Below are positions 1 through 64,000 of a stretch of DNA of 64,000 bases, piece by piece. The first letter of the stretch is position 1; each line of letters opens with the position of its first letter. Source of the stretch: Clostridiales bacterium (GTDB lineage: Bacteria; Bacillota; Clostridia; Christensenellales; Pumilibacteraceae). The position numbers were made by a program, and so were the translations under genes. The stretch covers positions 1 to 64,000 of the forward strand of contig JAFLVG010000008.1 of NCBI GenBank assembly GCA_022508445.1, written 5' to 3'. The notes below the pieces were generated by a model, which made no database searches, was not told the origin of the DNA, and worked only from the letters and a program-made list of their open reading frames with translations.

Positions 1-55
1 CTGTCCTGCGGTGTTCGGACTTTCCTCGTTAAAAACGCAACCGTCCGGTCATCTC
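1..55 (-). ncRNA. rnpB: RNase P RNA, 5' end (cut by window edge)
   Basis: Read on the minus strand, the first bases give GAGATGACCGGACGG, a short A/T-rich linker, then GAGGAAAGTCCG and AACACCGCAGGACAG. GAGGAAAGTCC is the hallmark conserved region near the 5' end of bacterial RNase P RNA, the ribozyme that trims tRNA 5' leaders. Layout resembles type A RNA, the form usual in Clostridia, not the type B of Bacilli. The 5' end is set at base 55 from the promoter just upstream. The rest of the molecule lies outside the window, so the type assignment is inference. Confidence 0.85.
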
Positions 56-61
56 GAATGT

Positions 62-90
62 ATTTTACCACTATTTATCCACAATTGCAA
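62..90 (-). promoter_or_regulatory. rnpB promoter (TTGCAA-17-TAAAAT)
   Basis: On the minus strand TTGCAA (85-90) and TAAAAT (62-67) are separated by exactly 17 bases. The predicted start falls at base 55, directly on the first base of the RNase P RNA. The same TTGCAA -35 box recurs at other promoters in this window. Confidence 0.7.
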
Positions 91-124
91 GTTTTTTAAC
101 CGTCGTGTGTGGGCTTTGGTAATT

Positions 125-334
125 TTTTACATTGCTCCCGAATAAATGCGGTACGAGAATAATTGCCTTAACGCCACTTTTATAGCATTGGCGTTTGATA
201 ATTTATGTGTTTTACATTGCACCCCAATAATTGCGGTACGAAAATAATTGCCTTAACGCCACTATTATAGAATTGGCGTTTGATAATTTATGTGTTTTAC
301 ATTGCTCCCGAATAATTGCGGTACGAGAATAATT
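125..334. repeat. 85-bp tandem repeat, about 2.5 copies
   Basis: Units begin with TTTTACATTGC at 125, 210 and 295, so the period is exactly 85 bp; the third copy stops after about 40 bp. Units differ by only a few substitutions. Each full unit holds a small inverted repeat, AACGCCA and TGGCGTT around a 12-base A/T-rich loop. The array fills the gap between the U32 gene stop and the rnpB promoter. No ORF and no CRISPR-like repeat/spacer pattern is present. It may be a minisatellite-like or intergenic structured repeat. Confidence 0.85.
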
Positions 335-373
335 ACTCTACTCCACTCTTGCCGTAAATATAGGTAACAGCGC

Positions 374-1567
374 TCATTGTTTGGGAGCTCTACGGAGCAT
401 TGCAAGCTCGGGAAGCCGCACGCCGCACAGCTTGACGCGTTTTAACGGTACTTTTGCGTCTGTAAGCTCCGCACCGTCCTCATCTTGCATTACGGGAATG
501 ACGATTTTCTTATTAAGATATTTATCGTCGTGCGAAAGCACTTCGAGCTCGTCCCCCGTTTTGAAACGGTTGCGCATTTCCACAACCGCACCGTCCGGAG
601 CGTCTTGCATTACGATACCGCAAAAATCATAGTACTTCTTTGCGTTCGCGTCGTGCACGGGCTGCCCGTAGTAAAAGCCGGTATTAAAGCCGCGATTGGG
701 CGCTTTTGCCGTTTCGGCTATATATTTGACGTCGAGGGGCTTGCCCGAGAACACGGCGTCGAGCGCTTTCCTGTATGCGTTTACTATACAAGCGACATAG
801 TATTCGGATTTTACCCTGCCCTCTATTTTGAACGAGCTTACGCCTGCGTCTTTCAGCTCGTCGACATGCTCTATCATGTTGAGGTCGTTGCCGCCGAAGA
901 TGTATGTTCCGTCGTTTTCGACAAACTCCAATTCACCGCCTGTTTCGGGCGTGAATACCATGCGGCATGCTTGGTTGCATTCGCCGCGATTTGCAGACCG
1001 CCCGGTGAGATAGTTTGAAAGCAGGCATCTTCCCGAATACGAAATGCACATCGCACCGTGAACAAACGCTTCGAGCTCAATCGAGTCCGGGAGAGAGTCG
1101 CGTATTTTGCGAATTTGAGTGAGGTTTAACTCTCGCGCAAGCACTATGCGACTGACGCCCATATCGGCATATACCCTTGCCGCTTTGCTGTTGAGCACGT
1201 TCGCTTGCGTGGAAACGTGTATGGGAACCGACGCATGATTTTTCGCAACGTGCGCTATCAAGCCGATGTCGGAAATGATAAGTCCGTCCACATGCAAGCT
1301 GCGCAAGTAATCGATATATTCGTCAACGTCTTCCAAGTCCATGTCGTTCGGAAAAATATTGAGCGCTACGTAAAACTTCTTGCGCCGACTGTGCGCGGCA
1401 AGCGATGCGGCTTTAAGTCCGTCGTAGTCAAAGTTCTTGCACGCCGCACGCATGCCGAGCTTTTTTCCGGCAAGATATACCGCGTCCGCACCGTAGTCGA
1501 ACGCAACGTCAAGTTTACGCATATCGCCAGCAGGCGCTAACAATTCGGGTTTAACGTGTTCTAACAA
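374..1567 (-). CDS. trhP: U32 family peptidase-like protein, TrhP/YrrO type
   Basis: The 397-residue protein begins with the usual U32 N-terminus (PELLAPAGD, then YGADAVYLAG). It carries the cysteine-rich family signature around residues 165-205 (HGAMCISYSGRC followed by NRGECNQACR) and a C-terminal half ending in the APNRGFNTGFYYG stretch typical of the YrrO/YegQ group. That group, renamed TrhP, acts with prephenate-derived chemistry in tRNA wobble-uridine hydroxylation; a true protease role is doubtful. The start is a TTG that overlaps the stop of rnjA by 7 bases, so the two are probably co-translated. The family is certain; the TrhP subgroup is likely from length and the C-terminal part. 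Confidence 0.82.
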   Translation of the reverse strand: MLEHVKPELLAPAGDMRKLDVAFDYGADAVYLAGKKLGMRAACKNFDYDGLKAASLAAHSRRKKFYVALNIFPNDMDLEDVDEYIDYLRSLHVDGLIISDIGLIAHVAKNHASVPIHVSTQANVLNSKAARVYADMGVSRIVLARELNLTQIRKIRDSLPDSIELEAFVHGAMCISYSGRCLLSNYLTGRSANRGECNQACRMVFTPETGGELEFVENDGTYIFGGNDLNMIEHVDELKDAGVSSFKIEGRVKSEYYVACIVNAYRKALDAVFSGKPLDVKYIAETAKAPNRGFNTGFYYGQPVHDANAKKYYDFCGIVMQDAPDGAVVEMRNRFKTGDELEVLSHDDKYLNKKIVIPVMQDEDGAELTDAKVPLKRVKLCGVRLPELAMLRRAPKQ

Positions 1568-3237
1568 TCTATCACCATCGGCAAAATCATCGGGCTGCGC
1601 CGAGTCTTTTTGAAAATGTAATTTTTGAGTTCTTTGCGTATCGTGTTGTTGAGCGTGTTGCGGTCACACTCGCGAAGATTGAGTTCCGAGAGTATGCGCA
1701 CCACCGCATCGCGGCAACTTTCGAAAAAGTCGTCGCCCGCATCCTTATCGTAAGCGAAGCCGCGCGATGTTATGTCGATTGCGGAAACCGTGCCGGACAG
1801 TTCGTCGATGCAAATAACAGCTATCAAAAGTCCGTCCTCTGCCAAATGCTTTCTGTCGCGCAGTACCGAGCTGTCGGTATCGCCCACGCCCAGACCGTCT
1901 ACCAATAGACTGCCGGACGCGACCTGTTCGCCGATCTTGAACATCTTGTGAGAAACATATACGCAATCGCCGATATCGGTTATTATTATGTGCGACGGTG
2001 CTTCACCGAGTGCTACCGCAAGCTCCGCATGCTTTTGCAAGTGCCTGTGTTCGCCGTGGACGGGAATAAAGTACTGCGGCTTTAACAGCGCGTGCATGAG
2101 CGACAGCTCGTCGCGGCAGGCATGTCCAGAAACGTGAAGCTCTGCAAGGCTCTCGTAAATAACACGCGCACCGTGGCGGTAAATGTTGTTTATGACTGTG
2201 TACACCATTCGCTCGTTGCCCGGTATCGGGTGCGCCGAAAGAATAACTGTATCGTTAAATCCGAGCTTGACCTTGGAAAAATCGTCAGCCGCCATGCGCG
2301 TGAGCGCGCTCATCGGCTCGCCCTGGCTGCCGGTCGTGAGAATTACAAGATCCTTGTCCTCCACATTCTTTACTTTTTCGATATCGATTATCTGACTTCT
2401 GTCTATTTTAAGCTCGCCTATTCGTGCGGCGCATTCGGCAACGTTTATCATCGATCGACCGGAGAACGCGACTTTGCGCCCGAACTCCGCCGCAAGATCT
2501 ATTATCTGTTGGAGCCTGTGAATGTTGGACGCGAACGTTGCGATTATCAGTCGTCGGTCCTGATTCTCATTGAAGATGTTTCGCATAGACCGCCCGACTG
2601 TCGCCTCGCTCATAGACGAACCCGGTCGCTCTACGTTGGTGCTTTCGCACAGCAAAAGCAATACACCCTGCCGCCCGATTTCGGCAATACGTTGCAAGTC
2701 TACCATGTTGCCGTCGATTGGCGTGTAGTCTATCTTGAAGTCGCCCGTATGGAAAACCGTTCCGACAGGCGTGGAAATGGACAGCGCGCAAGATCCTGCA
2801 ATAGAGTGCGAAACCTTGACAAACTCCACCTTGAACGCTCTGCCGAGCGAAATTACATTTCCCGGTTGAACAACGTTGAGCTGTGCGTTGTCTATGTGCA
2901 TTTCGCGCAGCTTGTTTTCGATAAGGGCAAGTGTCAAGCGCGTACCGTAGACCGGAACATTACACTCTTTGAGAAAATACGGGATTGCGCCGATATGGTC
3001 TTCATGTCCGTGCGTAATTACAATGCCGCAAATCTTATCCCTATTGAGCATCAAGTACGTAGGATCCGGAATTATCAAATCTACGCCCGGTGTGTCCGAC
3101 GTTGGAAAAGTCGAACCGCAGTCGATTATAATAATGTCCTCGCCGAATTCGAGCGCGGTCATATTCTTGCCTATCTCGCCGACACCGCCTAAAAATATGA
3201 CTTTTAATACGGGTTCGACATGCTTTTTTTGTTGCAA
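1561..3237 (-). CDS. rnj: Ribonuclease J
   Basis: This is a metallo-beta-lactamase/beta-CASP ribonuclease that degrades and matures mRNA and rRNA. Visible features are the N-terminal FLGGVGEIGKNM, the zinc motif HGHEDHIGAIPY, HTGDFKID, the beta-CASP region with GSQGEPMSAL, and FIPVHGEHRHL near residue 370. The ORF track starts it at 3318, but a clean Shine-Dalgarno (GGAGG, 8 bases upstream) points to the TTG at 3237, giving 558 residues, the normal RNase J length; the first 27 track residues do not look like the family. It has a long leader (promoter near 3536) with a repeat-derived hairpin element. It overlaps the U32 gene downstream. Whether it is J1 or J2 cannot be told. Confidence 0.95.
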   Translation of the reverse strand: MQQKKHVEPVLKVIFLGGVGEIGKNMTALEFGEDIIIIDCGSTFPTSDTPGVDLIIPDPTYLMLNRDKICGIVITHGHEDHIGAIPYFLKECNVPVYGTRLTLALIENKLREMHIDNAQLNVVQPGNVISLGRAFKVEFVKVSHSIAGSCALSISTPVGTVFHTGDFKIDYTPIDGNMVDLQRIAEIGRQGVLLLLCESTNVERPGSSMSEATVGRSMRNIFNENQDRRLIIATFASNIHRLQQIIDLAAEFGRKVAFSGRSMINVAECAARIGELKIDRSQIIDIEKVKNVEDKDLVILTTGSQGEPMSALTRMAADDFSKVKLGFNDTVILSAHPIPGNERMVYTVINNIYRHGARVIYESLAELHVSGHACRDELSLMHALLKPQYFIPVHGEHRHLQKHAELAVALGEAPSHIIITDIGDCVYVSHKMFKIGEQVASGSLLVDGLGVGDTDSSVLRDRKHLAEDGLLIAVICIDELSGTVSAIDITSRGFAYDKDAGDDFFESCRDAVVRILSELNLRECDRNTLNNTIRKELKNYIFKKTRRSPMILPMVIDC

Positions 3238-3278
3238 AATAATTGCCTCCGATATAAATTCAGAAATTAAATACAAAT

Positions 3279-3382
3279 AAATTAGTTTTAACTCGGGGCA
3301 AACCCCGAACGCGCACAAAGCGCGCCGACGTTATCGGCAGCTGAATCAGTCTAATTTGTAGTCGCTCTGCAAATTTGTTCTC
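3279..3382 (-). repeat. Inverted-repeat element, copy A
   Basis: The outer arms AAATTAG (3279-3285) and CTAATTT (3351-3357) are perfect inverted repeats. Inside are GC-rich hairpins: CGGGG/CCCCG with a CAAA loop, and GCGC/GCGC. Beyond the right arm comes GTCGC, then GCAAATTTGTTCTC (3369-3382). The same parts in the same order occur at 55302-55430. In the minus direction this copy lies in the leader of rnjA, 42 bases before its start codon. It could be a MITE-like repeat, a structured leader, or both. Confidence 0.6.
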
Positions 3383-3456
3383 ACAAAAAAGCTAATTGAC
3401 ACTTCAATAAATTCGGCATAAAACTAACCTTAACGTGCTTTAAAGCGTTTAATATC

Positions 3457-3529
3457 AAAAACGGCAAAAGCCGAAAATTACTTTATTAAAATGACTTATG
3501 CAATCTATGGGCATTCACCCTATTGCGTC
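3457..3529 (-). other. Structured start of the rnjA leader, possible small RNA
   Basis: The predicted transcript start is about 3529. The first 30 nt can fold as GCAAT/ATTGC enclosing GGG/CCC with a TGAATG loop (3500-3526). About 30 nt later a CGGC-UUUU-GCCG hairpin (3462-3473) is followed by five U residues (3461-3457). That pair could make a ~70-nt small RNA with a weak terminator or an attenuator for rnjA. The terminator stem is only 4 bp, so this is tentative. Together with the inverted-repeat element this accounts for most of the gene-free stretch 3238-3711. Confidence 0.35.
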
Positions 3530-3535
3530 GAGACC

Positions 3536-3564
3536 ATTATAACCTATTCTCAAAGAAAAAACAA
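3536..3564 (-). promoter_or_regulatory. rnjA promoter (TTGTTT-17-TATAAT)
   Basis: On the minus strand TTGTTT (3559-3564) and a perfect TATAAT (3536-3541) are 17 bases apart. It implies a leader of about 290 nt before the rnjA start at 3237, unusually long and rich in hairpins. No other sigma-A type promoter nearer to rnjA was seen. Confidence 0.55.
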
Positions 3565-3646
3565 GCCTTTTTAAGCTATTTTGCAAAATTTCCGATAATA
3601 TGCAATATTCGACTGTTTTCTTTATATTTCTTTTTTTGCGCATACG

Positions 3647-3681
3647 AAAACGGTATCGCACAAATATACTGTGCGATACCG
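3647..3681 (-). terminator. Terminator of the giant surface gene
   Basis: A perfect 12-bp inverted repeat, CGGTATCGCACA and TGTGCGATACCG, with a 7-base loop lies 30 bases past the giant gene's stop. On the minus strand it is followed by TTTT. It would end the giant transcript before the rnjA promoter region. Confidence 0.75.
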
Positions 3682-3711
3682 TTCTGTTTGATTTTATCGA
3701 CTATGAGCTAT

Positions 3712-6700
3712 CTACATGCCCTGGTTGCCGGGTGTGCCGTCGTATGGTGTTTGAGCATTTCCGTTGTAAGGCGCCTGAGCATTTCCTCCCTGCTGCGGTG
3801 CGGCACCGGGATTAAGCCCGATTGCGTTGTTGGTGGGAGGTACGCCACCGCCCGTGCCGAGCATAAGACCGGGATCATTCTGCACATTCATCATCGGAGG
3901 CATATATCCGAACGACTGGAAAGGCGTCGTATTCGAACTGCTTGCAAGCCGCATCATCTGTTCTTCAAGCTCCATCTCCGAAATGAGTATTGCTTCAAGC
4001 TCTTCGCGTTTACGTTTACGGCGTTTGAGCAAGATAATGAGAATGATGATGAATACGATAAGTGCAAGTATGCCTATGCCTACGCCCAACCAAACGAACG
4101 GATAGGTTTCGTAGCTTATCATAATCTTGGTAAAGAACGAAGCCTCGGGACGGTCGGTGTTCTTTATCGTGAAGGTAGCCTTTACCGTTTCGCCGGTGCG
4201 GTCTTTAACGCCGACTGTGAGCTGAGTTTCGCCGCGGTAGTTGAACGTTAGGAAGAGTTTTGTGCCGTCGCCGCTAACGCGCACCGTGCAAAGCGTGGAA
4301 GAAAGAACCTCGGTCACCTTCGCGTCGAACAACAATCTGTCGCCTTTTGAAATATCTTCATCGCTGAACAGCAACTCGGGAGCGAGCTCTACTGTTCCGC
4401 TTGAATCAAGACCGTAATCGCTCGCACGAGTATAGAATATATAACCGCTTTCGCGCTTGAAGTTTTCAAGAAGCTTAGGCTGATGATTCTTTCCGACAGT
4501 AGCCGTAAACTTAGAGTTGTACGAATAAGCACCGGGCTTCGGAGTCTGATTTGCAAAGTCATAATCTATCTTGCGAACAAATGTGACATTAAACAAAATC
4601 TCTTCCGCTTCACGTGTGCATACGAACTGCCAATCATCATCCGCATCCTTGCTGACTGTTATATACGAACCATTCGCAGTAAGCGATGTGATGATATAAT
4701 CGCTGCCGGGGTTGTATACCTTTTCTTCTCCGTCGGCGGAAGTGAACACGTACCGTCCGACACCCTTGCCTGTCGAGAAGTTGGCGTCGTATTTATCGGA
4801 GATATTGGGGAACAACTTTTCAACCGTTACTTTTGTAGGAAGACTACGGATAGCGGTCATATTTTGAAGTGAAGTGATCTGCGAATAGTCGTAGACGACA
4901 TTGATCGTCACCGTGAACGACGTAGTGCGCGCGTCCGGATCGGACAAAGGATCGCCGTCGGCAATAGTAATGCTGAGAATCTGCGTGCCGTAGAAGCAGT
5001 TGCGCGGTGTTATTACGCACTTATGCAGCTCGGTTTCACTTGCGTAATCTACCTCGAAAATATCACCGCCGAAGTCCAAGCCGCCAGTACAATGGATTGC
5101 TTGTGCTGTTTCCGCACCCATACTTACTATGCGAAGCTCATCGCCGTTACGGTCGGTAGCAAAGTCATTAATGTCGATGGTGATCTTATCGATTGCTCCG
5201 CTGTCCTTACCTACGACAGTGTACGATGTCGGTCTGTTGGCGTTCAAGCTAGGCGCGGCGTTGATCATTGTTACGTTAATCGTAATAGTTACGCCGGCAT
5301 TGCCTTTCTGCTCGTTGCCGCTTCTGTCAAGAATACGAAGATATGCGGTAGCTTCCAAGCCACGGCGGTACGATTTAGCCTCAACCGTGAAGCCGACAAA
5401 GTGATAATTGTCCTCATTCAATCCGTTGTTGCCGAGAATGGGCGTAATGACCGCAATTACGGTTTGGTCGTCGTCCGACTTGATTTCGAGAGGCCCGTCA
5501 AGCAAATACTTGGCGCTGTTCTCGTTATCGGGACGAATGAGCCTGTACGAATCGGTGTCGTAAGCCTGACTTGTGAAGTCGGGATCTTTGAGCCAATCGT
5601 CTTTAACAAGATTGACCGACAAAGCCTGGCTGTCGGGCGCAACACGAGTATTAATGACATACGAGCGATCGTCCGAGCCGTGGCTAAACGAATAACCGAC
5701 GCCAATCGAGTTAAAGCTATTGGGATTATCCATAATCTTCAAATCGTTGACAGTCAAATCGGAATTCTCGATAGTTATGTGAAGCGTGACATATTCGGAT
5801 GCCAAACCGTTTCTGTCATAACCTTTTAACCGAACAGGCAACTCGACTTGTTCCAAATATTTGCCGTCGACAAACTTATCGATACGCCTTAAAATGGTCA
5901 ACTTCAACGAGTGTGCGGGAATGTCTACCTCTTCGGGATCATCGGCACGCATAATCGGCGTATCGGTATTGTTGATAGAGATATCGATAGCGCGAGTCAC
6001 GCCTTGTCTGGAATTCCAATCGCAGTCGGCATCTGCCAAAGCATCCGCATAGTCACTCGTAAGATTGCCGGACGAAACAAAGCCCCTGACTACTACGTAA
6101 TCGCCGCGGTCGGAATCTGTGAACATTGAGTCATACGGATTTTCCGCGTCGAATATCGTGAATATGTGACTTTCGCCGATCTTACCCGTAAACGACAGCT
6201 CGGTACTTTCGTTATTGGCAATAGGCGCCGAGCTCTTGACGCTGATATAGAACAGCGAACCCGATTTGATTTGCGAGCTTTTCGGTCCGATTGAACGCGA
6301 CCTGTCAATGTATTTCTCTACTTGTACATAGAGAAGAATCTTGATATCCTGCGTTGTCGTAACAGGCTTGAACGACAATGACAAGCCGTCCTTTCCGAGA
6401 TCAACAATAAAGTATTGTTGCAAGAATGTTATGAGCGCGTTGTTGGTCGTATACGCCGCACCCGACGTTTGAACGCCGCCGATACGGTAGTCGCGCAACG
6501 CAATATCGGTTGTCGCGTCAACGCCTTCTTTAAACGACCAATATCCGCTTTGAAGTTTTTGCTGATTCAAATCGAACAAAGCCGACACGTCACCGATATC
6601 GAGCGGGGTGTACGTTCCTGTATCGTAGTCGGGCGCCATGAAAGCATACACGGCAACGCCGTAATTACTGCCGGTAAGCCCCTTCTTAATATCGGGATCG

Positions 6701-9700
6701 TCAATCATCCAATCGCGCGACGAAACGTCTTGGTCGATGGAATCGGGAACTCCGCCGTAGTTAACGAACTGGTACGTGCTGTTTTCACCGATGATGATGT
6801 TAGGATCGGGATTGACGCTGTCGCCTGCGTAATCGTCGTAACCTTTTACATACACTGTGTCGATTGCGCGGTCGTAAATGGTTCCGCCACGTACGACAGC
6901 GGTTTGGTGCTTATTCGTCATTGACGAGTACAGCGTGCTTATTCTGATTTTAATGGGAATAGCATTGTCGAAGATGTTATTGCCGACGTCGCGCACATAG
7001 AATTTGAGTTCGTCCCAATCGCTATACGGATTGTACGTCAAGCAACGTATAGTAAATTTGGCATATCCTTGCTCAACTTCTATCTCGAATGTACCGTTGG
7101 AATAGATCTCAGTCTTTGTGCCGTCGGCATTTGTTCTGACATTCTTATCCATGCTCAATCCGTTCATTGTAAACAGATTGTATTCATCTCCGCCGTCATA
7201 CAAAGAAATGTACGGTTGGTCGTTAGAGTCTTGATCGTATGCTATCTCATCAACTCGAAGCGTGAGCTCGCCGTAAACGGTAATGTTCTTGTTCGTAGCG
7301 GGATTAGTCGAATTATCGATTATATCAACTCCGGCAAGCTTGGTCGCAACTGCCGAATTGGCGATCATATACGTTTCATACACGCCTGCTACTTCTTGCC
7401 CGTTTTCATATGTAGTAAGCAAAGCCTTATGACGCTCGCGCCTGCTGTCATTATCCATTATGGGGCTGGGCTTGGAGCTTTCGACGGTAACGTAAATCGT
7501 GACCGAAACATATGAATCATCGCCGTCTACAAGCGTGATTATGATAGGCATGTTTGTGCATACTTTTCTAGCTACGATGATGGCGTCGAGGCCGTAACCA
7601 CGACCGGCTGACGCACCTTCCAAAAGCATAGTGTCGCGCACATCGGTAAGCGCGAAGCACGATTCGTCGCCGTATGTAATATCGAATATACGTAAGGCCC
7701 ACGGCGTGTCGTCATCGGCAAGAGCCAAATATCCGAGATGCTGCGCTTCTGCATTTGACGAGTTGAAGCTATGCAGCTTATAGGTATCGTTTCCATCCAC
7801 GTCTGCCGCGTTGAGGTCTTCGTACTTAACAGCTCGCGCATATTCGGAAGCGCTCGGGAAATCGCTTTCAAGACGGGTAAGATTGCGCTGGCCTATTCCG
7901 GAACGCGTAGGATTTGTAAGCGTAGCATAAGAAGTTGACTGTTGCGCAGATACTGTGCTTCCGCTCAATACGCCCGTAAAGTTGTCGTAAGGCGTGGTAA
8001 GAACAGTAAACGAGTCGTCCACACGCATTCTCAAATTACGTGCATTTTCTACCGCGTTCATTCTGACCGTAGGCGCCTGATTGGTGACCGTAACCAAAAT
8101 GAACAGTCTCGCGGTGGAATTACCGTTGTTATCGGTAAATATCAAACTGAATTTGAAATCTTTGATCTGGCTACCGTTGTATGTCATTCTGCGGTTGACG
8201 CGAATGGTGACGGCATTTCCGTCAGGCGTCACACCTGACGTAGTCAACGATGCGTTGTTGAGCGTATTCATGAACATGATGACGTCGGGTTGTGACAGAA
8301 CCGTCTGACTGTTCGTATCGGTAAAGCCGGCTCTGCCCGCGCGCAAGTCATCGTTGTTGGTTGCTTGCCATCCTTCGAACGGAGATTTGAGGTACGAACC
8401 CGATTCGAGTTTCAACCTGTCTTCAAGATTACCGTTTGTGCTACCGGCACTGCCGACCGAGTTTTTAAGATCGTTGTAATCCTTTTCCCAGAAGTATGCC
8501 GAGTTTTTAGAAAGCAGGTTAGTCGAGCTGACTACATTGTAGATGCTGAAAGAATACGTTTGATTGACGTGCAATGAGACGTTGATTTGCTTGTCGCCCG
8601 GACGTTTGTCTATTCCTTGGTAGTCTGAAAGCGTGCCGGAAAGAACGGGTTCGGAGCTTTCGATATTGACGCGAATTTCCAAAGAGACATACGAGCCGTT
8701 CAAAAATCCGTCGCCGTGGCTGTCGTAAACCAAAACTTTAAGCGGATAGTATCCCTTCCACGGTGAGGTGGGAGTTTCTTTGTAGCACACCAAGCCGCGC
8801 TCTGCGTAGTACGCACGAATTTGACTGTCGTTCATATTCGTGGTCATAGCAGTGCTTATTGTTGTCTTTGCATTCGGAGTAATGCTGAGCGTTGCGCCGT
8901 CCGCAGAAAGCGAAACGTTAAAGTAGCTACTGTACCCTTCTTCACCGGTTTCGGAGTACATGTTCGAGCCGTAAATACCGTCGTTGGCCTGATATGTTTT
9001 CCAATCACTGCTACCAAGCAATGTTTCGAGTCTTTCCCTTGCTGACAGAGTGGTATCACCCACAACACCAAAGTATCTCTGCATTGAGCGTTGCGCGACT
9101 GCGTCCGAATGAGTGTTCGTAAACACAAGATCACCGGCGTCGTTATGCGCGGTCACACGGTTGCGCGCAGGATCTCCGAGCGCCCACCTCCGAACGCTAC
9201 GCAACGAGTCGAAATAGAAGTAAGCCTTATCGGAACGGCTGTCGTCGGTAACATCTACGTCGTTATCTTCATATTGAACGGTGGTAACGTTACCGGTGCT
9301 GTCCACTCTTGCCGTGCGAGAAAGCGTGATGCTCTTGCCGCTGGAATCCGTGTTCATGCTGATGGACGTATAATAGCCGTCGGTCTCGCTCGCTACCGCA
9401 CCCTCTTTATCGTTAGCCGCGGCAAGAATCTTGATATAGCTGTTGCCGATATCGAGCTTGAACGAAACCGTGGCGGAGTTTTGAGCCTTTGTCGCGCTGT
9501 TATAAGATACCGAAGTTCTGCCGTTGCTGTAAGAGCATTGTGCAATTGCAACGCTCAAAGTGAGCGACGACGCAGTCGATCGCGTGTAATTCTTTTTGAT
9601 ACCGATGCCGAATGTGTTTTCTTGCAGCTTTTCGTCTTGGTCAGCAAGATACATTATTCGACCGTTACCAATCAAATTATTGATATTGCTCGTTTTATAA

Positions 9701-12700
9701 GTTGTGTCAGACGTAATCCAAGCGGGGGCATGCCCACTCGTGTCAATAATAGGCATAGCCAAATTGTGGTTAAAATAATTGCCTTGCCTTGCCGCTTTGT
9801 AACCGATGTCATCGGTATTCGCTCTTTCGCTCGCCGAATCGTAAGCGTCAAATGACGTGAACGACACATACGGATTTTTGAACAAGTACAGAGGATTGTC
9901 GGCAGGCAAATCTCCACGCCAAGTAGTCACACCGTCGCTTATAGAAAGCGCTTTGTAGTAATCGTTAAGACGGCTGTAACCGTTGTCGCTGACAATATCG
10001 TATGCCACATAGTTATTGGAGGCATATGTTATTTCGCCCGTAGACGAATTGATACTGATGTTTTCTTGGCTTCTTCCGAAATAGCTCATCGGAATATACG
10101 TATAGGCACCGTTAGCGTCTATCGTTATAGTATCCGAGAACTTGAATGCTTTTTCTACCGATCTGTTGGAAGTCGTTACACTTCCGCCGTTGAAATACTT
10201 GACTTCGTAAGTATAATCATTACCCTGCTTATACACGTCACCCGAGTGAACGCCTGCAAGAATGCCGTCGGTGCTGTTTGCGGCCCTCGACTTCAATTGC
10301 GTTCCCGTACCGTTGGTGTTGATTGTGTTGGTTGCCGCATCGTAATATATGCTATTTGTGTATTGCGAAACGCCTTCTTTGATTTCGTAATAAACGGAAT
10401 CAATATCGCCGTCGAACGTCGAGATATAATTGATGTTCGAGTCCGCAGCATCGGTAACCGTATAATAACCGTCGAATTGGTTGTAATAAGTATAAGGAAT
10501 AATACCTATCGAATTTACAAACAAATCGTAATGCGCGTACAAATAACCGTCGACAGATTTGTTGACGCCGCTCTCGTAGGAATTGACGCTCATACCGGCA
10601 GAGCTTCCGCCGAATTTCGTTTCGTCGCGAAGCATCATACTTAAACGTATGTACTCTCCGCCTATCGACGACGCTTTGGGCACAACTTTTACCGCCCAAT
10701 CGGTCACTATCCATCTGCCCTGGCTGTCAAAGAAAAGACTCCAATCGGTTACAGTTTCCGATTCAGTGCCGGCACGAAGCTCTGAGGCGGAATATGTATT
10801 GCCGTCTACATAATAATAAATTTCGTATTCGGATACACACGCATCGAGCGTAGAGGGTTCCGGACGTCTGGAATTTATTGAAATTATTACGCCGACTGCT
10901 TCGTCGTCGGCCAATGCCGGCGCAATATACGGAACCATTGCGCGGTAATCCGATGCCGTAGGTGACTGCGCTGTGACGTTGTAGTATTCACGTATGCTAT
11001 CGGGACTTGCCGCAGGAGACTTGATCGGAGACAAAACTATGCCCTGCAATGCGTCCGATTCGGTAGCAACAGTCTTAATCTGTCCGGATGAAACGCCGTC
11101 ATTCTTCAATTCCGTTACGGCTTTATCGCTCGACGCAAAGTATCTCGGACTGGACATATCGTTTGTGTTAAGACTTTCGACAGTCCAAAGGTTGTCGAAC
11201 TCGTCACTTTCTTCGCCACGGATGAAACCGCTGTCGCTATTGTTAATATTAGGCAAAGAGTTCAATACCTGAACAACAATTCTGCATCGAGCCGTATCGG
11301 TATCTCGCGAATTGGACGAGTGTCCGTCTGTTGCATAGAAATACACGTATAAGGTTTCAACACTTTGAGTGGAGTTAAGCGCGGTGATAGTCAAAGTCTG
11401 TGATGTAATCGACACGCGCAAGAAATCCGTATAAGGCCGTTTTGTAACGGGATCTATCAAATTATTCTGTGCGTCACGAATCTCGCATCCGTTTTGAGGA
11501 TAGAACGAAGGCGTATCTTCCTCGTTGTCGTACAAGAAGTTCTTATACAACTCTTCCCTTGTGACATACGGTGCGGCATTGATGACAATAGTGGTGGGAA
11601 CTACGCTTATTGCACCGCTCATATCGGACAACGTCAAATCGTCGGGATCGTTGTCGATAGGAGCAGTCCGCAATGTGTAAATCTTTTTCGCGGCTTCTTC
11701 GCCTACCGTCGGCGCGCTGTTGATAACGTTGATTTTAATTTTGATTTTTGCAGTTCCGGCAGAGCTACCCGACGCACCCGTACCCGTGCGGTCGCGCACG
11801 GTCAAATCTATTTCGGCAGGCACACCCGATTGAGTACGCATATCCGCGGTGATGATCAAATAGTCGATATTGTACGTGTGGGCATTGTCATAGTTGCCGC
11901 TGTCGTTTTTGAATTTGATAGTATTGCCGAATGTGTACGAAACGAACATATCGCCCAATACATTCGGTTCGGCAAACGCCGCCGAGCTGCCGTACGGATC
12001 GAAGAGATAACCGTCGAGATTTTTATTGTCGTCTTTTCTCTCGAAATAAAGTTTGTCTATGCTTGTTGTCTTAATAGTATCGAGCGTCGCGCCGAAGAGA
12101 TTACTCGTCGATGAAGCCGCAAATGTGCGCGTCGTATTGAGCTTGTCAAGCATAGCGGTAAGCTTCTGACGGTACGATAACGATGTGAAGTCCATGTTGC
12201 CGGCGGTGGTGTTTTGCGAAACGGCAAGCGCGGTAATCTTCGAGCGCGTTTCGCTTGTTCCCGCTTTGTCGTCGACAGAGAAAGTACCGTTTCCGAAATA
12301 TCCGCTGAGTCCGTTGAATGTAAAGCCGTTTGTCGGATATACAACACCGCTGTTGATAATATTTTGATCGTACAGCAAATCATACGGCGTAACGAATATT
12401 CTCGAATGCATGGGAACGCTGTACTCGATAACAGCCACACCGTTCTCATTTCTGTATTCAGATTTGACGTTCTTGCCGTTGACTGAATAGCTGAGCTGTG
12501 CTACCTGCGTCGTTCCTGTCGAGGAATGCGTAGCATAAGCCGTAGGCGACGAGTTGTTGGTCTTTACGGCAATAGTCACCTCACACGACTGTCCTGCCGT
12601 ATCGGTAAGCGTGGCCTTGGCATGTAAATACCTGTTGTGAGTCCAGCTTTTAAGCGTTATCCTGATGCCGTTGATTTTTATGCACTGAATGGTTGAGCCG

Positions 12701-15700
12701 TTTGGATCGTTGTTGTAATTGATACTAACCGGACTGCCGAAGTTTGCGGCAGTCACGCGGTTGCCGAAATAGTCGTAAGGAATGTAAATTTCTTCGACCG
12801 AAACTTGGAAGTACTCGCCGGACGTGTTGCCATTGACGCTTCCCTGTATGTTGTTGATATTTGCAATGGTCAAAAGCTCGTTCAGTCTGCCGTCGTTGCC
12901 ACTGCCGTTTACGGAAAATCCGTTGAGCATATTAGGCGAATAGAAGTTGTCCGAGTCCGCGCCCAAAGCCTTCAAATCCGCACTGACGTACTGCCCGTCC
13001 TTATAATACTTGCCGAGCGCATAAGTATTGTGCTCGTAAGTTATGCCCATCGGCGAGAAAACTACCGAATAGTCAACGTCGCCCTCTACCGTGGGCATGG
13101 CGCTCGCGCCTGCACCGGCAGATCCGCGGTCATACGACAAATCGGTCGGTTTTGCGTCCTCTACAATAATTCCGAGCGGCAACCATATGCCCTGGTCGGT
13201 GGCATCGTTTTTGTCTATTACATTGATAAGAATATAGAAATGACCGGCATTAAGACCGCCTGTCTTGCCGCAAGTCAAGCCGCTTTCCACACTTCCGCTC
13301 GTCGCTATGCGCGTTGTCGCCGCATTGCGACCGCTCTTGTACATGTCATAGGTGGCACGCAAGCCGGTAAGCGTTAAACTCGTGCCCGAGAAAGAATACT
13401 GGACATACGCCGTATTCGACACAACGTTGCTGATATACCATTCTTCAAAGCCCGTCTTATAGTCGGCGCCTTCAAGCATACCCGTCTTCAATGCGTTTGC
13501 AAGTATACTCTTATCGAGTGCCGCACTGCCGGTAACGAGGTTGAAATACGATTTATCTTTTGTATCGCCGCTTGCATTGAGCGTAGACACGACTTTGCCG
13601 TACTTATCGAGCTGAATATACTCGCTCGTCGCGACTTTGATGTCTTTGATCTGGTGAGTCGTATTCGAAATGCTCGTGACGTCTACGTCTTTGAAATAAG
13701 TGTTGAGATTTACAGGCGTCTGTGCCAAAGGTTTGAGCTTGACAACCGGCGCATTGTCGCCCGACGTGTCTTTGAGTACGGGGCGCGTGTTATCCATTTT
13801 GAAGACGATATCGAGCGTGACAGGCGCAATATCGGCAACAGCTTGCGTACCGTCGGTATACGCCGTAGCCGTTTCGACTACGTACAAAGTGGTCGATAAA
13901 ACTTGATACTGCGGATCGGGCGTCAAGCAGACGAACGTCAACGATTCAAAGGCGTTTGCAATACGAACTTTGCTCGAATTATAAACTACCTTTTGTGCGT
14001 TTTGGTTATACTCCGTTATTTCGTATTTATGTCCGGTGCCGGTGATTGCGGACGTGCTGTTGAGCGCGATAAGGACTTTATCGTTGGTGAAGAATGCGCC
14101 GTTTGTGAGATCGCCTGTAAGAAGATCGCTTGCCTTGATCTTAAACGGTTGATTGTACTTCAACGACTGCTCGAATATCAGCGTATATCTATTCGTGCCG
14201 TTGGGGTTGTATATCTTATCCGCCGACGCAAAAACTTCGGGAGGAGTTGTGGAATTCGACTTTCCGAGGAAATAAGAATCGCCGCCGTTTTCCACACGCG
14301 TGGTGCGAGTGGCAACAGTGCTTACCGGAACCTTCACATAAAATTTGATAACAGACCAACCGTGCTGTGTTTGCGAGCCGAATGTATCGCGCACCCTTGC
14401 GTAAAGCGGTATAGTGCCGTTTGCAGTACAACCGTCCATGCCGCTTCTGGGGTACATCTTTACGGATGTGATATTTATGCTCGAATCACTCGTCCACGTC
14501 CAATTAAAGTACTTGCTCGCATTCGTAGAGCACGCCGTATTGAGATACAAACCCGTAGCGGTAGTATTAGTGCCTGCCGAAGTGCTGTTGGTCTTTGTTA
14601 CGGTTTTGAGATTGGACGCCGTGCCGTCGGTGAAAGCGAGTGCGGTCTTTGTCGCGTCGGGATCGGTAGCAATAGAGCTGGCATTAATCGTTCCGACACT
14701 GCCTGTTACGCCGCGCTTCATGACCGTGATTGTGGTACCGGTAGCGGTAGGAGCTTGGTTGACGTTGATTACGGTTATTCTTGCATAGCCGTCGCCCGAG
14801 CGATTGTTGTTTGAACCGCCGCCGGAATAACCCGATTTGATATGGCCTGATCCGCCGCCGCCGCCGGTTCTGCCGTCAGCACCTGCGCCGTTGGAATCGC
14901 CGCCGCCACCGCCGCCGCCGTACCAGCCGCCGCCACCGCCGCCGCCGGCCTCGTAACCTGCGGTGCTGTTTGCCGCACCGTAGCTGTCGCCGCCCTTACC
15001 GAACGATCCGTTTTGTCCGACAACGGCAGTACATGCCGAAGCGGTAGAGCCCTTGCCTGCCGCGCCGCCGCTACTTTGCGTACCACCGGACGCTTGATAG
15101 CCCGAGCCGCTGATATAACCGCCACTCGACGCGCCGCCGTTGTTGTTGCCGCCGCCGCCGTAGCCGCCTTGACCGTATGTACCGCTGTGCGCGTTCGTTG
15201 TTGATCCGCCGCCGCCGCCGGCTACAAGCAATACGTTCGCTTGGTTTGCGGAGCTGCTGAGATTGTTTAGCGTGCCGGAAACAAGCGCCATGTGCGACGC
15301 ACCGCCGCCACCGCCGCCGCTGTTGCCTATGTACGTTCTTCCGCCGCCGTTGTATCCGCCGAGCTTACCTGTGCTTGTCGTACCCGACGCGCCCTGTCCG
15401 CCGACAACTATATATATATATTGTCCGGCCGATGCGGTTACTTCGTAAGTGGTTATGTAGGTATATCCGCCAAGACCGCCGTAGCAACCGGTGTCGTAAT
15501 AACCGCCTTGACCGCCCCAAACTTCGAGCTTGTACGTGCCTTTGGGCAGCTTAATCGAATATATCTTATTGTTTGAATAGCTGTAATTTATGACGTCGTT
15601 GTTGTTCAGCGCGCCGTTAGCGGTTCTGTCGCCTTCCAAATTGGCATGCGTTGCCGATGTGGAAACCGAGCCGTTCTGAACGCCGTCCACAGCGACCGAA

Positions 15701-15828
15701 CTTGACATGTCGCCAAAGCACAGCGCACATGTAAGCCCAAGCGCCACAGAGATAAACACACTGATAAGCGCTATCAGAAATCTTTTCGACCGCTGTTCGG
15801 TCTTCGAGCTATTATTGCTTTTACTCAT
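3712..15828 (-). CDS. Giant cell-surface protein: Gly-rich domain plus cadherin-like repeats
   Basis: At about 4,040 residues this gene takes 12 kb. A hydrophobic signal or anchor lies at residues 18-42. A glycine-rich module of the ALK/LTK-like type follows at about 90-350 (IKLPKGTYKLEVWGGQGG start, many poly-Gly runs). Then come some 3,500 residues of beta-rich modules joined by N-x-x-P boundaries (NQAPT, NSSPT, NSAPT, NSLPN, TNQAPT, NAAPS), as in cadherin/dystroglycan-like repeats. A membrane helix sits near 3911-3936, then KRRKRKR and a ~100-residue Gly/Pro/Asn-rich cytoplasmic tail. There is no LPXTG motif. Of two close ATG codons, the second (15828) is correctly spaced from GAGG; the first at 15834 is one base from it. 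It forms its own transcription unit. Adhesion or envelope scaffolding is inference; no catalytic domain was recognised. Confidence 0.85.
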   Translation of the reverse strand: MSKSNNSSKTEQRSKRFLIALISVFISVALGLTCALCFGDMSSSVAVDGVQNGSVSTSATHANLEGDRTANGALNNNDVINYSYSNNKIYSIKLPKGTYKLEVWGGQGGYYDTGCYGGLGGYTYITTYEVTASAGQYIYIVVGGQGASGTTSTGKLGGYNGGGRTYIGNSGGGGGGASHMALVSGTLNNLSSSANQANVLLVAGGGGGSTTNAHSGTYGQGGYGGGGNNNGGASSGGYISGSGYQASGGTQSSGGAAGKGSTASACTAVVGQNGSFGKGGDSYGAANSTAGYEAGGGGGGGWYGGGGGGGDSNGAGADGRTGGGGGSGHIKSGYSGGGSNNNRSGDGYARITVINVNQAPTATGTTITVMKRGVTGSVGTINASSIATDPDATKTALAFTDGTASNLKTVTKTNSTSAGTNTTATGLYLNTACSTNASKYFNWTWTSDSSINITSVKMYPRSGMDGCTANGTIPLYARVRDTFGSQTQHGWSVIKFYVKVPVSTVATRTTRVENGGDSYFLGKSNSTTPPEVFASADKIYNPNGTNRYTLIFEQSLKYNQPFKIKASDLLTGDLTNGAFFTNDKVLIALNSTSAITGTGHKYEITEYNQNAQKVVYNSSKVRIANAFESLTFVCLTPDPQYQVLSTTLYVVETATAYTDGTQAVADIAPVTLDIVFKMDNTRPVLKDTSGDNAPVVKLKPLAQTPVNLNTYFKDVDVTSISNTTHQIKDIKVATSEYIQLDKYGKVVSTLNASGDTKDKSYFNLVTGSAALDKSILANALKTGMLEGADYKTGFEEWYISNVVSNTAYVQYSFSGTSLTLTGLRATYDMYKSGRNAATTRIATSGSVESGLTCGKTGGLNAGHFYILINVIDKNDATDQGIWLPLGIIVEDAKPTDLSYDRGSAGAGASAMPTVEGDVDYSVVFSPMGITYEHNTYALGKYYKDGQYVSADLKALGADSDNFYSPNMLNGFSVNGSGNDGRLNELLTIANINNIQGSVNGNTSGEYFQVSVEEIYIPYDYFGNRVTAANFGSPVSINYNNDPNGSTIQCIKINGIRITLKSWTHNRYLHAKATLTDTAGQSCEVTIAVKTNNSSPTAYATHSSTGTTQVAQLSYSVNGKNVKSEYRNENGVAVIEYSVPMHSRIFVTPYDLLYDQNIINSGVVYPTNGFTFNGLSGYFGNGTFSVDDKAGTSETRSKITALAVSQNTTAGNMDFTSLSYRQKLTAMLDKLNTTRTFAASSTSNLFGATLDTIKTTSIDKLYFERKDDNKNLDGYLFDPYGSSAAFAEPNVLGDMFVSYTFGNTIKFKNDSGNYDNAHTYNIDYLIITADMRTQSGVPAEIDLTVRDRTGTGASGSSAGTAKIKIKINVINSAPTVGEEAAKKIYTLRTAPIDNDPDDLTLSDMSGAISVVPTTIVINAAPYVTREELYKNFLYDNEEDTPSFYPQNGCEIRDAQNNLIDPVTKRPYTDFLRVSITSQTLTITALNSTQSVETLYVYFYATDGHSSNSRDTDTARCRIVVQVLNSLPNINNSDSGFIRGEESDEFDNLWTVESLNTNDMSSPRYFASSDKAVTELKNDGVSSGQIKTVATESDALQGIVLSPIKSPAASPDSIREYYNVTAQSPTASDYRAMVPYIAPALADDEAVGVIISINSRRPEPSTLDACVSEYEIYYYVDGNTYSASELRAGTESETVTDWSLFFDSQGRWIVTDWAVKVVPKASSIGGEYIRLSMMLRDETKFGGSSAGMSVNSYESGVNKSVDGYLYAHYDLFVNSIGIIPYTYYNQFDGYYTVTDAADSNINYISTFDGDIDSVYYEIKEGVSQYTNSIYYDAATNTINTNGTGTQLKSRAANSTDGILAGVHSGDVYKQGNDYTYEVKYFNGGSVTTSNRSVEKAFKFSDTITIDANGAYTYIPMSYFGRSQENISINSSTGEITYASNNYVAYDIVSDNGYSRLNDYYKALSISDGVTTWRGDLPADNPLYLFKNPYVSFTSFDAYDSASERANTDDIGYKAARQGNYFNHNLAMPIIDTSGHAPAWITSDTTYKTSNINNLIGNGRIMYLADQDEKLQENTFGIGIKKNYTRSTASSLTLSVAIAQCSYSNGRTSVSYNSATKAQNSATVSFKLDIGNSYIKILAAANDKEGAVASETDGYYTSISMNTDSSGKSITLSRTARVDSTGNVTTVQYEDNDVDVTDDSRSDKAYFYFDSLRSVRRWALGDPARNRVTAHNDAGDLVFTNTHSDAVAQRSMQRYFGVVGDTTLSARERLETLLGSSDWKTYQANDGIYGSNMYSETGEEGYSSYFNVSLSADGATLSITPNAKTTISTAMTTNMNDSQIRAYYAERGLVCYKETPTSPWKGYYPLKVLVYDSHGDGFLNGSYVSLEIRVNIESSEPVLSGTLSDYQGIDKRPGDKQINVSLHVNQTYSFSIYNVVSSTNLLSKNSAYFWEKDYNDLKNSVGSAGSTNGNLEDRLKLESGSYLKSPFEGWQATNNDDLRAGRAGFTDTNSQTVLSQPDVIMFMNTLNNASLTTSGVTPDGNAVTIRVNRRMTYNGSQIKDFKFSLIFTDNNGNSTARLFILVTVTNQAPTVRMNAVENARNLRMRVDDSFTVLTTPYDNFTGVLSGSTVSAQQSTSYATLTNPTRSGIGQRNLTRLESDFPSASEYARAVKYEDLNAADVDGNDTYKLHSFNSSNAEAQHLGYLALADDDTPWALRIFDITYGDESCFALTDVRDTMLLEGASAGRGYGLDAIIVARKVCTNMPIIITLVDGDDSYVSVTIYVTVESSKPSPIMDNDSRRERHKALLTTYENGQEVAGVYETYMIANSAVATKLAGVDIIDNSTNPATNKNITVYGELTLRVDEIAYDQDSNDQPYISLYDGGDEYNLFTMNGLSMDKNVRTNADGTKTEIYSNGTFEIEVEQGYAKFTIRCLTYNPYSDWDELKFYVRDVGNNIFDNAIPIKIRISTLYSSMTNKHQTAVVRGGTIYDRAIDTVYVKGYDDYAGDSVNPDPNIIIGENSTYQFVNYGGVPDSIDQDVSSRDWMIDDPDIKKGLTGSNYGVAVYAFMAPDYDTGTYTPLDIGDVSALFDLNQQKLQSGYWSFKEGVDATTDIALRDYRIGGVQTSGAAYTTNNALITFLQQYFIVDLGKDGLSLSFKPVTTTQDIKILLYVQVEKYIDRSRSIGPKSSQIKSGSLFYISVKSSAPIANNESTELSFTGKIGESHIFTIFDAENPYDSMFTDSDRGDYVVVRGFVSSGNLTSDYADALADADCDWNSRQGVTRAIDISINNTDTPIMRADDPEEVDIPAHSLKLTILRRIDKFVDGKYLEQVELPVRLKGYDRNGLASEYVTLHITIENSDLTVNDLKIMDNPNSFNSIGVGYSFSHGSDDRSYVINTRVAPDSQALSVNLVKDDWLKDPDFTSQAYDTDSYRLIRPDNENSAKYLLDGPLEIKSDDDQTVIAVITPILGNNGLNEDNYHFVGFTVEAKSYRRGLEATAYLRILDRSGNEQKGNAGVTITINVTMINAAPSLNANRPTSYTVVGKDSGAIDKITIDINDFATDRNGDELRIVSMGAETAQAIHCTGGLDFGGDIFEVDYASETELHKCVITPRNCFYGTQILSITIADGDPLSDPDARTTSFTVTINVVYDYSQITSLQNMTAIRSLPTKVTVEKLFPNISDKYDANFSTGKGVGRYVFTSADGEEKVYNPGSDYIITSLTANGSYITVSKDADDDWQFVCTREAEEILFNVTFVRKIDYDFANQTPKPGAYSYNSKFTATVGKNHQPKLLENFKRESGYIFYTRASDYGLDSSGTVELAPELLFSDEDISKGDRLLFDAKVTEVLSSTLCTVRVSGDGTKLFLTFNYRGETQLTVGVKDRTGETVKATFTIKNTDRPEASFFTKIMISYETYPFVWLGVGIGILALIVFIIILIILLKRRKRKREELEAILISEMELEEQMMRLASSSNTTPFQSFGYMPPMMNVQNDPGLMLGTGGGVPPTNNAIGLNPGAAPQQGGNAQAPYNGNAQTPYDGTPGNQGM

Positions 15829-15886
15829 TGACATACCTCGCTTTAAGCAAGCATTAGCCGTTTTCGGCAGTGATTTTGTTTACAAT

Positions 15887-15898
15887 TTGTTCACAATT
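15887..15898. promoter_or_regulatory. Operator-like repeat TTGTTCACAATT, copy 1
   Basis: This is the first of two identical 12-mers in the control region of the giant gene, with near dyad symmetry (TTGT..ACAA). It falls at about +13 to +24 relative to the predicted start at 15911. It lies 42 bp from copy 2, four turns of the helix, which suits cooperative repressor binding. The regulator is unknown. Confidence 0.45.
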
Positions 15899-15917
15899 GC
15901 ATACTTATACAGATTCA

Positions 15918-15946
15918 TGTTAACATATTGTTCACAATTTGTCAAC
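15918..15946 (-). promoter_or_regulatory. Promoter of the giant surface gene (TTGACA-17-TAACAT)
   Basis: On the minus strand a perfect TTGACA (15941-15946) is 17 bases from TAACAT (15918-15923). The leader is about 83 nt, ending in GAGGT before the ATG at 15828. The spacer between the boxes is almost filled by one copy of a repeated 12-mer. Confidence 0.6.
15929..15940. promoter_or_regulatory. Operator-like repeat TTGTTCACAATT, copy 2
   Basis: This second copy of the 12-mer lies wholly inside the -35/-10 spacer of the giant gene's promoter, where a bound protein would block RNA polymerase. Both copies have the same orientation. Confidence 0.45.
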
Positions 15947-16029
15947 ACTTTTCGGCAATTTATTCGTGTACATGAATACAATTTTTGCTATTACCCTTTT
16001 CGTAACGGCATATTTTCCGATAGTTTTGC

Positions 16030-16058
16030 TTGACTTTTTAAAATCGATATTATATTAT
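16030..16058 (+). promoter_or_regulatory. groESL promoter (TTGACT-17-TATTAT)
   Basis: TTGACT (16030-16035) and TATTAT (16053-16058) are 17 bases apart, with AGGAGG (16078-16083) before the groES ATG. No CIRCE inverted repeat (TTAGCACTC-N9-GAGTGCTAA) is present between 15835 and 16092, so HrcA control is not evident for this operon. Confidence 0.7.
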
Positions 16059-16092
16059 ATGTTCGGTCATAAAAACCAGGAGGTAATTTAAT

Positions 16093-16380
16093 ATGAATAT
16101 AAAACCATTGTTTGACCGTATTGTTATCGAACCTTTGGAAACCGAAGAAAAGACGAAAAGCGGAATCGTTTTGCTTGCAAAAGATCAAGAGAAACCGCAA
16201 ATAGCCAGAGTTACTGCCGTCGGCCCCGGCGGACTTGTGGACGGAAAAGACGTTAAGATGGTCGTCAAGGTCGGCGACAAGGTGCTCTACTCCAAGTATG
16301 CCGGCAGTGAATTCAAAGTCAACGAAAAGACGTTTACCGTAATGCGCCAAAGCGACGTTCTCGCTATTGTCGAGGAATAA
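16093..16380 (+). CDS. groES: Co-chaperonin GroES
   Basis: The 95-residue product is the seven-fold lid that caps the GroEL folding chamber in the cytoplasm. It has the usual N-terminus (IKPLFDRIVIEPLE), the mobile loop with KSGIVL, the GPGG turn and the C-terminal GDKVLYSKYAGSEFK region. Its length is standard. A strong AGGAGG lies 9 bases before the ATG. groEL follows after 37 bp without a terminator, so they form the classical two-gene operon. Confidence 0.98.
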   Translation: MNIKPLFDRIVIEPLETEEKTKSGIVLLAKDQEKPQIARVTAVGPGGLVDGKDVKMVVKVGDKVLYSKYAGSEFKVNEKTFTVMRQSDVLAIVEE

Positions 16381-16396
16381 TCTATATATTGTATAA

Positions 16397-18046
<1,650 letters not shown>

Positions 18047-18062
18047 AAATTGTGTTAAACAT

Positions 18063-18092
18063 AAATCGGGACGCTTTGTCCCGATTTTTTTT
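18063..18092 (+). terminator. groESL terminator
   Basis: A perfect stem AAATCGGGAC/GTCCCGATTT with a GCTTT loop runs straight into a tract of eight T residues, 16 bases past the groEL stop. This is a canonical intrinsic terminator. Confidence 0.92.
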
Positions 18093-18184
18093 GCGCTTTT
18101 TGAATTTTAAGTATATAAGCTCAAAAACCGCACATAATAAAAACACAAAGCAAATATTTTTTAACATTGCTTTGCTATCATATT

Positions 18185-18217
18185 AGCTCACACGGGTTTC
18201 CGAGTGAGCTTTTTTTG
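18185..18217 (+). terminator. Second terminator-like hairpin after groESL
   Basis: AGCTCAC and GTGAGCT enclose an inner CGG/CCG stem and are followed by eight T residues. It sits 90 bp beyond the first terminator, pointing the same way, and shields the convergent GH63-like gene from read-through. The A/T-rich 18093-18184 stretch between them shows no ORF; it could host a small RNA but no promoter was identified. Confidence 0.65.
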
Positions 18218-18236
18218 TGAATAAATATATAATTGC

Positions 18237-20444
18237 CTATAATTCGTTTAACTTTTCGATACTTACCATGCCGCCGACGGCTTTTACGACCGTCATTCCG
18301 GGCGGAACTATCAAAAAATACTTGACAGTTTTCTTTTTTTCCGACGGGAGATTTAGGTTGATCGTTATATTTTGCCACGCGTTTATCATAAACTCGCCGC
18401 CGCCCTTGCCGTCGAGCGTGAAATTGCGCACGACAAACTTGCCGCCGGCGCCGTTAAACAGCTCTATGTCGTCCATAATAAGCGCTGTGCTCTCGTCGGT
18501 TACCTCGATGCTGTACGAACTGTCGAGCAGTTCTACGTTTGTTGCGGAATTATTGCCGCGTGCGAATGTGCCGAAGGCTATCGCGTGTTTAAGATCCGGA
18601 CGGAAATACTCGATATCGATGAGATCTTGCATACCGATCAGCGCAAGCATGTTTCCGTTTGCCGATAAATACTCGCCGGAACGCATGCGCTTGCCGCTCG
18701 GCAGGTATACAGAGTGAGTTTGGACGGTGTCGGACGCATTGACAGACCATAGTACAGCGCTTTTTTGCGCAACGGCGCTCGCTATTTCGTCAAGCCCGTA
18801 GCGTTTCAGCCCGTGATATACAATAAAATTGACATACGGCAAAATGCTTCCGCGGAATTCGAGATACGGCAGAGTGCATTTGCCGTTATCGTTCGGCTTT
18901 GACCGCTTTCCGTACTCACGGTTATTTTTCGAAAGAGTGGGAATTGCGTAATCGCCCCAAAACTTTTTTGTATCTGTAAGCATGTTTACAATGCGTGACA
19001 GCTTTTCCGGCGTGTCCACAGCGCCTGCGAGAAGCGGATAGAATGACGTCGCGCCGACGGCGTTCGCCCACTGTCCCGTCGTGTAGCGATTCAAATACAT
19101 TCCCTCGCTCTCGCACCAAAACGTTTCGTTGATTATCTTTTGCATCGAGTTCTTTGCCAAAGCGTATTTGGCGCGGTCGGGCAAATCGAAAAGCGACGCG
19201 ATACGCTCCAAAACGTCGAAAGCGAAAAGCTTTAACGACGACAGATCGAGACTGTACATAGGAGCGCGATTGAATTTTTCTTTGAGCGGAGAATCGCTCC
19301 ACCTATATGCGACCTCGCCCTTATCCTTTTCGGATATGACGGGCGACGCGATTGGCGGATACAGTTTGGAAAGCTTGCGGTATTCGGCGAGCAAATCGAG
19401 TTTATCGGACAGGTGCATGTAGTTATGCCAAACCGCAAACACCGCCATTATTTTATCTTCGAGTGTATACTTTAACTGCTTTGCGGCTTGCATAGCGCCC
19501 GTATAACATCCAAGTATGGCGGCACAGTTCTCCTCTGTTCCGTCAAGGTCGAAGCGGTTGTCGAGCTCCGTGCGCTTGGGTGAAAAAATCTCTGTGAAAA
19601 GATGAGGATAGTACACCCTCGACCACAGCACTGCGCTGTACATTCGCTCGATCGGAGAGCCGAGCTCGCCCTCGCCGTATGTCTTATTGTCGGCATAACT
19701 GCGCTCGCTCGACTCGATTAGCTCTTGAATTTTGTCGAATTGCGGCAACTCGGCGTCGTAGATGTCCAAATCGCCCATGCAAGCAAAAACGGCAACGCTC
19801 GGACACTTGTGACTTATTACGAATTCCATGCTCGCCTCGTTTGGCGCGCCGCTTTCCGATCGTGACGGCTGTACGTATGAAACCGCGCGGAAAAATTCGC
19901 GCGCTTCGTCGTTTTTAACTAATTTGCGTCCCTGGAACTCCGAGCTTTCGGCTTGCTCGTTCGTTTCCGGTATAACCGCCATATACGGGCTTCGCCCCAT
20001 TGCAGAGTCGCCGACTATCGAAAGCTCGCCGGGACAGTCGTAGCACGGATAAAATACCACGCGAACACGGAGCTTGCGCGTAGAGCTTACTTGCAAAACG
20101 AGCGAGCGGTCGTCATATCTCGCCCATTTGACGCACAACGGACCGGACGAGAAGCGTGCAAAGCTTCCATCTGCGGTGTTTGCGCACTCGCTTCCGATAT
20201 TTTTTACGAAATCGTCACTATCCAGCCACTTCGTGCCTGCATGGTACTGCACGCGAATGCCCCACATCGAGCCGTGTTTCCCTACTAGCATCGCGCCGTT
20301 TATCGCACCGTAATCGTACCCTGCGCCGATTATGTATCTTCCGGGATAGTTTTCGTCACCGAAATCGACGCTAGGTTTTTCTTTGTAATTATCGGATATC
20401 GGCGGATGTGGCTCAAATCCGTATTCTTTGTCGATATACTTCAT
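18237..20444 (-). CDS. GH63/MGH1-like (alpha/alpha)6-barrel glycosidase
   Basis: The 735-residue cytoplasmic protein (no signal peptide) has a beta-sandwich-like first third and an alpha-barrel of GH63/mannosylglycerate-hydrolase type. Signs are the TTGQWANAVGATSFYPLLAG stretch, WGDYAIPTLSKN near residue 495 and LPYLEFRGSILPYVNFIVYHGL, which matches the YWRGPIW..N..L..GL signature of this clan although the two Trp are replaced. It likely cleaves an alpha-linked glycoside; substrate unknown. It starts 11 bases after the rng stop, so it is last in that operon. The missing Trp residues make substrate guesses unsafe. Confidence 0.6.
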   Translation of the reverse strand: MKYIDKEYGFEPHPPISDNYKEKPSVDFGDENYPGRYIIGAGYDYGAINGAMLVGKHGSMWGIRVQYHAGTKWLDSDDFVKNIGSECANTADGSFARFSSGPLCVKWARYDDRSLVLQVSSTRKLRVRVVFYPCYDCPGELSIVGDSAMGRSPYMAVIPETNEQAESSEFQGRKLVKNDEAREFFRAVSYVQPSRSESGAPNEASMEFVISHKCPSVAVFACMGDLDIYDAELPQFDKIQELIESSERSYADNKTYGEGELGSPIERMYSAVLWSRVYYPHLFTEIFSPKRTELDNRFDLDGTEENCAAILGCYTGAMQAAKQLKYTLEDKIMAVFAVWHNYMHLSDKLDLLAEYRKLSKLYPPIASPVISEKDKGEVAYRWSDSPLKEKFNRAPMYSLDLSSLKLFAFDVLERIASLFDLPDRAKYALAKNSMQKIINETFWCESEGMYLNRYTTGQWANAVGATSFYPLLAGAVDTPEKLSRIVNMLTDTKKFWGDYAIPTLSKNNREYGKRSKPNDNGKCTLPYLEFRGSILPYVNFIVYHGLKRYGLDEIASAVAQKSAVLWSVNASDTVQTHSVYLPSGKRMRSGEYLSANGNMLALIGMQDLIDIEYFRPDLKHAIAFGTFARGNNSATNVELLDSSYSIEVTDESTALIMDDIELFNGAGGKFVVRNFTLDGKGGGEFMINAWQNITINLNLPSEKKKTVKYFLIVPPGMTVVKAVGGMVSIEKLNEL

Positions 20445-20455
20445 AGAAATCCGCC

Positions 20456-21943
20456 TTATGCCAAAAGATACGCGCTATTCGGAACCGATAAAACCGAGTC
20501 GCTTTTCGCGCTTATTTTGAAAGAGTTGATTTTTACGTCATTGCCGGCAACGATGTACACGATTCTGCCTTCGAAATTATCGGAAAGCGTATAATCGCTC
20601 TTTGCGAGCTGTTCGAAAATCGTCGGGTGAACAGTCACTATTGCCGCCGTGCATTGCGGATCGTTGAATATGTCGGTCAGGCGCGATTTGATTTTGCGCA
20701 GTACGAACTTCGGTGAAACGGTGTGTGCGGCGCCGTGACAGGTGTCGCAACGCTGTAACAGCAATGATTGAAGCTCTGCGCCCGTCTTTTTCCGAGTCAT
20801 TTGCACAAGCCCCAATTCGGTCATTGGAAGCACGCGCGTTCTCATTCGGTCGAGCTGCGTTTCATGCCGCAAGACCTCGACCACCTCTTCGTTGTGCAAA
20901 GGATCTTGCATATCTATGAAATCTATGACAATCATTCCGCCTACGTTGCGAAGCCGTAGCTGGCGCGCTATCTCCTTTGCCGCCTCGCAGTTAATGGCGA
21001 ACACCGTATTTTCCCTGTCGGTGTCGCCGATGTACTTTGCCGTATTGACGTCTATTACAGTCAAAGCTTCGGTATAGTCGATAACTAGCGAGCCGCCGCT
21101 TTCAAGCTCGACCTTGGAGTGAAGAAGCTTTTCCACTTCTTCCAGCACGCCGAACTTTTTGAGAACATCCGACTTGTCGTTTACTGTCACTTTGACGGCG
21201 CTTGCCAGATTCTCTTTCAAATATTTCGAAAGCCGCGCCGCTATGTGCTTACTGCTGCACACTATCTCGTCCACAGACGAATTGAACATATCGCGCACCG
21301 AACGGAATATAAGATCGCCGTCGGTCGAAAGAAGTTCCACGCCGTCCGACCGATTGAACTTTTCGAGGATATTGTTGTACATTCCAGAAAAATACTTAAT
21401 CTCGTCGAGTATGTCCGATTTATGCACGTCCTTTGCCGCCGTCCGAGCAATAAGTCCGCAGTATGGAGTGGGACGGTTATCGGTCAAAAGTTCGGTAAGC
21501 CGGTTGCGCGTATCCTCGTCGACTATCTTGTTGGAAACACCTATAAAATCAACGGTCGGCATGTATACGATATACCGCCCGGGTATGGAAATATTGGCGG
21601 AAAGGCGCGGGCCTTTTGTTTCGGTGGGCTCTTTTACCGCTTGAACGAGCACATAATCACCCTCGGATACGGAAAGGTGTGTGGGCAGTCTGCCCGAATG
21701 CGCGAGAACGGTCCTGTTTTCGAGCATGTCGGACGCCGCCAAAAATCCGTTCTTATTCCTGCCGATATCCACAAATGCGGAATCGAGTCCGGGCAAGACG
21801 TTGACTACCCGTCCTTTATATATATTTCCCGTTATTCTTTCGGTATCACGGTCCTCGACGTAAAATTCTTTCAAAACGCCGTCCTCCAACAAGGCGACGC
21901 TACACAAATACGATTCGTAATCGACAAGAATTTTACTCTTCAA
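20456..21943 (-). CDS. rng: Ribonuclease G/E family protein
   Basis: The 495-residue endoribonuclease acts on rRNA precursors and mRNA. It has the S1-like N-terminal part (GNIYKGRVVNVLPGLDSAFVD), the catalytic DNase I-like region with YTEALTVIDVNTAKYIGD and GGMIVIDFIDM carrying the Mg-binding Asp residues, and the zinc-link CDTCHG near residue 398. Length fits RNase G rather than the long RNase E. The start is a TTG preceded by GAGG. In Clostridia rng commonly follows the min/spoIVF block as it does here, although a DUF4132-like gene is inserted. Confidence 0.93.
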   Translation of the reverse strand: MKSKILVDYESYLCSVALLEDGVLKEFYVEDRDTERITGNIYKGRVVNVLPGLDSAFVDIGRNKNGFLAASDMLENRTVLAHSGRLPTHLSVSEGDYVLVQAVKEPTETKGPRLSANISIPGRYIVYMPTVDFIGVSNKIVDEDTRNRLTELLTDNRPTPYCGLIARTAAKDVHKSDILDEIKYFSGMYNNILEKFNRSDGVELLSTDGDLIFRSVRDMFNSSVDEIVCSSKHIAARLSKYLKENLASAVKVTVNDKSDVLKKFGVLEEVEKLLHSKVELESGGSLVIDYTEALTVIDVNTAKYIGDTDRENTVFAINCEAAKEIARQLRLRNVGGMIVIDFIDMQDPLHNEEVVEVLRHETQLDRMRTRVLPMTELGLVQMTRKKTGAELQSLLLQRCDTCHGAAHTVSPKFVLRKIKSRLTDIFNDPQCTAAIVTVHPTIFEQLAKSDYTLSDNFEGRIVYIVAGNDVKINSFKISAKSDSVLSVPNSAYLLA

Positions 21944-22037
21944 AACGACCTCAACTAACCATATAATAATAAAACGAATTAAATATCCTTTGGCTATTAT
22001 ACATCAAAAATTGACGTTTGTCTATTACTTTAAGCTT

Positions 22038-23474
22038 TTATGCCGCAGAAAAAAGCCGATAGGCCGCATAAGTAAGCTCGCTGAAAACTCTTCTCGGCAA
22101 TTTTTCCGAATCGACGGGGCTTGCCGAAGAAATGTAATGAGCGTGTTTAAGCTTTACGACATCCGCTGCATTGTAATATGCAATCCGTCCGCAGCTCACA
22201 GCGTCGGCTTCACCCAAGGTGTCGAATTCGACGCCTATCACGTAATCGCAAATGCGCAAAATCACAGTATTCGGCTCGCCTGCCGCTCGCTTTTCGCACA
22301 TCACGAAACCGAACTTTTTCAAGTTTTCATAAAACTCGTCGTGCGTAGTCATAGTTCCGGCAAGCCGATTGGAAAAATAACGCTCGCCGTCTATTCTGTG
22401 ATACACAGGACGACCTATCTGTAAAAACGGCTGTTCTATTTCTTTTGGAAGCACTGCCGCAAGTTCTTCTGTGACGTCGAGCGGATGCAATACATAAATT
22501 CGGCGATTGTCTTTTTTATCGATTGGGCGGTCGTCCATCTTCAAAAACACACCGCGATCGTACACGAGCATGCAAGGCCGCCCGTCTATACCCGACATAT
22601 AGAAAAATATCCTATCGGCAACAGCTGCGCACTTCGAATCATTAAAAAGCTCTTTCCACTCGGCTTGCGGCAGCCCTATGCCTTCTGTCATCATTCTTTC
22701 GATTGCAACCGCCGCATCCTTGCTCTTTTTTGGTTTTATCCCTGCCGCCGCAGCCTTTTTTACCGTTTTCGAGCTGTCGCTACTCACGACGTCTTGCAAA
22801 AACTCACGCACCCGCACGTCGTTTCTATACGTTAAAAGCAGTCTGACTATCGCAACACGCTCTTTTGCCGACGACCGTCCGTAAAGCGAAAACAGCACGC
22901 CGACAACCTCGTCGTAGTCCATAAGCACATTTCTGACAGACGCTTTATCTATATTTTTGCCGTACAGCGCCATTTGAAGCAGTCTGTTTATCGCCTTGTT
23001 TTTATCTACTTTGATCAGTATAGCGTACTTACCGAATTTGCTATCGTACTTGTCCACATAGTCCGCCGCGCGGTCGAAATCAACTCGCGCAAGCTCCGTC
23101 AAATACCTGTCAACGCTCTTATCCCAACCGTACAACGCGCTCTTTCTGTTTGCATACTGCGCGGACATCAGCATGGGCATATAACCGTCTGCGTCCAAAC
23201 CTTGATCCTCGCATGCGTTTAAGAACATGTCTAAATACACGTCGTTTTCGAGCGAGCCGAACCGCGCGTCCGTAAAATTGTTTTTCGCCGATTTCGCGCG
23301 CATAGGCACGGTGGCAAGCATTGCCGCCGCAGTTTTATAAGCGCACATTTCTCCGCTTTGAGCGAGGTCTGTTATCGCCTTTTCAAACGCTTTCACATCG
23401 CTGTCGTACATCGAGCGAGCGATATCGCAGAGCGCGTCTTCGGTAAGCTCGCATAGGTTTTCCCATTGATTCAT
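22038..23474 (-). CDS. DUF4132-like protein with HEAT-like helical repeats
   Basis: This 478-residue soluble protein has no clear enzyme motif. The first 260 residues are helical and repeat-like. The C-terminal part reads as DUF4132: IYVLHPLDVTEELAAVL followed by EIEQPFLQIGRPVYHR, and an acidic/aromatic end. DUF4132 proteins include the MolR group; their function is poorly known. It lies between spoIVFB and rng with about 60-95 bp gaps. The assignment rests on the HP...QPF.Q..R pattern remembered from the family and needs a profile search. Confidence 0.5.
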   Translation of the reverse strand: MNQWENLCELTEDALCDIARSMYDSDVKAFEKAITDLAQSGEMCAYKTAAAMLATVPMRAKSAKNNFTDARFGSLENDVYLDMFLNACEDQGLDADGYMPMLMSAQYANRKSALYGWDKSVDRYLTELARVDFDRAADYVDKYDSKFGKYAILIKVDKNKAINRLLQMALYGKNIDKASVRNVLMDYDEVVGVLFSLYGRSSAKERVAIVRLLLTYRNDVRVREFLQDVVSSDSSKTVKKAAAAGIKPKKSKDAAVAIERMMTEGIGLPQAEWKELFNDSKCAAVADRIFFYMSGIDGRPCMLVYDRGVFLKMDDRPIDKKDNRRIYVLHPLDVTEELAAVLPKEIEQPFLQIGRPVYHRIDGERYFSNRLAGTMTTHDEFYENLKKFGFVMCEKRAAGEPNTVILRICDYVIGVEFDTLGEADAVSCGRIAYYNAADVVKLKHAHYISSASPVDSEKLPRRVFSELTYAAYRLFSAA

Positions 23475-23533
23475 GGTTAAATTTTATCATAAACCGTATC
23501 AAAAATCAATAGATAATGAATTTTTTGGCAATT

Positions 23534-24457
23534 TTAAAGCTCACGCCTGCTTTTTCGCATGATAATCTGTTCCGCGCTAATCGAGTAACCGTCCGCCATG
23601 ACGCTCTCTATAAGCTCCGTTTCGCCTATCTTTCCGCGAACGTTGAGCGTGTTTTCGTCGAGGACTACAAACTCGTTGTATTTGTCCGGATCGAGCGCGC
23701 CGTACATTGCGGCAAGCTCGGTGCTTGCGGAAACTGCGACGGTGCGCACTTCGAGCGGAGCTTTTAACCTGTCGCGCCTGCTACCGAGCGCAAAGAGCGC
23801 GGTATATTGCGCGCGCTTATCGGGAATGAACGACGATAAAAGCATGAATATTCCCACGCTCAAAAGACACAGGTTAAGAGCGTACACGGCTGACAGCGCA
23901 AAGAGCGCAAGCGCGGCCATTCCGAAAACAGCGGACACTATGCGCATAATCTTGTACGCCTTTACTCGCTTAAACCGCAACGACAGCATAGCGAGCGCCA
24001 CCCTTCCGCCGTCGAGCGGATACACGGGCAACAAATTGAAAAACGCGATGTATATGTTGCATCTGCAAAACGCTTCGGTAAACATGTAGCACGACGGCAC
24101 AAGCCACCACAGCGCGGCGAAACCTGTTGCGACCGCAAGATTTATCATAGGGCCTGCAAGCGCTATCAATATCTCGTGCTTTGGCTTAATCTGCTCCGAG
24201 CCGCAAAGCGCCGCTCCGTAAGGCATGAGCTTTATGAGGTTGAGCTCGTATCCGAGCTTTCTCGCAATCCGAGCGTGCGCACATTCGTGCAACAGCACTG
24301 CCGCAAGCGAACAAAAGAATTCGTAAGCCATGCCCATAGCGACGAAATATATCGCCATGACAAACATTACGGGCGATATGTAAATGCGCACTTCGTCTCC
24401 GCTGTAACTGCGCTCTTTTGCCCGTCGCTCGTGCTTTTTCCTTGATTTTTCTTTCAT
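23534..24457 (-). CDS. spoIVFB: Site-2 protease, SpoIVFB type (M50)
   Basis: This 307-residue membrane metalloprotease resembles SpoIVFB, which releases sigma-K in the mother cell during sporulation. The zinc motif HECAH sits in the second hydrophobic segment and the third ligand in NLLPVYPLDGGRV; four to six membrane segments are visible up to about residue 215. The last ~90 residues look like the CBS-type domain of SpoIVFB. It starts directly after the stop of the short SpoIVFA-like gene (TAAATG junction). Position after minD-minE repeats the Bacillus/Clostridia order, which supports the sporulation role over a housekeeping S2P. Confidence 0.85.
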   Translation of the reverse strand: MKEKSRKKHERRAKERSYSGDEVRIYISPVMFVMAIYFVAMGMAYEFFCSLAAVLLHECAHARIARKLGYELNLIKLMPYGAALCGSEQIKPKHEILIALAGPMINLAVATGFAALWWLVPSCYMFTEAFCRCNIYIAFFNLLPVYPLDGGRVALAMLSLRFKRVKAYKIMRIVSAVFGMAALALFALSAVYALNLCLLSVGIFMLLSSFIPDKRAQYTALFALGSRRDRLKAPLEVRTVAVSASTELAAMYGALDPDKYNEFVVLDENTLNVRGKIGETELIESVMADGYSISAEQIIMRKSRREL

Positions 24458-24754
24458 TTATCCAAACAGCACTGACGTTCCGAACTCCGTCCGTCCGAAA
24501 AAGTCATAACAAAAAACGTCGCGCAGCGTCGACTTGACAGACGATAGCCCGGGTATAGGCAAAAAATGCAGTGCGAGTATTGCGCCGACAATAGCCGCCG
24601 CAACTGTCAGTCTTGCAAAAAACGTGCCGCGCGATTTTCCGGGCTTTTCGGTTTTTTTGCGCTCGACTCTTGTCACCACGCTTTCTACTATATTGCATCC
24701 CGAATATTTATTGTCATCCATACAACCAATATATGACGGCTGACGGGCGTTCAT
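24458..24754 (-). CDS. Short single-pass membrane protein in spoIVFA position
   Basis: The 98 residues (or 87 if it starts at the second Met, 24721) have a basic N-terminus, one membrane helix (FFARLTVAAAIVGAILALHF) and a ~30-residue outer tail. SpoIVFA normally has ~260 residues with a LytM domain and holds SpoIVFB inactive; here only the anchor region would remain. Synteny (minE before, spoIVFB after, no gap) suggests it is a reduced SpoIVFA or an unrelated partner. No Shine-Dalgarno was seen for either start. Sequence similarity alone would not identify it. Confidence 0.5.
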   Translation of the reverse strand: MNARQPSYIGCMDDNKYSGCNIVESVVTRVERKKTEKPGKSRGTFFARLTVAAAIVGAILALHFLPIPGLSSVKSTLRDVFCYDFFGRTEFGTSVLFG

Positions 24755-24770
24755 TCTTTATGTTAAAAAC

Positions 24771-24992
24771 CTATGCTATTCTGCCCACATCGTAAAAACG
24801 CGCTACGTCGGCCCTAATACAAAGCTCGTAACCGTTTTCGGTGCGCTCTGCTGTCATATCGAGCTTTGTAACATCCATAAACTCGTTCAATAGCGACAAA
24901 ACGTCGCTCTGCGCCACTTTAAGTACGCGTTTTATAGCGCCGTTTCCGTCGTTTTCTATCATTTTCGCTATGCGCTCGGTCATTCCGTCCAT
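24771..24992 (-). CDS. minE: Cell-division topological factor MinE
   Basis: The 73-residue product stimulates the MinD ATPase and drives Min oscillation. The topological half is recognisable: SDVLSLLNEFMDVTKLDM then a TENGYELCIRADV strand, matching MinE's L..DILEVI.KY......V. and final beta strand. The track's start (25031) is replaced by the ATG at 24992, which has AGGAGG 8 bases upstream and shares its A with the minD stop (TGATG), a translational-coupling overlap. It is a divergent MinE; the N-terminal MinD-contact helix is plausible (MTERIAKMIENDG). Confidence 0.78.
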   Translation of the reverse strand: MDGMTERIAKMIENDGNGAIKRVLKVAQSDVLSLLNEFMDVTKLDMTAERTENGYELCIRADVARFYDVGRIA

Positions 24993-25750
24993 CAATTTTC
25001 CCTCCTCATTCGACGTCTTAACGCGCCCCAAAATCCACGGTATCCGGCCGCCGGATCGAGCGGCTCTCCCGTTCCCAAATGTATCCTTTTTGCAAGGAGA
25101 TCGAAAGGCTTTTTGGGCATTGCGGCAAAATTATACACGCCGTCGGTTTCGGGAATAACCCCGTCCACTCGGGTTTTAAGTATTTGCTCAATCTCGTCCA
25201 TGCTCGGTATTTTGCCTTCGGCAAGAAGGTCGCCGCGCACTCTATTCACTACAAGCGTGGGTTTTATTTTATATGATGTGAGCAATGCTACCACTTTGTT
25301 CGCGTCGCGAAGAGCGCTTATGTGCGGCGTAGTAACTACAAGCGCGCTCTCGCACGCACCCACCGCACGACTGAACCCTGCCTCTATCCCGGCAGGACAA
25401 TCGACCAGCGCATAATCAAACGTTACGGCAAGGCTGTTTAACACGAGCCGCAGGTTTTGCGCCGTTACGTTTTCGCCGAGATACCCGTGAGCGGACGGCA
25501 AAAGATACAAATTTCGGACATTTGCCTCCACTAGCGCTTGCCGCACTCTGCACCGGTTTTCTATGACGTCCGCAATATCGTACACCACCCTGTTTTCAAG
25601 GCCGAGAACGACGTCGAGGTTATTGAGTCCGAAGTCGGCGTCCAAAAGCGCTACGCGGTTGCCGAGCGAAGCGAGCGCTGTCCCAAGGCACGCCGTAACG
25701 GTTGTCTTACCCACACCGCCCTTGCCGGATGTGATAACAATGCTTTTCAT
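24992..25750 (-). CDS. minD: Septum-site ATPase MinD
   Basis: The 252-residue product is a deviant-Walker ParA/MinD ATPase that places the division septum. It shows KSIVITSGKGGVGKTT at the N-terminus (deviant Walker A), LLDADFGLNNLD, the DYALVDCPAGIE Walker B and a C-terminal amphipathic basic tail (WGALRRRMRREN) for membrane binding. Upstream residues in the track do not belong to the family, so the start is the ATG at 25750. It has no Shine-Dalgarno, but a promoter places the transcript start one base before that ATG. No minC lies beside it, unlike in most relatives. Confidence 0.95.
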   Translation of the reverse strand: MKSIVITSGKGGVGKTTVTACLGTALASLGNRVALLDADFGLNNLDVVLGLENRVVYDIADVIENRCRVRQALVEANVRNLYLLPSAHGYLGENVTAQNLRLVLNSLAVTFDYALVDCPAGIEAGFSRAVGACESALVVTTPHISALRDANKVVALLTSYKIKPTLVVNRVRGDLLAEGKIPSMDEIEQILKTRVDGVIPETDGVYNFAAMPKKPFDLLAKRIHLGTGEPLDPAAGYRGFWGALRRRMRREN

Positions 25751-25757
25751 CAAAATA

Positions 25758-25786
25758 AGTATAATACCAAGCATAATGTTTCGCAA
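25758..25786 (-). promoter_or_regulatory. minD promoter (TTGCGA-17-TATACT), leaderless
   Basis: On the minus strand TTGCGA (25781-25786) and TATACT (25758-25763) are 17 bases apart. The predicted start is 25751, one base before the minD ATG. Support comes from the terminator just upstream that ends the mreB transcript, so minD needs its own promoter. Confidence 0.5.
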
Positions 25787-25815
25787 GCGGAAATTTGTAC
25801 TGTTTTGTCGCAAAC

Positions 25816-25851
25816 AAAAATTTAGCCGTAAGGATAGTTACGGCTAAATTT
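25816..25851 (-). terminator. Terminator after mreB
   Basis: A perfect 14-bp inverted repeat, AAATTTAGCCGTAA/TTACGGCTAAATTT with a 6-base loop, is followed on the minus strand by five T residues. It separates maf-mreB from minD-minE-spoIVF. Confidence 0.85.
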
Positions 25852-25884
25852 CAAATCGCGGTTAGGTTGATTTATTTACTATGC

Positions 25885-26898
25885 TTATATGTGCGCCAGG
25901 ATATCTTCGAGTAAATACGGATCGGAAAGAAGCTTACCGCCGCCGAGAACTGTCGCATACTGCGCTTCTTTGGAAACGTGTATGTCGAGATTGAGAATTG
26001 CTTTCATCATTTTCGCAAGACCGGGAATCTTTGCGCCGCCGCCTGCTACGGTTATTCCGTGCCGCTGAATTTCGCTCGCAACTGCCGGTGAGCATGTGTT
26101 GATAATGCTCTCCACAGCGTCCACTATATTCTTGTAGTAGTCGAACACCACATTGTAAAGCTGGTCGGCAGACGCCGCTTGCGTGCGAATATTATGCGTT
26201 TCGATATCTATTCCGCTGACGGTTGCGGTTGCGCAATCGTTGCGGATAAGACTGCAAATATTTTCTTTTAAACTGCGAGCCGAGGAACGTCCGACATCAA
26301 TCCTATACAACCCGCTCATAAAATCCATTAGAGCGCGGTCTATCATGTCGCCGCCGATATTAATAGCACAGCCCGTCACTATTCCGCAAAGACTTACTAC
26401 GGCTATATCGGTAGAGCCGCCGCCGATGGTCACTATCATACCGCCGAAATCGGACGAAACGGGCATATCCACGCCTATTGCCGCGAGCATGACCGAGCTT
26501 ACCATCGATATTTCGTCGACGCCTGCGCGCATGAGAACACCCTCGTACATCTCGCGCTCTTCCACCGTTATGCCGGTAGGTACGCCGACTATGCAGTTGA
26601 TTTTGGGCTTTATGATGTAAGATTCGGGCAATATTTTCGATATAAACTCATTAAGCATGTCGGCGCAAGCGTCAGGATCCTTGATTACGCCGTCGATTAT
26701 CGGACAGACGGTCTTGGTTTTTTCGGGAGCTTTGCCTATCATGTTGTACGCTTCAAAGCCAACGGCGCGTGTGCGGCGACGTCCGCCCCCGTCGAAGTAT
26801 GCGATAACGGACGGCTCGCGCAAAACTATGCCGTTGCCCGATACGAAAATCGACGTAAACGACGTTCCGAGATCAAGCGCTATATCCATCTTCGCCAT
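25885..26898 (-). CDS. mreB: MreB/Mbl-like rod-shape actin
   Basis: The 337-residue actin-fold protein forms membrane-associated filaments that guide lateral wall synthesis. Phosphate-1 loop DLGTSFTSIFVSGNGIVLREPSVIA, the phosphate-2 loop TIGGGSTDIAVVS and adenosine motif VAGGGAKIPGL are clear. The AVG...IGKAP and DGVIKD segments also match MreB. It is somewhat divergent (DLGTSFTS for DLGTANT). GGAG lies 10 bases before the ATG, and the gene overlaps maf by 26 bases. mreC and mreD, normally next, are absent; a terminator follows instead. Confidence 0.88.
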   Translation of the reverse strand: MAKMDIALDLGTSFTSIFVSGNGIVLREPSVIAYFDGGGRRRTRAVGFEAYNMIGKAPEKTKTVCPIIDGVIKDPDACADMLNEFISKILPESYIIKPKINCIVGVPTGITVEEREMYEGVLMRAGVDEISMVSSVMLAAIGVDMPVSSDFGGMIVTIGGGSTDIAVVSLCGIVTGCAINIGGDMIDRALMDFMSGLYRIDVGRSSARSLKENICSLIRNDCATATVSGIDIETHNIRTQAASADQLYNVVFDYYKNIVDAVESIINTCSPAVASEIQRHGITVAGGGAKIPGLAKMMKAILNLDIHVSKEAQYATVLGGGKLLSDPYLLEDILAHI

Positions 26899-27478
26899 TG
26901 AGTAAGTTCTCCTCGATAAGTTTTTCGGTAAGTCCGACGGGCAAGCCGACTACATTGTAGTAGTCACCTTCCACCCGTTCTATCAGCGGCTTGATTTCGG
27001 CATCGTCTATGTTGTATCCGCCTGCCTTATCGTAAGGCGCGCCGCTGTCAACATAATTATACACCAATTGTTCGTTAAATGCACCGAAAGTGACTAATGT
27101 TTTTTCGCTTTTTTGAATTATTTTCCCGTTTACGCGGAAATATACCGCCGTCACTACTTCGTGCGTTTTGCCGCAGAGCGCTTTAAACATCGCTATCGCG
27201 CTCGCTCTGTCGTGCGGCTTTCCGAAAACCTCGTCGCCGAGTCCGACAACAGTATCGAAAGCAAGCACCGGAAGGTCTGTCATTTGCGCCGCACACTCGC
27301 CTTTTATAAACGCGTTTGCGATTGCCGTTTCTTGCGCTCCGCATTTTATAGTTTCTACCGCATTGGTCGTTATGAATACGGGGCTTATGCAGTCTATTTT
27401 TTGTATCAATGCTCGGCGGCGCGGCGACGCCGTTGCAAGCGCAACTTGTATTTTATCGGGACATTTGTTACTCGTCAT
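26873..27478 (-). CDS. maf: Maf family nucleotide pyrophosphatase
   Basis: The ~201-residue product is a house-cleaning enzyme that hydrolyses non-canonical or methylated nucleoside triphosphates; the family is linked to septum inhibition. It has VALATASPRRRALI at the N-terminus (usual LASxSPRR), the FDTVVGLGDEVFGKP core (usual ADT.V...G..LGKP) and the SGAPYDKAGGYNID end with the catalytic region. The track start at 27523 lies inside ppx; the ATG at 27478, 7 bases after the ppx stop, gives the normal length. Maf-mreB adjacency is ancestral in Firmicutes. Confidence 0.92.
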   Translation of the reverse strand: MTSNKCPDKIQVALATASPRRRALIQKIDCISPVFITTNAVETIKCGAQETAIANAFIKGECAAQMTDLPVLAFDTVVGLGDEVFGKPHDRASAIAMFKALCGKTHEVVTAVYFRVNGKIIQKSEKTLVTFGAFNEQLVYNYVDSGAPYDKAGGYNIDDAEIKPLIERVEGDYYNVVGLPVGLTEKLIEENLLNGEDGYSA

Positions 27479-27485
27479 TTCGACT

Positions 27486-28997
27486 TTAAAGGATTTCCAA
27501 GTTTTTCTTATACGCCTTAGCAAAATCTGCGCCGGCGCCGAGCGCGTCCTTGATCTCCAACGAGCAATCGCCGTCCACCTCGGTTTTCATAATGACCGAG
27601 TCGCCGAGAACGTCGCATGTGATCGACTTGACCGAGCCCGACATCGAGCGATCCAGCGAATCGGCTATTCTCAAAATAACCGCGAGCCGCATGACCGCGA
27701 TAAGATCGTCTTCTTGGACTATGCCTATGTACTTCTTCCAATCCGAATACGACAGGTCGTCGAGATCGTGCGCGCGCACGACAAACGCCGCAAGCACGAG
27801 ATCGCGGTGTGACACACCGTACATATTGGAATTCATAATCGAATAGTCGGAGTGCTTATAGTGATTGTAAAAGCTGATTCGCCCACCCGTTTCGTGCATG
27901 AGCGCAGCAATTCGCAGAACGCGCACATACTGCCTCGGCAGCTTGTGCAGAACGCGCAATTGTTTATAGAGCTGTATTGCGAGATTGCACACATGCTCGG
28001 CGTGCTGTATGTTGAGGTTGAAATAGTGCAACCGCGTATAGACCGAATATCCGAGAATATCTGTTATCGGCTTTTCGAGCGTGGTCGGCACGGTGTGGTT
28101 GAACATGAAGCCTTCGCGTATCCCCGCACCCGAAATGACCATTTCTTCGAAATCGGTGCTGTCGAGGAAGCTCTTTATGCACGACAGCGCGGCGCAGAAT
28201 ATGTCAGCGCGCTGAGCGGAAAGCCCTTTTATCTTGGAACGCTTCTCAACGTCAAGCACCTTGACCATGTCGTACACCTTATTAAAAGTGTCCGTGCCGA
28301 TATGGTAATTATGCACCATGCCGAGCGCGTATTTCTCGATGCGTTGAACGATGCTCGCAAGGTTGCGGAACGAGCCGCCGACTCCTATGAATTTATACTC
28401 CGGATCGAGTGTTTTGAGCCATTCTATGCCGGCAAATTGATCGCGCATATAAGTTTCGATCATTTGCGATTGTTGGAGAGGCGTCGTGTTCTCATTAAAG
28501 AGCGACGAAAGCGTGAGCGTGCCTATCGGCAGGTTCACTCGGTTTAATATCATTCGTCTGTTATATTGGATAAGCTGCAACGACGAGCCCGAGATATCCA
28601 TAATAATGCCCTTGGGGATTTCAAGCGAGTTAATTACCCCGTAGTAAATCTGCGTGGCCTCCTGCTCCTCCGTAAGCACGTCCATCTTAAATCCGCAAAT
28701 CGTATTTACTTCTTCCAAAAAGCTCCGTTGATTTTTCGCCTTTCTGACCGCGTTTGTGGCAAACGCATATATCTTGTCCACATTATTGGCGTCGCAAAGC
28801 TTCCTGAACATCTTTAAAGTTTTTACGGCTTGCGCGATTCGCGCTTGTTTCAAATAGCCGTCGCGTTCCATGTCCTGAGCTAGCCTTACGGACTCCTTCT
28901 GTTCATCGTATACAACAAAATAACTGTCATTGATGACATGAGCCAACACCAGCCTTGCGGAATTCGAACCTAAATCTATTACTGCAATATTATTCAA
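27486..28997 (-). CDS. ppx: Ppx/GppA exopolyphosphatase family protein
   Basis: The 503-residue protein likely hydrolyses polyphosphate or pppGpp. It has the actin-fold N-terminus NIAVIDLGSNSARLVLA, AFATNAVRKAKN, GIIMDISGSSLQLIQY and an HD-like C-terminal domain (LMHETGGRISFYNHYKHSDYSI), the typical long-form layout. The track start is wrong: AGAGGG lies 7 bases before a TTG at 28997 that begins just before the conserved core. Its own promoter is at 29046-29074. Of note GSS replaces the usual GGGS in the second phosphate loop. Confidence 0.9.
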   Translation of the reverse strand: MNNIAVIDLGSNSARLVLAHVINDSYFVVYDEQKESVRLAQDMERDGYLKQARIAQAVKTLKMFRKLCDANNVDKIYAFATNAVRKAKNQRSFLEEVNTICGFKMDVLTEEQEATQIYYGVINSLEIPKGIIMDISGSSLQLIQYNRRMILNRVNLPIGTLTLSSLFNENTTPLQQSQMIETYMRDQFAGIEWLKTLDPEYKFIGVGGSFRNLASIVQRIEKYALGMVHNYHIGTDTFNKVYDMVKVLDVEKRSKIKGLSAQRADIFCAALSCIKSFLDSTDFEEMVISGAGIREGFMFNHTVPTTLEKPITDILGYSVYTRLHYFNLNIQHAEHVCNLAIQLYKQLRVLHKLPRQYVRVLRIAALMHETGGRISFYNHYKHSDYSIMNSNMYGVSHRDLVLAAFVVRAHDLDDLSYSDWKKYIGIVQEDDLIAVMRLAVILRIADSLDRSMSGSVKSITCDVLGDSVIMKTEVDGDCSLEIKDALGAGADFAKAYKKNLEIL

Positions 28998-29045
28998 AGC
29001 AATACCCTCTGGGGCACAGATAACCCCATTTTGATTTATAGAGGA

Positions 29046-29074
29046 ATTATAACATAATAATTCGGACTTGTAAA
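29046..29074 (-). promoter_or_regulatory. ppx promoter (TTTACA-17-TATAAT)
   Basis: TTTACA (29069-29074) and a perfect TATAAT (29046-29051) on the minus strand with a 17-base spacer. The ~40-nt leader can form a GGGG/CCCC hairpin just before the AGAGGG ribosome site. It is divergent from the promoter of the neighbouring plus-strand gene. Confidence 0.75.
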
Positions 29075-29178
29075 GGGGGTATTTTAAATAAATTTCACGA
29101 TAATTTTTATCTAAGTTGACCAACACACCCCATCTGCCAACATTACTCCCCGTAATTCGACAAAATAACACAAATCCC

Positions 29179-29207
29179 TTTACATTTTCCGATTTGCGTG
29201 ATAAAAT
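29179..29207 (+). promoter_or_regulatory. Promoter of the propeller/SH3-like gene (TTTACA-17-TAAAAT)
   Basis: TTTACA (29179-29184) and TAAAAT (29202-29207) are 17 bases apart. The predicted start is about 29214, two bases before the ATG at 29216, leaving no room for a ribosome-binding site: another leaderless candidate. Confidence 0.6.
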
Positions 29208-29215
29208 ATTAAGGT

Positions 29216-31774
29216 ATGACTGAAAAGCGAAAATCAAGTTCTATATTCATAATCGTTTTTTTGCTGGCGGCGCTCTCCGCACTGCTGATTTTATTGGGAG
29301 GAGGCAGTGCGATTTACCGTGCCGAGGTCGACAAAAAACAAGTTGCGCTCTCGCCGATTGAAGTCGAAAACACTGACATCGTTTACCACTGTTTCGAAGA
29401 TCCGACATCGCTGTATGCCGACAGCATAGGCATACTCGTTGCGGGGCTATCGGGCATTGAAACGGTTTCTTCGGAATCGGAAATAACCTCTCGTTTATCT
29501 CAAAGCGCAGACAAGGTCTACCGTCACATCGAACACGGCGAGCATGCGGAATATCTAATCGTTCTCGACGGCGGCAAGCTCATGACCGTTACAGGCAGCG
29601 GCACGGAGACAGTCGATACCGAGCTTGAATTTATCGATTTTGCGGTATATAACGACTCGCTCTACGCAATCTCGCCCTCCTCGCTTACTGTCTTTCCGCT
29701 CGGTGAGAACGCACTCGACGGCAGTGCCGCAAGCACGGTAGAATTTACGTCCGACAGATATACCAATATCAAAGCGACTGCCATATCCGTGCTTAACGGA
29801 AATATTTACGTTGCGGTAAATTCGGCATTCGGGCACAAACAGGACATTTGCGTAAGCTCTTCTCACGGAGCTCTGAACGCAGTGCTTATGCAATCGGACG
29901 CCGTTCTTTCATTGACATCGGACGGAGCCACTCTCTTTACGCTCACTCGTGATGAGCTTATTTCCTATACCGTATCGTCGGGTGGCGGACTTGTCAAAAC
30001 GCACAGCTCGCGAGGCTCGCAATTGACGTCGATCTATGCGTATAACGGATTTGTTTATGCGCTCGATTCACTCAACGCTCTTCATAAGATTTCCGCAGAT
30101 TTATCGATGGACAAAACGCTTCTCGCGTCGAGCAGCTTTGCAAAAGGCTTTTTCAATATGCCCACGGGCGCCGCGGTCAAAAACTCCAAGCTGTATGTTG
30201 CCGATTCCATGAACGGCAGAGTCGCTATATACGGCTCAATCGTCGAGTACATTCCGAAATCGTTCACAAATCCGGTCTCTGTCGCAAGCGACAGCGCCGG
30301 CAATGTGTATGTGGCATACGAATACGGCAAGGTCGGAATTTTCGAAGGCGGTGATTTTTCTTCGCAAAACGAGCGAATCGTTACCGCAGATTTCGGATTT
30401 ATCAAGCAAATAGCCGTCGATTACGATAAAAAGCTTTACATCCTGTCCGACACGGGACTGTGGACGGCAAACAACGGCGCCTCCCCCGTTTGCATCGACG
30501 AAACGAAGTACAAAGCGATAACTCTCGGGATTGGGCGCGAAAAGTTGTATGCTCTCGGTGACGGCAATGTCGTTACGTTCGATAAAAAGAACAATTCAAG
30601 TGTTTACTGCACCGCAAACAGCGACGCGTTTTCGCTCGCCGTCGATCTGAACGGAAACGTGTTCATGCTCTCGCAGACAAGCATTACGGTATACGACGGC
30701 AGTGACTACGCAACCTATGATTTATACAGCGACAAAGAGCAATACACACTCGGAAGCACGAGCGGACAAATCTTGCTCAGCACGGTAGAAAACGAATACG
30801 TGGGCTACGGCGACGTCATAATAGTTGACACTTACCGCCATAGGCTTTTCAATGCGGACGGACAAGCGGTCGGCGTAACGCTAATCAACGAAGATTATCA
30901 AGTCCCCGAAGTCGGGCAAAACCCCGTCCCCGACAAACACCACGACGGCTTAATCCGCACGGCACTCCGCGACACCGACGTTTTCTCGCTACCGATGGAA
31001 ACGCGCGCTATGTACACGATTGCCGCCGGCCGCAAAGTTATCGTTCCGCAATACGATTTGGAAGAGACCAGAGAATACGCGCTTGTTCTTATCGACGACA
31101 CGGTAAACGGCAAGCTCGTTCAAGGCTATGTCTACAAGGACATGCTTTCGGAGCCGCTTGCCTATTCTCCGCCGCCTGCCGAAGTCGGCTCGATCTTCAA
31201 CTCCGCAACGCCAATTTACAAATGGCCTAGCCATAATTCCGCAAAGATATTCGGTTATGCCGCTGTTGACCGCAATACCGAGTTCGGAATGCTCGATTTC
31301 GTGGAGTCGTACCGCGACGATTACGGCGATCTTTGGTATAGGCTCGCGCTTGAAAACGGTTACGAAGGCTATATTCTCGCAATCAACATCAGTACGACCG
31401 ATTATGAGCCAATTTTCATTCGCCCTGCTTACGACGCCAAGATAATTTCGTACAAAGGCAGCAAATTCGCTCCGGCATACATAATCGAAAACGGATCTTA
31501 CGTCAAGATAGCCGAACTACCCACCGGCACACAGGTAGAGGTCATCGGAGCATTCGACTCGTCAAAGCGGTATACCAAAGTGAAATACCTCGATCCCGAG
31601 CTTGGCACGCTCACCTGCTACGTCGAAACCGTTTACATCGATTACGAGGGCGTCAATATTGTTCCGATAGTTGCGGTGATAGTTATTGTAATAACAGTAA
31701 TTCTCGCCTCGCTTATAATATGGCGAATGTCGCAAAACAAGAAGAAACGAATAGAACACAACGACAACGATTGA
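29216..31774 (+). CDS. Membrane-anchored beta-propeller protein with SH3-like C-terminal domains
   Basis: The 852-residue protein has an N-terminal membrane helix (about 10-33), an ectodomain, a second helix at about 814-836 and a short basic tail (NKKKRIEHNDND). Residues ~60-570 show repeated beta-propeller strands, including the NHL-like LYVADSMNGRVAIYG and NVYVAYEYGKVGIF. Residues ~580-800 have two or three SH3-like segments (LWYRLALENGYEGYI). Function is unknown; an envelope sensor or wall-binding role is inference. It has no Shine-Dalgarno at a suitable distance. It stands alone between a divergent ppx and a strong bidirectional terminator. Confidence 0.75.
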   Translation: MTEKRKSSSIFIIVFLLAALSALLILLGGGSAIYRAEVDKKQVALSPIEVENTDIVYHCFEDPTSLYADSIGILVAGLSGIETVSSESEITSRLSQSADKVYRHIEHGEHAEYLIVLDGGKLMTVTGSGTETVDTELEFIDFAVYNDSLYAISPSSLTVFPLGENALDGSAASTVEFTSDRYTNIKATAISVLNGNIYVAVNSAFGHKQDICVSSSHGALNAVLMQSDAVLSLTSDGATLFTLTRDELISYTVSSGGGLVKTHSSRGSQLTSIYAYNGFVYALDSLNALHKISADLSMDKTLLASSSFAKGFFNMPTGAAVKNSKLYVADSMNGRVAIYGSIVEYIPKSFTNPVSVASDSAGNVYVAYEYGKVGIFEGGDFSSQNERIVTADFGFIKQIAVDYDKKLYILSDTGLWTANNGASPVCIDETKYKAITLGIGREKLYALGDGNVVTFDKKNNSSVYCTANSDAFSLAVDLNGNVFMLSQTSITVYDGSDYATYDLYSDKEQYTLGSTSGQILLSTVENEYVGYGDVIIVDTYRHRLFNADGQAVGVTLINEDYQVPEVGQNPVPDKHHDGLIRTALRDTDVFSLPMETRAMYTIAAGRKVIVPQYDLEETREYALVLIDDTVNGKLVQGYVYKDMLSEPLAYSPPPAEVGSIFNSATPIYKWPSHNSAKIFGYAAVDRNTEFGMLDFVESYRDDYGDLWYRLALENGYEGYILAINISTTDYEPIFIRPAYDAKIISYKGSKFAPAYIIENGSYVKIAELPTGTQVEVIGAFDSSKRYTKVKYLDPELGTLTCYVETVYIDYEGVNIVPIVAVIVIVITVILASLIIWRMSQNKKKRIEHNDND

Positions 31775-31800
31775 TATAAATTATACCCGAACATCAAAAA

Positions 31801-31842
31801 CAATACGGATTGACAACAATTTGTCAATCCGTATTGTTTTTT
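31801..31842. terminator. Bidirectional terminator
   Basis: A perfect 16-bp stem (CAATACGGATTGACAA and its complement) with a 4-base loop has six T residues on the plus side and five on the minus side. It ends both the propeller gene and the convergent ssb-like gene, whose stop codon overlaps its T tract. Confidence 0.93.
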
Positions 31843-32482
31843 ACTCGTCTGATGTGGACGCGACTTCGCTTTCTTTTTGCAAAAACTCTATCGCGCCTAT
31901 CGAAAATTCATACGCCGTGCGCGTTTGCACATTGCCGTCGTCAAGCCGCTTTGTGTACTGCCGCGATTGAATACGCCCAGAAACGTCTAACTTTTGCCCT
32001 ACCGGTGCGTTCTTAATCAGCCGCGCGTTCTTGCCCCAAGCGATACACGGTATGTAATCGGACTTTGAATACGCGCGGTTTACGGCGAGAAGCACGTCGC
32101 AAATCTCGCGGTTGAACGGCGTAGTGCGGTATATCGGCGGTTTGCATATGTACCCGATAAGCTCCGCCGTGTTCGGATTTACGTCGTTTTGCGGCGTAGA
32201 TATTTCGCGCGCAAATACGCTTAAAATCAACCTCGACCTTTCGCCTTCCGGACGGTTAAAGCTGCGGAACTGTCCGCTTATCGCAATCAGCTCGTCGGTT
32301 TTCAATCCATCTATCAACGATTCGGACGCCGTTATCGGTATCTCGTCGAGATGCTCCGACAATCTGGGCACGTTGAGCTTAAACTCGTAAAAGCGTTCGC
32401 CGTACAGGTCGTGCGAATACTCTATCGCGCTACCTATACGGCCTTGTAAAAACACGGTGTTGGTCGATTTGTCGTTTTTCAT
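31841..32482 (-). CDS. Single-stranded DNA-binding protein-like, two OB folds
   Basis: The 213-residue product reads as two OB-fold halves: residues ~8-100 (VFLQGRIGSAIEYSHDLYGERFYEFKL) and ~105-205 (AELIGYICKPPIYR, then CIAWGKNARLIKNAPVGQKLDVSGRIQSR). The second half has the SSB-typical W/G..A......G..l.v.GR.qsr pattern. The acidic C-terminal tail of a true replicative SSB (DDDIPF) is missing, so it may be an accessory SSB. AAGGAG lies 10 bases before the ATG. It is downstream of pdaB with a 6-base gap. Confidence 0.7.
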   Translation of the reverse strand: MKNDKSTNTVFLQGRIGSAIEYSHDLYGERFYEFKLNVPRLSEHLDEIPITASESLIDGLKTDELIAISGQFRSFNRPEGERSRLILSVFAREISTPQNDVNPNTAELIGYICKPPIYRTTPFNREICDVLLAVNRAYSKSDYIPCIAWGKNARLIKNAPVGQKLDVSGRIQSRQYTKRLDDGNVQTRTAYEFSIGAIEFLQKESEVASTSDE

Positions 32483-32488
32483 TAAAGT

Positions 32489-33256
32489 TTAACTCCTTAT
32501 TTGTCTTCCCGTATGATCGATTATATAGTTGTCTTTGTAGATGAGATCGCCAACTGTTTTGAACGTAAATCCCTTAGCGCGAAGTCCGTCTATTATCGCC
32601 GGCAACGCTTCTAGCGTATGCTTTCCGTCGTTGTGCATGAGCACGATGCTACCGTTTCGACAGTTGCCCACAACCCTTGACACGATCTGCTCTTTCGACA
32701 GGTTCTTCCAATCGAGCGAGTCCACATCCCATTGTATCGTGTACAGACCGAGATCTGTCGCTGTGTTCAAAAGAGTATCCGAATAATCGCCGTAAGGCGG
32801 TCTGAAAAGCTCTACTTTGCGTCCCGATATGCTCTCTATAAGAGATTTCGATGTGGAAAGTTCGAGCTCCATCTTCTTCTTTGACAGCTTTGACATGTAC
32901 GGATGCGTTGCGGAATGCGTGCCTATCTCGATTCGGTCGGACTGCGCAAGCTTTTTAAGCTCGTCGCTGTACTTCTCCGCCCAGAAACTTACAAGAAAGA
33001 ATGTGGCGCAAGCGTCCTTTTTCTCCAATGTTTCGAGAATACCGAGCGTTTTGTCGGCGCCCCATGCCGCGTCGAATGTGAGCGCTACTGCTTTTTCGTC
33101 CGTTTCCACCGAGTAAATCGGAACTTTCTTCGGACTGATATTGTTGTAGATAGCCGCAGCACCCGTATAGTACACGCCGGTAAGCGCAAGCGCGAATACG
33201 GTCGCCGCTATCACAGCAATTATTACAGCCCTCCGTCTGACAACCAAAAACCTCAT
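32489..33256 (-). CDS. pdaB: Polysaccharide deacetylase, PdaB-like sporulation type
   Basis: The 255-residue NodB-family protein has an N-terminal membrane anchor (RRRAVIIAVIAATVFALALTG). Motif 1 is ALTFDAAWGADKT; the second Asp of TFDDG is lost, exactly as in Bacillus PdaB (TFDISWG). Motif 2 (HSATHP) and motif 3 (RPPYG) are present, plus the final LMHND. PdaB is needed to maintain spores after late sporulation. GGAGAGG before the ATG at 33256 sets the start; the track's extra 27 residues are not family-like. With spoIVFB it argues for spore formation. Confidence 0.82.
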   Translation of the reverse strand: MRFLVVRRRAVIIAVIAATVFALALTGVYYTGAAAIYNNISPKKVPIYSVETDEKAVALTFDAAWGADKTLGILETLEKKDACATFFLVSFWAEKYSDELKKLAQSDRIEIGTHSATHPYMSKLSKKKMELELSTSKSLIESISGRKVELFRPPYGDYSDTLLNTATDLGLYTIQWDVDSLDWKNLSKEQIVSRVVGNCRNGSIVLMHNDGKHTLEALPAIIDGLRAKGFTFKTVGDLIYKDNYIIDHTGRQIRS

Positions 33257-33412
33257 CGGACCTCTCCAATAATAACATAGTCTATTCCGCGAAATGTAGG
33301 TACTTTTGGCGAAAAATGTCTTGTTATGCAACTGCACTTTGCCGCTAACCTATTCGCATATCACATGATATTCGCAAGGCTCGATAAGTAGAACAGTTGT
33401 GAAAAAATTAAC

Positions 33413-33442
33413 AAAAAATAAGCGCCCGTAATACGAGCGCTT
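33413..33442 (-). terminator. degV terminator
   Basis: A 9-bp stem AAGCGCTCG/CGGGCGCTT (one G-T pair) with a TATTA loop is followed on the minus strand by a run of six T residues, 29 bases past the degV stop. Confidence 0.8.
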
Positions 33443-33470
33443 GCGCAAATGAAATTCGATTGTGATTTTT

Positions 33471-34310
33471 TTACTGCTCTTTGCTTGCGAGCGTGACTAT
33501 GCCGACAGTTCCCACGCCGATATGCGCGCCGCCGACCGGACACATCGGCTCGACGTCGATTTGCGAAAGCCCGAACTTGCGGAACAGTCTGTCTTTGAGA
33601 GCCTCGACGTTCTTGTCGTCGCCGATATAGTAAACGAGTATGCGGTCGAACTTTTCGGGAAGCCTCGCTATCGCCGCCGCAACCGCACGGTTAAAGCCGA
33701 GAGCCTTGGCATATATTGTCAAGTCGTTTTTCGCAAACTCGAAAACAGGTTTTATTTTGAGAATGTTTCCCACTCTCGAAAGAAGCTTGTTCACCCTGCC
33801 GCCGCGCGCAAGTTCGGTTAACGACGCCGGGATAAACTGCATGGCGATACGCTCTTTCAAGTCGTTAGCAAGTTCAAGAAGCTCGTCGAAAGTAGCTCCC
33901 TCTTGTTGCGCCTTGACCATTTCTTGTATAAACATCAAGCCGGACGTGCCTGCGACTCCCGAATTGACGGCAACAACCCTCTTATTCGGATATTGCGACG
34001 CGGCAATAGTAGCCGATCCTATCGTGCCGCTAAGCCTGTCGGCGATAGTAAATATAATGATTTCGCTGTTTTCGTCCTTCTCGAAGATTGCGTCGATTGC
34101 CTCGCGAAATTTATCGGGCGAAGGTTGGGAAGTTTTCACCACAGCCTTGGTGCGGACGTACTCGCTGTAAAACGCATCCCACTCGTCGGGAAAGCCCTCT
34201 TCTATCTCATTACCATTGAGAAGTAATGTGAGAGTGACAACCTTTATATCATTTTCGCTCAAATATTCACGCGATAATCCGAACGTCGAATCAACAATGA
34301 ATTTAACCAT
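33471..34310 (-). CDS. DegV family fatty-acid-binding protein
   Basis: The 279-residue protein begins VKFIVDSTFGLSREYL (family D-S-T/S), has the TSQPSPDKF segment that contacts the fatty-acid carboxylate, and a C-terminal IGVGTVGIV. DegV (FakB) proteins present fatty acids to a FakA kinase for acyl-phosphate formation; no fakA is nearby, so this copy's partner is unknown. It is monocistronic with its own promoter and a hairpin-bearing leader. Length is normal. Confidence 0.9.
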   Translation of the reverse strand: MVKFIVDSTFGLSREYLSENDIKVVTLTLLLNGNEIEEGFPDEWDAFYSEYVRTKAVVKTSQPSPDKFREAIDAIFEKDENSEIIIFTIADRLSGTIGSATIAASQYPNKRVVAVNSGVAGTSGLMFIQEMVKAQQEGATFDELLELANDLKERIAMQFIPASLTELARGGRVNKLLSRVGNILKIKPVFEFAKNDLTIYAKALGFNRAVAAAIARLPEKFDRILVYYIGDDKNVEALKDRLFRKFGLSQIDVEPMCPVGGAHIGVGTVGIVTLASKEQ

Positions 34311-34324
34311 AAGACCGCCGATAT

Positions 34325-34352
34325 GCGGCGCAAATTCACCGAATTACGCCGC
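34325..34352 (-). other. Leader hairpin before degV
   Basis: GCGGCG/CGCCGC encloses an inner AATTC/GAATT stem with an ACC loop. It lies in the 5' leader of degV, 14 bases before the start codon, close enough to affect ribosome access, since only a weak GGCGG site is seen. No known riboswitch was recognised. Confidence 0.55.
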
Positions 34353-34368
34353 GTGTTAAGTTATTAAC

Positions 34369-34397
34369 AGTATAGCATACTTTTATTCTTATTGCAA
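34369..34397 (-). promoter_or_regulatory. degV promoter (TTGCAA-17-TATACT)
   Basis: TTGCAA (34392-34397) and TATACT (34369-34374) on the minus strand with 17 bases between. The stretch 34398-34574 up to the gdhA promoter is A/T-rich and holds no ORF or other feature I can name. Confidence 0.72.
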
Positions 34398-34574
34398 GCA
34401 TTGTGTTTTTAAAATACCGCAAAACAAAAATTTATTCTGCCAAATTATGAAAATATACCGCGTATTACGGCTGTAATTATTAAAATATATATAAAATTTC
34501 GGGTTATATTATTTTAACATAACATTATTTCTGCGATAAACATGTGGATATTATGGGAAATTGCGTTAAATTGC

Positions 34575-34603
34575 TTGACAAACATCATCAAGGCTAATAT
34601 AAT
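34575..34603 (+). promoter_or_regulatory. gdhA promoter, perfect consensus (TTGACA-17-TATAAT)
   Basis: Both boxes match the sigma-A consensus exactly with a 17-base spacer, and the upstream 100 bp is strongly A/T-rich, like an UP element. This predicts very strong expression of glutamate dehydrogenase. Confidence 0.9.
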
Positions 34604-34606
34604 TAA

Positions 34607-35998
<1,392 letters not shown>

Positions 35999-36016
35999 TT
36001 TTAATATAGCAACAAT

Positions 36017-36053
36017 AAAACCGCGGAACGATATTATACGCTCCGCGGTTTTT
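36017..36053. terminator. gdhA/rnfB convergent terminator
   Basis: AAAACCGCGGA...TCCGCGGTTTT forms a 10- to 14-bp stem (one mismatch in the extension) with T tracts on both sides. It lies 18 bases past gdhA and 15 bases past the rnfB stop and can serve both. Confidence 0.85.
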
Positions 36054-36068
36054 GTTTGATGTTATCAG

Positions 36069-36881
36069 TCATTTGTTGTTCTCTACCTTGATAATGCACT
36101 TTCGCGGACAGCCGTCGGCGCACTTCATACACGCGATACATTTTTGATAATCGATAGCCGCAAGGCTGTTTTTGAGCTTGATTGCGCCCGTCGGACAGTT
36201 GCGCTCGCATTTTCCGCACGCAATACACCCGACCTTGCACACCGCAGCGGTCTCCTTGCCCGTCGTGGTATTTGAGCAAGCGATATACACCTTTGCGGAC
36301 TTGGGTATTCTCCCGATAATTTTTTTGGGGCATGCCGATACGCAACGTCCGCACGACGTGCAATTTTGCGGATTGACCTGCGACACGCCTATGTCCTTGC
36401 TGATGTTTACGGCATTGTTAGTGCAAGCCGATACGCACGAACACATACCCATACACCCGTATTCGCATGCCTTGCTTCCGCCTGCGAGAATTTGCGCACT
36501 CTTGCAATCACCAAAGCCCTGATATTCGTACTTATCTACCGCACGATTGCCGCCTGCGCAATGAACGACGGCGACCGTCGCCGCGCTTTCGTAACCGCTC
36601 ATGCCCAAAATTTTCGCTATGTTCTTTTTATTCTCGGGCGGTGTGGGATTGCAGCGCGAGATATCGGCTTCGCCTTTGAATAAAGCCTCTGCGAATTGCG
36701 AGCATCCGGCATAACCGCAACCGCCGCAGTTCGCGCCCGAAAGGTTACGTTCGATATCGTCGATTCTGGGATCACGCTCGACGGAGAGCTTATCGCCGAG
36801 GTATGACAAACAGAATGCGAACACCGCCGCAAACGCCGTTACTATGAGTATGGGAACTACTATGCCGAGGAAAATGCCCAT
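36069..36881 (-). CDS. rnfB: Rnf complex subunit RnfB
   Basis: The 270-residue iron-sulfur subunit takes electrons from reduced ferredoxin. It has an N-terminal membrane helix, the 4Fe-4S domain CGGCGYAGCSQFAEAL around residue 52, and three further ferredoxin-type motifs (CTSCGRCVSACP, CIACGKCERNCP, CIACMKCADGCP) plus an extra Cys cluster YGCMGMCSCVSAC. It is the last gene of the rnfCDGEAB operon, the Clostridium-type order. Its start is 44 bp after rnfA's stop. Confidence 0.96.
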   Translation of the reverse strand: MGIFLGIVVPILIVTAFAAVFAFCLSYLGDKLSVERDPRIDDIERNLSGANCGGCGYAGCSQFAEALFKGEADISRCNPTPPENKKNIAKILGMSGYESAATVAVVHCAGGNRAVDKYEYQGFGDCKSAQILAGGSKACEYGCMGMCSCVSACTNNAVNISKDIGVSQVNPQNCTSCGRCVSACPKKIIGRIPKSAKVYIACSNTTTGKETAAVCKVGCIACGKCERNCPTGAIKLKNSLAAIDYQKCIACMKCADGCPRKCIIKVENNK

Positions 36882-36925
36882 TTATACCCCTTTCGATTGT
36901 TATTGAGCGCTTTATTTGCGCACCG

Positions 36926-37516
36926 TCAAGTGAACGACAGCCCCGAAAAGCCGTAGAACGCCATTGCCATAATACCTGCCGTAACGAGCGCTATCGGGAA
37001 ACCTCTGAACGGGCGCGGAATATCGTACAGCTCCTGCTTTTCGCGTATGCCTGCCATGAGAATGAGCGCAACCGTAAATCCAATGCCCACGAAAAATCCC
37101 GTGATAAGCGTTTGAAAAAAGTCTAGACCTTGCGCGATGACGGAGTTAGCCGTGCCGAGAACTGCGCAGTTGGTCGTGATGAGCGCAAGGTATACGCCTA
37201 GTGATCCGTACAGCGCCGGCGAAATCTTTTTAAGCACGATATCCAAAAGCTGTACGAGCGACGCAATTACGAGTATGAACGCGACCGTGCTCAAATATCC
37301 TATCGAGAGCGGTTCGAGTACGAGCGTATAGATGATATAGCACACGCACGAGGCTACCGTTATGACGAAGGTGACGGCAAACCCCATGCCGATTGCCGAC
37401 TGCGTTTTCTTGCTTACGCCGAGGAAGGGACACATGCCTATGCTCTGATTGAGCACCACGTTGTTTGTGAGTATGCCCGATATTGCTATCGAGACGGCGG
37501 CGAGAAAGTAATCCAT
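36926..37516 (-). CDS. rnfA: Rnf complex subunit RnfA
   Basis: The 196-residue protein has six membrane segments and belongs with RnfE to the NqrDE/RnfAE family. It carries LTNNVVLNQSIGMCPFLGVSKK near residue 20 and TTNCAVLGTAN near residue 110, each with the conserved membrane Cys that ligates the central iron-sulfur centre. It starts one base after the rnfE stop. It forms, with RnfE, the transmembrane core for Na+ or H+ translocation. Confidence 0.97.
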   Translation of the reverse strand: MDYFLAAVSIAISGILTNNVVLNQSIGMCPFLGVSKKTQSAIGMGFAVTFVITVASCVCYIIYTLVLEPLSIGYLSTVAFILVIASLVQLLDIVLKKISPALYGSLGVYLALITTNCAVLGTANSVIAQGLDFFQTLITGFFVGIGFTVALILMAGIREKQELYDIPRPFRGFPIALVTAGIMAMAFYGFSGLSFT

Positions 37517-37517
37517 A

Positions 37518-38123
37518 CTACACCTCCCTCTCGATTAGCGCGGTGTGCTTGCGCTTCTTTGTTTTTGCGTAATCGAATATGGCGTTGAACACCGCCATGA
37601 CAAGCCCGAGCACGATAAATCCGCCCATTGTCTTATCGAAGAATCCGCTACCGAAAATAATTGTCAAAAGCTCGCGCACCGCGCCGAGCAGTGTTATTGC
37701 GGCTATAAAGCCCAGCCCCATCGACACGCCGTCGATAAGCGACGGCAACACATTATTCTTGCCGGCAAACGCCTCCGCCCGTCCGAGTATTATACAGTTG
37801 ACGGTTATCAGCGCAATGAACGCGCCTATGCTGTCGTTGAGCGTGGGCAAAAACGACGACACAATCATTTGCACGAACGTGACGAGCGACGCTATAATCA
37901 CTATGTAAGCAGGCAAATGCACCTTGTCGGGAATGACTTTACGCAGCGCGGAAATTATTACGTTGGAGCAAATAAGTACAAACGCCGTACACAGCCCTAG
38001 CGACACCGCGTTTATTATGTTGTCCGACTTGGCTATTGTGGGACACATGCCTAGCACAAGCACAAACACCGGATTGTTCGCTATTCCGCCGAGTGCGACG
38101 GATTTAAATTCGCTCTTGTTCAT
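37518..38123 (-). CDS. rnfE: Rnf complex subunit RnfE
   Basis: The 201-residue six-helix paralogue of RnfA. NNPVFVLVLGMCPTIAKSD and ITVNCIILGRAEAFA hold the two membrane cysteines. The GLGFIAAITLLGAVRELL segment is typical of the E-type subunit. It overlaps rnfG by 4 bases, so translation is coupled. Confidence 0.97.
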   Translation of the reverse strand: MNKSEFKSVALGGIANNPVFVLVLGMCPTIAKSDNIINAVSLGLCTAFVLICSNVIISALRKVIPDKVHLPAYIVIIASLVTFVQMIVSSFLPTLNDSIGAFIALITVNCIILGRAEAFAGKNNVLPSLIDGVSMGLGFIAAITLLGAVRELLTIIFGSGFFDKTMGGFIVLGLVMAVFNAIFDYAKTKKRKHTALIEREV

Positions 38124-38782
38124 GCTCGCACCTCATGCGAAGGGTTTTCGGAGTAGTTCAGGCTCGACAGCGCCGCGATTATACTGTCGTTGTATACCTT
38201 TGCAAAGCTGTTGGAAATATTTACTGCGCGCTCAATCGCCGTCAGCGACAGCGTAGCACCCGTTTTGCCTACTATATCTTTCATGTTCACGTCGGAGAAG
38301 GCGTCCGCGCCGAATACAGAATCGAATAGATTGCTCGGCAGTTTGCCGAAATAGCTTTCGCTCTGTTTCTTGACGGTTGCACCCACGATCTTGCCGCCGC
38401 GGTACGCGGTGAGAATTACGACGTCGCCGTCACGTCCGCTCGATTTAGCCTCGATTATATATGCTTCCATATTGTCGCCCTTCGGCTCGCCGTAAACGGC
38501 AAGTATCTCCGCTTTGCGCGACTTGTTGGACTTATTAAAGCTCGCGATGTTCGCGCCGTAGCTATCTTCGTTCAAAAGCACTATATACCCGTCTTTTTTC
38601 GCGTCTGCGTCAGATTGACCTGTCGGACAAATGCGATTTATGAGTTTTGCTGTCGCCGTGTCGAGCGTCGGCTTGTACTTGGGGAAAAACATGTTGCAGA
38701 GCGTCAAAACCGCTATGCACACCGCCGTTATGCATACAAGCACCGCCGTTGCCTTCAATGCGTTTTTAAGTGATTTGCTCAT
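38120..38782 (-). CDS. rnfG: Rnf complex subunit RnfG
   Basis: The 220-residue subunit has an N-terminal membrane helix and an extracytoplasmic FMN-binding domain. The flavinylation motif is visible as KTGATLSLTAIERAV around residue 175, where ApbE attaches FMN to the Thr. It overlaps both rnfD and rnfE by 4 bases. An apbE gene that could modify it lies at 62-63 kb in this window. Confidence 0.95.
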   Translation of the reverse strand: MSKSLKNALKATAVLVCITAVCIAVLTLCNMFFPKYKPTLDTATAKLINRICPTGQSDADAKKDGYIVLLNEDSYGANIASFNKSNKSRKAEILAVYGEPKGDNMEAYIIEAKSSGRDGDVVILTAYRGGKIVGATVKKQSESYFGKLPSNLFDSVFGADAFSDVNMKDIVGKTGATLSLTAIERAVNISNSFAKVYNDSIIAALSSLNYSENPSHEVRA

Positions 38783-39879
38783 TTGTCACCGCCTTTTAAG
38801 TCGGCAGCAGCGTTCGTTTGTGCCGTCTTTTGCGGCTTTACGTATCCGAACGGCTTTGGAATTATGTATTTATCGATTAGCGGAACTACGATGTTCATGA
38901 TGAGCAGTGCGAACGAAAATCCGTCGGGAAAACTTCCGAACGATCTTATGAGCGCGGTCACAAGCCCTATGCCCACGGAATAAATTACGTTTCCGACAAA
39001 TGTGTTCGGGCTTGTCGCATAATCGGTCGCCATAAACACCGAACCGAACAGCAGTCCGCCCGACATCACGTGCGCCGCCGTCGCCTTGAACATTTCCGCA
39101 CCGCGAACGCCCGACGGAATAACGTCGAACAAGAACACAAAAACGGCAAGTGACGCCACTATCATGAGTGGCACGCGAGCGTCGATAACGCGCCGAATAG
39201 ACAGATAAGCATATCCGACCAGTATGGCTATGACGCACGTTTCGCCCACCGCCGCAGTCGCGGTATTGCCCAAAAACATATCAAGAAGCATTCCGCCCGT
39301 CACGTTTTGGCGTGTACCAAGCCAAGTAGCGCCCGTCGCCGCCATTCCGTCCGCCAACAGTGAGCTTGTGAGGTTGAAAGCGCCTGCGCCGCCGAAAGCG
39401 ATAAACAGAAAAACTCTTGCGGTACACGCAGGATTTGCGAAATTCCTCCCTATGCCGCCGAACAGCATTTTGACAAGCGCGATAGCGAATATCGAGCCGA
39501 GCGCGCACAATATAACCGTGTCGAAGCTGAAAACAACCGCGCCGACAGAATTGACGGCATTCACACCCCAGATATCCACGGGCATTACTGCCGGAAGATT
39601 TAGCGTGAGTATAACGGCGGTGACTGCGAACGACAAGTCGGTCACGCTCGACTGCTTTATGCCGCGTTTTTCGCCCTTTTTATCGATGATGAATCCGTAC
39701 AAAAATTCGGTGCCGAAGCAAAATATCAGACATACCGTCAGATTTATCACCACGTGATATCCGAAAAACACAATCGCCGTAATAAGGCACGGAGTGAGCG
39801 CAATTAGAACGTCCGTCATTATTCGCCGCGTACTGTTTCCGCGACGGGTTATATGCGGAGAAGCCGAAACCCTTTTCAC
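38779..39879 (-). CDS. rnfD: Rnf complex subunit RnfD
   Basis: The 366-residue membrane protein has about nine or ten helices and a covalent FMN site. The TGATWLGTRQ segment around residue 190 matches the S/T-GAT flavinylation motif. The track start (40077) lies deep inside rnfC; AAGGAGC sits 7 bases before a GTG at 39879 that overlaps the rnfC stop (GTGA), and the protein then begins like family members (VKRVSASPHI). Coupled to rnfC and rnfG by overlaps. Confidence 0.95.
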   Translation of the reverse strand: MKRVSASPHITRRGNSTRRIMTDVLIALTPCLITAIVFFGYHVVINLTVCLIFCFGTEFLYGFIIDKKGEKRGIKQSSVTDLSFAVTAVILTLNLPAVMPVDIWGVNAVNSVGAVVFSFDTVILCALGSIFAIALVKMLFGGIGRNFANPACTARVFLFIAFGGAGAFNLTSSLLADGMAATGATWLGTRQNVTGGMLLDMFLGNTATAAVGETCVIAILVGYAYLSIRRVIDARVPLMIVASLAVFVFLFDVIPSGVRGAEMFKATAAHVMSGGLLFGSVFMATDYATSPNTFVGNVIYSVGIGLVTALIRSFGSFPDGFSFALLIMNIVVPLIDKYIIPKPFGYVKPQKTAQTNAAADLKGGDK

Positions 39880-41183
39880 AGTCCAAGCTCCTTTATCTTC
39901 GATTTTGCGAGTCTGACCGACTGAACTATCGGGCGCTTGGCAGGACACGAGTACGCGCAGCAGCCGCATTCGATACAACTCATTGCGCCGTATTTTTTCG
40001 ACGATTTGTAATCGCCTCTCAATGTGTATGCGTCTATGTACATCGGCATTAAGTTCATGGGACACGCTTTTGCGCATTTTCCGCAGTTAATACACGGATT
40101 CGGCTGACTTACGCTAGCTTCGTCACTGCCAAGCGCAAGCACCGCGCCGGACGTTTTTGTCACCGAAAAATCGAGAGAGCCAAGCGCAAAGCCCATCATC
40201 GGTCCGCCCGAAATAATCTTTACGCAGTCGTCAGTAAGTCCTCCGCAAAAGTCCACACAGTCAGAATATCTTGTGCCTGTTCGCACCCACAGATTGCGCG
40301 GAGTATTGACGCCGCCGCCGCACACCGTTACGGCACGCATATAAAGCGGAGTGTCGTACTCCACCGCCTGGTAGAGCGCGTAAGCCGTGTGAACGTTGCC
40401 TACGACCACGCCGACGTCGCTCGGGAGCTTGCCGGGCGGAACTTTGCGTCCCGTAACTGCGTAAATCAATTGCTTTTCGGCGCCCTGCGGATACTTGCTT
40501 TTCAGCCTTGTGACACTGACCGCTATTCCGACTTTTTGCGCAGTGCGCACGATAAGCTCTGCCGCAAGCGGCTTGTTATCTTCGATGCCGACATGAAACG
40601 AGTTAATTCCGAGAATATTCGCAAAATACAAAGCGCCACGCAAGACCTCTTCGGTGCGCTCTACTAAAAGTCTGTAATCGCATGTTATGTAAGGCTCGCA
40701 TTCGGCGGCGTTTATCAAGAACGTGTCCACAGGCGATTTGGGTGCGAATTTGATGTGCGCAGGAAATCCCGCACCGCCCATTCCGACAAGCCCTGCTTCC
40801 CTGACGCGCTTTAATAGGTTTTCGCTGCTCTTGTCCTGCATGGGCGGAAGCTGTTTTGTTTCGTACAGCCCGTCGTTTTCAATGACGATATGCTCACAAG
40901 CCCCACCCGTCGGCTTTTTCCGCCGCTCTATCGACTTGACTACGCCGGATACTGACGAGAACACGTCGGCAGACATTAGCCCGTCCGCTCTTCCGACGAG
41001 CGTTCCGGCTTTGACTTTATCGCCTACCGAAACCACCGCCTGCGCAGGCTTACCGATGTGTTGCGACAGCGGTACATAAACTACGCTTGGCGCCGGACAC
41101 TCGACGAGTTCTGTCTCGTTCGTATGCTTGTTATGCGGAATATGTATTCCGTTTTTGAATGTTTTTGCTTTCAAATCGATCAC
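39876..41183 (-). CDS. rnfC: Rnf complex subunit RnfC
   Basis: The ~435-residue peripheral subunit donates electrons to NAD. It has the N-terminal TFKNGIHIPHNK, the Complex-I 51-kDa-like GMGGAGFPAHIKF flavin/NADH region, and two 4Fe-4S motifs (CINCGKCAKACP and CIECGCCAYSCP). The track begins at a TTG (41207); no start has a Shine-Dalgarno, and I prefer the GTG at 41183, which gives a family-like N-terminus. The TTG at 41174 is possible too. First gene of the operon. Confidence 0.93.
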   Translation of the reverse strand: MIDLKAKTFKNGIHIPHNKHTNETELVECPAPSVVYVPLSQHIGKPAQAVVSVGDKVKAGTLVGRADGLMSADVFSSVSGVVKSIERRKKPTGGACEHIVIENDGLYETKQLPPMQDKSSENLLKRVREAGLVGMGGAGFPAHIKFAPKSPVDTFLINAAECEPYITCDYRLLVERTEEVLRGALYFANILGINSFHVGIEDNKPLAAELIVRTAQKVGIAVSVTRLKSKYPQGAEKQLIYAVTGRKVPPGKLPSDVGVVVGNVHTAYALYQAVEYDTPLYMRAVTVCGGGVNTPRNLWVRTGTRYSDCVDFCGGLTDDCVKIISGGPMMGFALGSLDFSVTKTSGAVLALGSDEASVSQPNPCINCGKCAKACPMNLMPMYIDAYTLRGDYKSSKKYGAMSCIECGCCAYSCPAKRPIVQSVRLAKSKIKELGL

Positions 41184-41261
41184 GAATATTATATATGCGA
41201 AATTCAACGTCTAATTGAGCGGCCTGTTAATTAAGCTTTTCGTTCAGTTAAATTTTCTTGT

Positions 41262-41290
41262 ATTATAACATCGAACGCTCGATTTGTAAA
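41262..41290 (-). promoter_or_regulatory. rnf operon promoter (TTTACA-17-TATAAT)
   Basis: On the minus strand TTTACA (41285-41290) and TATAAT (41262-41267) are 17 bases apart; transcript start about 41255, giving a ~70-nt leader. A second TATAAT lies right before the GTG start (41189-41194 region) but lacks a good -35 box. Confidence 0.75.
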
Positions 41291-41315
41291 GGCGTTTGAC
41301 CGCGTTTACATGTTT

Positions 41316-41753
41316 TTATGCGCCTTTTGCGGTGCGGTCCGGCATGTTGCCGCGAGCGCGCTCGGATTTATTCTTCTTATTGCGCAGAACAGTTTTTACC
41401 GTCCTGTAAATTTGAATGACGCCGAGCACTATCAAAAACGCGCCGTAGCAAGCGCGAAGCACATAACCTCCGGCGTACTCTGCGAGAAAGCTCCCTCCCA
41501 CCGCGCCGCCGAGTGCAAGCGCTACGATAGGAATAGATTGCTTGATTTCCACATATCCGTTTTTTTTGTGAATAATCAACGCGACAACGGACATCGGCAC
41601 AAACGCGATGAGGTTAATCGCTTGCGCGAGATGTTGTTCAACGCCTGCCGCGAGCGTCAAAAGCGGTATCAAAAGCGTTCCGCCACCCATTCCCATACCG
41701 CCGATTATACCGCCGAGCGCAGAAACGGCAATTATAATATGCTGTGCTGTCAT
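41316..41753 (-). CDS. Half-size TauE/SafE (TSUP) transporter protein A
   Basis: The 145-residue membrane protein has about four helices. It contains one copy of the family's repeated half: GGIIGGMGMGGGTLLIPLLTL then HLAQAINLIAFVPMSVVALIIH. Full TauE/SafE proteins are ~250 residues with two such halves and export sulfite or organosulfur anions. Here the two halves are separate genes overlapping by 4 bases (ATGA type). A basic tail (NKKNKSERARGN) suggests the C-terminus is in the cytoplasm. Substrate unknown. Confidence 0.8.
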   Translation of the reverse strand: MTAQHIIIAVSALGGIIGGMGMGGGTLLIPLLTLAAGVEQHLAQAINLIAFVPMSVVALIIHKKNGYVEIKQSIPIVALALGGAVGGSFLAEYAGGYVLRACYGAFLIVLGVIQIYRTVKTVLRNKKNKSERARGNMPDRTAKGA

Positions 41754-42112
41754 TGTATCGTAAGTTTAACTCCTATTCCTATCATGAGGAGCGCGAAAAT
41801 AATGCTTACGGCTGTGGCGTTCAGCTTGTCGAGTGCCGCCGCGCCCACTGCGCCGCCTGCAACAACGCCTATGCACGCGCAAAGAACGGCGTTATAGTCG
41901 AAGTAGCCGTTGGCTATATAAATAGACGCGCTCACTATGCAAAGCGGCAAGATGACTAGAAGTGCGGTCGCATGCGCACGCTTTGCCTCCATTCCGCGAA
42001 ACTGCAAGAGCGGCACACACAACATTCCGCCACCGCCTCCGAAGAATCCGGACACCATTCCGACCGCCACGCTACCACCGTAAACAAGCGCGGACTTTAC
42101 CTTTATGTTCAT
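41750..42112 (-). CDS. Half-size TauE/SafE (TSUP) transporter protein B
   Basis: The ~120-residue partner of the preceding half: VGMVSGFFGGGGGMLCVPLL and KRAHATALLVILPLCIVSASIYI match the same repeat. The track's upstream 41 residues are charged and not family-like, so the ATG at 42112 is chosen although its ribosome site is weak. The two halves share the GG-rich motif, the R/H-A-x-A motif and helix layout, so they probably form a heterodimer that replaces one full-length transporter. Confidence 0.78.
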   Translation of the reverse strand: MNIKVKSALVYGGSVAVGMVSGFFGGGGGMLCVPLLQFRGMEAKRAHATALLVILPLCIVSASIYIANGYFDYNAVLCACIGVVAGGAVGAAALDKLNATAVSIIFALLMIGIGVKLTIQ

Positions 42113-42222
42113 GTAAATAGTTTTGCTTTCTTTTGCAGAAAATAACCGCGTTACCGCAAAGCGGACATACTGATTTTGCTCAAAATATTTTGGCGTAAAA
42201 TCGGTATTTACCCTCAAATCGT

Positions 42223-42251
42223 TTGCAATTTGCACGCGTATAATATATAAT
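42223..42251 (+). promoter_or_regulatory. Promoter of the jelly-roll surface gene (TTGCAA-17-TATAAT)
   Basis: TTGCAA (42223-42228) and TATAAT (42246-42251) with a 17-base spacer, leader ~30 nt, AAAGG 7 bases before the ATG. Confidence 0.75.
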
Positions 42252-42288
42252 ATCTAATGTATAAGAAAAATCATATAAAGGTAACTCC

Positions 42289-45200
42289 ATGCAAGCTATC
42301 AAAAGATTGAAAAACAAAACGATAACAATCGTCCTTTCCGCAGTAATAGCCCTTTCTTTGCTGCTTAGCGCATTCACGTTTATAATGCCGCGCGGCGTCG
42401 CACATGCGGAAACGGAAGACTTCGAGGATTTTGCTCCCACGTCGCTCGGTCTCGGCAATACCGATTTCGAATCGTCGTCGGGTAGCTACCCCGCTTCGCC
42501 CAGCTCTTGGACAGGCTCCGTCGTCGGCGGCGGCTCCGAGCCCGATACGATGAAACGCGGCGTTATCGACTTGAATCCCTCCTCCTATTTCGGCACGGAA
42601 ACGGGTAACAAGAAATACAAGCTCGACATCTACCCCGAGTATGAGGAAGAAACGTCCATTCCCACAACCATTTTCGGCTCGTCATCGAAACTCGGCTTGG
42701 GCGGCGACGAAAAAACGCTCATGATCAACACGGGACATAAGGACGCGGAAATCGCCTACGCTTACCGTTCGGGCGATATGTCCTTCCTTCCCAATTCCTT
42801 CTACCGCGTTTCGGTCTGGGTTAAGACAGGCAACTTCGCTCCCGAAACCGGCGCAACCGTCAAGCTCAGCGGCCTCGGCCAAAACTGCTCTTTCCTCAAC
42901 ATCAACACTGTCAAGAATTTCCCCACCGACAGCAAAGGTGTTCCCATCGTCGATGAATACAAAGGCTGGGACAAATACACGTTCTACGTCCGCTCTTCTG
43001 CTTCGCTTACAAAAACTGTCAACCTCGTTCTCGGTATAGGAGACGCGCTCGAACACAACGACGAGGATCCCAAAGACGTGCTTCCCGGTGTTGCGAGCGG
43101 TTACGCTTTCTTCGACACCGTAAAAGCAGAACGCATTTCCGCGCATGATTTCGCGCATGCAACACAGTATTTCACCGTAACCGAAAGATCCAACGTTTAT
43201 AAAAACAGCTTTGGCAATGAGCTTGCGATAGATCTCAACGAAACAAAGTCGTTTGCTGTCGGCGATGATGATATAGGCACGTTCTCCGACAATGTTTCCG
43301 AATGGAAAACCAATATAGCTTACGACGAGTACAGCGAGGACAAGCCCTACGCCGGCTCCGCAACGAGCTATATTTACAACACCGAATTCGATCTCGACAT
43401 CGATTCGGACTATAATGTTTACGGTTTTACTTCTAATCCTCGCACTCCTTACGGAAGAGCCGAATACACCGTACCCGATCATCCCATGTTCGCAGGCACC
43501 AATGCGAACATCATGGTCATAAGCACCTACGACGGCAAAGAATTCAAAAATGCGGCATACGGCTTAGCTTCCCCCTCCGTCACGATCGAACGGTTCAAAT
43601 ACTACCGTTTCTCGGTGTGGGTAAAGGGTGACAGCGTTACTGGCGGCAACGGAATCTCCGTCATGCTCAAAGGCAAGCCCTCTTATGCACAAAAAGAAAC
43701 CAGACTCAACGAGTACACCGGACTAACCGGCGACAGCTCCGATAACGCTCATTACGGTTGGAAAGAGCAAATCTTCTACATTAAAGGCTCGATGCTCACC
43801 GACTATACAATGCACTTCGAGCTTTGGCTTGGATCGCCTACCTCGCAATCGGCAGGCATAGCGATGTTCGATAACGTCACGTTTACCGAAATCGGCTACA
43901 CCAAGTTCTCCGAAATGTCGAATACGGATGGCGGCAGCGTATATACAATCGATTCTTCGATTTCCAACGATACGGGCGTCACAAACGGCAACTTTATGAC
44001 AGTGGGTGACTTCGACGAAATCAAGTTCCCCCTGCCCGTTGCGGAATGGACGTATTTGACTCCCGACACCGTAGGCACTCGCGGCGGCTTCTCCGACAAA
44101 GAAGTCAACACCGATAACGCGGTTTACGGCATTCTCCCCACCGACGAAGAAACGTTTGCAAAGATATCCGGCAGTCATGTTATACCGGGCGTATCCAACC
44201 CTGCGGACATGTACAAACCGCTTTACAACGTTTTGCTTCTCTCCTCCACTACTCCCACGGCATTCTGCTATCAGTCGCCCTCGATTACCCTTTCGATAGA
44301 CAGAGCGAATAAGCTCACCGTCGATATGGCTGTCGAGAACGTTACCGTCGGCAAAGGCGCGGCGCTCGTTCTCAAAACTACGGACGGCGATATTATTTCC
44401 ACTATCGAAAACATCGGACCTACCGACGGATTCCATACCTTCACCTTCTATCTTGCGGCTCCGCTCGTAGACCAAACAGTTTATCTCGAAATTTGGCTCG
44501 GACTCAACGACCGCTTCGACAACACGCAAAAGTTGTCTAACGGCAACATTTATGTGCGCGAAGTTGCGCTTACCGAATGGACTGCGGCGGATGGCTCGAC
44601 TGTCGAAAAAGAATACGCCGACCGCCTTGCGCAGTACAAAGAGGATATATTGAGCGCCGCCGCACGCGAGAACCTCGATTACGGAATCTTCTCGTTCTCC
44701 GCTCCGTCGTTTGATTACTACGACTTCTATTCTTACGTGGACGGCGACGGACTTGGAATTCTGTATCAATGGACGTCCGACACCTATGACGAAAGCACTT
44801 CTGTAAGCGGCATGTTCAACGCTATGAGCAGAAAAGAAAACGTGCCGTACAAAGGCTTTGACAGAAAAGACCTTACGACAAACATGTTGTATATCCACAA
44901 CACCGCAAGCAACCGCACCGCGTATACTTTCGATAATTCGCTCACGTTCGTCGCGAACATGTATTACCGTATCGACGTCACCGTCAAGGTCTTGATACCC
45001 AAAGAAGAACGCGACAACAAGAATACGATAGGCGCCAACATCAAGCTTACGGGAACGGGTGCGGAATTTGCAAACATCAAAGATACGAGCAAGCTCGTGT
45101 CCAAAGACGAAGCAAGCCGCGACTACGAAGCATTCAGAACATACACGTTCTATATCGCAACCGGCGACACCGGCGGCACGGTCGGACTTGAAATATCGCT

Positions 45201-45738
45201 CGGCGGCAAAGACGCGGCAAGCCGTATTCAAGGTCAGCTCGTGGTCGGCGATATCTCGATGACCGAAATAGAAAACCTCGATTACGAGGCCGCGGAAAAA
45301 GACGGCGACGATTACACCACAACCGTTAAACTTTCGGAAACAAGCGCAAACACGGACAACACGCAAAGCGAAGAGGCTTCTTCCGAAATTCAATGGTGGG
45401 TTATTCCCACGGTAATATTCAGTGCCGCACTCATTGCAGTTATCATCATTATTGTAGTCGTGCGTGTGCGCGACCGCATGAAGCGCAACAGAAAGGTCAC
45501 CTACTCTTCCGAGTACAGCCGTGACGACGTTATGCGCGACATCGAACGCCTGCAAGCACAGAAAGAGCTTGACGAAGCCGCAACTGCGCAAAAGCCGGTG
45601 CAAGACCGTGATGAGCTTGACGACTATGACGAGATTGAAAAAGAACAGTCCGAAACGGCGGACGAGACCGAAACCGACGGCGAAAACGTAGAAAGCCGTA
45701 AAGAGGCTTCGGACGTTACAGATGATTTGGATGACTAA
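42289..45738 (+). CDS. Surface protein with four jelly-roll-like (CBM4/9-like) modules
   Basis: The 1149-residue protein has a signal peptide (cleavage after AHA, residue 40), an ectodomain, a membrane helix at about 1035-1058 and an acidic ~90-residue cytoplasmic tail with a coiled-coil-like stretch (DIERLQAQKELDEAA). Four repeats pair a strand such as FYRVSVWVKTG, YYRFSVWVKGD, KLTVDMAVEN or YYRIDVTVKVL with a later YTFYVRSS..., IFYIKGS..., FTFYLAAP... or YTFYIATG... strand ending in LE(I/L)WLG-like. That is the pattern of carbohydrate-binding jelly rolls. Glycan binding is inference. No catalytic domain and no LPXTG. Monocistronic. Confidence 0.78.
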   Translation: MQAIKRLKNKTITIVLSAVIALSLLLSAFTFIMPRGVAHAETEDFEDFAPTSLGLGNTDFESSSGSYPASPSSWTGSVVGGGSEPDTMKRGVIDLNPSSYFGTETGNKKYKLDIYPEYEEETSIPTTIFGSSSKLGLGGDEKTLMINTGHKDAEIAYAYRSGDMSFLPNSFYRVSVWVKTGNFAPETGATVKLSGLGQNCSFLNINTVKNFPTDSKGVPIVDEYKGWDKYTFYVRSSASLTKTVNLVLGIGDALEHNDEDPKDVLPGVASGYAFFDTVKAERISAHDFAHATQYFTVTERSNVYKNSFGNELAIDLNETKSFAVGDDDIGTFSDNVSEWKTNIAYDEYSEDKPYAGSATSYIYNTEFDLDIDSDYNVYGFTSNPRTPYGRAEYTVPDHPMFAGTNANIMVISTYDGKEFKNAAYGLASPSVTIERFKYYRFSVWVKGDSVTGGNGISVMLKGKPSYAQKETRLNEYTGLTGDSSDNAHYGWKEQIFYIKGSMLTDYTMHFELWLGSPTSQSAGIAMFDNVTFTEIGYTKFSEMSNTDGGSVYTIDSSISNDTGVTNGNFMTVGDFDEIKFPLPVAEWTYLTPDTVGTRGGFSDKEVNTDNAVYGILPTDEETFAKISGSHVIPGVSNPADMYKPLYNVLLLSSTTPTAFCYQSPSITLSIDRANKLTVDMAVENVTVGKGAALVLKTTDGDIISTIENIGPTDGFHTFTFYLAAPLVDQTVYLEIWLGLNDRFDNTQKLSNGNIYVREVALTEWTAADGSTVEKEYADRLAQYKEDILSAAARENLDYGIFSFSAPSFDYYDFYSYVDGDGLGILYQWTSDTYDESTSVSGMFNAMSRKENVPYKGFDRKDLTTNMLYIHNTASNRTAYTFDNSLTFVANMYYRIDVTVKVLIPKEERDNKNTIGANIKLTGTGAEFANIKDTSKLVSKDEASRDYEAFRTYTFYIATGDTGGTVGLEISLGGKDAASRIQGQLVVGDISMTEIENLDYEAAEKDGDDYTTTVKLSETSANTDNTQSEEASSEIQWWVIPTVIFSAALIAVIIIIVVVRVRDRMKRNRKVTYSSEYSRDDVMRDIERLQAQKELDEAATAQKPVQDRDELDDYDEIEKEQSETADETETDGENVESRKEASDVTDDLDD

Positions 45739-45750
45739 AATTGAACTTCG

Positions 45751-45776
45751 AAAGTGCGGCGAAAGCCGCACTTTTC
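45751..45776 (+). terminator. Terminator of the jelly-roll surface gene
   Basis: AAAGTGCGGC/GCCGCACTTT with a GAAA tetraloop and a short T tract, 12 bases past the stop. Confidence 0.85.
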
Positions 45777-45824
45777 ATATTAGCTAAAACAAAATTTATA
45801 TTGAGTTGCGCTTTGAAGCGGCGA

Positions 45825-45860
45825 CAAAAAACTCTCGAATAATTCGTTCGAGAGTTTTTT
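45825..45860. terminator. Bidirectional terminator before the fabG-like gene
   Basis: AAAAAACTCTCGAA/TTCGAGAGTTTTTT is a 14-bp perfect inverted repeat with A/T ends that act as T tracts in both directions; it lies 39 bases past the fabG-like stop on the minus strand. Confidence 0.85.
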
Positions 45861-45898
45861 ACTGCACAAAGATATTTTAATTGAATTTTATTGTTTAG

Positions 45899-46618
45899 TT
45901 AATATCCGCCGTCGACGTGCAGGAGCGCACCGTTTATAAACGAAGATTTTTCTTCGGCAAGGAAAAGCGCGGCGTGACTGACGTCCTCGGGAGTACCTAT
46001 GCGGCGCACGGGTGTATTGTCGACTATTCTGAATAGCGCGTCGGGAGGCACGGGATCGTTCATATCGGTAGCTATAAGCCCCGCTACTATCGCGTTGACC
46101 GTAACGTACTCGCCTACCTCGCGCGATAGCGCTTTCGTAAGCCCGTTTACACCGGCTTTTGCCGCCGTGTACGCTGTTTCTGTACTTGATCCGCGTTCTG
46201 CCCAGAATGAGCTTATATTGATTATTCTGCCGAATCCGTTTTGTATCATTGCCGGCAAGAAAGCGCGCGTTGTGAGCCACACGCCTTTGAGGTCAACGCC
46301 GATAACTCTGTCGAAGTCCTCCTCGCTATCGTTTTGAAGCAAACCTATATGGGCAATGCCGGCATTGTTTATGAGCGTATCGACATGCCCGAAAGCTATC
46401 TCTTTCGCCATGCGCTTTACCTGCTCGCCGTCCGAAACGTCGGCGCGAATGGCTTGGCATGCGATTTCACGGCCATTGAGTTCGTTAACCAACGACATCG
46501 CCTCCTTCTCGGATTTGTTGTAATTGATTATAACATTGTATCCGGCATTGCCGAAATCAATAGCCATTTGGCGCCCTATGCCGCGCGAGCCGCCCGTTAT
46601 AAGTACTGTTCTTTTCAT
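45899..46618 (-). CDS. SDR oxidoreductase, FabG-like
   Basis: The 239-residue short-chain dehydrogenase has the cofactor motif TGGSRGIG, NNAG, the catalytic Ser (INISSFWAERGSS) and YTAAK, and the C-terminal HVDGGY. It may be 3-oxoacyl-ACP reductase, but it is not in a fatty-acid operon: it follows a murF-like gene by 14 bases and ends the tsaE-tsaB-rimI-murF transcription unit. Substrate remains open. Confidence 0.85.
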   Translation of the reverse strand: MKRTVLITGGSRGIGRQMAIDFGNAGYNVIINYNKSEKEAMSLVNELNGREIACQAIRADVSDGEQVKRMAKEIAFGHVDTLINNAGIAHIGLLQNDSEEDFDRVIGVDLKGVWLTTRAFLPAMIQNGFGRIINISSFWAERGSSTETAYTAAKAGVNGLTKALSREVGEYVTVNAIVAGLIATDMNDPVPPDALFRIVDNTPVRRIGTPEDVSHAALFLAEEKSSFINGALLHVDGGY

Positions 46619-46632
46619 CAGTTGTTTTTTCC

Positions 46633-48210
46633 TTATTTGATGTTGTCGGGCAAATCATTTTCGAACAAAACCACTTTCTCGCCGCCGATGTCCTTTAACG
46701 CTTGAACGGCTTCGTCGCGCGAAGAAAATTCGCTTATTGTTCCTTCTATCATGCCGGCGGCAAGCGCACCCTTTTTGAGTTCCTTTGCTCTTGTGCCTAC
46801 GAAGTACGCATAATCGCATACGCCTGCTATTTGCTTACCGAGCGCTATATTGCATTCCTTTTCGATAGAGCCGAGTTCCACAAACCCCGGGGTTATTATT
46901 ATTTTCTTTCCTTCAAAGCACGCAAGGACATCGAGCGCATTTTTCGCGCCGATAGGATTTGAGTTGTACGCGTCGTCAATGACTGTAACGGACGGATCGA
47001 CGGACGGAACTAATTGCAACCTGTGCTCGACAGGAGGCGCCGCCTCGACCGAGCTTACTATTTGTTCCGCCGTAATTCCGCATGCGTTAGCAACAGCCGC
47101 GCATGCACATACAAGCTCGGCTATGTGCGCGCCGAGAAGTTTAACAGTCACGGGGTATCTCTTTTCATCTATTACAAGGTCGAAGCTCGTGCCGTTTCCG
47201 CTTATCTTCAAATTATCGTACGCGACGCTTCCGCCTTCGCCCACCGTCACCTTTTTGCAAGAAGTAGCGCGCTCGTTCAGCGCCTTGCAGTCCTCGTTGT
47301 AACCGTTAAGCACCAAAAGCCCGTCTTCCGGCAGAGCCGTACCAAGCTCAAACTTTACGTTTGCGACGTTAGCGCGACTACCCATTGTCTCGATGTGCAT
47401 ATCGCCGATTGCGGTGATTATTCCGTATTTTGGCGAAACGATGTCGCAAAGTTCTTTGATGTCGCCCTTATATCTCGCGCCTAACTCCGCGATAAAATAC
47501 TGTTCGTCATTCAGTTCGTTATTGACTGTTTTGCAAACGCCCATGGGAGTATTGAAGCTACCGGGAGTTGCAAGCACCGAATACTTTTGCGCGAGCATGC
47601 CTTTTAAAAGGTTTTTAGCCGTGGTCTTTCCGAAGCTCCCCGTTATGCCGATGACTATCGGTGCTTTATCAGACAGCTTGGCCTTTGCACGCTTGACATA
47701 CTTTCTGTTGTTAAGGCGTTCGAACGGTTTTGTTATCACATTCGCGGCTAGCGCTACGAACGGCGCAAGCATGGCGAGCGCGGCGGCAAGCGTTTGGCAG
47801 TACTCCGAATAGTACGACGCCCACGCGACGCCTGCGCAAAGCACGAGCGTCAAAACAAAATCTACTATTATCAGCCTTATTACTCTACCCGTAGGTTTTA
47901 CGCCGTTACTGCCGCTTCTGCCTGCCGAGAATACAAAAATCGCCGCCAACAAATCGTAAAGCGCCACGGCGCAGTACCTAACGTACTCAAACGCAGAAAA
48001 ACACCCGACGTACACTATCATCGAGATGAAGCCGAACAGCATGAGCGCGGCATAACGAATGATCACGTCGTACCCCGAGCCTTTCCACCAAGAAACAACG
48101 CCGCGGGCCTTGTATCCCGAAAGCTGTATTATCTTCATCATCGGCAAGCTGATTAAGCAGGACAGCACTGCCGCTACGGCTATTAAGCCGACCGAAATAT
48201 AGTATTCCAT
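46633..48210 (-). CDS. murF: MurF-like Mur ligase with N-terminal membrane domain
   Basis: The 525-residue protein would add D-Ala-D-Ala to the UDP-MurNAc-tripeptide. The first ~165 residues contain about five hydrophobic segments; the ligase follows with the ATP loop GITGSFGKTT (188-197), the ELGARYKGDI and GDMHIETMGS Mg sites, and DDAYNSNPIGAKNALD. The usual MurF N-terminal UDP-MurNAc domain is missing and replaced by the membrane part, which starts with a KIIQLSGYKARG stretch seen in other membrane-type MurF proteins. It could be the housekeeping MurF or a variant ligase. Start four bases after the hydrolase gene. Confidence 0.8.
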   Translation of the reverse strand: MEYYISVGLIAVAAVLSCLISLPMMKIIQLSGYKARGVVSWWKGSGYDVIIRYAALMLFGFISMIVYVGCFSAFEYVRYCAVALYDLLAAIFVFSAGRSGSNGVKPTGRVIRLIIVDFVLTLVLCAGVAWASYYSEYCQTLAAALAMLAPFVALAANVITKPFERLNNRKYVKRAKAKLSDKAPIVIGITGSFGKTTAKNLLKGMLAQKYSVLATPGSFNTPMGVCKTVNNELNDEQYFIAELGARYKGDIKELCDIVSPKYGIITAIGDMHIETMGSRANVANVKFELGTALPEDGLLVLNGYNEDCKALNERATSCKKVTVGEGGSVAYDNLKISGNGTSFDLVIDEKRYPVTVKLLGAHIAELVCACAAVANACGITAEQIVSSVEAAPPVEHRLQLVPSVDPSVTVIDDAYNSNPIGAKNALDVLACFEGKKIIITPGFVELGSIEKECNIALGKQIAGVCDYAYFVGTRAKELKKGALAAGMIEGTISEFSSRDEAVQALKDIGGEKVVLFENDLPDNIK

Positions 48211-48213
48211 AAG

Positions 48214-48918
48214 CTAATCCATTACAAATGATTTCAACATAGTCACGAATTTATAATGCGCGTCCACGTATGCGTAGTGTCCGCCTTCGACTATAACAAG
48301 CTCACTGCCCGATATCTTTCTGTGCAAACGCTTCGCCATATACACGGGCGTGTCGCGGTCGGCGTTGCCCCAAAATATGAGCGTTTTGCAACGTACAAAC
48401 GGCAAGAGCTTGTCTAAGTGCGTATTTACGATACGAACAAACACCTTGCGCATTTCGGGATCGAGATTATTATAATCTTTCGAACCCAATCCGTCAAGAG
48501 ATTTTCCGCATTTAACGCGATGACGGTATTTTGCGATGCGAAGCTTTTTGCGTAAGTTTAACCGAGGTTTAAGCCCGGCGCTATCGGTTAACACCAAGCC
48601 TTTGCACAGACCTTGTGACGCCAATATTATTGCAACGCGTCCGCCGAAGCTGTGACCGACAATTATCGGATTCTTAACCCCTATTCCGTCGAGAAATATT
48701 TTAACGGCGGCGGCGTAGTCGTATATGCCCCAACTGCTCGGCACGGACTTCGGAAACGCGAAGTTGATACACGTTACATTCCACTCCGAAGCGGCCTTGT
48801 ATGCGCCGGCAAACGAACGAATATCGCCGCCCCAACCGTGTAAGAACAATAGCGTTTCCGCGCTGTCCGCTTTTACCATCTCGTATTCGCACGGCACGCC
48901 GCACACGGTCGTTTGCAT
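48214..48918 (-). CDS. Alpha/beta hydrolase
   Basis: The 234-residue protein has the oxyanion HGWGGD, the nucleophile elbow GHSFGGRVAI, an acidic residue in WGNADRDTP and the late GGHYAY histidine: a complete Ser-Asp-His triad. No lid or signal peptide. GAGAGGG lies 5 bases before the ATG at 48918; the track start overlaps rimI. Substrate unknown. Confidence 0.88.
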   Translation of the reverse strand: MQTTVCGVPCEYEMVKADSAETLLFLHGWGGDIRSFAGAYKAASEWNVTCINFAFPKSVPSSWGIYDYAAAVKIFLDGIGVKNPIIVGHSFGGRVAIILASQGLCKGLVLTDSAGLKPRLNLRKKLRIAKYRHRVKCGKSLDGLGSKDYNNLDPEMRKVFVRIVNTHLDKLLPFVRCKTLIFWGNADRDTPVYMAKRLHRKISGSELVIVEGGHYAYVDAHYKFVTMLKSFVMD

Positions 48919-48931
48919 ATACGCCCTCTCA

Positions 48932-49384
48932 TTATAGATCAAGTCGCATTATCAGCGCATTTTTATCTCCTTTATAGTAGTTTTTCCTAATACCGACCTC
49001 TGCAAATCCACTCGCATTGTACAGCGCGATTGCAGGAGTGTTGTCGGAACGCACAAGCAAAAATACGGCACCTGCGCCTCTCTTTTTCGCTTGACATATC
49101 AAGGCGTGCATGAGCGTTCTTCCCACGCCCCTTCTGCGGTACTCGGATACGACTGCGATGTTGGATATTTCGCACTCACCGGCGACGATAACACCCGACG
49201 CGTAACCGACACGGTTGCCGTTTTGCTCAGCAACGAGAAAAACGGCGTTTGGGTTTTTAATTTCGCTTTCGATCTGTTCGAGCGTCCACGGACAGTCGAT
49301 GTATTTTTGCTCAGCCGCCTCGACAAATTGCGCGTCTGCGGCGTTAGCCGCTCGAACTGTCAATGTGTTTTCGCCTTCCGTCAT
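48932..49384 (-). CDS. rimI: Ribosomal protein S18 alanine N-acetyltransferase
   Basis: The 150-residue GNAT enzyme has the acetyl-CoA loop RRRGVGRTLMHALI, the CEISNIAVVSEY strand and ALYNASGFAEVGIRKNYY typical of RimI. It acetylates the S18 N-terminus. It overlaps tsaB by 4 bases in the common tsaE-tsaB-rimI order. Confidence 0.92.
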   Translation of the reverse strand: MTEGENTLTVRAANAADAQFVEAAEQKYIDCPWTLEQIESEIKNPNAVFLVAEQNGNRVGYASGVIVAGECEISNIAVVSEYRRRGVGRTLMHALICQAKKRGAGAVFLLVRSDNTPAIALYNASGFAEVGIRKNYYKGDKNALIMRLDL

Positions 49385-50001
49385 AGATCGCCCGCACCGC
49401 GCTCGGGTTGAGCTTTTCTGATGTACAGCGGCAAAAGCTCTTTATACGATATCACGTTTTTGATGTGCTTTTCCGCGGCGATTTTAAGCTCGCGCTCGCC
49501 TACGCCGGATACTCCGCCCTCAAACTTTCCTTTGAGCTTACAATCGGTGGACACCGCGCAGTCTTTGTGTTTTTCCAAAAAGTTACGCGCGTCATCCAAA
49601 GTCATGCAAGTCGCGGCGTCAAGCTCGGTATCTCCGTCAAACCGCGCCACATAGCACACCTTATTGCCTGCGTCAGCTATCGATATTACTTTACCGCCGT
49701 TATTGTTATATGAGTTTAGGCGTAGATTGTTTACCGCAAAGCAAGGCTTATCGAGGCTGTAACAAAACGTCTTGATTGCCGTAAGCCCTATGCGCAAGCC
49801 CGTAAACGAGCCGGGCCCTATGCACGCGCCGAAAATATCCACGTCCTTGATAGAAGCGTTAGCTTTTGCAAGCAGTCCGTCGATAATCGGCATGAGCGTT
49901 TCGGATCCGGCATTTATCAGATTTTCGGCATAGTAGTACTTGTCGTCATAAAAAAGCAATGCGCGCGTACCTTCGGCAGTATCAATCATTAAGTAGTTCA
50001 T
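49381..50001 (-). CDS. tsaB: tRNA t6A biosynthesis protein TsaB
   Basis: The 206-residue actin-fold protein is the scaffold partner of TsaD and TsaE in making t6A at tRNA position 37. MNYLMIDTAEGTRALL and GPGSFTGLRIGLTAIK are diagnostic. It overlaps tsaE by 20 bases and rimI by 4. tsaD is not in the window. Confidence 0.94.
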   Translation of the reverse strand: MNYLMIDTAEGTRALLFYDDKYYYAENLINAGSETLMPIIDGLLAKANASIKDVDIFGACIGPGSFTGLRIGLTAIKTFCYSLDKPCFAVNNLRLNSYNNNGGKVISIADAGNKVCYVARFDGDTELDAATCMTLDDARNFLEKHKDCAVSTDCKLKGKFEGGVSGVGERELKIAAEKHIKNVISYKELLPLYIRKAQPERGAGDL

Positions 50002-50458
50002 TATCTATTATGACCTCGCGTAATTTATCGTCGATTTTTTTAATATCAATTTTGACGGTTTTGCAGTCTTCAAACAACTCTTCAATGTTTTGCCACCACT
50101 CTACGGCGCAAATGCAGTCTTTATTCCCTATAAAATCGGTAAGACCAGCTCCGAACGCCTCGTCCGCACTCTCCAAGCGGTATGCGTCGAAATGACAAAA
50201 CTCTATCACGCCGAAATACTCGTTCATTATAGTAAACGTGGGAGAAGTGACCGGCGCGGTCACACCGAGGCCTTTTGCAATGCCCTTGCATAAAACTGTT
50301 TTACCTGCGCCAAGCTCGCCAGTCAAAAGCACGACGTCGCCGCCCGAAAGTGTTTTGGAGAGCTTCTCACCGAGCTTTTCCATTTGCCGTGGCGTTGATA
50401 CCGTTACGACATTGTGTGAAAACTGCCTATCGCGATTTGGTTTTACGTTTATAGCCAT
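49982..50458 (-). CDS. tsaE: tRNA t6A biosynthesis ATPase TsaE
   Basis: The 158-residue P-loop ATPase of the t6A system: LLTGELGAGKTVLCKGIAKGL, TSPTFTIMNEY, FDAYRLES and AVEWWQNIEELF. The track's TTG start lies within the GGAG ribosome site; the ATG at 50458 is correctly placed six bases after it. Confidence 0.94.
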   Translation of the reverse strand: MAINVKPNRDRQFSHNVVTVSTPRQMEKLGEKLSKTLSGGDVVLLTGELGAGKTVLCKGIAKGLGVTAPVTSPTFTIMNEYFGVIEFCHFDAYRLESADEAFGAGLTDFIGNKDCICAVEWWQNIEELFEDCKTVKIDIKKIDDKLREVIIDNELLND

Positions 50459-50471
50459 TAAGTTCTCCAAA

Positions 50472-51359
50472 TTAAATTTTTACGGCTTTGAACAGCGCAG
50501 GCGCGGCAAGCGACGCCCACGCCGCCATAATAAAATATCTTAAAAAACAGTACAGCATGGAAATGTCTTTTGGCAAAAACAGCTTGAAGCCTTGCTGAAT
50601 GCCGACCGCGACGGCAAGGCCTATTACGAGCCTTAACGCGACGGTGTACCATTTTCGGTTAATTTCCACATCGTAACGGACGTATTTCTTTTCCACGAAG
50701 TACCCTATACCGAACGCGAGGAACGCGCCCACGCCTTTGAGTATGTCTGCGCCGCTCGGCGAATTCAGCATATCAAGGCCTGCAAGCACTCCAATAAGTA
50801 CGGCGGAAAGAATGACGCAAGGAATAACGAACCACTCCTCTTTTTCTCCGAACAGCGACAAAAGTGCGTTGAATGCTATCGCGCAAAATATACCGACCGT
50901 AAGTCCGCAAAACACATCGGACAGATAATGCTGACCGAGATACATTCTCGAAATCATCACGAGCAATGTCGCCGCGGCGCACACGACAGGTACGGCTCTG
51001 TATTTTTTACCGTACTTGACGGTAAGCAACGTCGATATCGATGCAATACTTTCCGTATGCCCAGACGGAAACGAATACGTTGATTCGGGCTCGCCTATGC
51101 TTTTGACTTCATGCGAATAAGCATTGAAAGGTCTTGTACGTTTGAAGCCGAGCTTTAAAAAGTTGGTTACTGCCACGCCGAGTATGTAAACGTTGAAAAA
51201 TCTGTATGCGTAACGCTTATCGATTACCCAATACAGAACTACCGCAACGGCCAAGAACGCAAGCTCCGTTCCGAGCTGCGAAACACCTTGCCACAGCACA
51301 TTTGTAAAGCTGTTGGACAGCGTTTGCAACGCTTTGATTAAGTCGGCTTCGAATTGCAA
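50472..51359 (-). CDS. PAP2 family membrane phosphatase
   Basis: The 295-residue membrane protein has the three phosphatase motifs: KLGFKRTRPF, PSGHT and RMYLGQHYLSD, in a six- to eight-helix context, with extra C-terminal helices. Such enzymes dephosphorylate undecaprenyl-diphosphate or other lipid phosphates on the outer face. Its place next to the NadD fusion and tsaE and near murF fits a lipid-carrier recycling role, which is inference. Confidence 0.9.
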   Translation of the reverse strand: MQFEADLIKALQTLSNSFTNVLWQGVSQLGTELAFLAVAVVLYWVIDKRYAYRFFNVYILGVAVTNFLKLGFKRTRPFNAYSHEVKSIGEPESTYSFPSGHTESIASISTLLTVKYGKKYRAVPVVCAAATLLVMISRMYLGQHYLSDVFCGLTVGIFCAIAFNALLSLFGEKEEWFVIPCVILSAVLIGVLAGLDMLNSPSGADILKGVGAFLAFGIGYFVEKKYVRYDVEINRKWYTVALRLVIGLAVAVGIQQGFKLFLPKDISMLYCFLRYFIMAAWASLAAPALFKAVKI

Positions 51360-51361
51360 TG

Positions 51362-53050
51362 TTAATCTCCGTAATGCTCGATATTGCCGCCGTCAGACCA
51401 CAAACGCTCGATGTTGTAAAATTCGCGCATTTTATCGGTGAAGATGTGAATGATAACGCCGCCGTAATCGAGCGCAATCCATTCCTTATCGACGTCACGC
51501 TTATTCGGATCTATCGCGAATTGCTTTGTCAGCCTGTCTTCGACGTATCCCATAAGCGCTTTTACCGCAGTAGTCGACGACGCGGACGCTATTACGAAAT
51601 AATCGGCAATTATCGTCTTGCCGTCGAGATCGATTATGACGATATCCTTGCCCTTGTGGAGATTGAGCTCGTCGGCGGCGGCAAGAGCGATGTCCTTGAT
51701 GGCGTTTCCCGTACTTTCGAGCTTATTCTCATCTTTCAGAATCATCACGCCTTTATCGGTGTCTCGCAATACGGAAACCGACTTATCGGGCACGGGACAA
51801 ACTGCTTTGGAGCGTTCCTTAGGCAGCAACAACGTTACCGCTTTTGACTTGATCTCACTGAGCTCCTTTGAGAAATTGACCACCGTCGACAGTTCCGCAA
51901 AACGCCGTTCGAGCGACGGAAGAGTGGGAATCTCTCTATCGTGACACAGCTCTTTATAGTACGAAAGCGCATCGCCGAAAAATCTGCAATCGGAAGTTTC
52001 TTTCAATTCGCTTATTTCCTTCAAAGCTCCAAGCATTGCGATATTTTTATCGATGTCGCATAAGTACCGCTTGTGTTCGAGCGACGGGTATCTTCGCCCG
52101 TCCTCCGTTTTGTCCGCAAGATAGACGACCTCGTCTAGAACGCTCATGTTTCCGCACGCCGTAGAATGGAATTCAATCGCATGCGCTATCTCGTCGGACA
52201 CGCCGTACTCGCGCTTTGCAATATAAGCTCCTATCGGAGAATGTGCCGTCGGCTCCGGAAATGCGGACAGTTCAATCTTGTCTTTATAATCGCTAATGTT
52301 TTCGGATTTTCCGATATCGTGAAGAATGCACGCAGTTATCGCGTCGTCCACGGAAGCTCCGTATTTTTTTGCAAGAAACGCGCCGCGCAGTGCCGTGCGG
52401 TACGTGTGCGCGATTCTGCTGCTGCTCAAACCGTGTCGATATAAGCCCGCAACATATTTGGCATACGGGTTAAAAATATTGTTTTTGACAGCATACGAAT
52501 ATACCTCGCTCGGCAAATACTTGTTCGCTTTGCCGAAAGCCATGTCTATCTTGATGGCTGACGACGAGATGTCGAGCCCGACAAACTTTGCGAATTTGAA
52601 CTTGATCTTGCGCTTTTTGAGCGAGCGCAAAAGTTCATCATTCGGCGTGTAGCTCGGGCGCGGTACCACGTAGAATGTGACGAGTGTTTTGAGCTTGTCT
52701 ATTTCATGCCACTCGGACAGCCTCGTCAGTTCCTCGCTTCCGATAACCCAAAACAAACTGCCGTCTGTCTTTTTGGAAAAATGCAAGGCGGTATCCACGC
52801 TGTAACTTACGCCCTTTTTGTTAAGCTCGAAACGGCTGACTTCGGTCTTTTGCGACGTGAAAACCTTTTTACAAAGCTTATAGCGTATTTTTCCGTCAGT
52901 CGCGCCCGTTTTAAACGGCGAAATGTACGACGGAACAACTATCACCCTATCGAATACGCGCTCTAAATTTTTAACAATGTCGATATGCCCGAGATGAAGC
53001 GGATCGAAACTGCCTCCGAATATAGCCGTCTTTTTAATTTCAGTCTTCAT
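51362..53050 (-). CDS. NadD-YqeK-RsfS triple fusion protein
   Basis: One 562-residue ORF holds three usually separate proteins. Residues 1-195: nicotinate-nucleotide adenylyltransferase NadD (GGSFDPLHLGHIDI, and the SSAIK end). Residues ~200-390: YqeK HD hydrolase of Ap4A (HTYRTALRGAFLAKKYG, ILHDIGKSE, HSPIGAYIAKREYG, EFHSTACG, VYLADKTEDGRR). Residues 449-562: RsfS ribosomal silencing factor (KDIVIIDLDGKTIIADYFVI, WIALDYGGVIIHIF, YNIERLW). A ~50-residue charged linker joins the last two. In relatives nadD, yqeK and rsfS are neighbours in this order downstream of obgE, as here, so the fusion arose from an operon. It overlaps obgE by 11 bases. Confidence 0.92.
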   Translation of the reverse strand: MKTEIKKTAIFGGSFDPLHLGHIDIVKNLERVFDRVIVVPSYISPFKTGATDGKIRYKLCKKVFTSQKTEVSRFELNKKGVSYSVDTALHFSKKTDGSLFWVIGSEELTRLSEWHEIDKLKTLVTFYVVPRPSYTPNDELLRSLKKRKIKFKFAKFVGLDISSSAIKIDMAFGKANKYLPSEVYSYAVKNNIFNPYAKYVAGLYRHGLSSSRIAHTYRTALRGAFLAKKYGASVDDAITACILHDIGKSENISDYKDKIELSAFPEPTAHSPIGAYIAKREYGVSDEIAHAIEFHSTACGNMSVLDEVVYLADKTEDGRRYPSLEHKRYLCDIDKNIAMLGALKEISELKETSDCRFFGDALSYYKELCHDREIPTLPSLERRFAELSTVVNFSKELSEIKSKAVTLLLPKERSKAVCPVPDKSVSVLRDTDKGVMILKDENKLESTGNAIKDIALAAADELNLHKGKDIVIIDLDGKTIIADYFVIASASSTTAVKALMGYVEDRLTKQFAIDPNKRDVDKEWIALDYGGVIIHIFTDKMREFYNIERLWSDGGNIEHYGD

Positions 53051-54290
53051 AAGTAAACTCCGTATCGAGTATCCTCACGGTATCGCCCGATTTGATACCC
53101 GCTTTTTTCAGTGATTTTGTCACGCCACCGACGTCCAACCGCCTTTGAAAATACATAAAGCTATCGCGGTCTTCGAGAACGACAGTGCGCGCGAGTTTTT
53201 CTATCAATGCGCCCGACAGCACAAACGCTCCGTCGTCCGCGCGCGTAATAGCGTATGACTCGGGATCGACTTCTTCGTACTTGAACGGCTCGAATTCTAT
53301 CGGCGTGGGCGGAGGCAATGTTTTGAGCTTAATTGAAATCGCTCGGATTAGCTTATCGAGTCCGCTGTGCGTTATGCCGCTTATCTCGTAAATATCGCCG
53401 CTCACTGACTTTTTAAACGCTTCGATCTTGTCGCTTTCGGCACTGTCGATCTTGTTGAGCGCGATGATTTGCGGAACGCTTTTGAGCTCCTCGTTGTACT
53501 TGAAAAGCTCGGAATTTACCGTCATATAATCCTTGACAGCGTCGTCGTATGTGGAAATGTCAACGACGTGAACAATAAGCCGCGTGCGGTCGATATGGCG
53601 TAAAAATTTATGCCCAAGCCCTGCGCCGTCCGCCGCGCCCTCAATAAGTCCGGGGATATCGGCAATCGTAAACGAATCGTCGTCGGTATAGCAAACGCCG
53701 AGATTTGGTGAAAGCGTCGTGAAAGGATAGCTCGCTATCTTCGGATTGGCGCGCGTAAGCACCGAAAGCAAAGTCGATTTGCCTGCATTGGGAAGCCCGA
53801 CAAGCCCCACGTCCGCTATCGTTTTGAGTTCGAGGACTATCGCGCGCTCCTTTGTGGGCTCGCCTTTTTGACTGAACCCAGGAGCTTGACGCCTCGACGA
53901 TTTGAAACGCGCATTGCCCTTTCCGCCTATTCCGCCGCGAAGCACGGTAACTACATCGTCCGGATAATACATATCGGCGATAATGCCGCCGCTCTCCGCG
54001 TCGCGCACTACGGTGCCGCGAGGAACTGACAGCACGAGGTCTTGACCGTCCTTGCCGTGTCTGTTCTTGCCTGCACCGTTACCGCCGTTTTCCGCGCGGT
54101 AATGCTTGCCGAATCTAAACTCCGAAAGCGACGTCGCGTTTTCGTTGACCTTTATCACCACGCTTCCGCCGTCGCCGCCGTCGCCGCCGTCAGGTCCACC
54201 GTTGGGGACGTATTTCTCGGTGTAGAACGACGTACAGCCGTCGCCGCCGTCGCCTGCTTTGATATATATTTTGGCCCTGTCTATAAACAT
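53040..54290 (-). CDS. obgE: GTPase ObgE/CgtA
   Basis: The 416-residue ribosome-assembly GTPase. Obg fold (FIDRAKIYIKAGDGGDG with Gly-rich repeats to ~155), G domain with GLPNAGKSTLL, DIPGLIEGA and NKID, and a C-terminal OCT domain (YFQRRLDVGGVTKSLKKAGI, then GDTVRI). The family N-terminus matches the ATG at 54290, 14 bases after nth; the track start is upstream. The ribosome site is weak. Confidence 0.96.
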   Translation of the reverse strand: MFIDRAKIYIKAGDGGDGCTSFYTEKYVPNGGPDGGDGGDGGSVVIKVNENATSLSEFRFGKHYRAENGGNGAGKNRHGKDGQDLVLSVPRGTVVRDAESGGIIADMYYPDDVVTVLRGGIGGKGNARFKSSRRQAPGFSQKGEPTKERAIVLELKTIADVGLVGLPNAGKSTLLSVLTRANPKIASYPFTTLSPNLGVCYTDDDSFTIADIPGLIEGAADGAGLGHKFLRHIDRTRLIVHVVDISTYDDAVKDYMTVNSELFKYNEELKSVPQIIALNKIDSAESDKIEAFKKSVSGDIYEISGITHSGLDKLIRAISIKLKTLPPPTPIEFEPFKYEEVDPESYAITRADDGAFVLSGALIEKLARTVVLEDRDSFMYFQRRLDVGGVTKSLKKAGIKSGDTVRILDTEFTYED

Positions 54291-54304
54291 GTCTTTCTTA
54301 TTTC

Positions 54305-54952
54305 CTACTGCTTGCAATATGTAGCGCAATGTGAATTAACGGCACAGTTCTCGCAATCCGGATTTCTCGAATGACAGCAATCCCTGCCGTGACGTATCAG
54401 CAAGAAATGCACCGACCGATAATCCTTTGGATCGAATACCGCACACAAATCCTTCTCTACTTCATCGGGTGTTTTGCCGTTCGAAAGCCCAAGCCTGTGC
54501 GCCACCCTAAACACGTGAGTATCGACCGCTATCGCCGGCTTTCCGAATGCCACGGAAAGCATTACGTTAGCGGTTTTTCGTCCTACGCCTGCGAGCGTTA
54601 TAAGCTCTTCCATCGTATCGGGGACTCTGCCGCCGAACCTCTCGATAAGCGAAGAACAACACGCCTTGATGTTTGCCGCCTTGTTTTTGTACAGTCCGCA
54701 GCTTTTAATATGGTTTTCGAGTGTGGAAAGCTCCATATCGCAAAACGCTTGCGGCGTGTTTGCCACGCGAAAAAGCTCGCGCGTTACCGTGTTTACGCGC
54801 TTGTCCGTACACTGTGCGCTCAAAATAACCGAAATAAGCAGCTCGAAATCGCTGCCGTATTCCAGCTCGCACGTTGCATCGGAATAAGTGTTGTTGAGTT
54901 GTTCGAAAAGTTCCATAATTATTTTGCGGCGGTTTTTTGTGCCTTTTGCCAC
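54305..54952 (-). CDS. nth: Endonuclease III
   Basis: The 215-residue DNA glycosylase/AP lyase repairs oxidised pyrimidines. ILSAQCTDKRVN, the helix-hairpin-helix LAGVGRKTANVML with catalytic Lys, VDTHVFRVAHRLG with catalytic Asp, and the C-x6-C-x2-C-x5-C cluster (CHSRNPDCENCAVNSHC) are complete. The start appears to be GTG at 54952; the ATG 12 codons later is possible. Confidence 0.95.
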   Translation of the reverse strand: MAKGTKNRRKIIMELFEQLNNTYSDATCELEYGSDFELLISVILSAQCTDKRVNTVTRELFRVANTPQAFCDMELSTLENHIKSCGLYKNKAANIKACCSSLIERFGGRVPDTMEELITLAGVGRKTANVMLSVAFGKPAIAVDTHVFRVAHRLGLSNGKTPDEVEKDLCAVFDPKDYRSVHFLLIRHGRDCCHSRNPDCENCAVNSHCATYCKQ

Positions 54953-54998
54953 AGCTTAATTATATCACTTTACGAAGCAAATGTAAACCCATTCGCGC

Positions 54999-55250
54999 TC
55001 AATTCCCGATATTGTAAATAGTTTTATAAGTATCGCCGTCGTAAGAGTATACGGCACGAAGATTGGCGTAATGCCCACTATTCAGCACGTCTTGACAAAG
55101 CTTGTAATTATCGCATTTAACGGCAAGTCCGCAGCCCTCGCCATTTCTTATAGGAGCGTTCACGAGCTTTGCCTTACATCCGCCGGCCACAACCGCGTCT
55201 AAAAACCTAAATGCGCTGTTTCTTGAAGAAAACGAAAAAATGTAACTCAT
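54999..55250 (-). CDS. DUF3343 protein (putative Se/S carrier-like)
   Basis: The 83-residue protein matches DUF3343: YIFSFSSRNSAFRFLD start, KLVNAPIRNGEGCGLAVK with the conserved Gly-Cys-Gly. The family is often next to cysteine desulfurase/selenocysteine-lyase-like genes, and such a gene begins divergently 231 bp away. Role in sulfur or selenium handling is inferred from that link. An inverted-repeat element (55302-55430) lies upstream. Confidence 0.75.
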   Translation of the reverse strand: MSYIFSFSSRNSAFRFLDAVVAGGCKAKLVNAPIRNGEGCGLAVKCDNYKLCQDVLNSGHYANLRAVYSYDGDTYKTIYNIGN

Positions 55251-55301
55251 ACGCGCTTATTTCCTCTTTTTTGTTCTAAACCGTCAAATATCGCATTTAA
55301 T

Positions 55302-55430
55302 AAATTAGGAGTTGCCCCGAAGCATGCTCAGGACTCGCGCACTGCGTGCGCTTTCCGCTGAAAACATCGGGGACCGCCTAATTTGTTCTTGTCGCAAATT
55401 TGCAACCAGCAGCAAGCAAATTTGTTCCTC
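55302..55430 (-). repeat. Inverted-repeat element, copy B
   Basis: Arms AAATTAG (55302-55308) and CTAATTT (55378-55384) enclose a second pair GCCCCGA/TCGGGG and a GCGC-rich hairpin; after the right arm come GTCGC and GCAAATTTGTTCCTC (55416-55430). CAAATTTGC/GCAAATTTG form an added 9-bp inverted repeat. The order of parts matches copy A at 3279-3382. It fills most of the 230-bp gap between DUF3343 and the class-V aminotransferase gene. Confidence 0.6.
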
Positions 55431-55480
55431 GAATACTAACGGTCTTAATTCCGTTATATGAATTGGGAGTATATTGTGCT

Positions 55481-56602
55481 ATGATTTATTTCGACAATGC
55501 CGCAACAACAATAGTAAAGCCCGACTGCGTAATTAAGGCCGATTCTTACGCACTCGGCAATCTTTGCGCAAATGCCGGCAGAGGCAGTCATTCCGGCGCG
55601 ATAAAAGCCGCGTCTATCATATACGAAGCGCGAAAAACGGTCAAAAGCATTGTTGCTTGCGACGACGTCATATTCACTTTCAATTGCACCGACGCGCTCA
55701 ATACCGTACTTTTCGGCACTGCAAAGCGCGGCGGACATGTCGTAACCACCGTATACGAACACAACAGCATACTACGCCCGTTAAACGAGCTAAATAAGCG
55801 CATGGGCATTGAATTTACAACCGTTCGCCCGAACATGCACGGGATAATAGATCCGGCAGACATAGAGCGCGCAATCCGTCCAAACACCTATCTAATCGCC
55901 GTAAATCACGCGTCAAACGTTACGGGAGCGGTCGCACCCGTCACGCAAATCGGAAACATAGCAAAGCGGCACGGCATTTTATACCTTGTGGACGGAGCGC
56001 AATCCGTCGGTTATCTCGACGTCGATATGCGCGCTATCGGATGCAATTATCTATGTTTTTCACCGCACAAGGGCTTACACGGCACGCAGGGACTAGGATG
56101 TCTTTGCCTGCGCGGAAATCCTCCGCTCAAACCGTTTCGGTTCGGAGGCACGGGCTCGTCGTCGCACATACTCGATCAGCCCACAGATATTCCGGAGGGC
56201 TTCGAAAGCGGAACTTTGCCCGTGCATTCGGCTTACTCGCTCATAGCGGCGATAAATCACTACAAAAAATTGCCGCTGTCAGTTAAGCGCAATCTTGCGG
56301 CGTGCGGCGACACTCTTCGCAGCGAACTGTCTAAAATCAAGGGAGTAAAAATATACGGGAAGTACAACAACCTTCCAAACATAGTTTGCTTTAACATAGA
56401 CGGCATGAACGCTGCGACTGTCGGCGATATTTTGAGCGATCAGTACGATATCGCCGTGCGGTGCGGACTGCATTGCGCGCCGCTCTGCCACAAGTATCTC
56501 GGCACGCTGAATACGGGCGCCGTCAGGGCGTCTCTTTCCTACCACAACACAGACGGTGAGGTTAAATTCTTTATCGACGCAGTTCGCGAAATCGCAAAAT
56601 AG
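55481..56602 (+). CDS. Class V aminotransferase, cysteine desulfurase type
   Basis: The 373-residue PLP enzyme starts MIYFDNAATTIVKPD, binds PLP through HKGLHGTQGLGCL (Lys) and VDGAQSVGYLDVDM (Asp), and has a Cys-containing loop near the C-terminus (CGLHCAPLCHKYLG). It likely releases sulfur from cysteine or selenium from selenocysteine. The track's first 27 residues are not family-like; the ATG at 55481 follows GGGAG at 11 bases. The DUF3343 gene beside it supports a sulfur/selenium role. Confidence 0.88.
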   Translation: MIYFDNAATTIVKPDCVIKADSYALGNLCANAGRGSHSGAIKAASIIYEARKTVKSIVACDDVIFTFNCTDALNTVLFGTAKRGGHVVTTVYEHNSILRPLNELNKRMGIEFTTVRPNMHGIIDPADIERAIRPNTYLIAVNHASNVTGAVAPVTQIGNIAKRHGILYLVDGAQSVGYLDVDMRAIGCNYLCFSPHKGLHGTQGLGCLCLRGNPPLKPFRFGGTGSSSHILDQPTDIPEGFESGTLPVHSAYSLIAAINHYKKLPLSVKRNLAACGDTLRSELSKIKGVKIYGKYNNLPNIVCFNIDGMNAATVGDILSDQYDIAVRCGLHCAPLCHKYLGTLNTGAVRASLSYHNTDGEVKFFIDAVREIAK

Positions 56603-56608
56603 CTCTCG

Positions 56609-56884
56609 TTACGCGTCTTTTATCATGCGAACAAGCGAAATGAGCCGCTCGCGCGAGCTTTCGTCGAGGCTCGGCGAAACAAAACCGACAAACTCGTCCA
56701 ATTGCTCGGACGAGAACGAGCCGTCGCTCTTTGCGGCGGTCACGCTTTTGAGCAAAGCATGCATAAGCTCGCTCTCGCTCTTGCCGGCATACTTTTCCAT
56801 AAGCGCGGCGGTCTGTGCTTTTTGGTTTTCGTTATTTTCAAAGGTCTCACCCGAAATTCTGCCGTGATCTTTAATACTACGCAT
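56609..56884 (-). CDS. Small hypothetical protein, helical
   Basis: The 91-residue protein is not recognised. It is charged and helical (KYAGKSESELMHALLKSV, RERLISLVRMIKDA) without signal or membrane segment. GGAGGG lies just before the ATG. It converges with the aminotransferase gene, six bases between stops, and diverges from another small gene across a 60-bp gap containing a perfect palindrome. Confidence 0.65.
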   Translation of the reverse strand: MRSIKDHGRISGETFENNENQKAQTAALMEKYAGKSESELMHALLKSVTAAKSDGSFSSEQLDEFVGFVSPSLDESSRERLISLVRMIKDA

Positions 56885-56908
56885 AAACCCTCCGCGTTTA
56901 GTCTATGC

Positions 56909-56920
56909 CGTTTATAAACG
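56909..56920. promoter_or_regulatory. Palindrome CGTTTATAAACG between divergent small genes
   Basis: A perfect 12-bp palindrome midway in the 60-bp gap between the two small divergent genes. It could be an operator or overlap -10 boxes of both promoters. Confidence 0.35.
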
Positions 56921-56944
56921 ACTTGTGCAAAAGGAGTGAAAAAT

Positions 56945-57196
56945 ATGGATTTAAGACAAATGCTTCCACTGCTACTGAAAGGCAAGCTCGGCGAGCGCGA
57001 ACAAGCTCTTCTCAAACTGACCGAAAACCCCGATCCCGCCGCGCTCGGCAGCATTATTACGCAAATGTACGAAAACCAAAAGAATACGCCGCGTACCGAT
57101 CTGTACGCGACGCTCAAAAAAATCATTCCGGCAACTACGCTCGGGCTTATTATCAAATATTTCGACGCTCAAAAAAGTCAGAACAGCTCGCGCTGA
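56945..57196 (+). CDS. Small hypothetical protein
   Basis: The 83-residue protein (start ATG at 56945 with AGGAG 8 bases upstream; the track's earlier Met is inside the ribosome site) is helical and basic: MDLRQMLPLLLKGKLGEREQ, later LYATLKKIIPATTLGLIIKYF. No family recognised. Its stop is two bases from the stop of the convergent regulator gene. Confidence 0.65.
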   Translation: MDLRQMLPLLLKGKLGEREQALLKLTENPDPAALGSIITQMYENQKNTPRTDLYATLKKIIPATTLGLIIKYFDAQKSQNSSR

Positions 57197-57198
57197 CT

Positions 57199-58161
57199 TT
57201 ACAGCATTTTATATGCGAGGCATGCAACCCTGAAAGTCATTGCGTCGTTGAAATTGCGAATGTTGAGTCCCGTTAGCTTTTCTATCTTGTCAAGACGGTA
57301 GATGAGCGTATTTCTGTGTACGTACATGCTTCTGCTCGCTTCCGAAATATTGAGCGAGTGCTTGATGAAAGCATCCGCAGCGGACATTAACTCGACGTCG
57401 GAGAGTACTTCGCGGTAATTTCTGTCGAGTACCGTTTTGACGTATTTTTCGATAGTAGAATCTGACAGGCTTGACAACAGCTTTATGAGCGCATATTCTT
57501 TATACGAATAAATATCGCTGTTTTGATCGTACTCTGCACCGTTAATAAGAGCCGATTTTGCATAAGAATAATACAGTGGCAATTCCGAAACACCGTGCGC
57601 CACGCCGCCCACGCCTATTTTAACGTTCTCTTTTATCTCCTCGGCGAGGTTTTCTTTAAGCACTGCCGCAAACTCACCTGCCGACTGATAGTCGTTATCG
57701 TTATCGAGCTTTTTGCAAAACGCCGTGATCCCGTCGCCCATATCCGCCACAAAATCATTTGCGCCTGCCATAGTATTCAAGTAGTCGCGCACGTTCTTTT
57801 TTGATGCAGAGCAATACGTTGCAAAGACATAGTAATCGGACTTGCCGACGTGAATGCCCTGCGGCATAACGCCTATGCCGTCCAAAAACGCACGCACAGG
57901 CTCGTTGACTGCCGTTGCTTTACCAATCACGTTCAAAGCAAACTCGCGCGCGAGCGCGGCTGTTACGCGCTCTTTTTCACCGCAACCGACAAGCGCAAAA
58001 GCATATTGCTTGTTGCTTAATGTAAACGAAAAAACAGTGCGATTTTTCTCTTCGTCGACAAATACACCGCCGCCTTGGACGTCGCTATTGAGCTCAATGC
58101 GCTCGACGTCGAGTCCGCATACGCGTTTTATCTGTTCGATAACAATTTGGGAAGTGTTCAT
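57199..58161 (-). CDS. PucR/CdaR-like transcriptional regulator
   Basis: The 320-residue protein ends with the PucR-type helix-turn-helix: AFIKHSLNISEASRSMYVHRNTLIYRLDKIEKLTGL. The first 230 residues resemble the degenerate GGDEF-like sensory region of that family. GGAG 8 bases before the ATG at 58161 sets the start. As last gene after ilvE it may sense a metabolite and control its own operon; targets unknown. Confidence 0.82.
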   Translation of the reverse strand: MNTSQIVIEQIKRVCGLDVERIELNSDVQGGGVFVDEEKNRTVFSFTLSNKQYAFALVGCGEKERVTAALAREFALNVIGKATAVNEPVRAFLDGIGVMPQGIHVGKSDYYVFATYCSASKKNVRDYLNTMAGANDFVADMGDGITAFCKKLDNDNDYQSAGEFAAVLKENLAEEIKENVKIGVGGVAHGVSELPLYYSYAKSALINGAEYDQNSDIYSYKEYALIKLLSSLSDSTIEKYVKTVLDRNYREVLSDVELMSAADAFIKHSLNISEASRSMYVHRNTLIYRLDKIEKLTGLNIRNFNDAMTFRVACLAYKML

Positions 58162-58196
58162 AATTTTTTCTCCGCTATGCGCTTTCGCGCTTTCGG

Positions 58197-59264
58197 TCAT
58201 TGCGCTTCGACAGTAGTTACCCAGCCGAAAATATCCTCTTTGCGCCCAGTTTGAATATCGGTAAGCGTGTCGTACAATAATTTGGAAATCTCGCCGACCT
58301 TGCCCTTGCCGCCTATTATTATATCTTGACTGTTGTCACCCAACCTATCGACGGGCGAAATGACCGCCGCCGTTCCCGTGCCGAAAATTTCGGTTAGCTT
58401 GCCGCTTTTTGCGCCTGACAAAACTTCGTCAATCGTAATCGGCCGCTCCTCGACCGATATACCTTTATGTCTTGCAATCTTAATTACCGAATCGCGCGTA
58501 ATGCCGGGAAGAATACAACCGTCGAGCTCGGGTGTCACGAGCTTTCCGTCTATGACGAAAAATATATTCATGGAGCCCACTTCTTCGACATACTTGCGCT
58601 CGTTGCCGTCGAGCCATAGGACTTGATCGTAACCTGCTTCTTTTGCGAGTTCGCCTGCTTTTATGCTCGCGGCATAGTTGCCGATGACCTTGTACGCGCC
58701 TGTTCCGCCCTTGCCTGCACGCACGTACTCGCGCTCGACTTTGAGTGCGACCGGTGCAAAGCCGTTGGCGTAGTACGCTCCCGACGGCGACAGAATTATG
58801 ATGAACTTGTAATTTTTAGCGGCGTGAACGCCGAGCGATTCGTCGGCCGCAAAAACGAGCGGACGGATGTAAAGGCTTGTACCGCTCTCCGTCGGAGTCC
58901 ACTCGCGCTCGATATTCACAAGCTCGACAAGCGCGTTGTACGCTTGCCCCTCGTCAACAGGCGGAATGCACAGCCGCTCCGCGGAAGTGGTCATACGCTT
59001 GAAGTTGTCGCGCGCACGAAAAAGCCGCACCGTGCCGCACTTGTCGCGATACGCCTTCAACCCCTCGAATGCCGCTTGACCGTAGTGAAGTACGGACGCG
59101 CAAGGAAGCATTTCGAGCGCGTTAAAAGGCTTTATCTCGCCCTCGTTCCACTTCCCGCCGCTGTACTCGCACACGTACATGTAGTCGGTGAACAGCTTGC
59201 CGAAGCTATTAACAGCTTCGGGCTTTTGCTTTAAATTCTTGCATTCCGTAAAACGAAATTTCAC
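58197..59264 (-). CDS. ilvE: Branched-chain amino acid aminotransferase
   Basis: The 355-residue fold-type IV PLP enzyme transfers the amino group between glutamate and branched-chain keto acids. Y-G-Q-A-A-F-E-G-L-K-A-Y near residue 63, the PLP-Lys region GAYKVIGNYAAS, YVEEVGSMNIFF and EIFGTGTAAVISPV are typical of the long BCAT class. It overlaps yigZ by 4 bases. Confidence 0.95.
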   Translation of the reverse strand: MKFRFTECKNLKQKPEAVNSFGKLFTDYMYVCEYSGGKWNEGEIKPFNALEMLPCASVLHYGQAAFEGLKAYRDKCGTVRLFRARDNFKRMTTSAERLCIPPVDEGQAYNALVELVNIEREWTPTESGTSLYIRPLVFAADESLGVHAAKNYKFIIILSPSGAYYANGFAPVALKVEREYVRAGKGGTGAYKVIGNYAASIKAGELAKEAGYDQVLWLDGNERKYVEEVGSMNIFFVIDGKLVTPELDGCILPGITRDSVIKIARHKGISVEERPITIDEVLSGAKSGKLTEIFGTGTAAVISPVDRLGDNSQDIIIGGKGKVGEISKLLYDTLTDIQTGRKEDIFGWVTTVEAQ

Positions 59265-59872
59265 TGTTCGTTCTCCTCGAAAACGTATTTTTCGCCTATC
59301 TTGACGGGCGCAACGCCTATCGTCGACAGTGCGCCGCTCAAATCACACGCAACGGGCGCAAGCGCCGTAAAACTCACGGTTTTGTTATACACTATTCCTT
59401 CTACCTTGCAATTCAGATTGCGAAGAACTGCACCCGCACGTTTATATGTTTCGTTATCGCACTCGACTTCGTATTCGGCGTATTTTTCGGCCCTCGCGAG
59501 CCCTGCTTGTTCGATAAGCTCCGCCGCGCTTTGACGGTATGCGCGCGTAAGTCCGCCTGCACCCAGTTTTATCCCTCCGAAGTACCGCACAACGGCGATT
59601 ACAGTCTTTCGCGCTCCTGCCGCGGCAATCGCCGAATATATAGGCTTGCCTGCCGTTCCCGACGGCTCGCCGTCGTCGTCGTATCCGAAATCGTCGCCCT
59701 TTTCGTCGGCAATATACCCGTAACAAACATGTCTGGCGTCCGGATGTTCGCGTTTCAGTTTTTCGATAAAACTCTTGACATCTTCGCGGTCATCTATGTG
59801 CCGCGATACGGATATAAACCGCGAACGCTTAATCGTAAGCTCATAAATTGACGGCTTGACGCAGACTATCAT
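59261..59872 (-). CDS. YigZ/IMPACT family protein
   Basis: The 203-residue protein has the IMPACT N-terminal domain (KRSRFISVSRHI, CYGYIADEKGDDFGYDDDGEPSGTAG, VVRYFGGIKLGAGGLTRAY) and a short ferredoxin-like second domain. It is a conserved bacterial protein thought to touch translation regulation. Overlaps tyrS by 4 bases. Confidence 0.93.
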   Translation of the reverse strand: MIVCVKPSIYELTIKRSRFISVSRHIDDREDVKSFIEKLKREHPDARHVCYGYIADEKGDDFGYDDDGEPSGTAGKPIYSAIAAAGARKTVIAVVRYFGGIKLGAGGLTRAYRQSAAELIEQAGLARAEKYAEYEVECDNETYKRAGAVLRNLNCKVEGIVYNKTVSFTALAPVACDLSGALSTIGVAPVKIGEKYVFEENEQ

Positions 59873-61083
59873 TTCAGAACGACTTTAAGCCTTGTCTTTT
59901 TGCCCTTGCAAAGCACGAACTCGCTTTCGGTCGTGTAGTCCGAAACCTTGCCGTATACGCTTTCCACTTTTTTATCGGCCACCTTAACGCCGCCGCCTTC
60001 TATAAGCCGCCGTGCCTCGCCCTTCGACGCGCACACCTTCGCCGCGACCATTATATCTATTATAGGCGAGTCGGGGTTTGCGTCTAATTGAACGGTGGGC
60101 ATTTCGCTTGCACCGCCCTCGAACGCCGCCTGCGCTTGGGATTGAGCGCTTAACGCATGCTCTTCGCCGTGAATAAGCTTGACAACCTCGTAAGCAAGCC
60201 GCTTTTTTGCGTTGTTAATGCGCTCGTCACGGTGCGCGCAAAGCTCTTTTATCTCGTCGAGATCGACGTAAGTGAGCAGTTTAAGGCAGTTTTCCACTTC
60301 CTCGTCGTCGACGTTGCGGAAGTACTGATACATCTCATACGGCGTCGTCTTTTCGGCGCTTAACCACAGCGCGCCCTTTTGAGTCTTGCCCATTTTTTTG
60401 CCGTCTTTGGTTTCGAGTAGCGTGCAGGTAAGCGCATAAGCGTCCTTGCGCGCAACTCTTCGAATGAAGTCCGCACCGGCAAGAATGTTGCTCCACTGAT
60501 CGTTGCCGCCTATTTCAAGTACGCACCCGTAATCCTCGTACAGCCGCAAGAAGTCATACGCTTGCATGGGCATGTAGTTGAATTCCAAAAAGCTCAAACC
60601 CTTTTCGAGCCGAGTTTTGAAGCAATCGGCCGTGAGCATTTTGTTGACCGAGAGATATGCGCCGTAATCGCGCAAAAATTCTATATAGTTAAGCTTACAA
60701 AGCCAATCGGCATTGTTGACTATTGTAGCGGCGTTATCGCCCTCAAAGCTCAAAAATCTTGCGAGCTGGGGTTTAATCTTTTCCACATAACTTTCTATTG
60801 TTTCGCGCGTCATCATTTGCCGCATATCGTTTCGGTTGGACGGATCGCCTATCATGGCGGTGCCGCCGCCGACGAGAAGAATGGGCTTGTGTCCTGCCTT
60901 TTGCATTATCGACGCCGCCATAAGCGGTATGAAATGCCCTATGTGCAAGCTGTCCGCAGTCGGATCGAAGCCGCAATAAAAAGTGACAGACTGCGTCCCC
61001 AAAAGCTGATACAAATCATCCTTGAACACCGTCTGCTTTATAAAGCCGCGACGATCGAGTATGTCGAAAACGTTTTCTTTCAT
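59869..61083 (-). CDS. tyrS: Tyrosyl-tRNA synthetase
   Basis: The 404-residue class I synthetase: FYCGFDPTADSLHIGHFIPL (HIGH), GGNDQWSNILAG, KKMGKTQKG for the KMSKS loop, and a C-terminal S4 domain (ASKGEARRLIEGGGVKVAD). No T-box leader precedes it; it sits inside an operon 11 bases after the Gx transporter gene. Confidence 0.97.
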   Translation of the reverse strand: MKENVFDILDRRGFIKQTVFKDDLYQLLGTQSVTFYCGFDPTADSLHIGHFIPLMAASIMQKAGHKPILLVGGGTAMIGDPSNRNDMRQMMTRETIESYVEKIKPQLARFLSFEGDNAATIVNNADWLCKLNYIEFLRDYGAYLSVNKMLTADCFKTRLEKGLSFLEFNYMPMQAYDFLRLYEDYGCVLEIGGNDQWSNILAGADFIRRVARKDAYALTCTLLETKDGKKMGKTQKGALWLSAEKTTPYEMYQYFRNVDDEEVENCLKLLTYVDLDEIKELCAHRDERINNAKKRLAYEVVKLIHGEEHALSAQSQAQAAFEGGASEMPTVQLDANPDSPIIDIMVAAKVCASKGEARRLIEGGGVKVADKKVESVYGKVSDYTTESEFVLCKGKKTRLKVVLK

Positions 61084-61094
61084 GCCTGTTCTCC

Positions 61095-61667
61095 TTATCT
61101 GTTATCGTCCGATCTCCGCACCGCATACACGGAATACGGAAGTTTTTTAACAATATAATAGGTCAAAAGTCCGGTGAATGCGCCAGCGACAAACCCTGCC
61201 GTCACAAGCCACGGAAGTAGCGTGATTAGGTTTACACCCGTAACTAAACTCGCTACTAAGAGCTGAACGCAATTGAACACGATCGCGCCGATAAGGCTTA
61301 TCATCGGTATCGATATTTTATCGAACACGACGGTAAACAGCACAATCTCTACCCCAATCGCGAGTATGCCCGACGGCACAGAATACATAAGCCCCGAAAT
61401 GCCGCCCGTTATAAGCGCGCCGAGCAAGCACTTTAACGCGGTCACAATCAAAGCGTCGGCTGTTCCGAGCACAATGAGCGCAAGTAGCGGCGATACGTTG
61501 CCCAGCCCGAGCTTTGCACCAGGTGCGATCAGAATTGCGGGTGGTAGCATGCTTTCGATAAGCGACACCACGAGCGCAATCGCAACGAGAAACGCAAGAA
61601 TAGTTATTCGCCTCGCACTCCACGCTCCGCTACGGCCTGTTTTGTTTTTTTCGAACAGCCGCTTCAT
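61095..61667 (-). CDS. Gx transporter family protein (heptaprenyl-diphosphate synthase component I-like)
   Basis: The 190-residue membrane protein of ~5 helices shows LIESMLPPAILIAPGAKLGLGN and ALITGGISGLMYSVPSG. It resembles ECF-type substrate-binding subunits. GGGAG before the ATG at 61667 fixes the start; the track's 38 extra residues are not conserved. It overlaps the NusG-II gene by 4 bases. In Listeria and lactobacilli this family (EetB) is linked to extracellular electron transfer. Confidence 0.85.
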   Translation of the reverse strand: MKRLFEKNKTGRSGAWSARRITILAFLVAIALVVSLIESMLPPAILIAPGAKLGLGNVSPLLALIVLGTADALIVTALKCLLGALITGGISGLMYSVPSGILAIGVEIVLFTVVFDKISIPMISLIGAIVFNCVQLLVASLVTGVNLITLLPWLVTAGFVAGAFTGLLTYYIVKKLPYSVYAVRRSDDNR

Positions 61668-62047
61668 TTGCCTATCTCCCACTGCAAGTCGCTTTGTCCG
61701 CCGCCGATAGACACCACAATCCCGTGCGGCAAGCACACAATGGTTTGCCCGGAGCGCGAAATCGCGCCCGTACGCTCGCAAATTTTATCGTGACAGTCCG
61801 CGTCCGTCACCCAAACCTTGCCCGATTTGATATGAACTGTCAAGTGATCGAGCTCGACAGTCCTATCTACGTTTAATGAATAGCTGTACTTTTGATTACC
61901 TGCCGTAATCGTGACGGTTATAGCAGGCCTTCGGTACAACACAACAAACAATACAACAATCACGACAACGATAGACAATGCAATGACAGCGTCGAGCGCC
62001 GTAAATGCTTTGGAGCGCTTAACTTTTTTGACCTTTTCAAAGTTCAT
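61664..62047 (-). CDS. NusG domain II-containing membrane protein
   Basis: The ~127-residue protein has one N-terminal membrane helix (ALDAVIALSIVVVIVVLFVVLY) and an exported NusG-II domain with VTDADCHDKICERTGAISRSGQTIVCLPHGIVV, including the paired Cys. EetA belongs to this family by my recollection. Start: ATG 62047 with GGAG 10 bases upstream, overlapping apbE by 11 bases. Confidence 0.87.
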   Translation of the reverse strand: MNFEKVKKVKRSKAFTALDAVIALSIVVVIVVLFVVLYRRPAITVTITAGNQKYSYSLNVDRTVELDHLTVHIKSGKVWVTDADCHDKICERTGAISRSGQTIVCLPHGIVVSIGGGQSDLQWEIGK

Positions 62048-63185
62048 CGTAAACGTACTCCGCATGCCCGTTGTATATGTCGGGTTTATATAGCTGTACG
62101 TCACCGATAATTGTAAACCTTTTTTCGGTAAATATCAACCCTTTATACCCGACTTTTTTCAAAAGCCGCGCGCCTTCGTCCATACCGAGCGCACACACGG
62201 CAGTGGACAGTATGTCGCACACCGCACTGCTCTTTCCTATTACCGTCGCCGAAATAACCCACTCGTCCGAATTTTTCCACTCGCCGTCTTTGTATTCGAC
62301 TCCGATAGGCACGCCGCTTGCGCCTATTATGTGAGGCACATAAACGTCTTTGCCGCCGACCGATTGAACGTAGTAGCGCATGTAATCGCCGCTCGTCACC
62401 GCCGACTCGTCACCGCCGAGCGACAACGCGCACACATAACCTCGCGACAGCGTTTGCCCTGCTCGCGGACGTGGCGACGTTACACCAACATGCCAATCGG
62501 AGGCGGAGCTTCCCTCTATCCTACGCCCGTAAAAATACGCATTGCCCGAAATGTCGAGAAGCGCAGAAGTTACGTCGTACTCACGCAATATTTTGACACA
62601 CTCGTCGACTGCGTAGCCCTTTGCTATACCGCCGAAATCGAGCTTTGTGCGTTCGTCTGACTTAATCAAATAATACGCGCCGTCTGTCGTTTGCGCTGTT
62701 ACGGAAGTCGGATTGCAATAGCTCAATACGCCTTGCACCTCAGACGGCGACGGCAATTCCAATAACGCTCCTTTTTGTTCCGCGATTGACGTCGCGTCAA
62801 CATGCCACAGCTCGGAAAGCGGCTCTGCGGCACAATTAAATGCTCCGCCCGTAATGTCGTAATATTCGAGTGCAAGATTGAATAGGGTGTATGTATGCTT
62901 TCCGACCGGTACGCGCTCGCCTTCCGCCGCGCGGTTAAACCGATTTAGATCACTGTCCGCACGCGTGAGCGATACTTGCTTGTCGATTTCGGTTATCACA
63001 GCCGTCATTCGCTTATGCGCATAATCGGCTCTTCCGCCCATTATTTGCGCCGAGAATAATATGTCTTCCGAAAAACATGCGGTGGCATCAAACACCGTGT
63101 ATCCGACCGCGGCGCAACCGCACAGTATTACGCACACTGCCGATATCACGAGCGCAGTTAATATTACGGAAACAGCTTTTTTCAC
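62037..63185 (-). CDS. apbE: FAD:protein FMN transferase ApbE
   Basis: The ~382-residue lipoprotein-like enzyme attaches FMN to Thr/Ser of target proteins outside the membrane. A signal ends in VILCGC; FSAQIMGGRA, KLDFGGIAKGYAVD, VTSGDYMRYY and the late SAVCDILSTAVCALG with the Mg-binding Asp are present. The track uses the ATG at 63191, but the promoter predicts a transcript start at 63185 on a GTG two codons later, so a leaderless GTG start is proposed. RnfG and RnfD are likely substrates. First gene of the apbE-nusG2-gx-tyrS-yigZ-ilvE-pucR unit. Confidence 0.93.
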   Translation of the reverse strand: MKKAVSVILTALVISAVCVILCGCAAVGYTVFDATACFSEDILFSAQIMGGRADYAHKRMTAVITEIDKQVSLTRADSDLNRFNRAAEGERVPVGKHTYTLFNLALEYYDITGGAFNCAAEPLSELWHVDATSIAEQKGALLELPSPSEVQGVLSYCNPTSVTAQTTDGAYYLIKSDERTKLDFGGIAKGYAVDECVKILREYDVTSALLDISGNAYFYGRRIEGSSASDWHVGVTSPRPRAGQTLSRGYVCALSLGGDESAVTSGDYMRYYVQSVGGKDVYVPHIIGASGVPIGVEYKDGEWKNSDEWVISATVIGKSSAVCDILSTAVCALGMDEGARLLKKVGYKGLIFTEKRFTIIGDVQLYKPDIYNGHAEYVYDEL

Positions 63186-63191
63186 ACGCAT

Positions 63192-63220
63192 ATTGTATCA
63201 TATTCTGTAAATCTTTGCAA
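63192..63220 (-). promoter_or_regulatory. apbE promoter (TTGCAA-17-TACAAT), leaderless
   Basis: TTGCAA (63215-63220) and TACAAT (63192-63197) on the minus strand, 17-base spacer; predicted start 63185 coincides with a GTG in the apbE frame. The annotated ATG at 63191 would lie upstream of the RNA start. Confidence 0.6.
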
Positions 63221-63229
63221 TAATATGGC

Positions 63230-63259
63230 TTGATTTATGCTCTCAAATTGTGGTATAAT
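63230..63259 (+). promoter_or_regulatory. Biotin-ligase gene promoter (TTGATT-18-TATAAT), near-leaderless
   Basis: TTGATT (63230-63235) and TATAAT (63254-63259) with 18 bases between. Predicted start about 63266, four bases before the ATG. It faces away from the apbE promoter with -35 boxes nine bases apart. Confidence 0.6.
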
Positions 63260-63269
63260 ATGTATAACT

Positions 63270-64000
63270 ATGAAACTCATCGATCAAAGATTTATTCGCC
63301 ATTGCACAAAAATGGATGTAAAAATCGTGGATAGTTGCACTTCGGCATTCGACGAGATAGGCAATCACGAAGCGATTGTCGCTCTCCGACAGACTGCCGG
63401 CGTGGGGTGCGGTGAAAACACATTCTTTTCACCTAACGGCGGTATATATCTTGTTATGCGCGCAACCGGCATGCACATCAATCCGCATACACTAACTCCT
63501 GCCGTAGGGCTTGCAGTGCACGACACAATTCTATCCGTACTCGGAATCCATACGAAGGTCAAGTGGGTAAACGATCTTATGTATGAAGGAAAAAAAGTCG
63601 TGGGCATTTTGGTCAAAAGCCCGAGAAAAGCCGAATACCTCATCGGCGTCGGCGTCAACTACTCGACCAATCCCAAAGAGTTCGAAAAGGCAAAGCTCGG
63701 CGATATAGCTACGTCTCTCGAAGCACCGCAAAATCGTGCCTCCATGTTCGTTTTGGGGCTTCTTAACAGCATTCGCCACGCCACCCTCGCGGAATTCGAC
63801 AACATCAAATACAACAACCTATGCCTAACTGTCGGAAAGAACGTAGAGTTCGTGCATAACGCAACCAAGGTCCACGGATATGCGGAAAGCGTCGCTCCCG
63901 ACGGCTCGTTGATTGTGCGCATTGGAAACGCTACCGTTGCAGTAGACGCCGGAGAGGTTTCAATCATTCGCAACATCGACGAAGAATACGAGAATTTCAA
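63270..64000 (+). CDS. birA: Biotin-[acetyl-CoA-carboxylase] ligase, 3' end outside window
   Basis: Not in the ORF track because it has no stop before the edge; 243 codons are visible. It begins MKLIDQRFIRHC with no N-terminal repressor helix-turn-helix, then RQTAGVGCGENTFFSPNGGIYL, KWVNDLMYEGKKVVGILV, GVGVNYS and a C-terminal SH3-like part (VGKNVEFVH...DGSLIVRI). The KW.NDL and GILV motifs are those of biotin protein ligases. The GRGRxGR loop that orders on biotin-AMP is replaced by GVGCGEN, losing its arginines, so activity may be altered. Confidence 0.8.
   Translation, partial: MKLIDQRFIRHCTKMDVKIVDSCTSAFDEIGNHEAIVALRQTAGVGCGENTFFSPNGGIYLVMRATGMHINPHTLTPAVGLAVHDTILSVLGIHTKVKWVNDLMYEGKKVVGILVKSPRKAEYLIGVGVNYSTNPKEFEKAKLGDIATSLEAPQNRASMFVLGLLNSIRHATLAEFDNIKYNNLCLTVGKNVEFVHNATKVHGYAESVAPDGSLIVRIGNATVAVDAGEVSIIRNIDEEYENF

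Follow-up and report, generated by a model that had tools for sequence, protein, structure and literature searches.

Two elements with shared inverted repeats lie far apart in the 64-kb stretch of DNA analysed here (the window), each upstream of a minus-strand gene and in the same orientation. What kind of unit are they? The preliminary description placed them at 3279-3382 and 55302-55430, read them as either structure under selection or a non-autonomous mobile repeat, knew of no described family that matched, and proposed a search for further copies, compensatory changes and empty sites. All three were found. The element is a mobile repeat; its pairing is kept on one strand, and the selected function of this pairing is likelier to be mobility than gene control.

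Two copies in the window

An exact pattern in which the spacing was fixed matched nowhere. A right-half pattern, CTAATTTGTN{0,12}GTCGC, occurs at four places in the 1.78-Mb host genome and its reversed control at none, and a 15-mer from the 5′ end leads to further copies that, once read out, form a clear interspersed family. The covariance model R2 was built from 14 copies, all from other genomes and none from the host, which avoids circularity. In the window it finds copies A and B and no other, a third match being the reverse strand of B. Both elements are therefore independently detected where they had been described, although each is slightly larger than was given (Table 1). With a second model, R1, the host genome has about 13 copies at E<1e-3; among the weaker matches are echoes of these copies on the reverse strand.

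Some of the parts originally listed as common to A and B are features of the whole family: the AAATTAG/CTAATTTGT arms form the closing stem, GTCGC belongs to the linker, and GCAAATTTGTTC to hairpin 1 and the 5′ end. CCCCGA and GCGC, in contrast, show no sequence conservation, as they lie in inner stems where the sequence varies while the pairing is kept.

Table 1. Features of the two copies in the window
Feature	Position	Strand	Basis or remarks
Copy A	3276..3408	-	decayed full-length member; R2 E=3.1e-8, R1 E=4.3e-11
Copy A 3′ terminal TTTATT (AATAAA on +)	3276..3281	-	sequence; nearly all copies end likewise
Copy B	55299..55434	-	intact member; R2 E=6.7e-18; sister genomes empty at site
Copy B 5′ end ATTCGAGGAA	55425..55434	-	alignment and empty-site comparison
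Copy B hairpin 1, arms GCAAATTTGC / GCAAATTTG	55394..55424	-	fold; covariation of helix 2
Copy B closing stem P1, 5′ arm AAATTAGG	55377..55384	-	fold and covariation
Copy B closing stem P1, 3′ arm CCTAATTT	55302..55309	-	fold and covariation
Copy B P1-loop insert, inner GC-rich hairpins	55310..55376	-	fold; wholly missing in 72-76 nt members elsewhere
Copy B 3′ terminal TTTATT	55299..55304	-	sequence

Copy A, in which hairpin 1 is eroded, lies upstream of the ribonuclease J gene rnjA, in which RNase J domains were found; the 3′ end of the copy is 38 nt short of the TTG start (3237). Copy B lies 48 nt upstream of a Se_S_carrier (DUF3343) gene and reads ATTCGAGGAACAAATTTGC...GCAAATTTGCGACAAGAACAAATTAGG...CCTAATTTATT on the minus strand. 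Comparison with empty sites shows that its inserted unit begins at CGAGG (55431), and the ATT before this is assigned to the target. Two features of the surrounding DNA may be recorded. Between 54999 and 56602 copy B separates two divergent genes, the Se/S-carrier-like gene and one for a class-V aminotransferase of cysteine desulfurase-like type. Elsewhere, the minus strand at 3712-15834 is open for 4040 aa. The encoded protein has a glycine-rich ALK/LTK-type domain close to its N terminus and apparently a membrane segment at its C terminus, and we read it as a giant surface protein.

Anatomy, ends and target of the element

The unit runs in the order CGAGGAG, hairpin 1, the linker CGACGACGACAAAT, stem P1 with zero to three or more inner hairpins, and TTTATT. 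Its length ranges from about 72 to 300 nt and is mostly about 140 nt, the standard form having three GC-rich hairpins in the P1 loop. Minimal members of 72-76 nt (L161, L163, L164, L178) consist of CGAGGAG, hairpin 1, the linker, a short P1 and TTTATT. Extended forms, of 200-300 nt, have modules set within P1, hairpin 1 or the third of the inner hairpins. Among extended members (L210-L216, L171, L173, L227), a module of similar sequence (GTAAGCAATG..TCG.GCA.CATT.GG.TGCCG) is found in two separate positions, and the family is therefore mosaic; a third module (CTTACCATACAAG...GGGCAACCGAA) is located in P1 of extended members.

The pairing is well kept. In an alignment of 59 copies, 93.5% of the cells are paired, against 80% in shuffles and 34-47% with slid partners. 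Of the 34 pairs, 29 show changes on both sides, and cells with both sides changed number 245, compared with 55 in shuffles. Copies of common ancestry, however, do not count as independent events, and mutation templated by hairpins could mimic compensatory change. The loop sequences strongly favour one strand: G(CTTG)C outnumbers its complement by 141 to 1, C(GTA)G by 39 to 0 and C(GAA)G by 10 to 1. Loops of the types G(CTTG)C and C(GNA)G are unusually stable, the former in both RNA and DNA. It follows from these counts that one strand folds, and it is the strand that reads CGAGGAG...TTTATT. This fits RNA and single-stranded DNA alike. G.T pairs stand to A.C pairs at 46:41 in symmetric stems, with no clear excess, and at 113:44 in the model-fitted alignment, a measure that carries little weight, its tRNA control being too small for use. 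As G.T is not clearly above A.C, RNA and single-stranded DNA are not separated by it.

Empty sites are evidence of gain but not of mechanism. Seven relatives, all without the element, match the joined flanks of L093 (genome G014): five at 88-96% and two, more distant, at 76-78%. The empty site reads TACG-AATTTATT-TACAGG and the filled site TACG-AATTTATT-[CGAGGAG...CTAATTTATT]-TACAGG, with nothing else changed; the unit CGAGGAG...TTTATT stands directly 3′ of a pre-existing TTTATT. The 3′ end of tuf, with the target TTTGATT, is filled in G015 and G013 and empty in six genomes including the host. The site of copy B is empty in sister genomes, while G003 retains an apparent remnant. The rnjA leaders of relatives likewise lack copy A, though this stretch is otherwise diverged, and the alignments at two other loci (L031, L085) are too diverged to read.

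Insertions thus reach the ends of genes, here tuf and a PadR-like regulator gene. At L093 the element sits within the last codons of the latter, ahead of a DUF1700-like gene (both named by eye). In tuf (L095, L113) it lies in the last codons, its 3′ end supplying the final codons and an in-frame TAG, and the protein end ITEIIK is kept.

The two ends of the element behave differently. Across 79 copies the right end is TTTATT, conserved at 87-100% at each place, whereas the left flank is looser, T-T-(T/G)-A-T-T, and the third T is G in 19% of left flanks but never at the right end. We conclude from a constant right end and a variable left flank that the right TTTATT is the element's own end, that the left motif is the target, and that there is no target-site duplication, which would have left both sides alike at every site. 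Insertion is directly 3′ of TTTATT, TTGATT and similar targets, which are left intact. Some copies also lie head-to-tail, one element behind the TTTATT end of another: a minimal copy (L159) stands directly 5′ of CGAGGAGTAAAC, and at L222 copies follow in a row. This would be the outcome if the element could use its own end as a target. The element is mobile, its ends are exact and its target rule is clear.

Distribution

The element occurs in 34 of 74 genomes and in 12 of 18 genera of the host's family, at 0 to 39 copies per genome, and the same range is seen among sister genomes within one genus. G008 and G070 are genomes with many near-identical copies. In an order-wide sample it was found in 19 of 396 genomes, mostly of this family, with good copies also in two genomes of two other families (G189 and G429). 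The viral contigs, phages and plasmids searched hold no copy. Among named genomes, a strict 37-nt pattern matched only one metagenome-assembled genome, deposited as Roseburia sp. NALB_7821b_14 (JAMPDA01; L018-L033). This is our G008, which belongs to the same genus as the window's genome, and the deposited name is probably wrong. In G070, two loci (L067 and L106) have a GC-rich flank in common, GACGCCCGCCCCTACAAAAA..., apparently another repeat adjoining the element.

How the element may move, and what it resembles

We judge it probable that A and B are copies of a non-autonomous, gene-less element whose folded single strand is moved in trans and set behind TTTATT. The strand would most likely be single-stranded DNA. 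A recombinase supplied in trans would cut after the 3′ TTTATT and join the strand to the 3′ side of a target TTTATT, in the manner of IS200/IS605 elements, and ACAAAT before P1 could pair with the element's own end or with the target as a guide. The single-strand model is weakened by the fact that the two hairpins are unlike each other, that Y1 and TnpB genes are mostly missing, that no copy bearing an open reading frame was found, and that the strand shows no bias with local GC skew. Classical IS200/IS605 elements have similar hairpins at both ends. A further possibility, on which we are doubtful, is that the copies are what can be seen of a transposition system not yet described, in which an enzyme other than a Y1 TnpA or RAYT acts on the folded strand and ACAAAT selects TTTATT by pairing.

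The search for a mobiliser covered several candidates. The Y1 transposase (PF01797) is absent from nine of the 11 genomes with eight or more copies. Among the 74 genomes, 12 have both PF01797 and the element, 22 the element only, 19 Y1 only and 21 neither, which is no association (P=0.35). TnpB (PF07282) is absent in the window's genus, and the two Y1 loci inspected there (L155, L156) have ends that differ from those of the element. Since draft genomes can lose multicopy insertion sequences, these absences are strong but not final. Copies bearing open reading frames were sought among 5′-end matches without a model match, and only extended, truncated or contig-edge forms were seen. Nor was a transposase seen when we looked for gene families recurring beside copies.

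If the element were instead a structured RNA, such as a small RNA or a leader that controls the genes downstream, and had simply been copied around, this would account for the strong covariation and for stable loops on one strand, CUUG being a stable RNA loop; rnjA and the Se_S_carrier gene do have A and B in their leaders. The shared orientation upstream of minus-strand genes, as previously noted, is true of these two copies; it does not extend to the 79 copies, around which gene orientations are balanced (++22, -+20, --20, +-12), and local GC skew over 3-8 kb, a weak test, shows no orientation bias. A cis-regulatory leader RNA would have a fixed orientation upstream of genes, and the balance found here argues against a riboswitch-like role. 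The genes beside copies also differ from genome to genome, sister genomes lack the element in the same leaders, no Rfam family matches, the length varies from 72 to 300 nt, and G.U pairs are in no clear excess. We therefore hold this explanation to be quite improbable. Effects on neighbouring genes, which are those for ribonuclease J (copy A) and the Se/S-carrier-like protein (copy B) in the window, would be incidental.

Two other routes of mobility need to be weighed against a transposed single strand. Movement by a tyrosine recombinase or another site-specific recombinase, through a TTTATT core and a double-stranded DNA circle, agrees with TTTATT on both sides and with the head-to-tail copies, and a 'site-specific recombination-like' mechanism with TTTAT has been ascribed to the bcr1-bcr3 repeats (PMC6542083). 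However, a common crossover core predicts equal motifs, while the left one is degenerate and the right one constant, and a recombinase of double-stranded DNA has no need of conserved hairpins or one-strand loops; we regard it as unlikely. A SINE-like retro-element, for which a reverse transcriptase acting in trans makes DNA at TTTATT from a folded RNA, would explain the one-strand structure and the fixed 3′ end, and its mosaic of nested modules could be a product of template switching. Target priming, though, predicts a target-derived TTTATT at the right with a duplication at the left, the reverse of a constant right and a variable left motif, and the symmetric stems show no G.U excess, which leaves this route very unlikely.

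Set beside known repeats by their descriptions, the element is nearest in kind to bcr1 (group A BCRs) of the Bacillus cereus group. The bcr1-bcr3 repeats are associated with TTTAT repeats and a reported 'site-specific recombination-like' movement (PMC6542083), and the MITE-like nature of bcr1 has been noted (PMC3446304). In common with our element they are gene-less, dispersed units of 100-400 bp with a dozen to more than 100 copies, MITE-like and with TTTAT tied to movement (PMC6542083, PMC3446304); our element likewise has TTTAT at each end and dispersed intergenic copies that are absent at orthologous sites. The host lineage of bcr1 is another one, and the asymmetry of target and end motif and the two-hairpin minimal forms are shown here for this element alone. 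The element consensus has no blastn match among PLSDB plasmids, some of which should carry bcr1, and bcr1 was compared by description.

Non-autonomous derivatives of IS200/IS605 (PATE-like) and group A IStrons are alike in having subterminal hairpins, no terminal inverted repeats and a T-rich pentamer, such as TTTAT or TTGAT, on the 5′ side (PMC4227781). Our element shares subterminal hairpins at both ends and insertion 3′ of a short T-rich target without duplication, but no full-length insertion sequence with the same ends was found, and most hosts have no Y1 TnpA or TnpB. Because this defining enzyme was tested for and not found, we do not claim membership, and the resemblance stands as a working one. 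For group A IStrons the insertion follows TTGAT, ATTAT or TTTAT and the terminal sequence is TCAG (PMC4227781), unlike the TTTATT of the element.

REP/REPIN sequences associated with RAYTs are also small palindromic repeats, and G070 has a single-copy RAYT-like gene of 252 aa, with no element adjoining. The tag and architecture differ, and no RAYT-like gene was found in the window's genus. This candidate was rejected, as most element-bearing genomes are without PF01797 and RAYT-like loci are without the element. RAYT-like Y1 genes of about 250 aa, lacking the element, stand beside housekeeping-type genes at L287 (G070), L286 (G071) and L288 (G067). Classical MITEs, mobilised by DDE transposases, are short, gene-less and dispersed as well; they too were rejected, the element having neither terminal inverted repeats over the whole unit nor target duplication.

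At both gathering and relaxed thresholds, no Rfam covariance model reaches its cut-off at the element, and we found no description of its sequence in the open literature. The early impression that no described family matches thus holds across Rfam, plasmid, phage and literature searches, with bcr1 close in kind. The element is apparently an undescribed family of mobile repeats, found across an uncultured clostridial family. Its ends are exact, empty sites are at hand and its structural profile is strong, so that annotation and tracing can begin without delay. It also poses a testable question: which enzyme places a two-hairpin strand behind TTTATT in genomes without the usual single-strand transposase?

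Finally, weak model matches at L265 and L270 (G177), L271 (G019), L266 (G112) and L267 (G169) point to an apparent sister repeat family. Its members share the hairpin-1 core GCTTGCTTGCAA with the element, differ from it in their downstream hairpins and have 3′ ends like ATTATACC or TTATAATAC; head-to-tail units are seen in L270 and L271.
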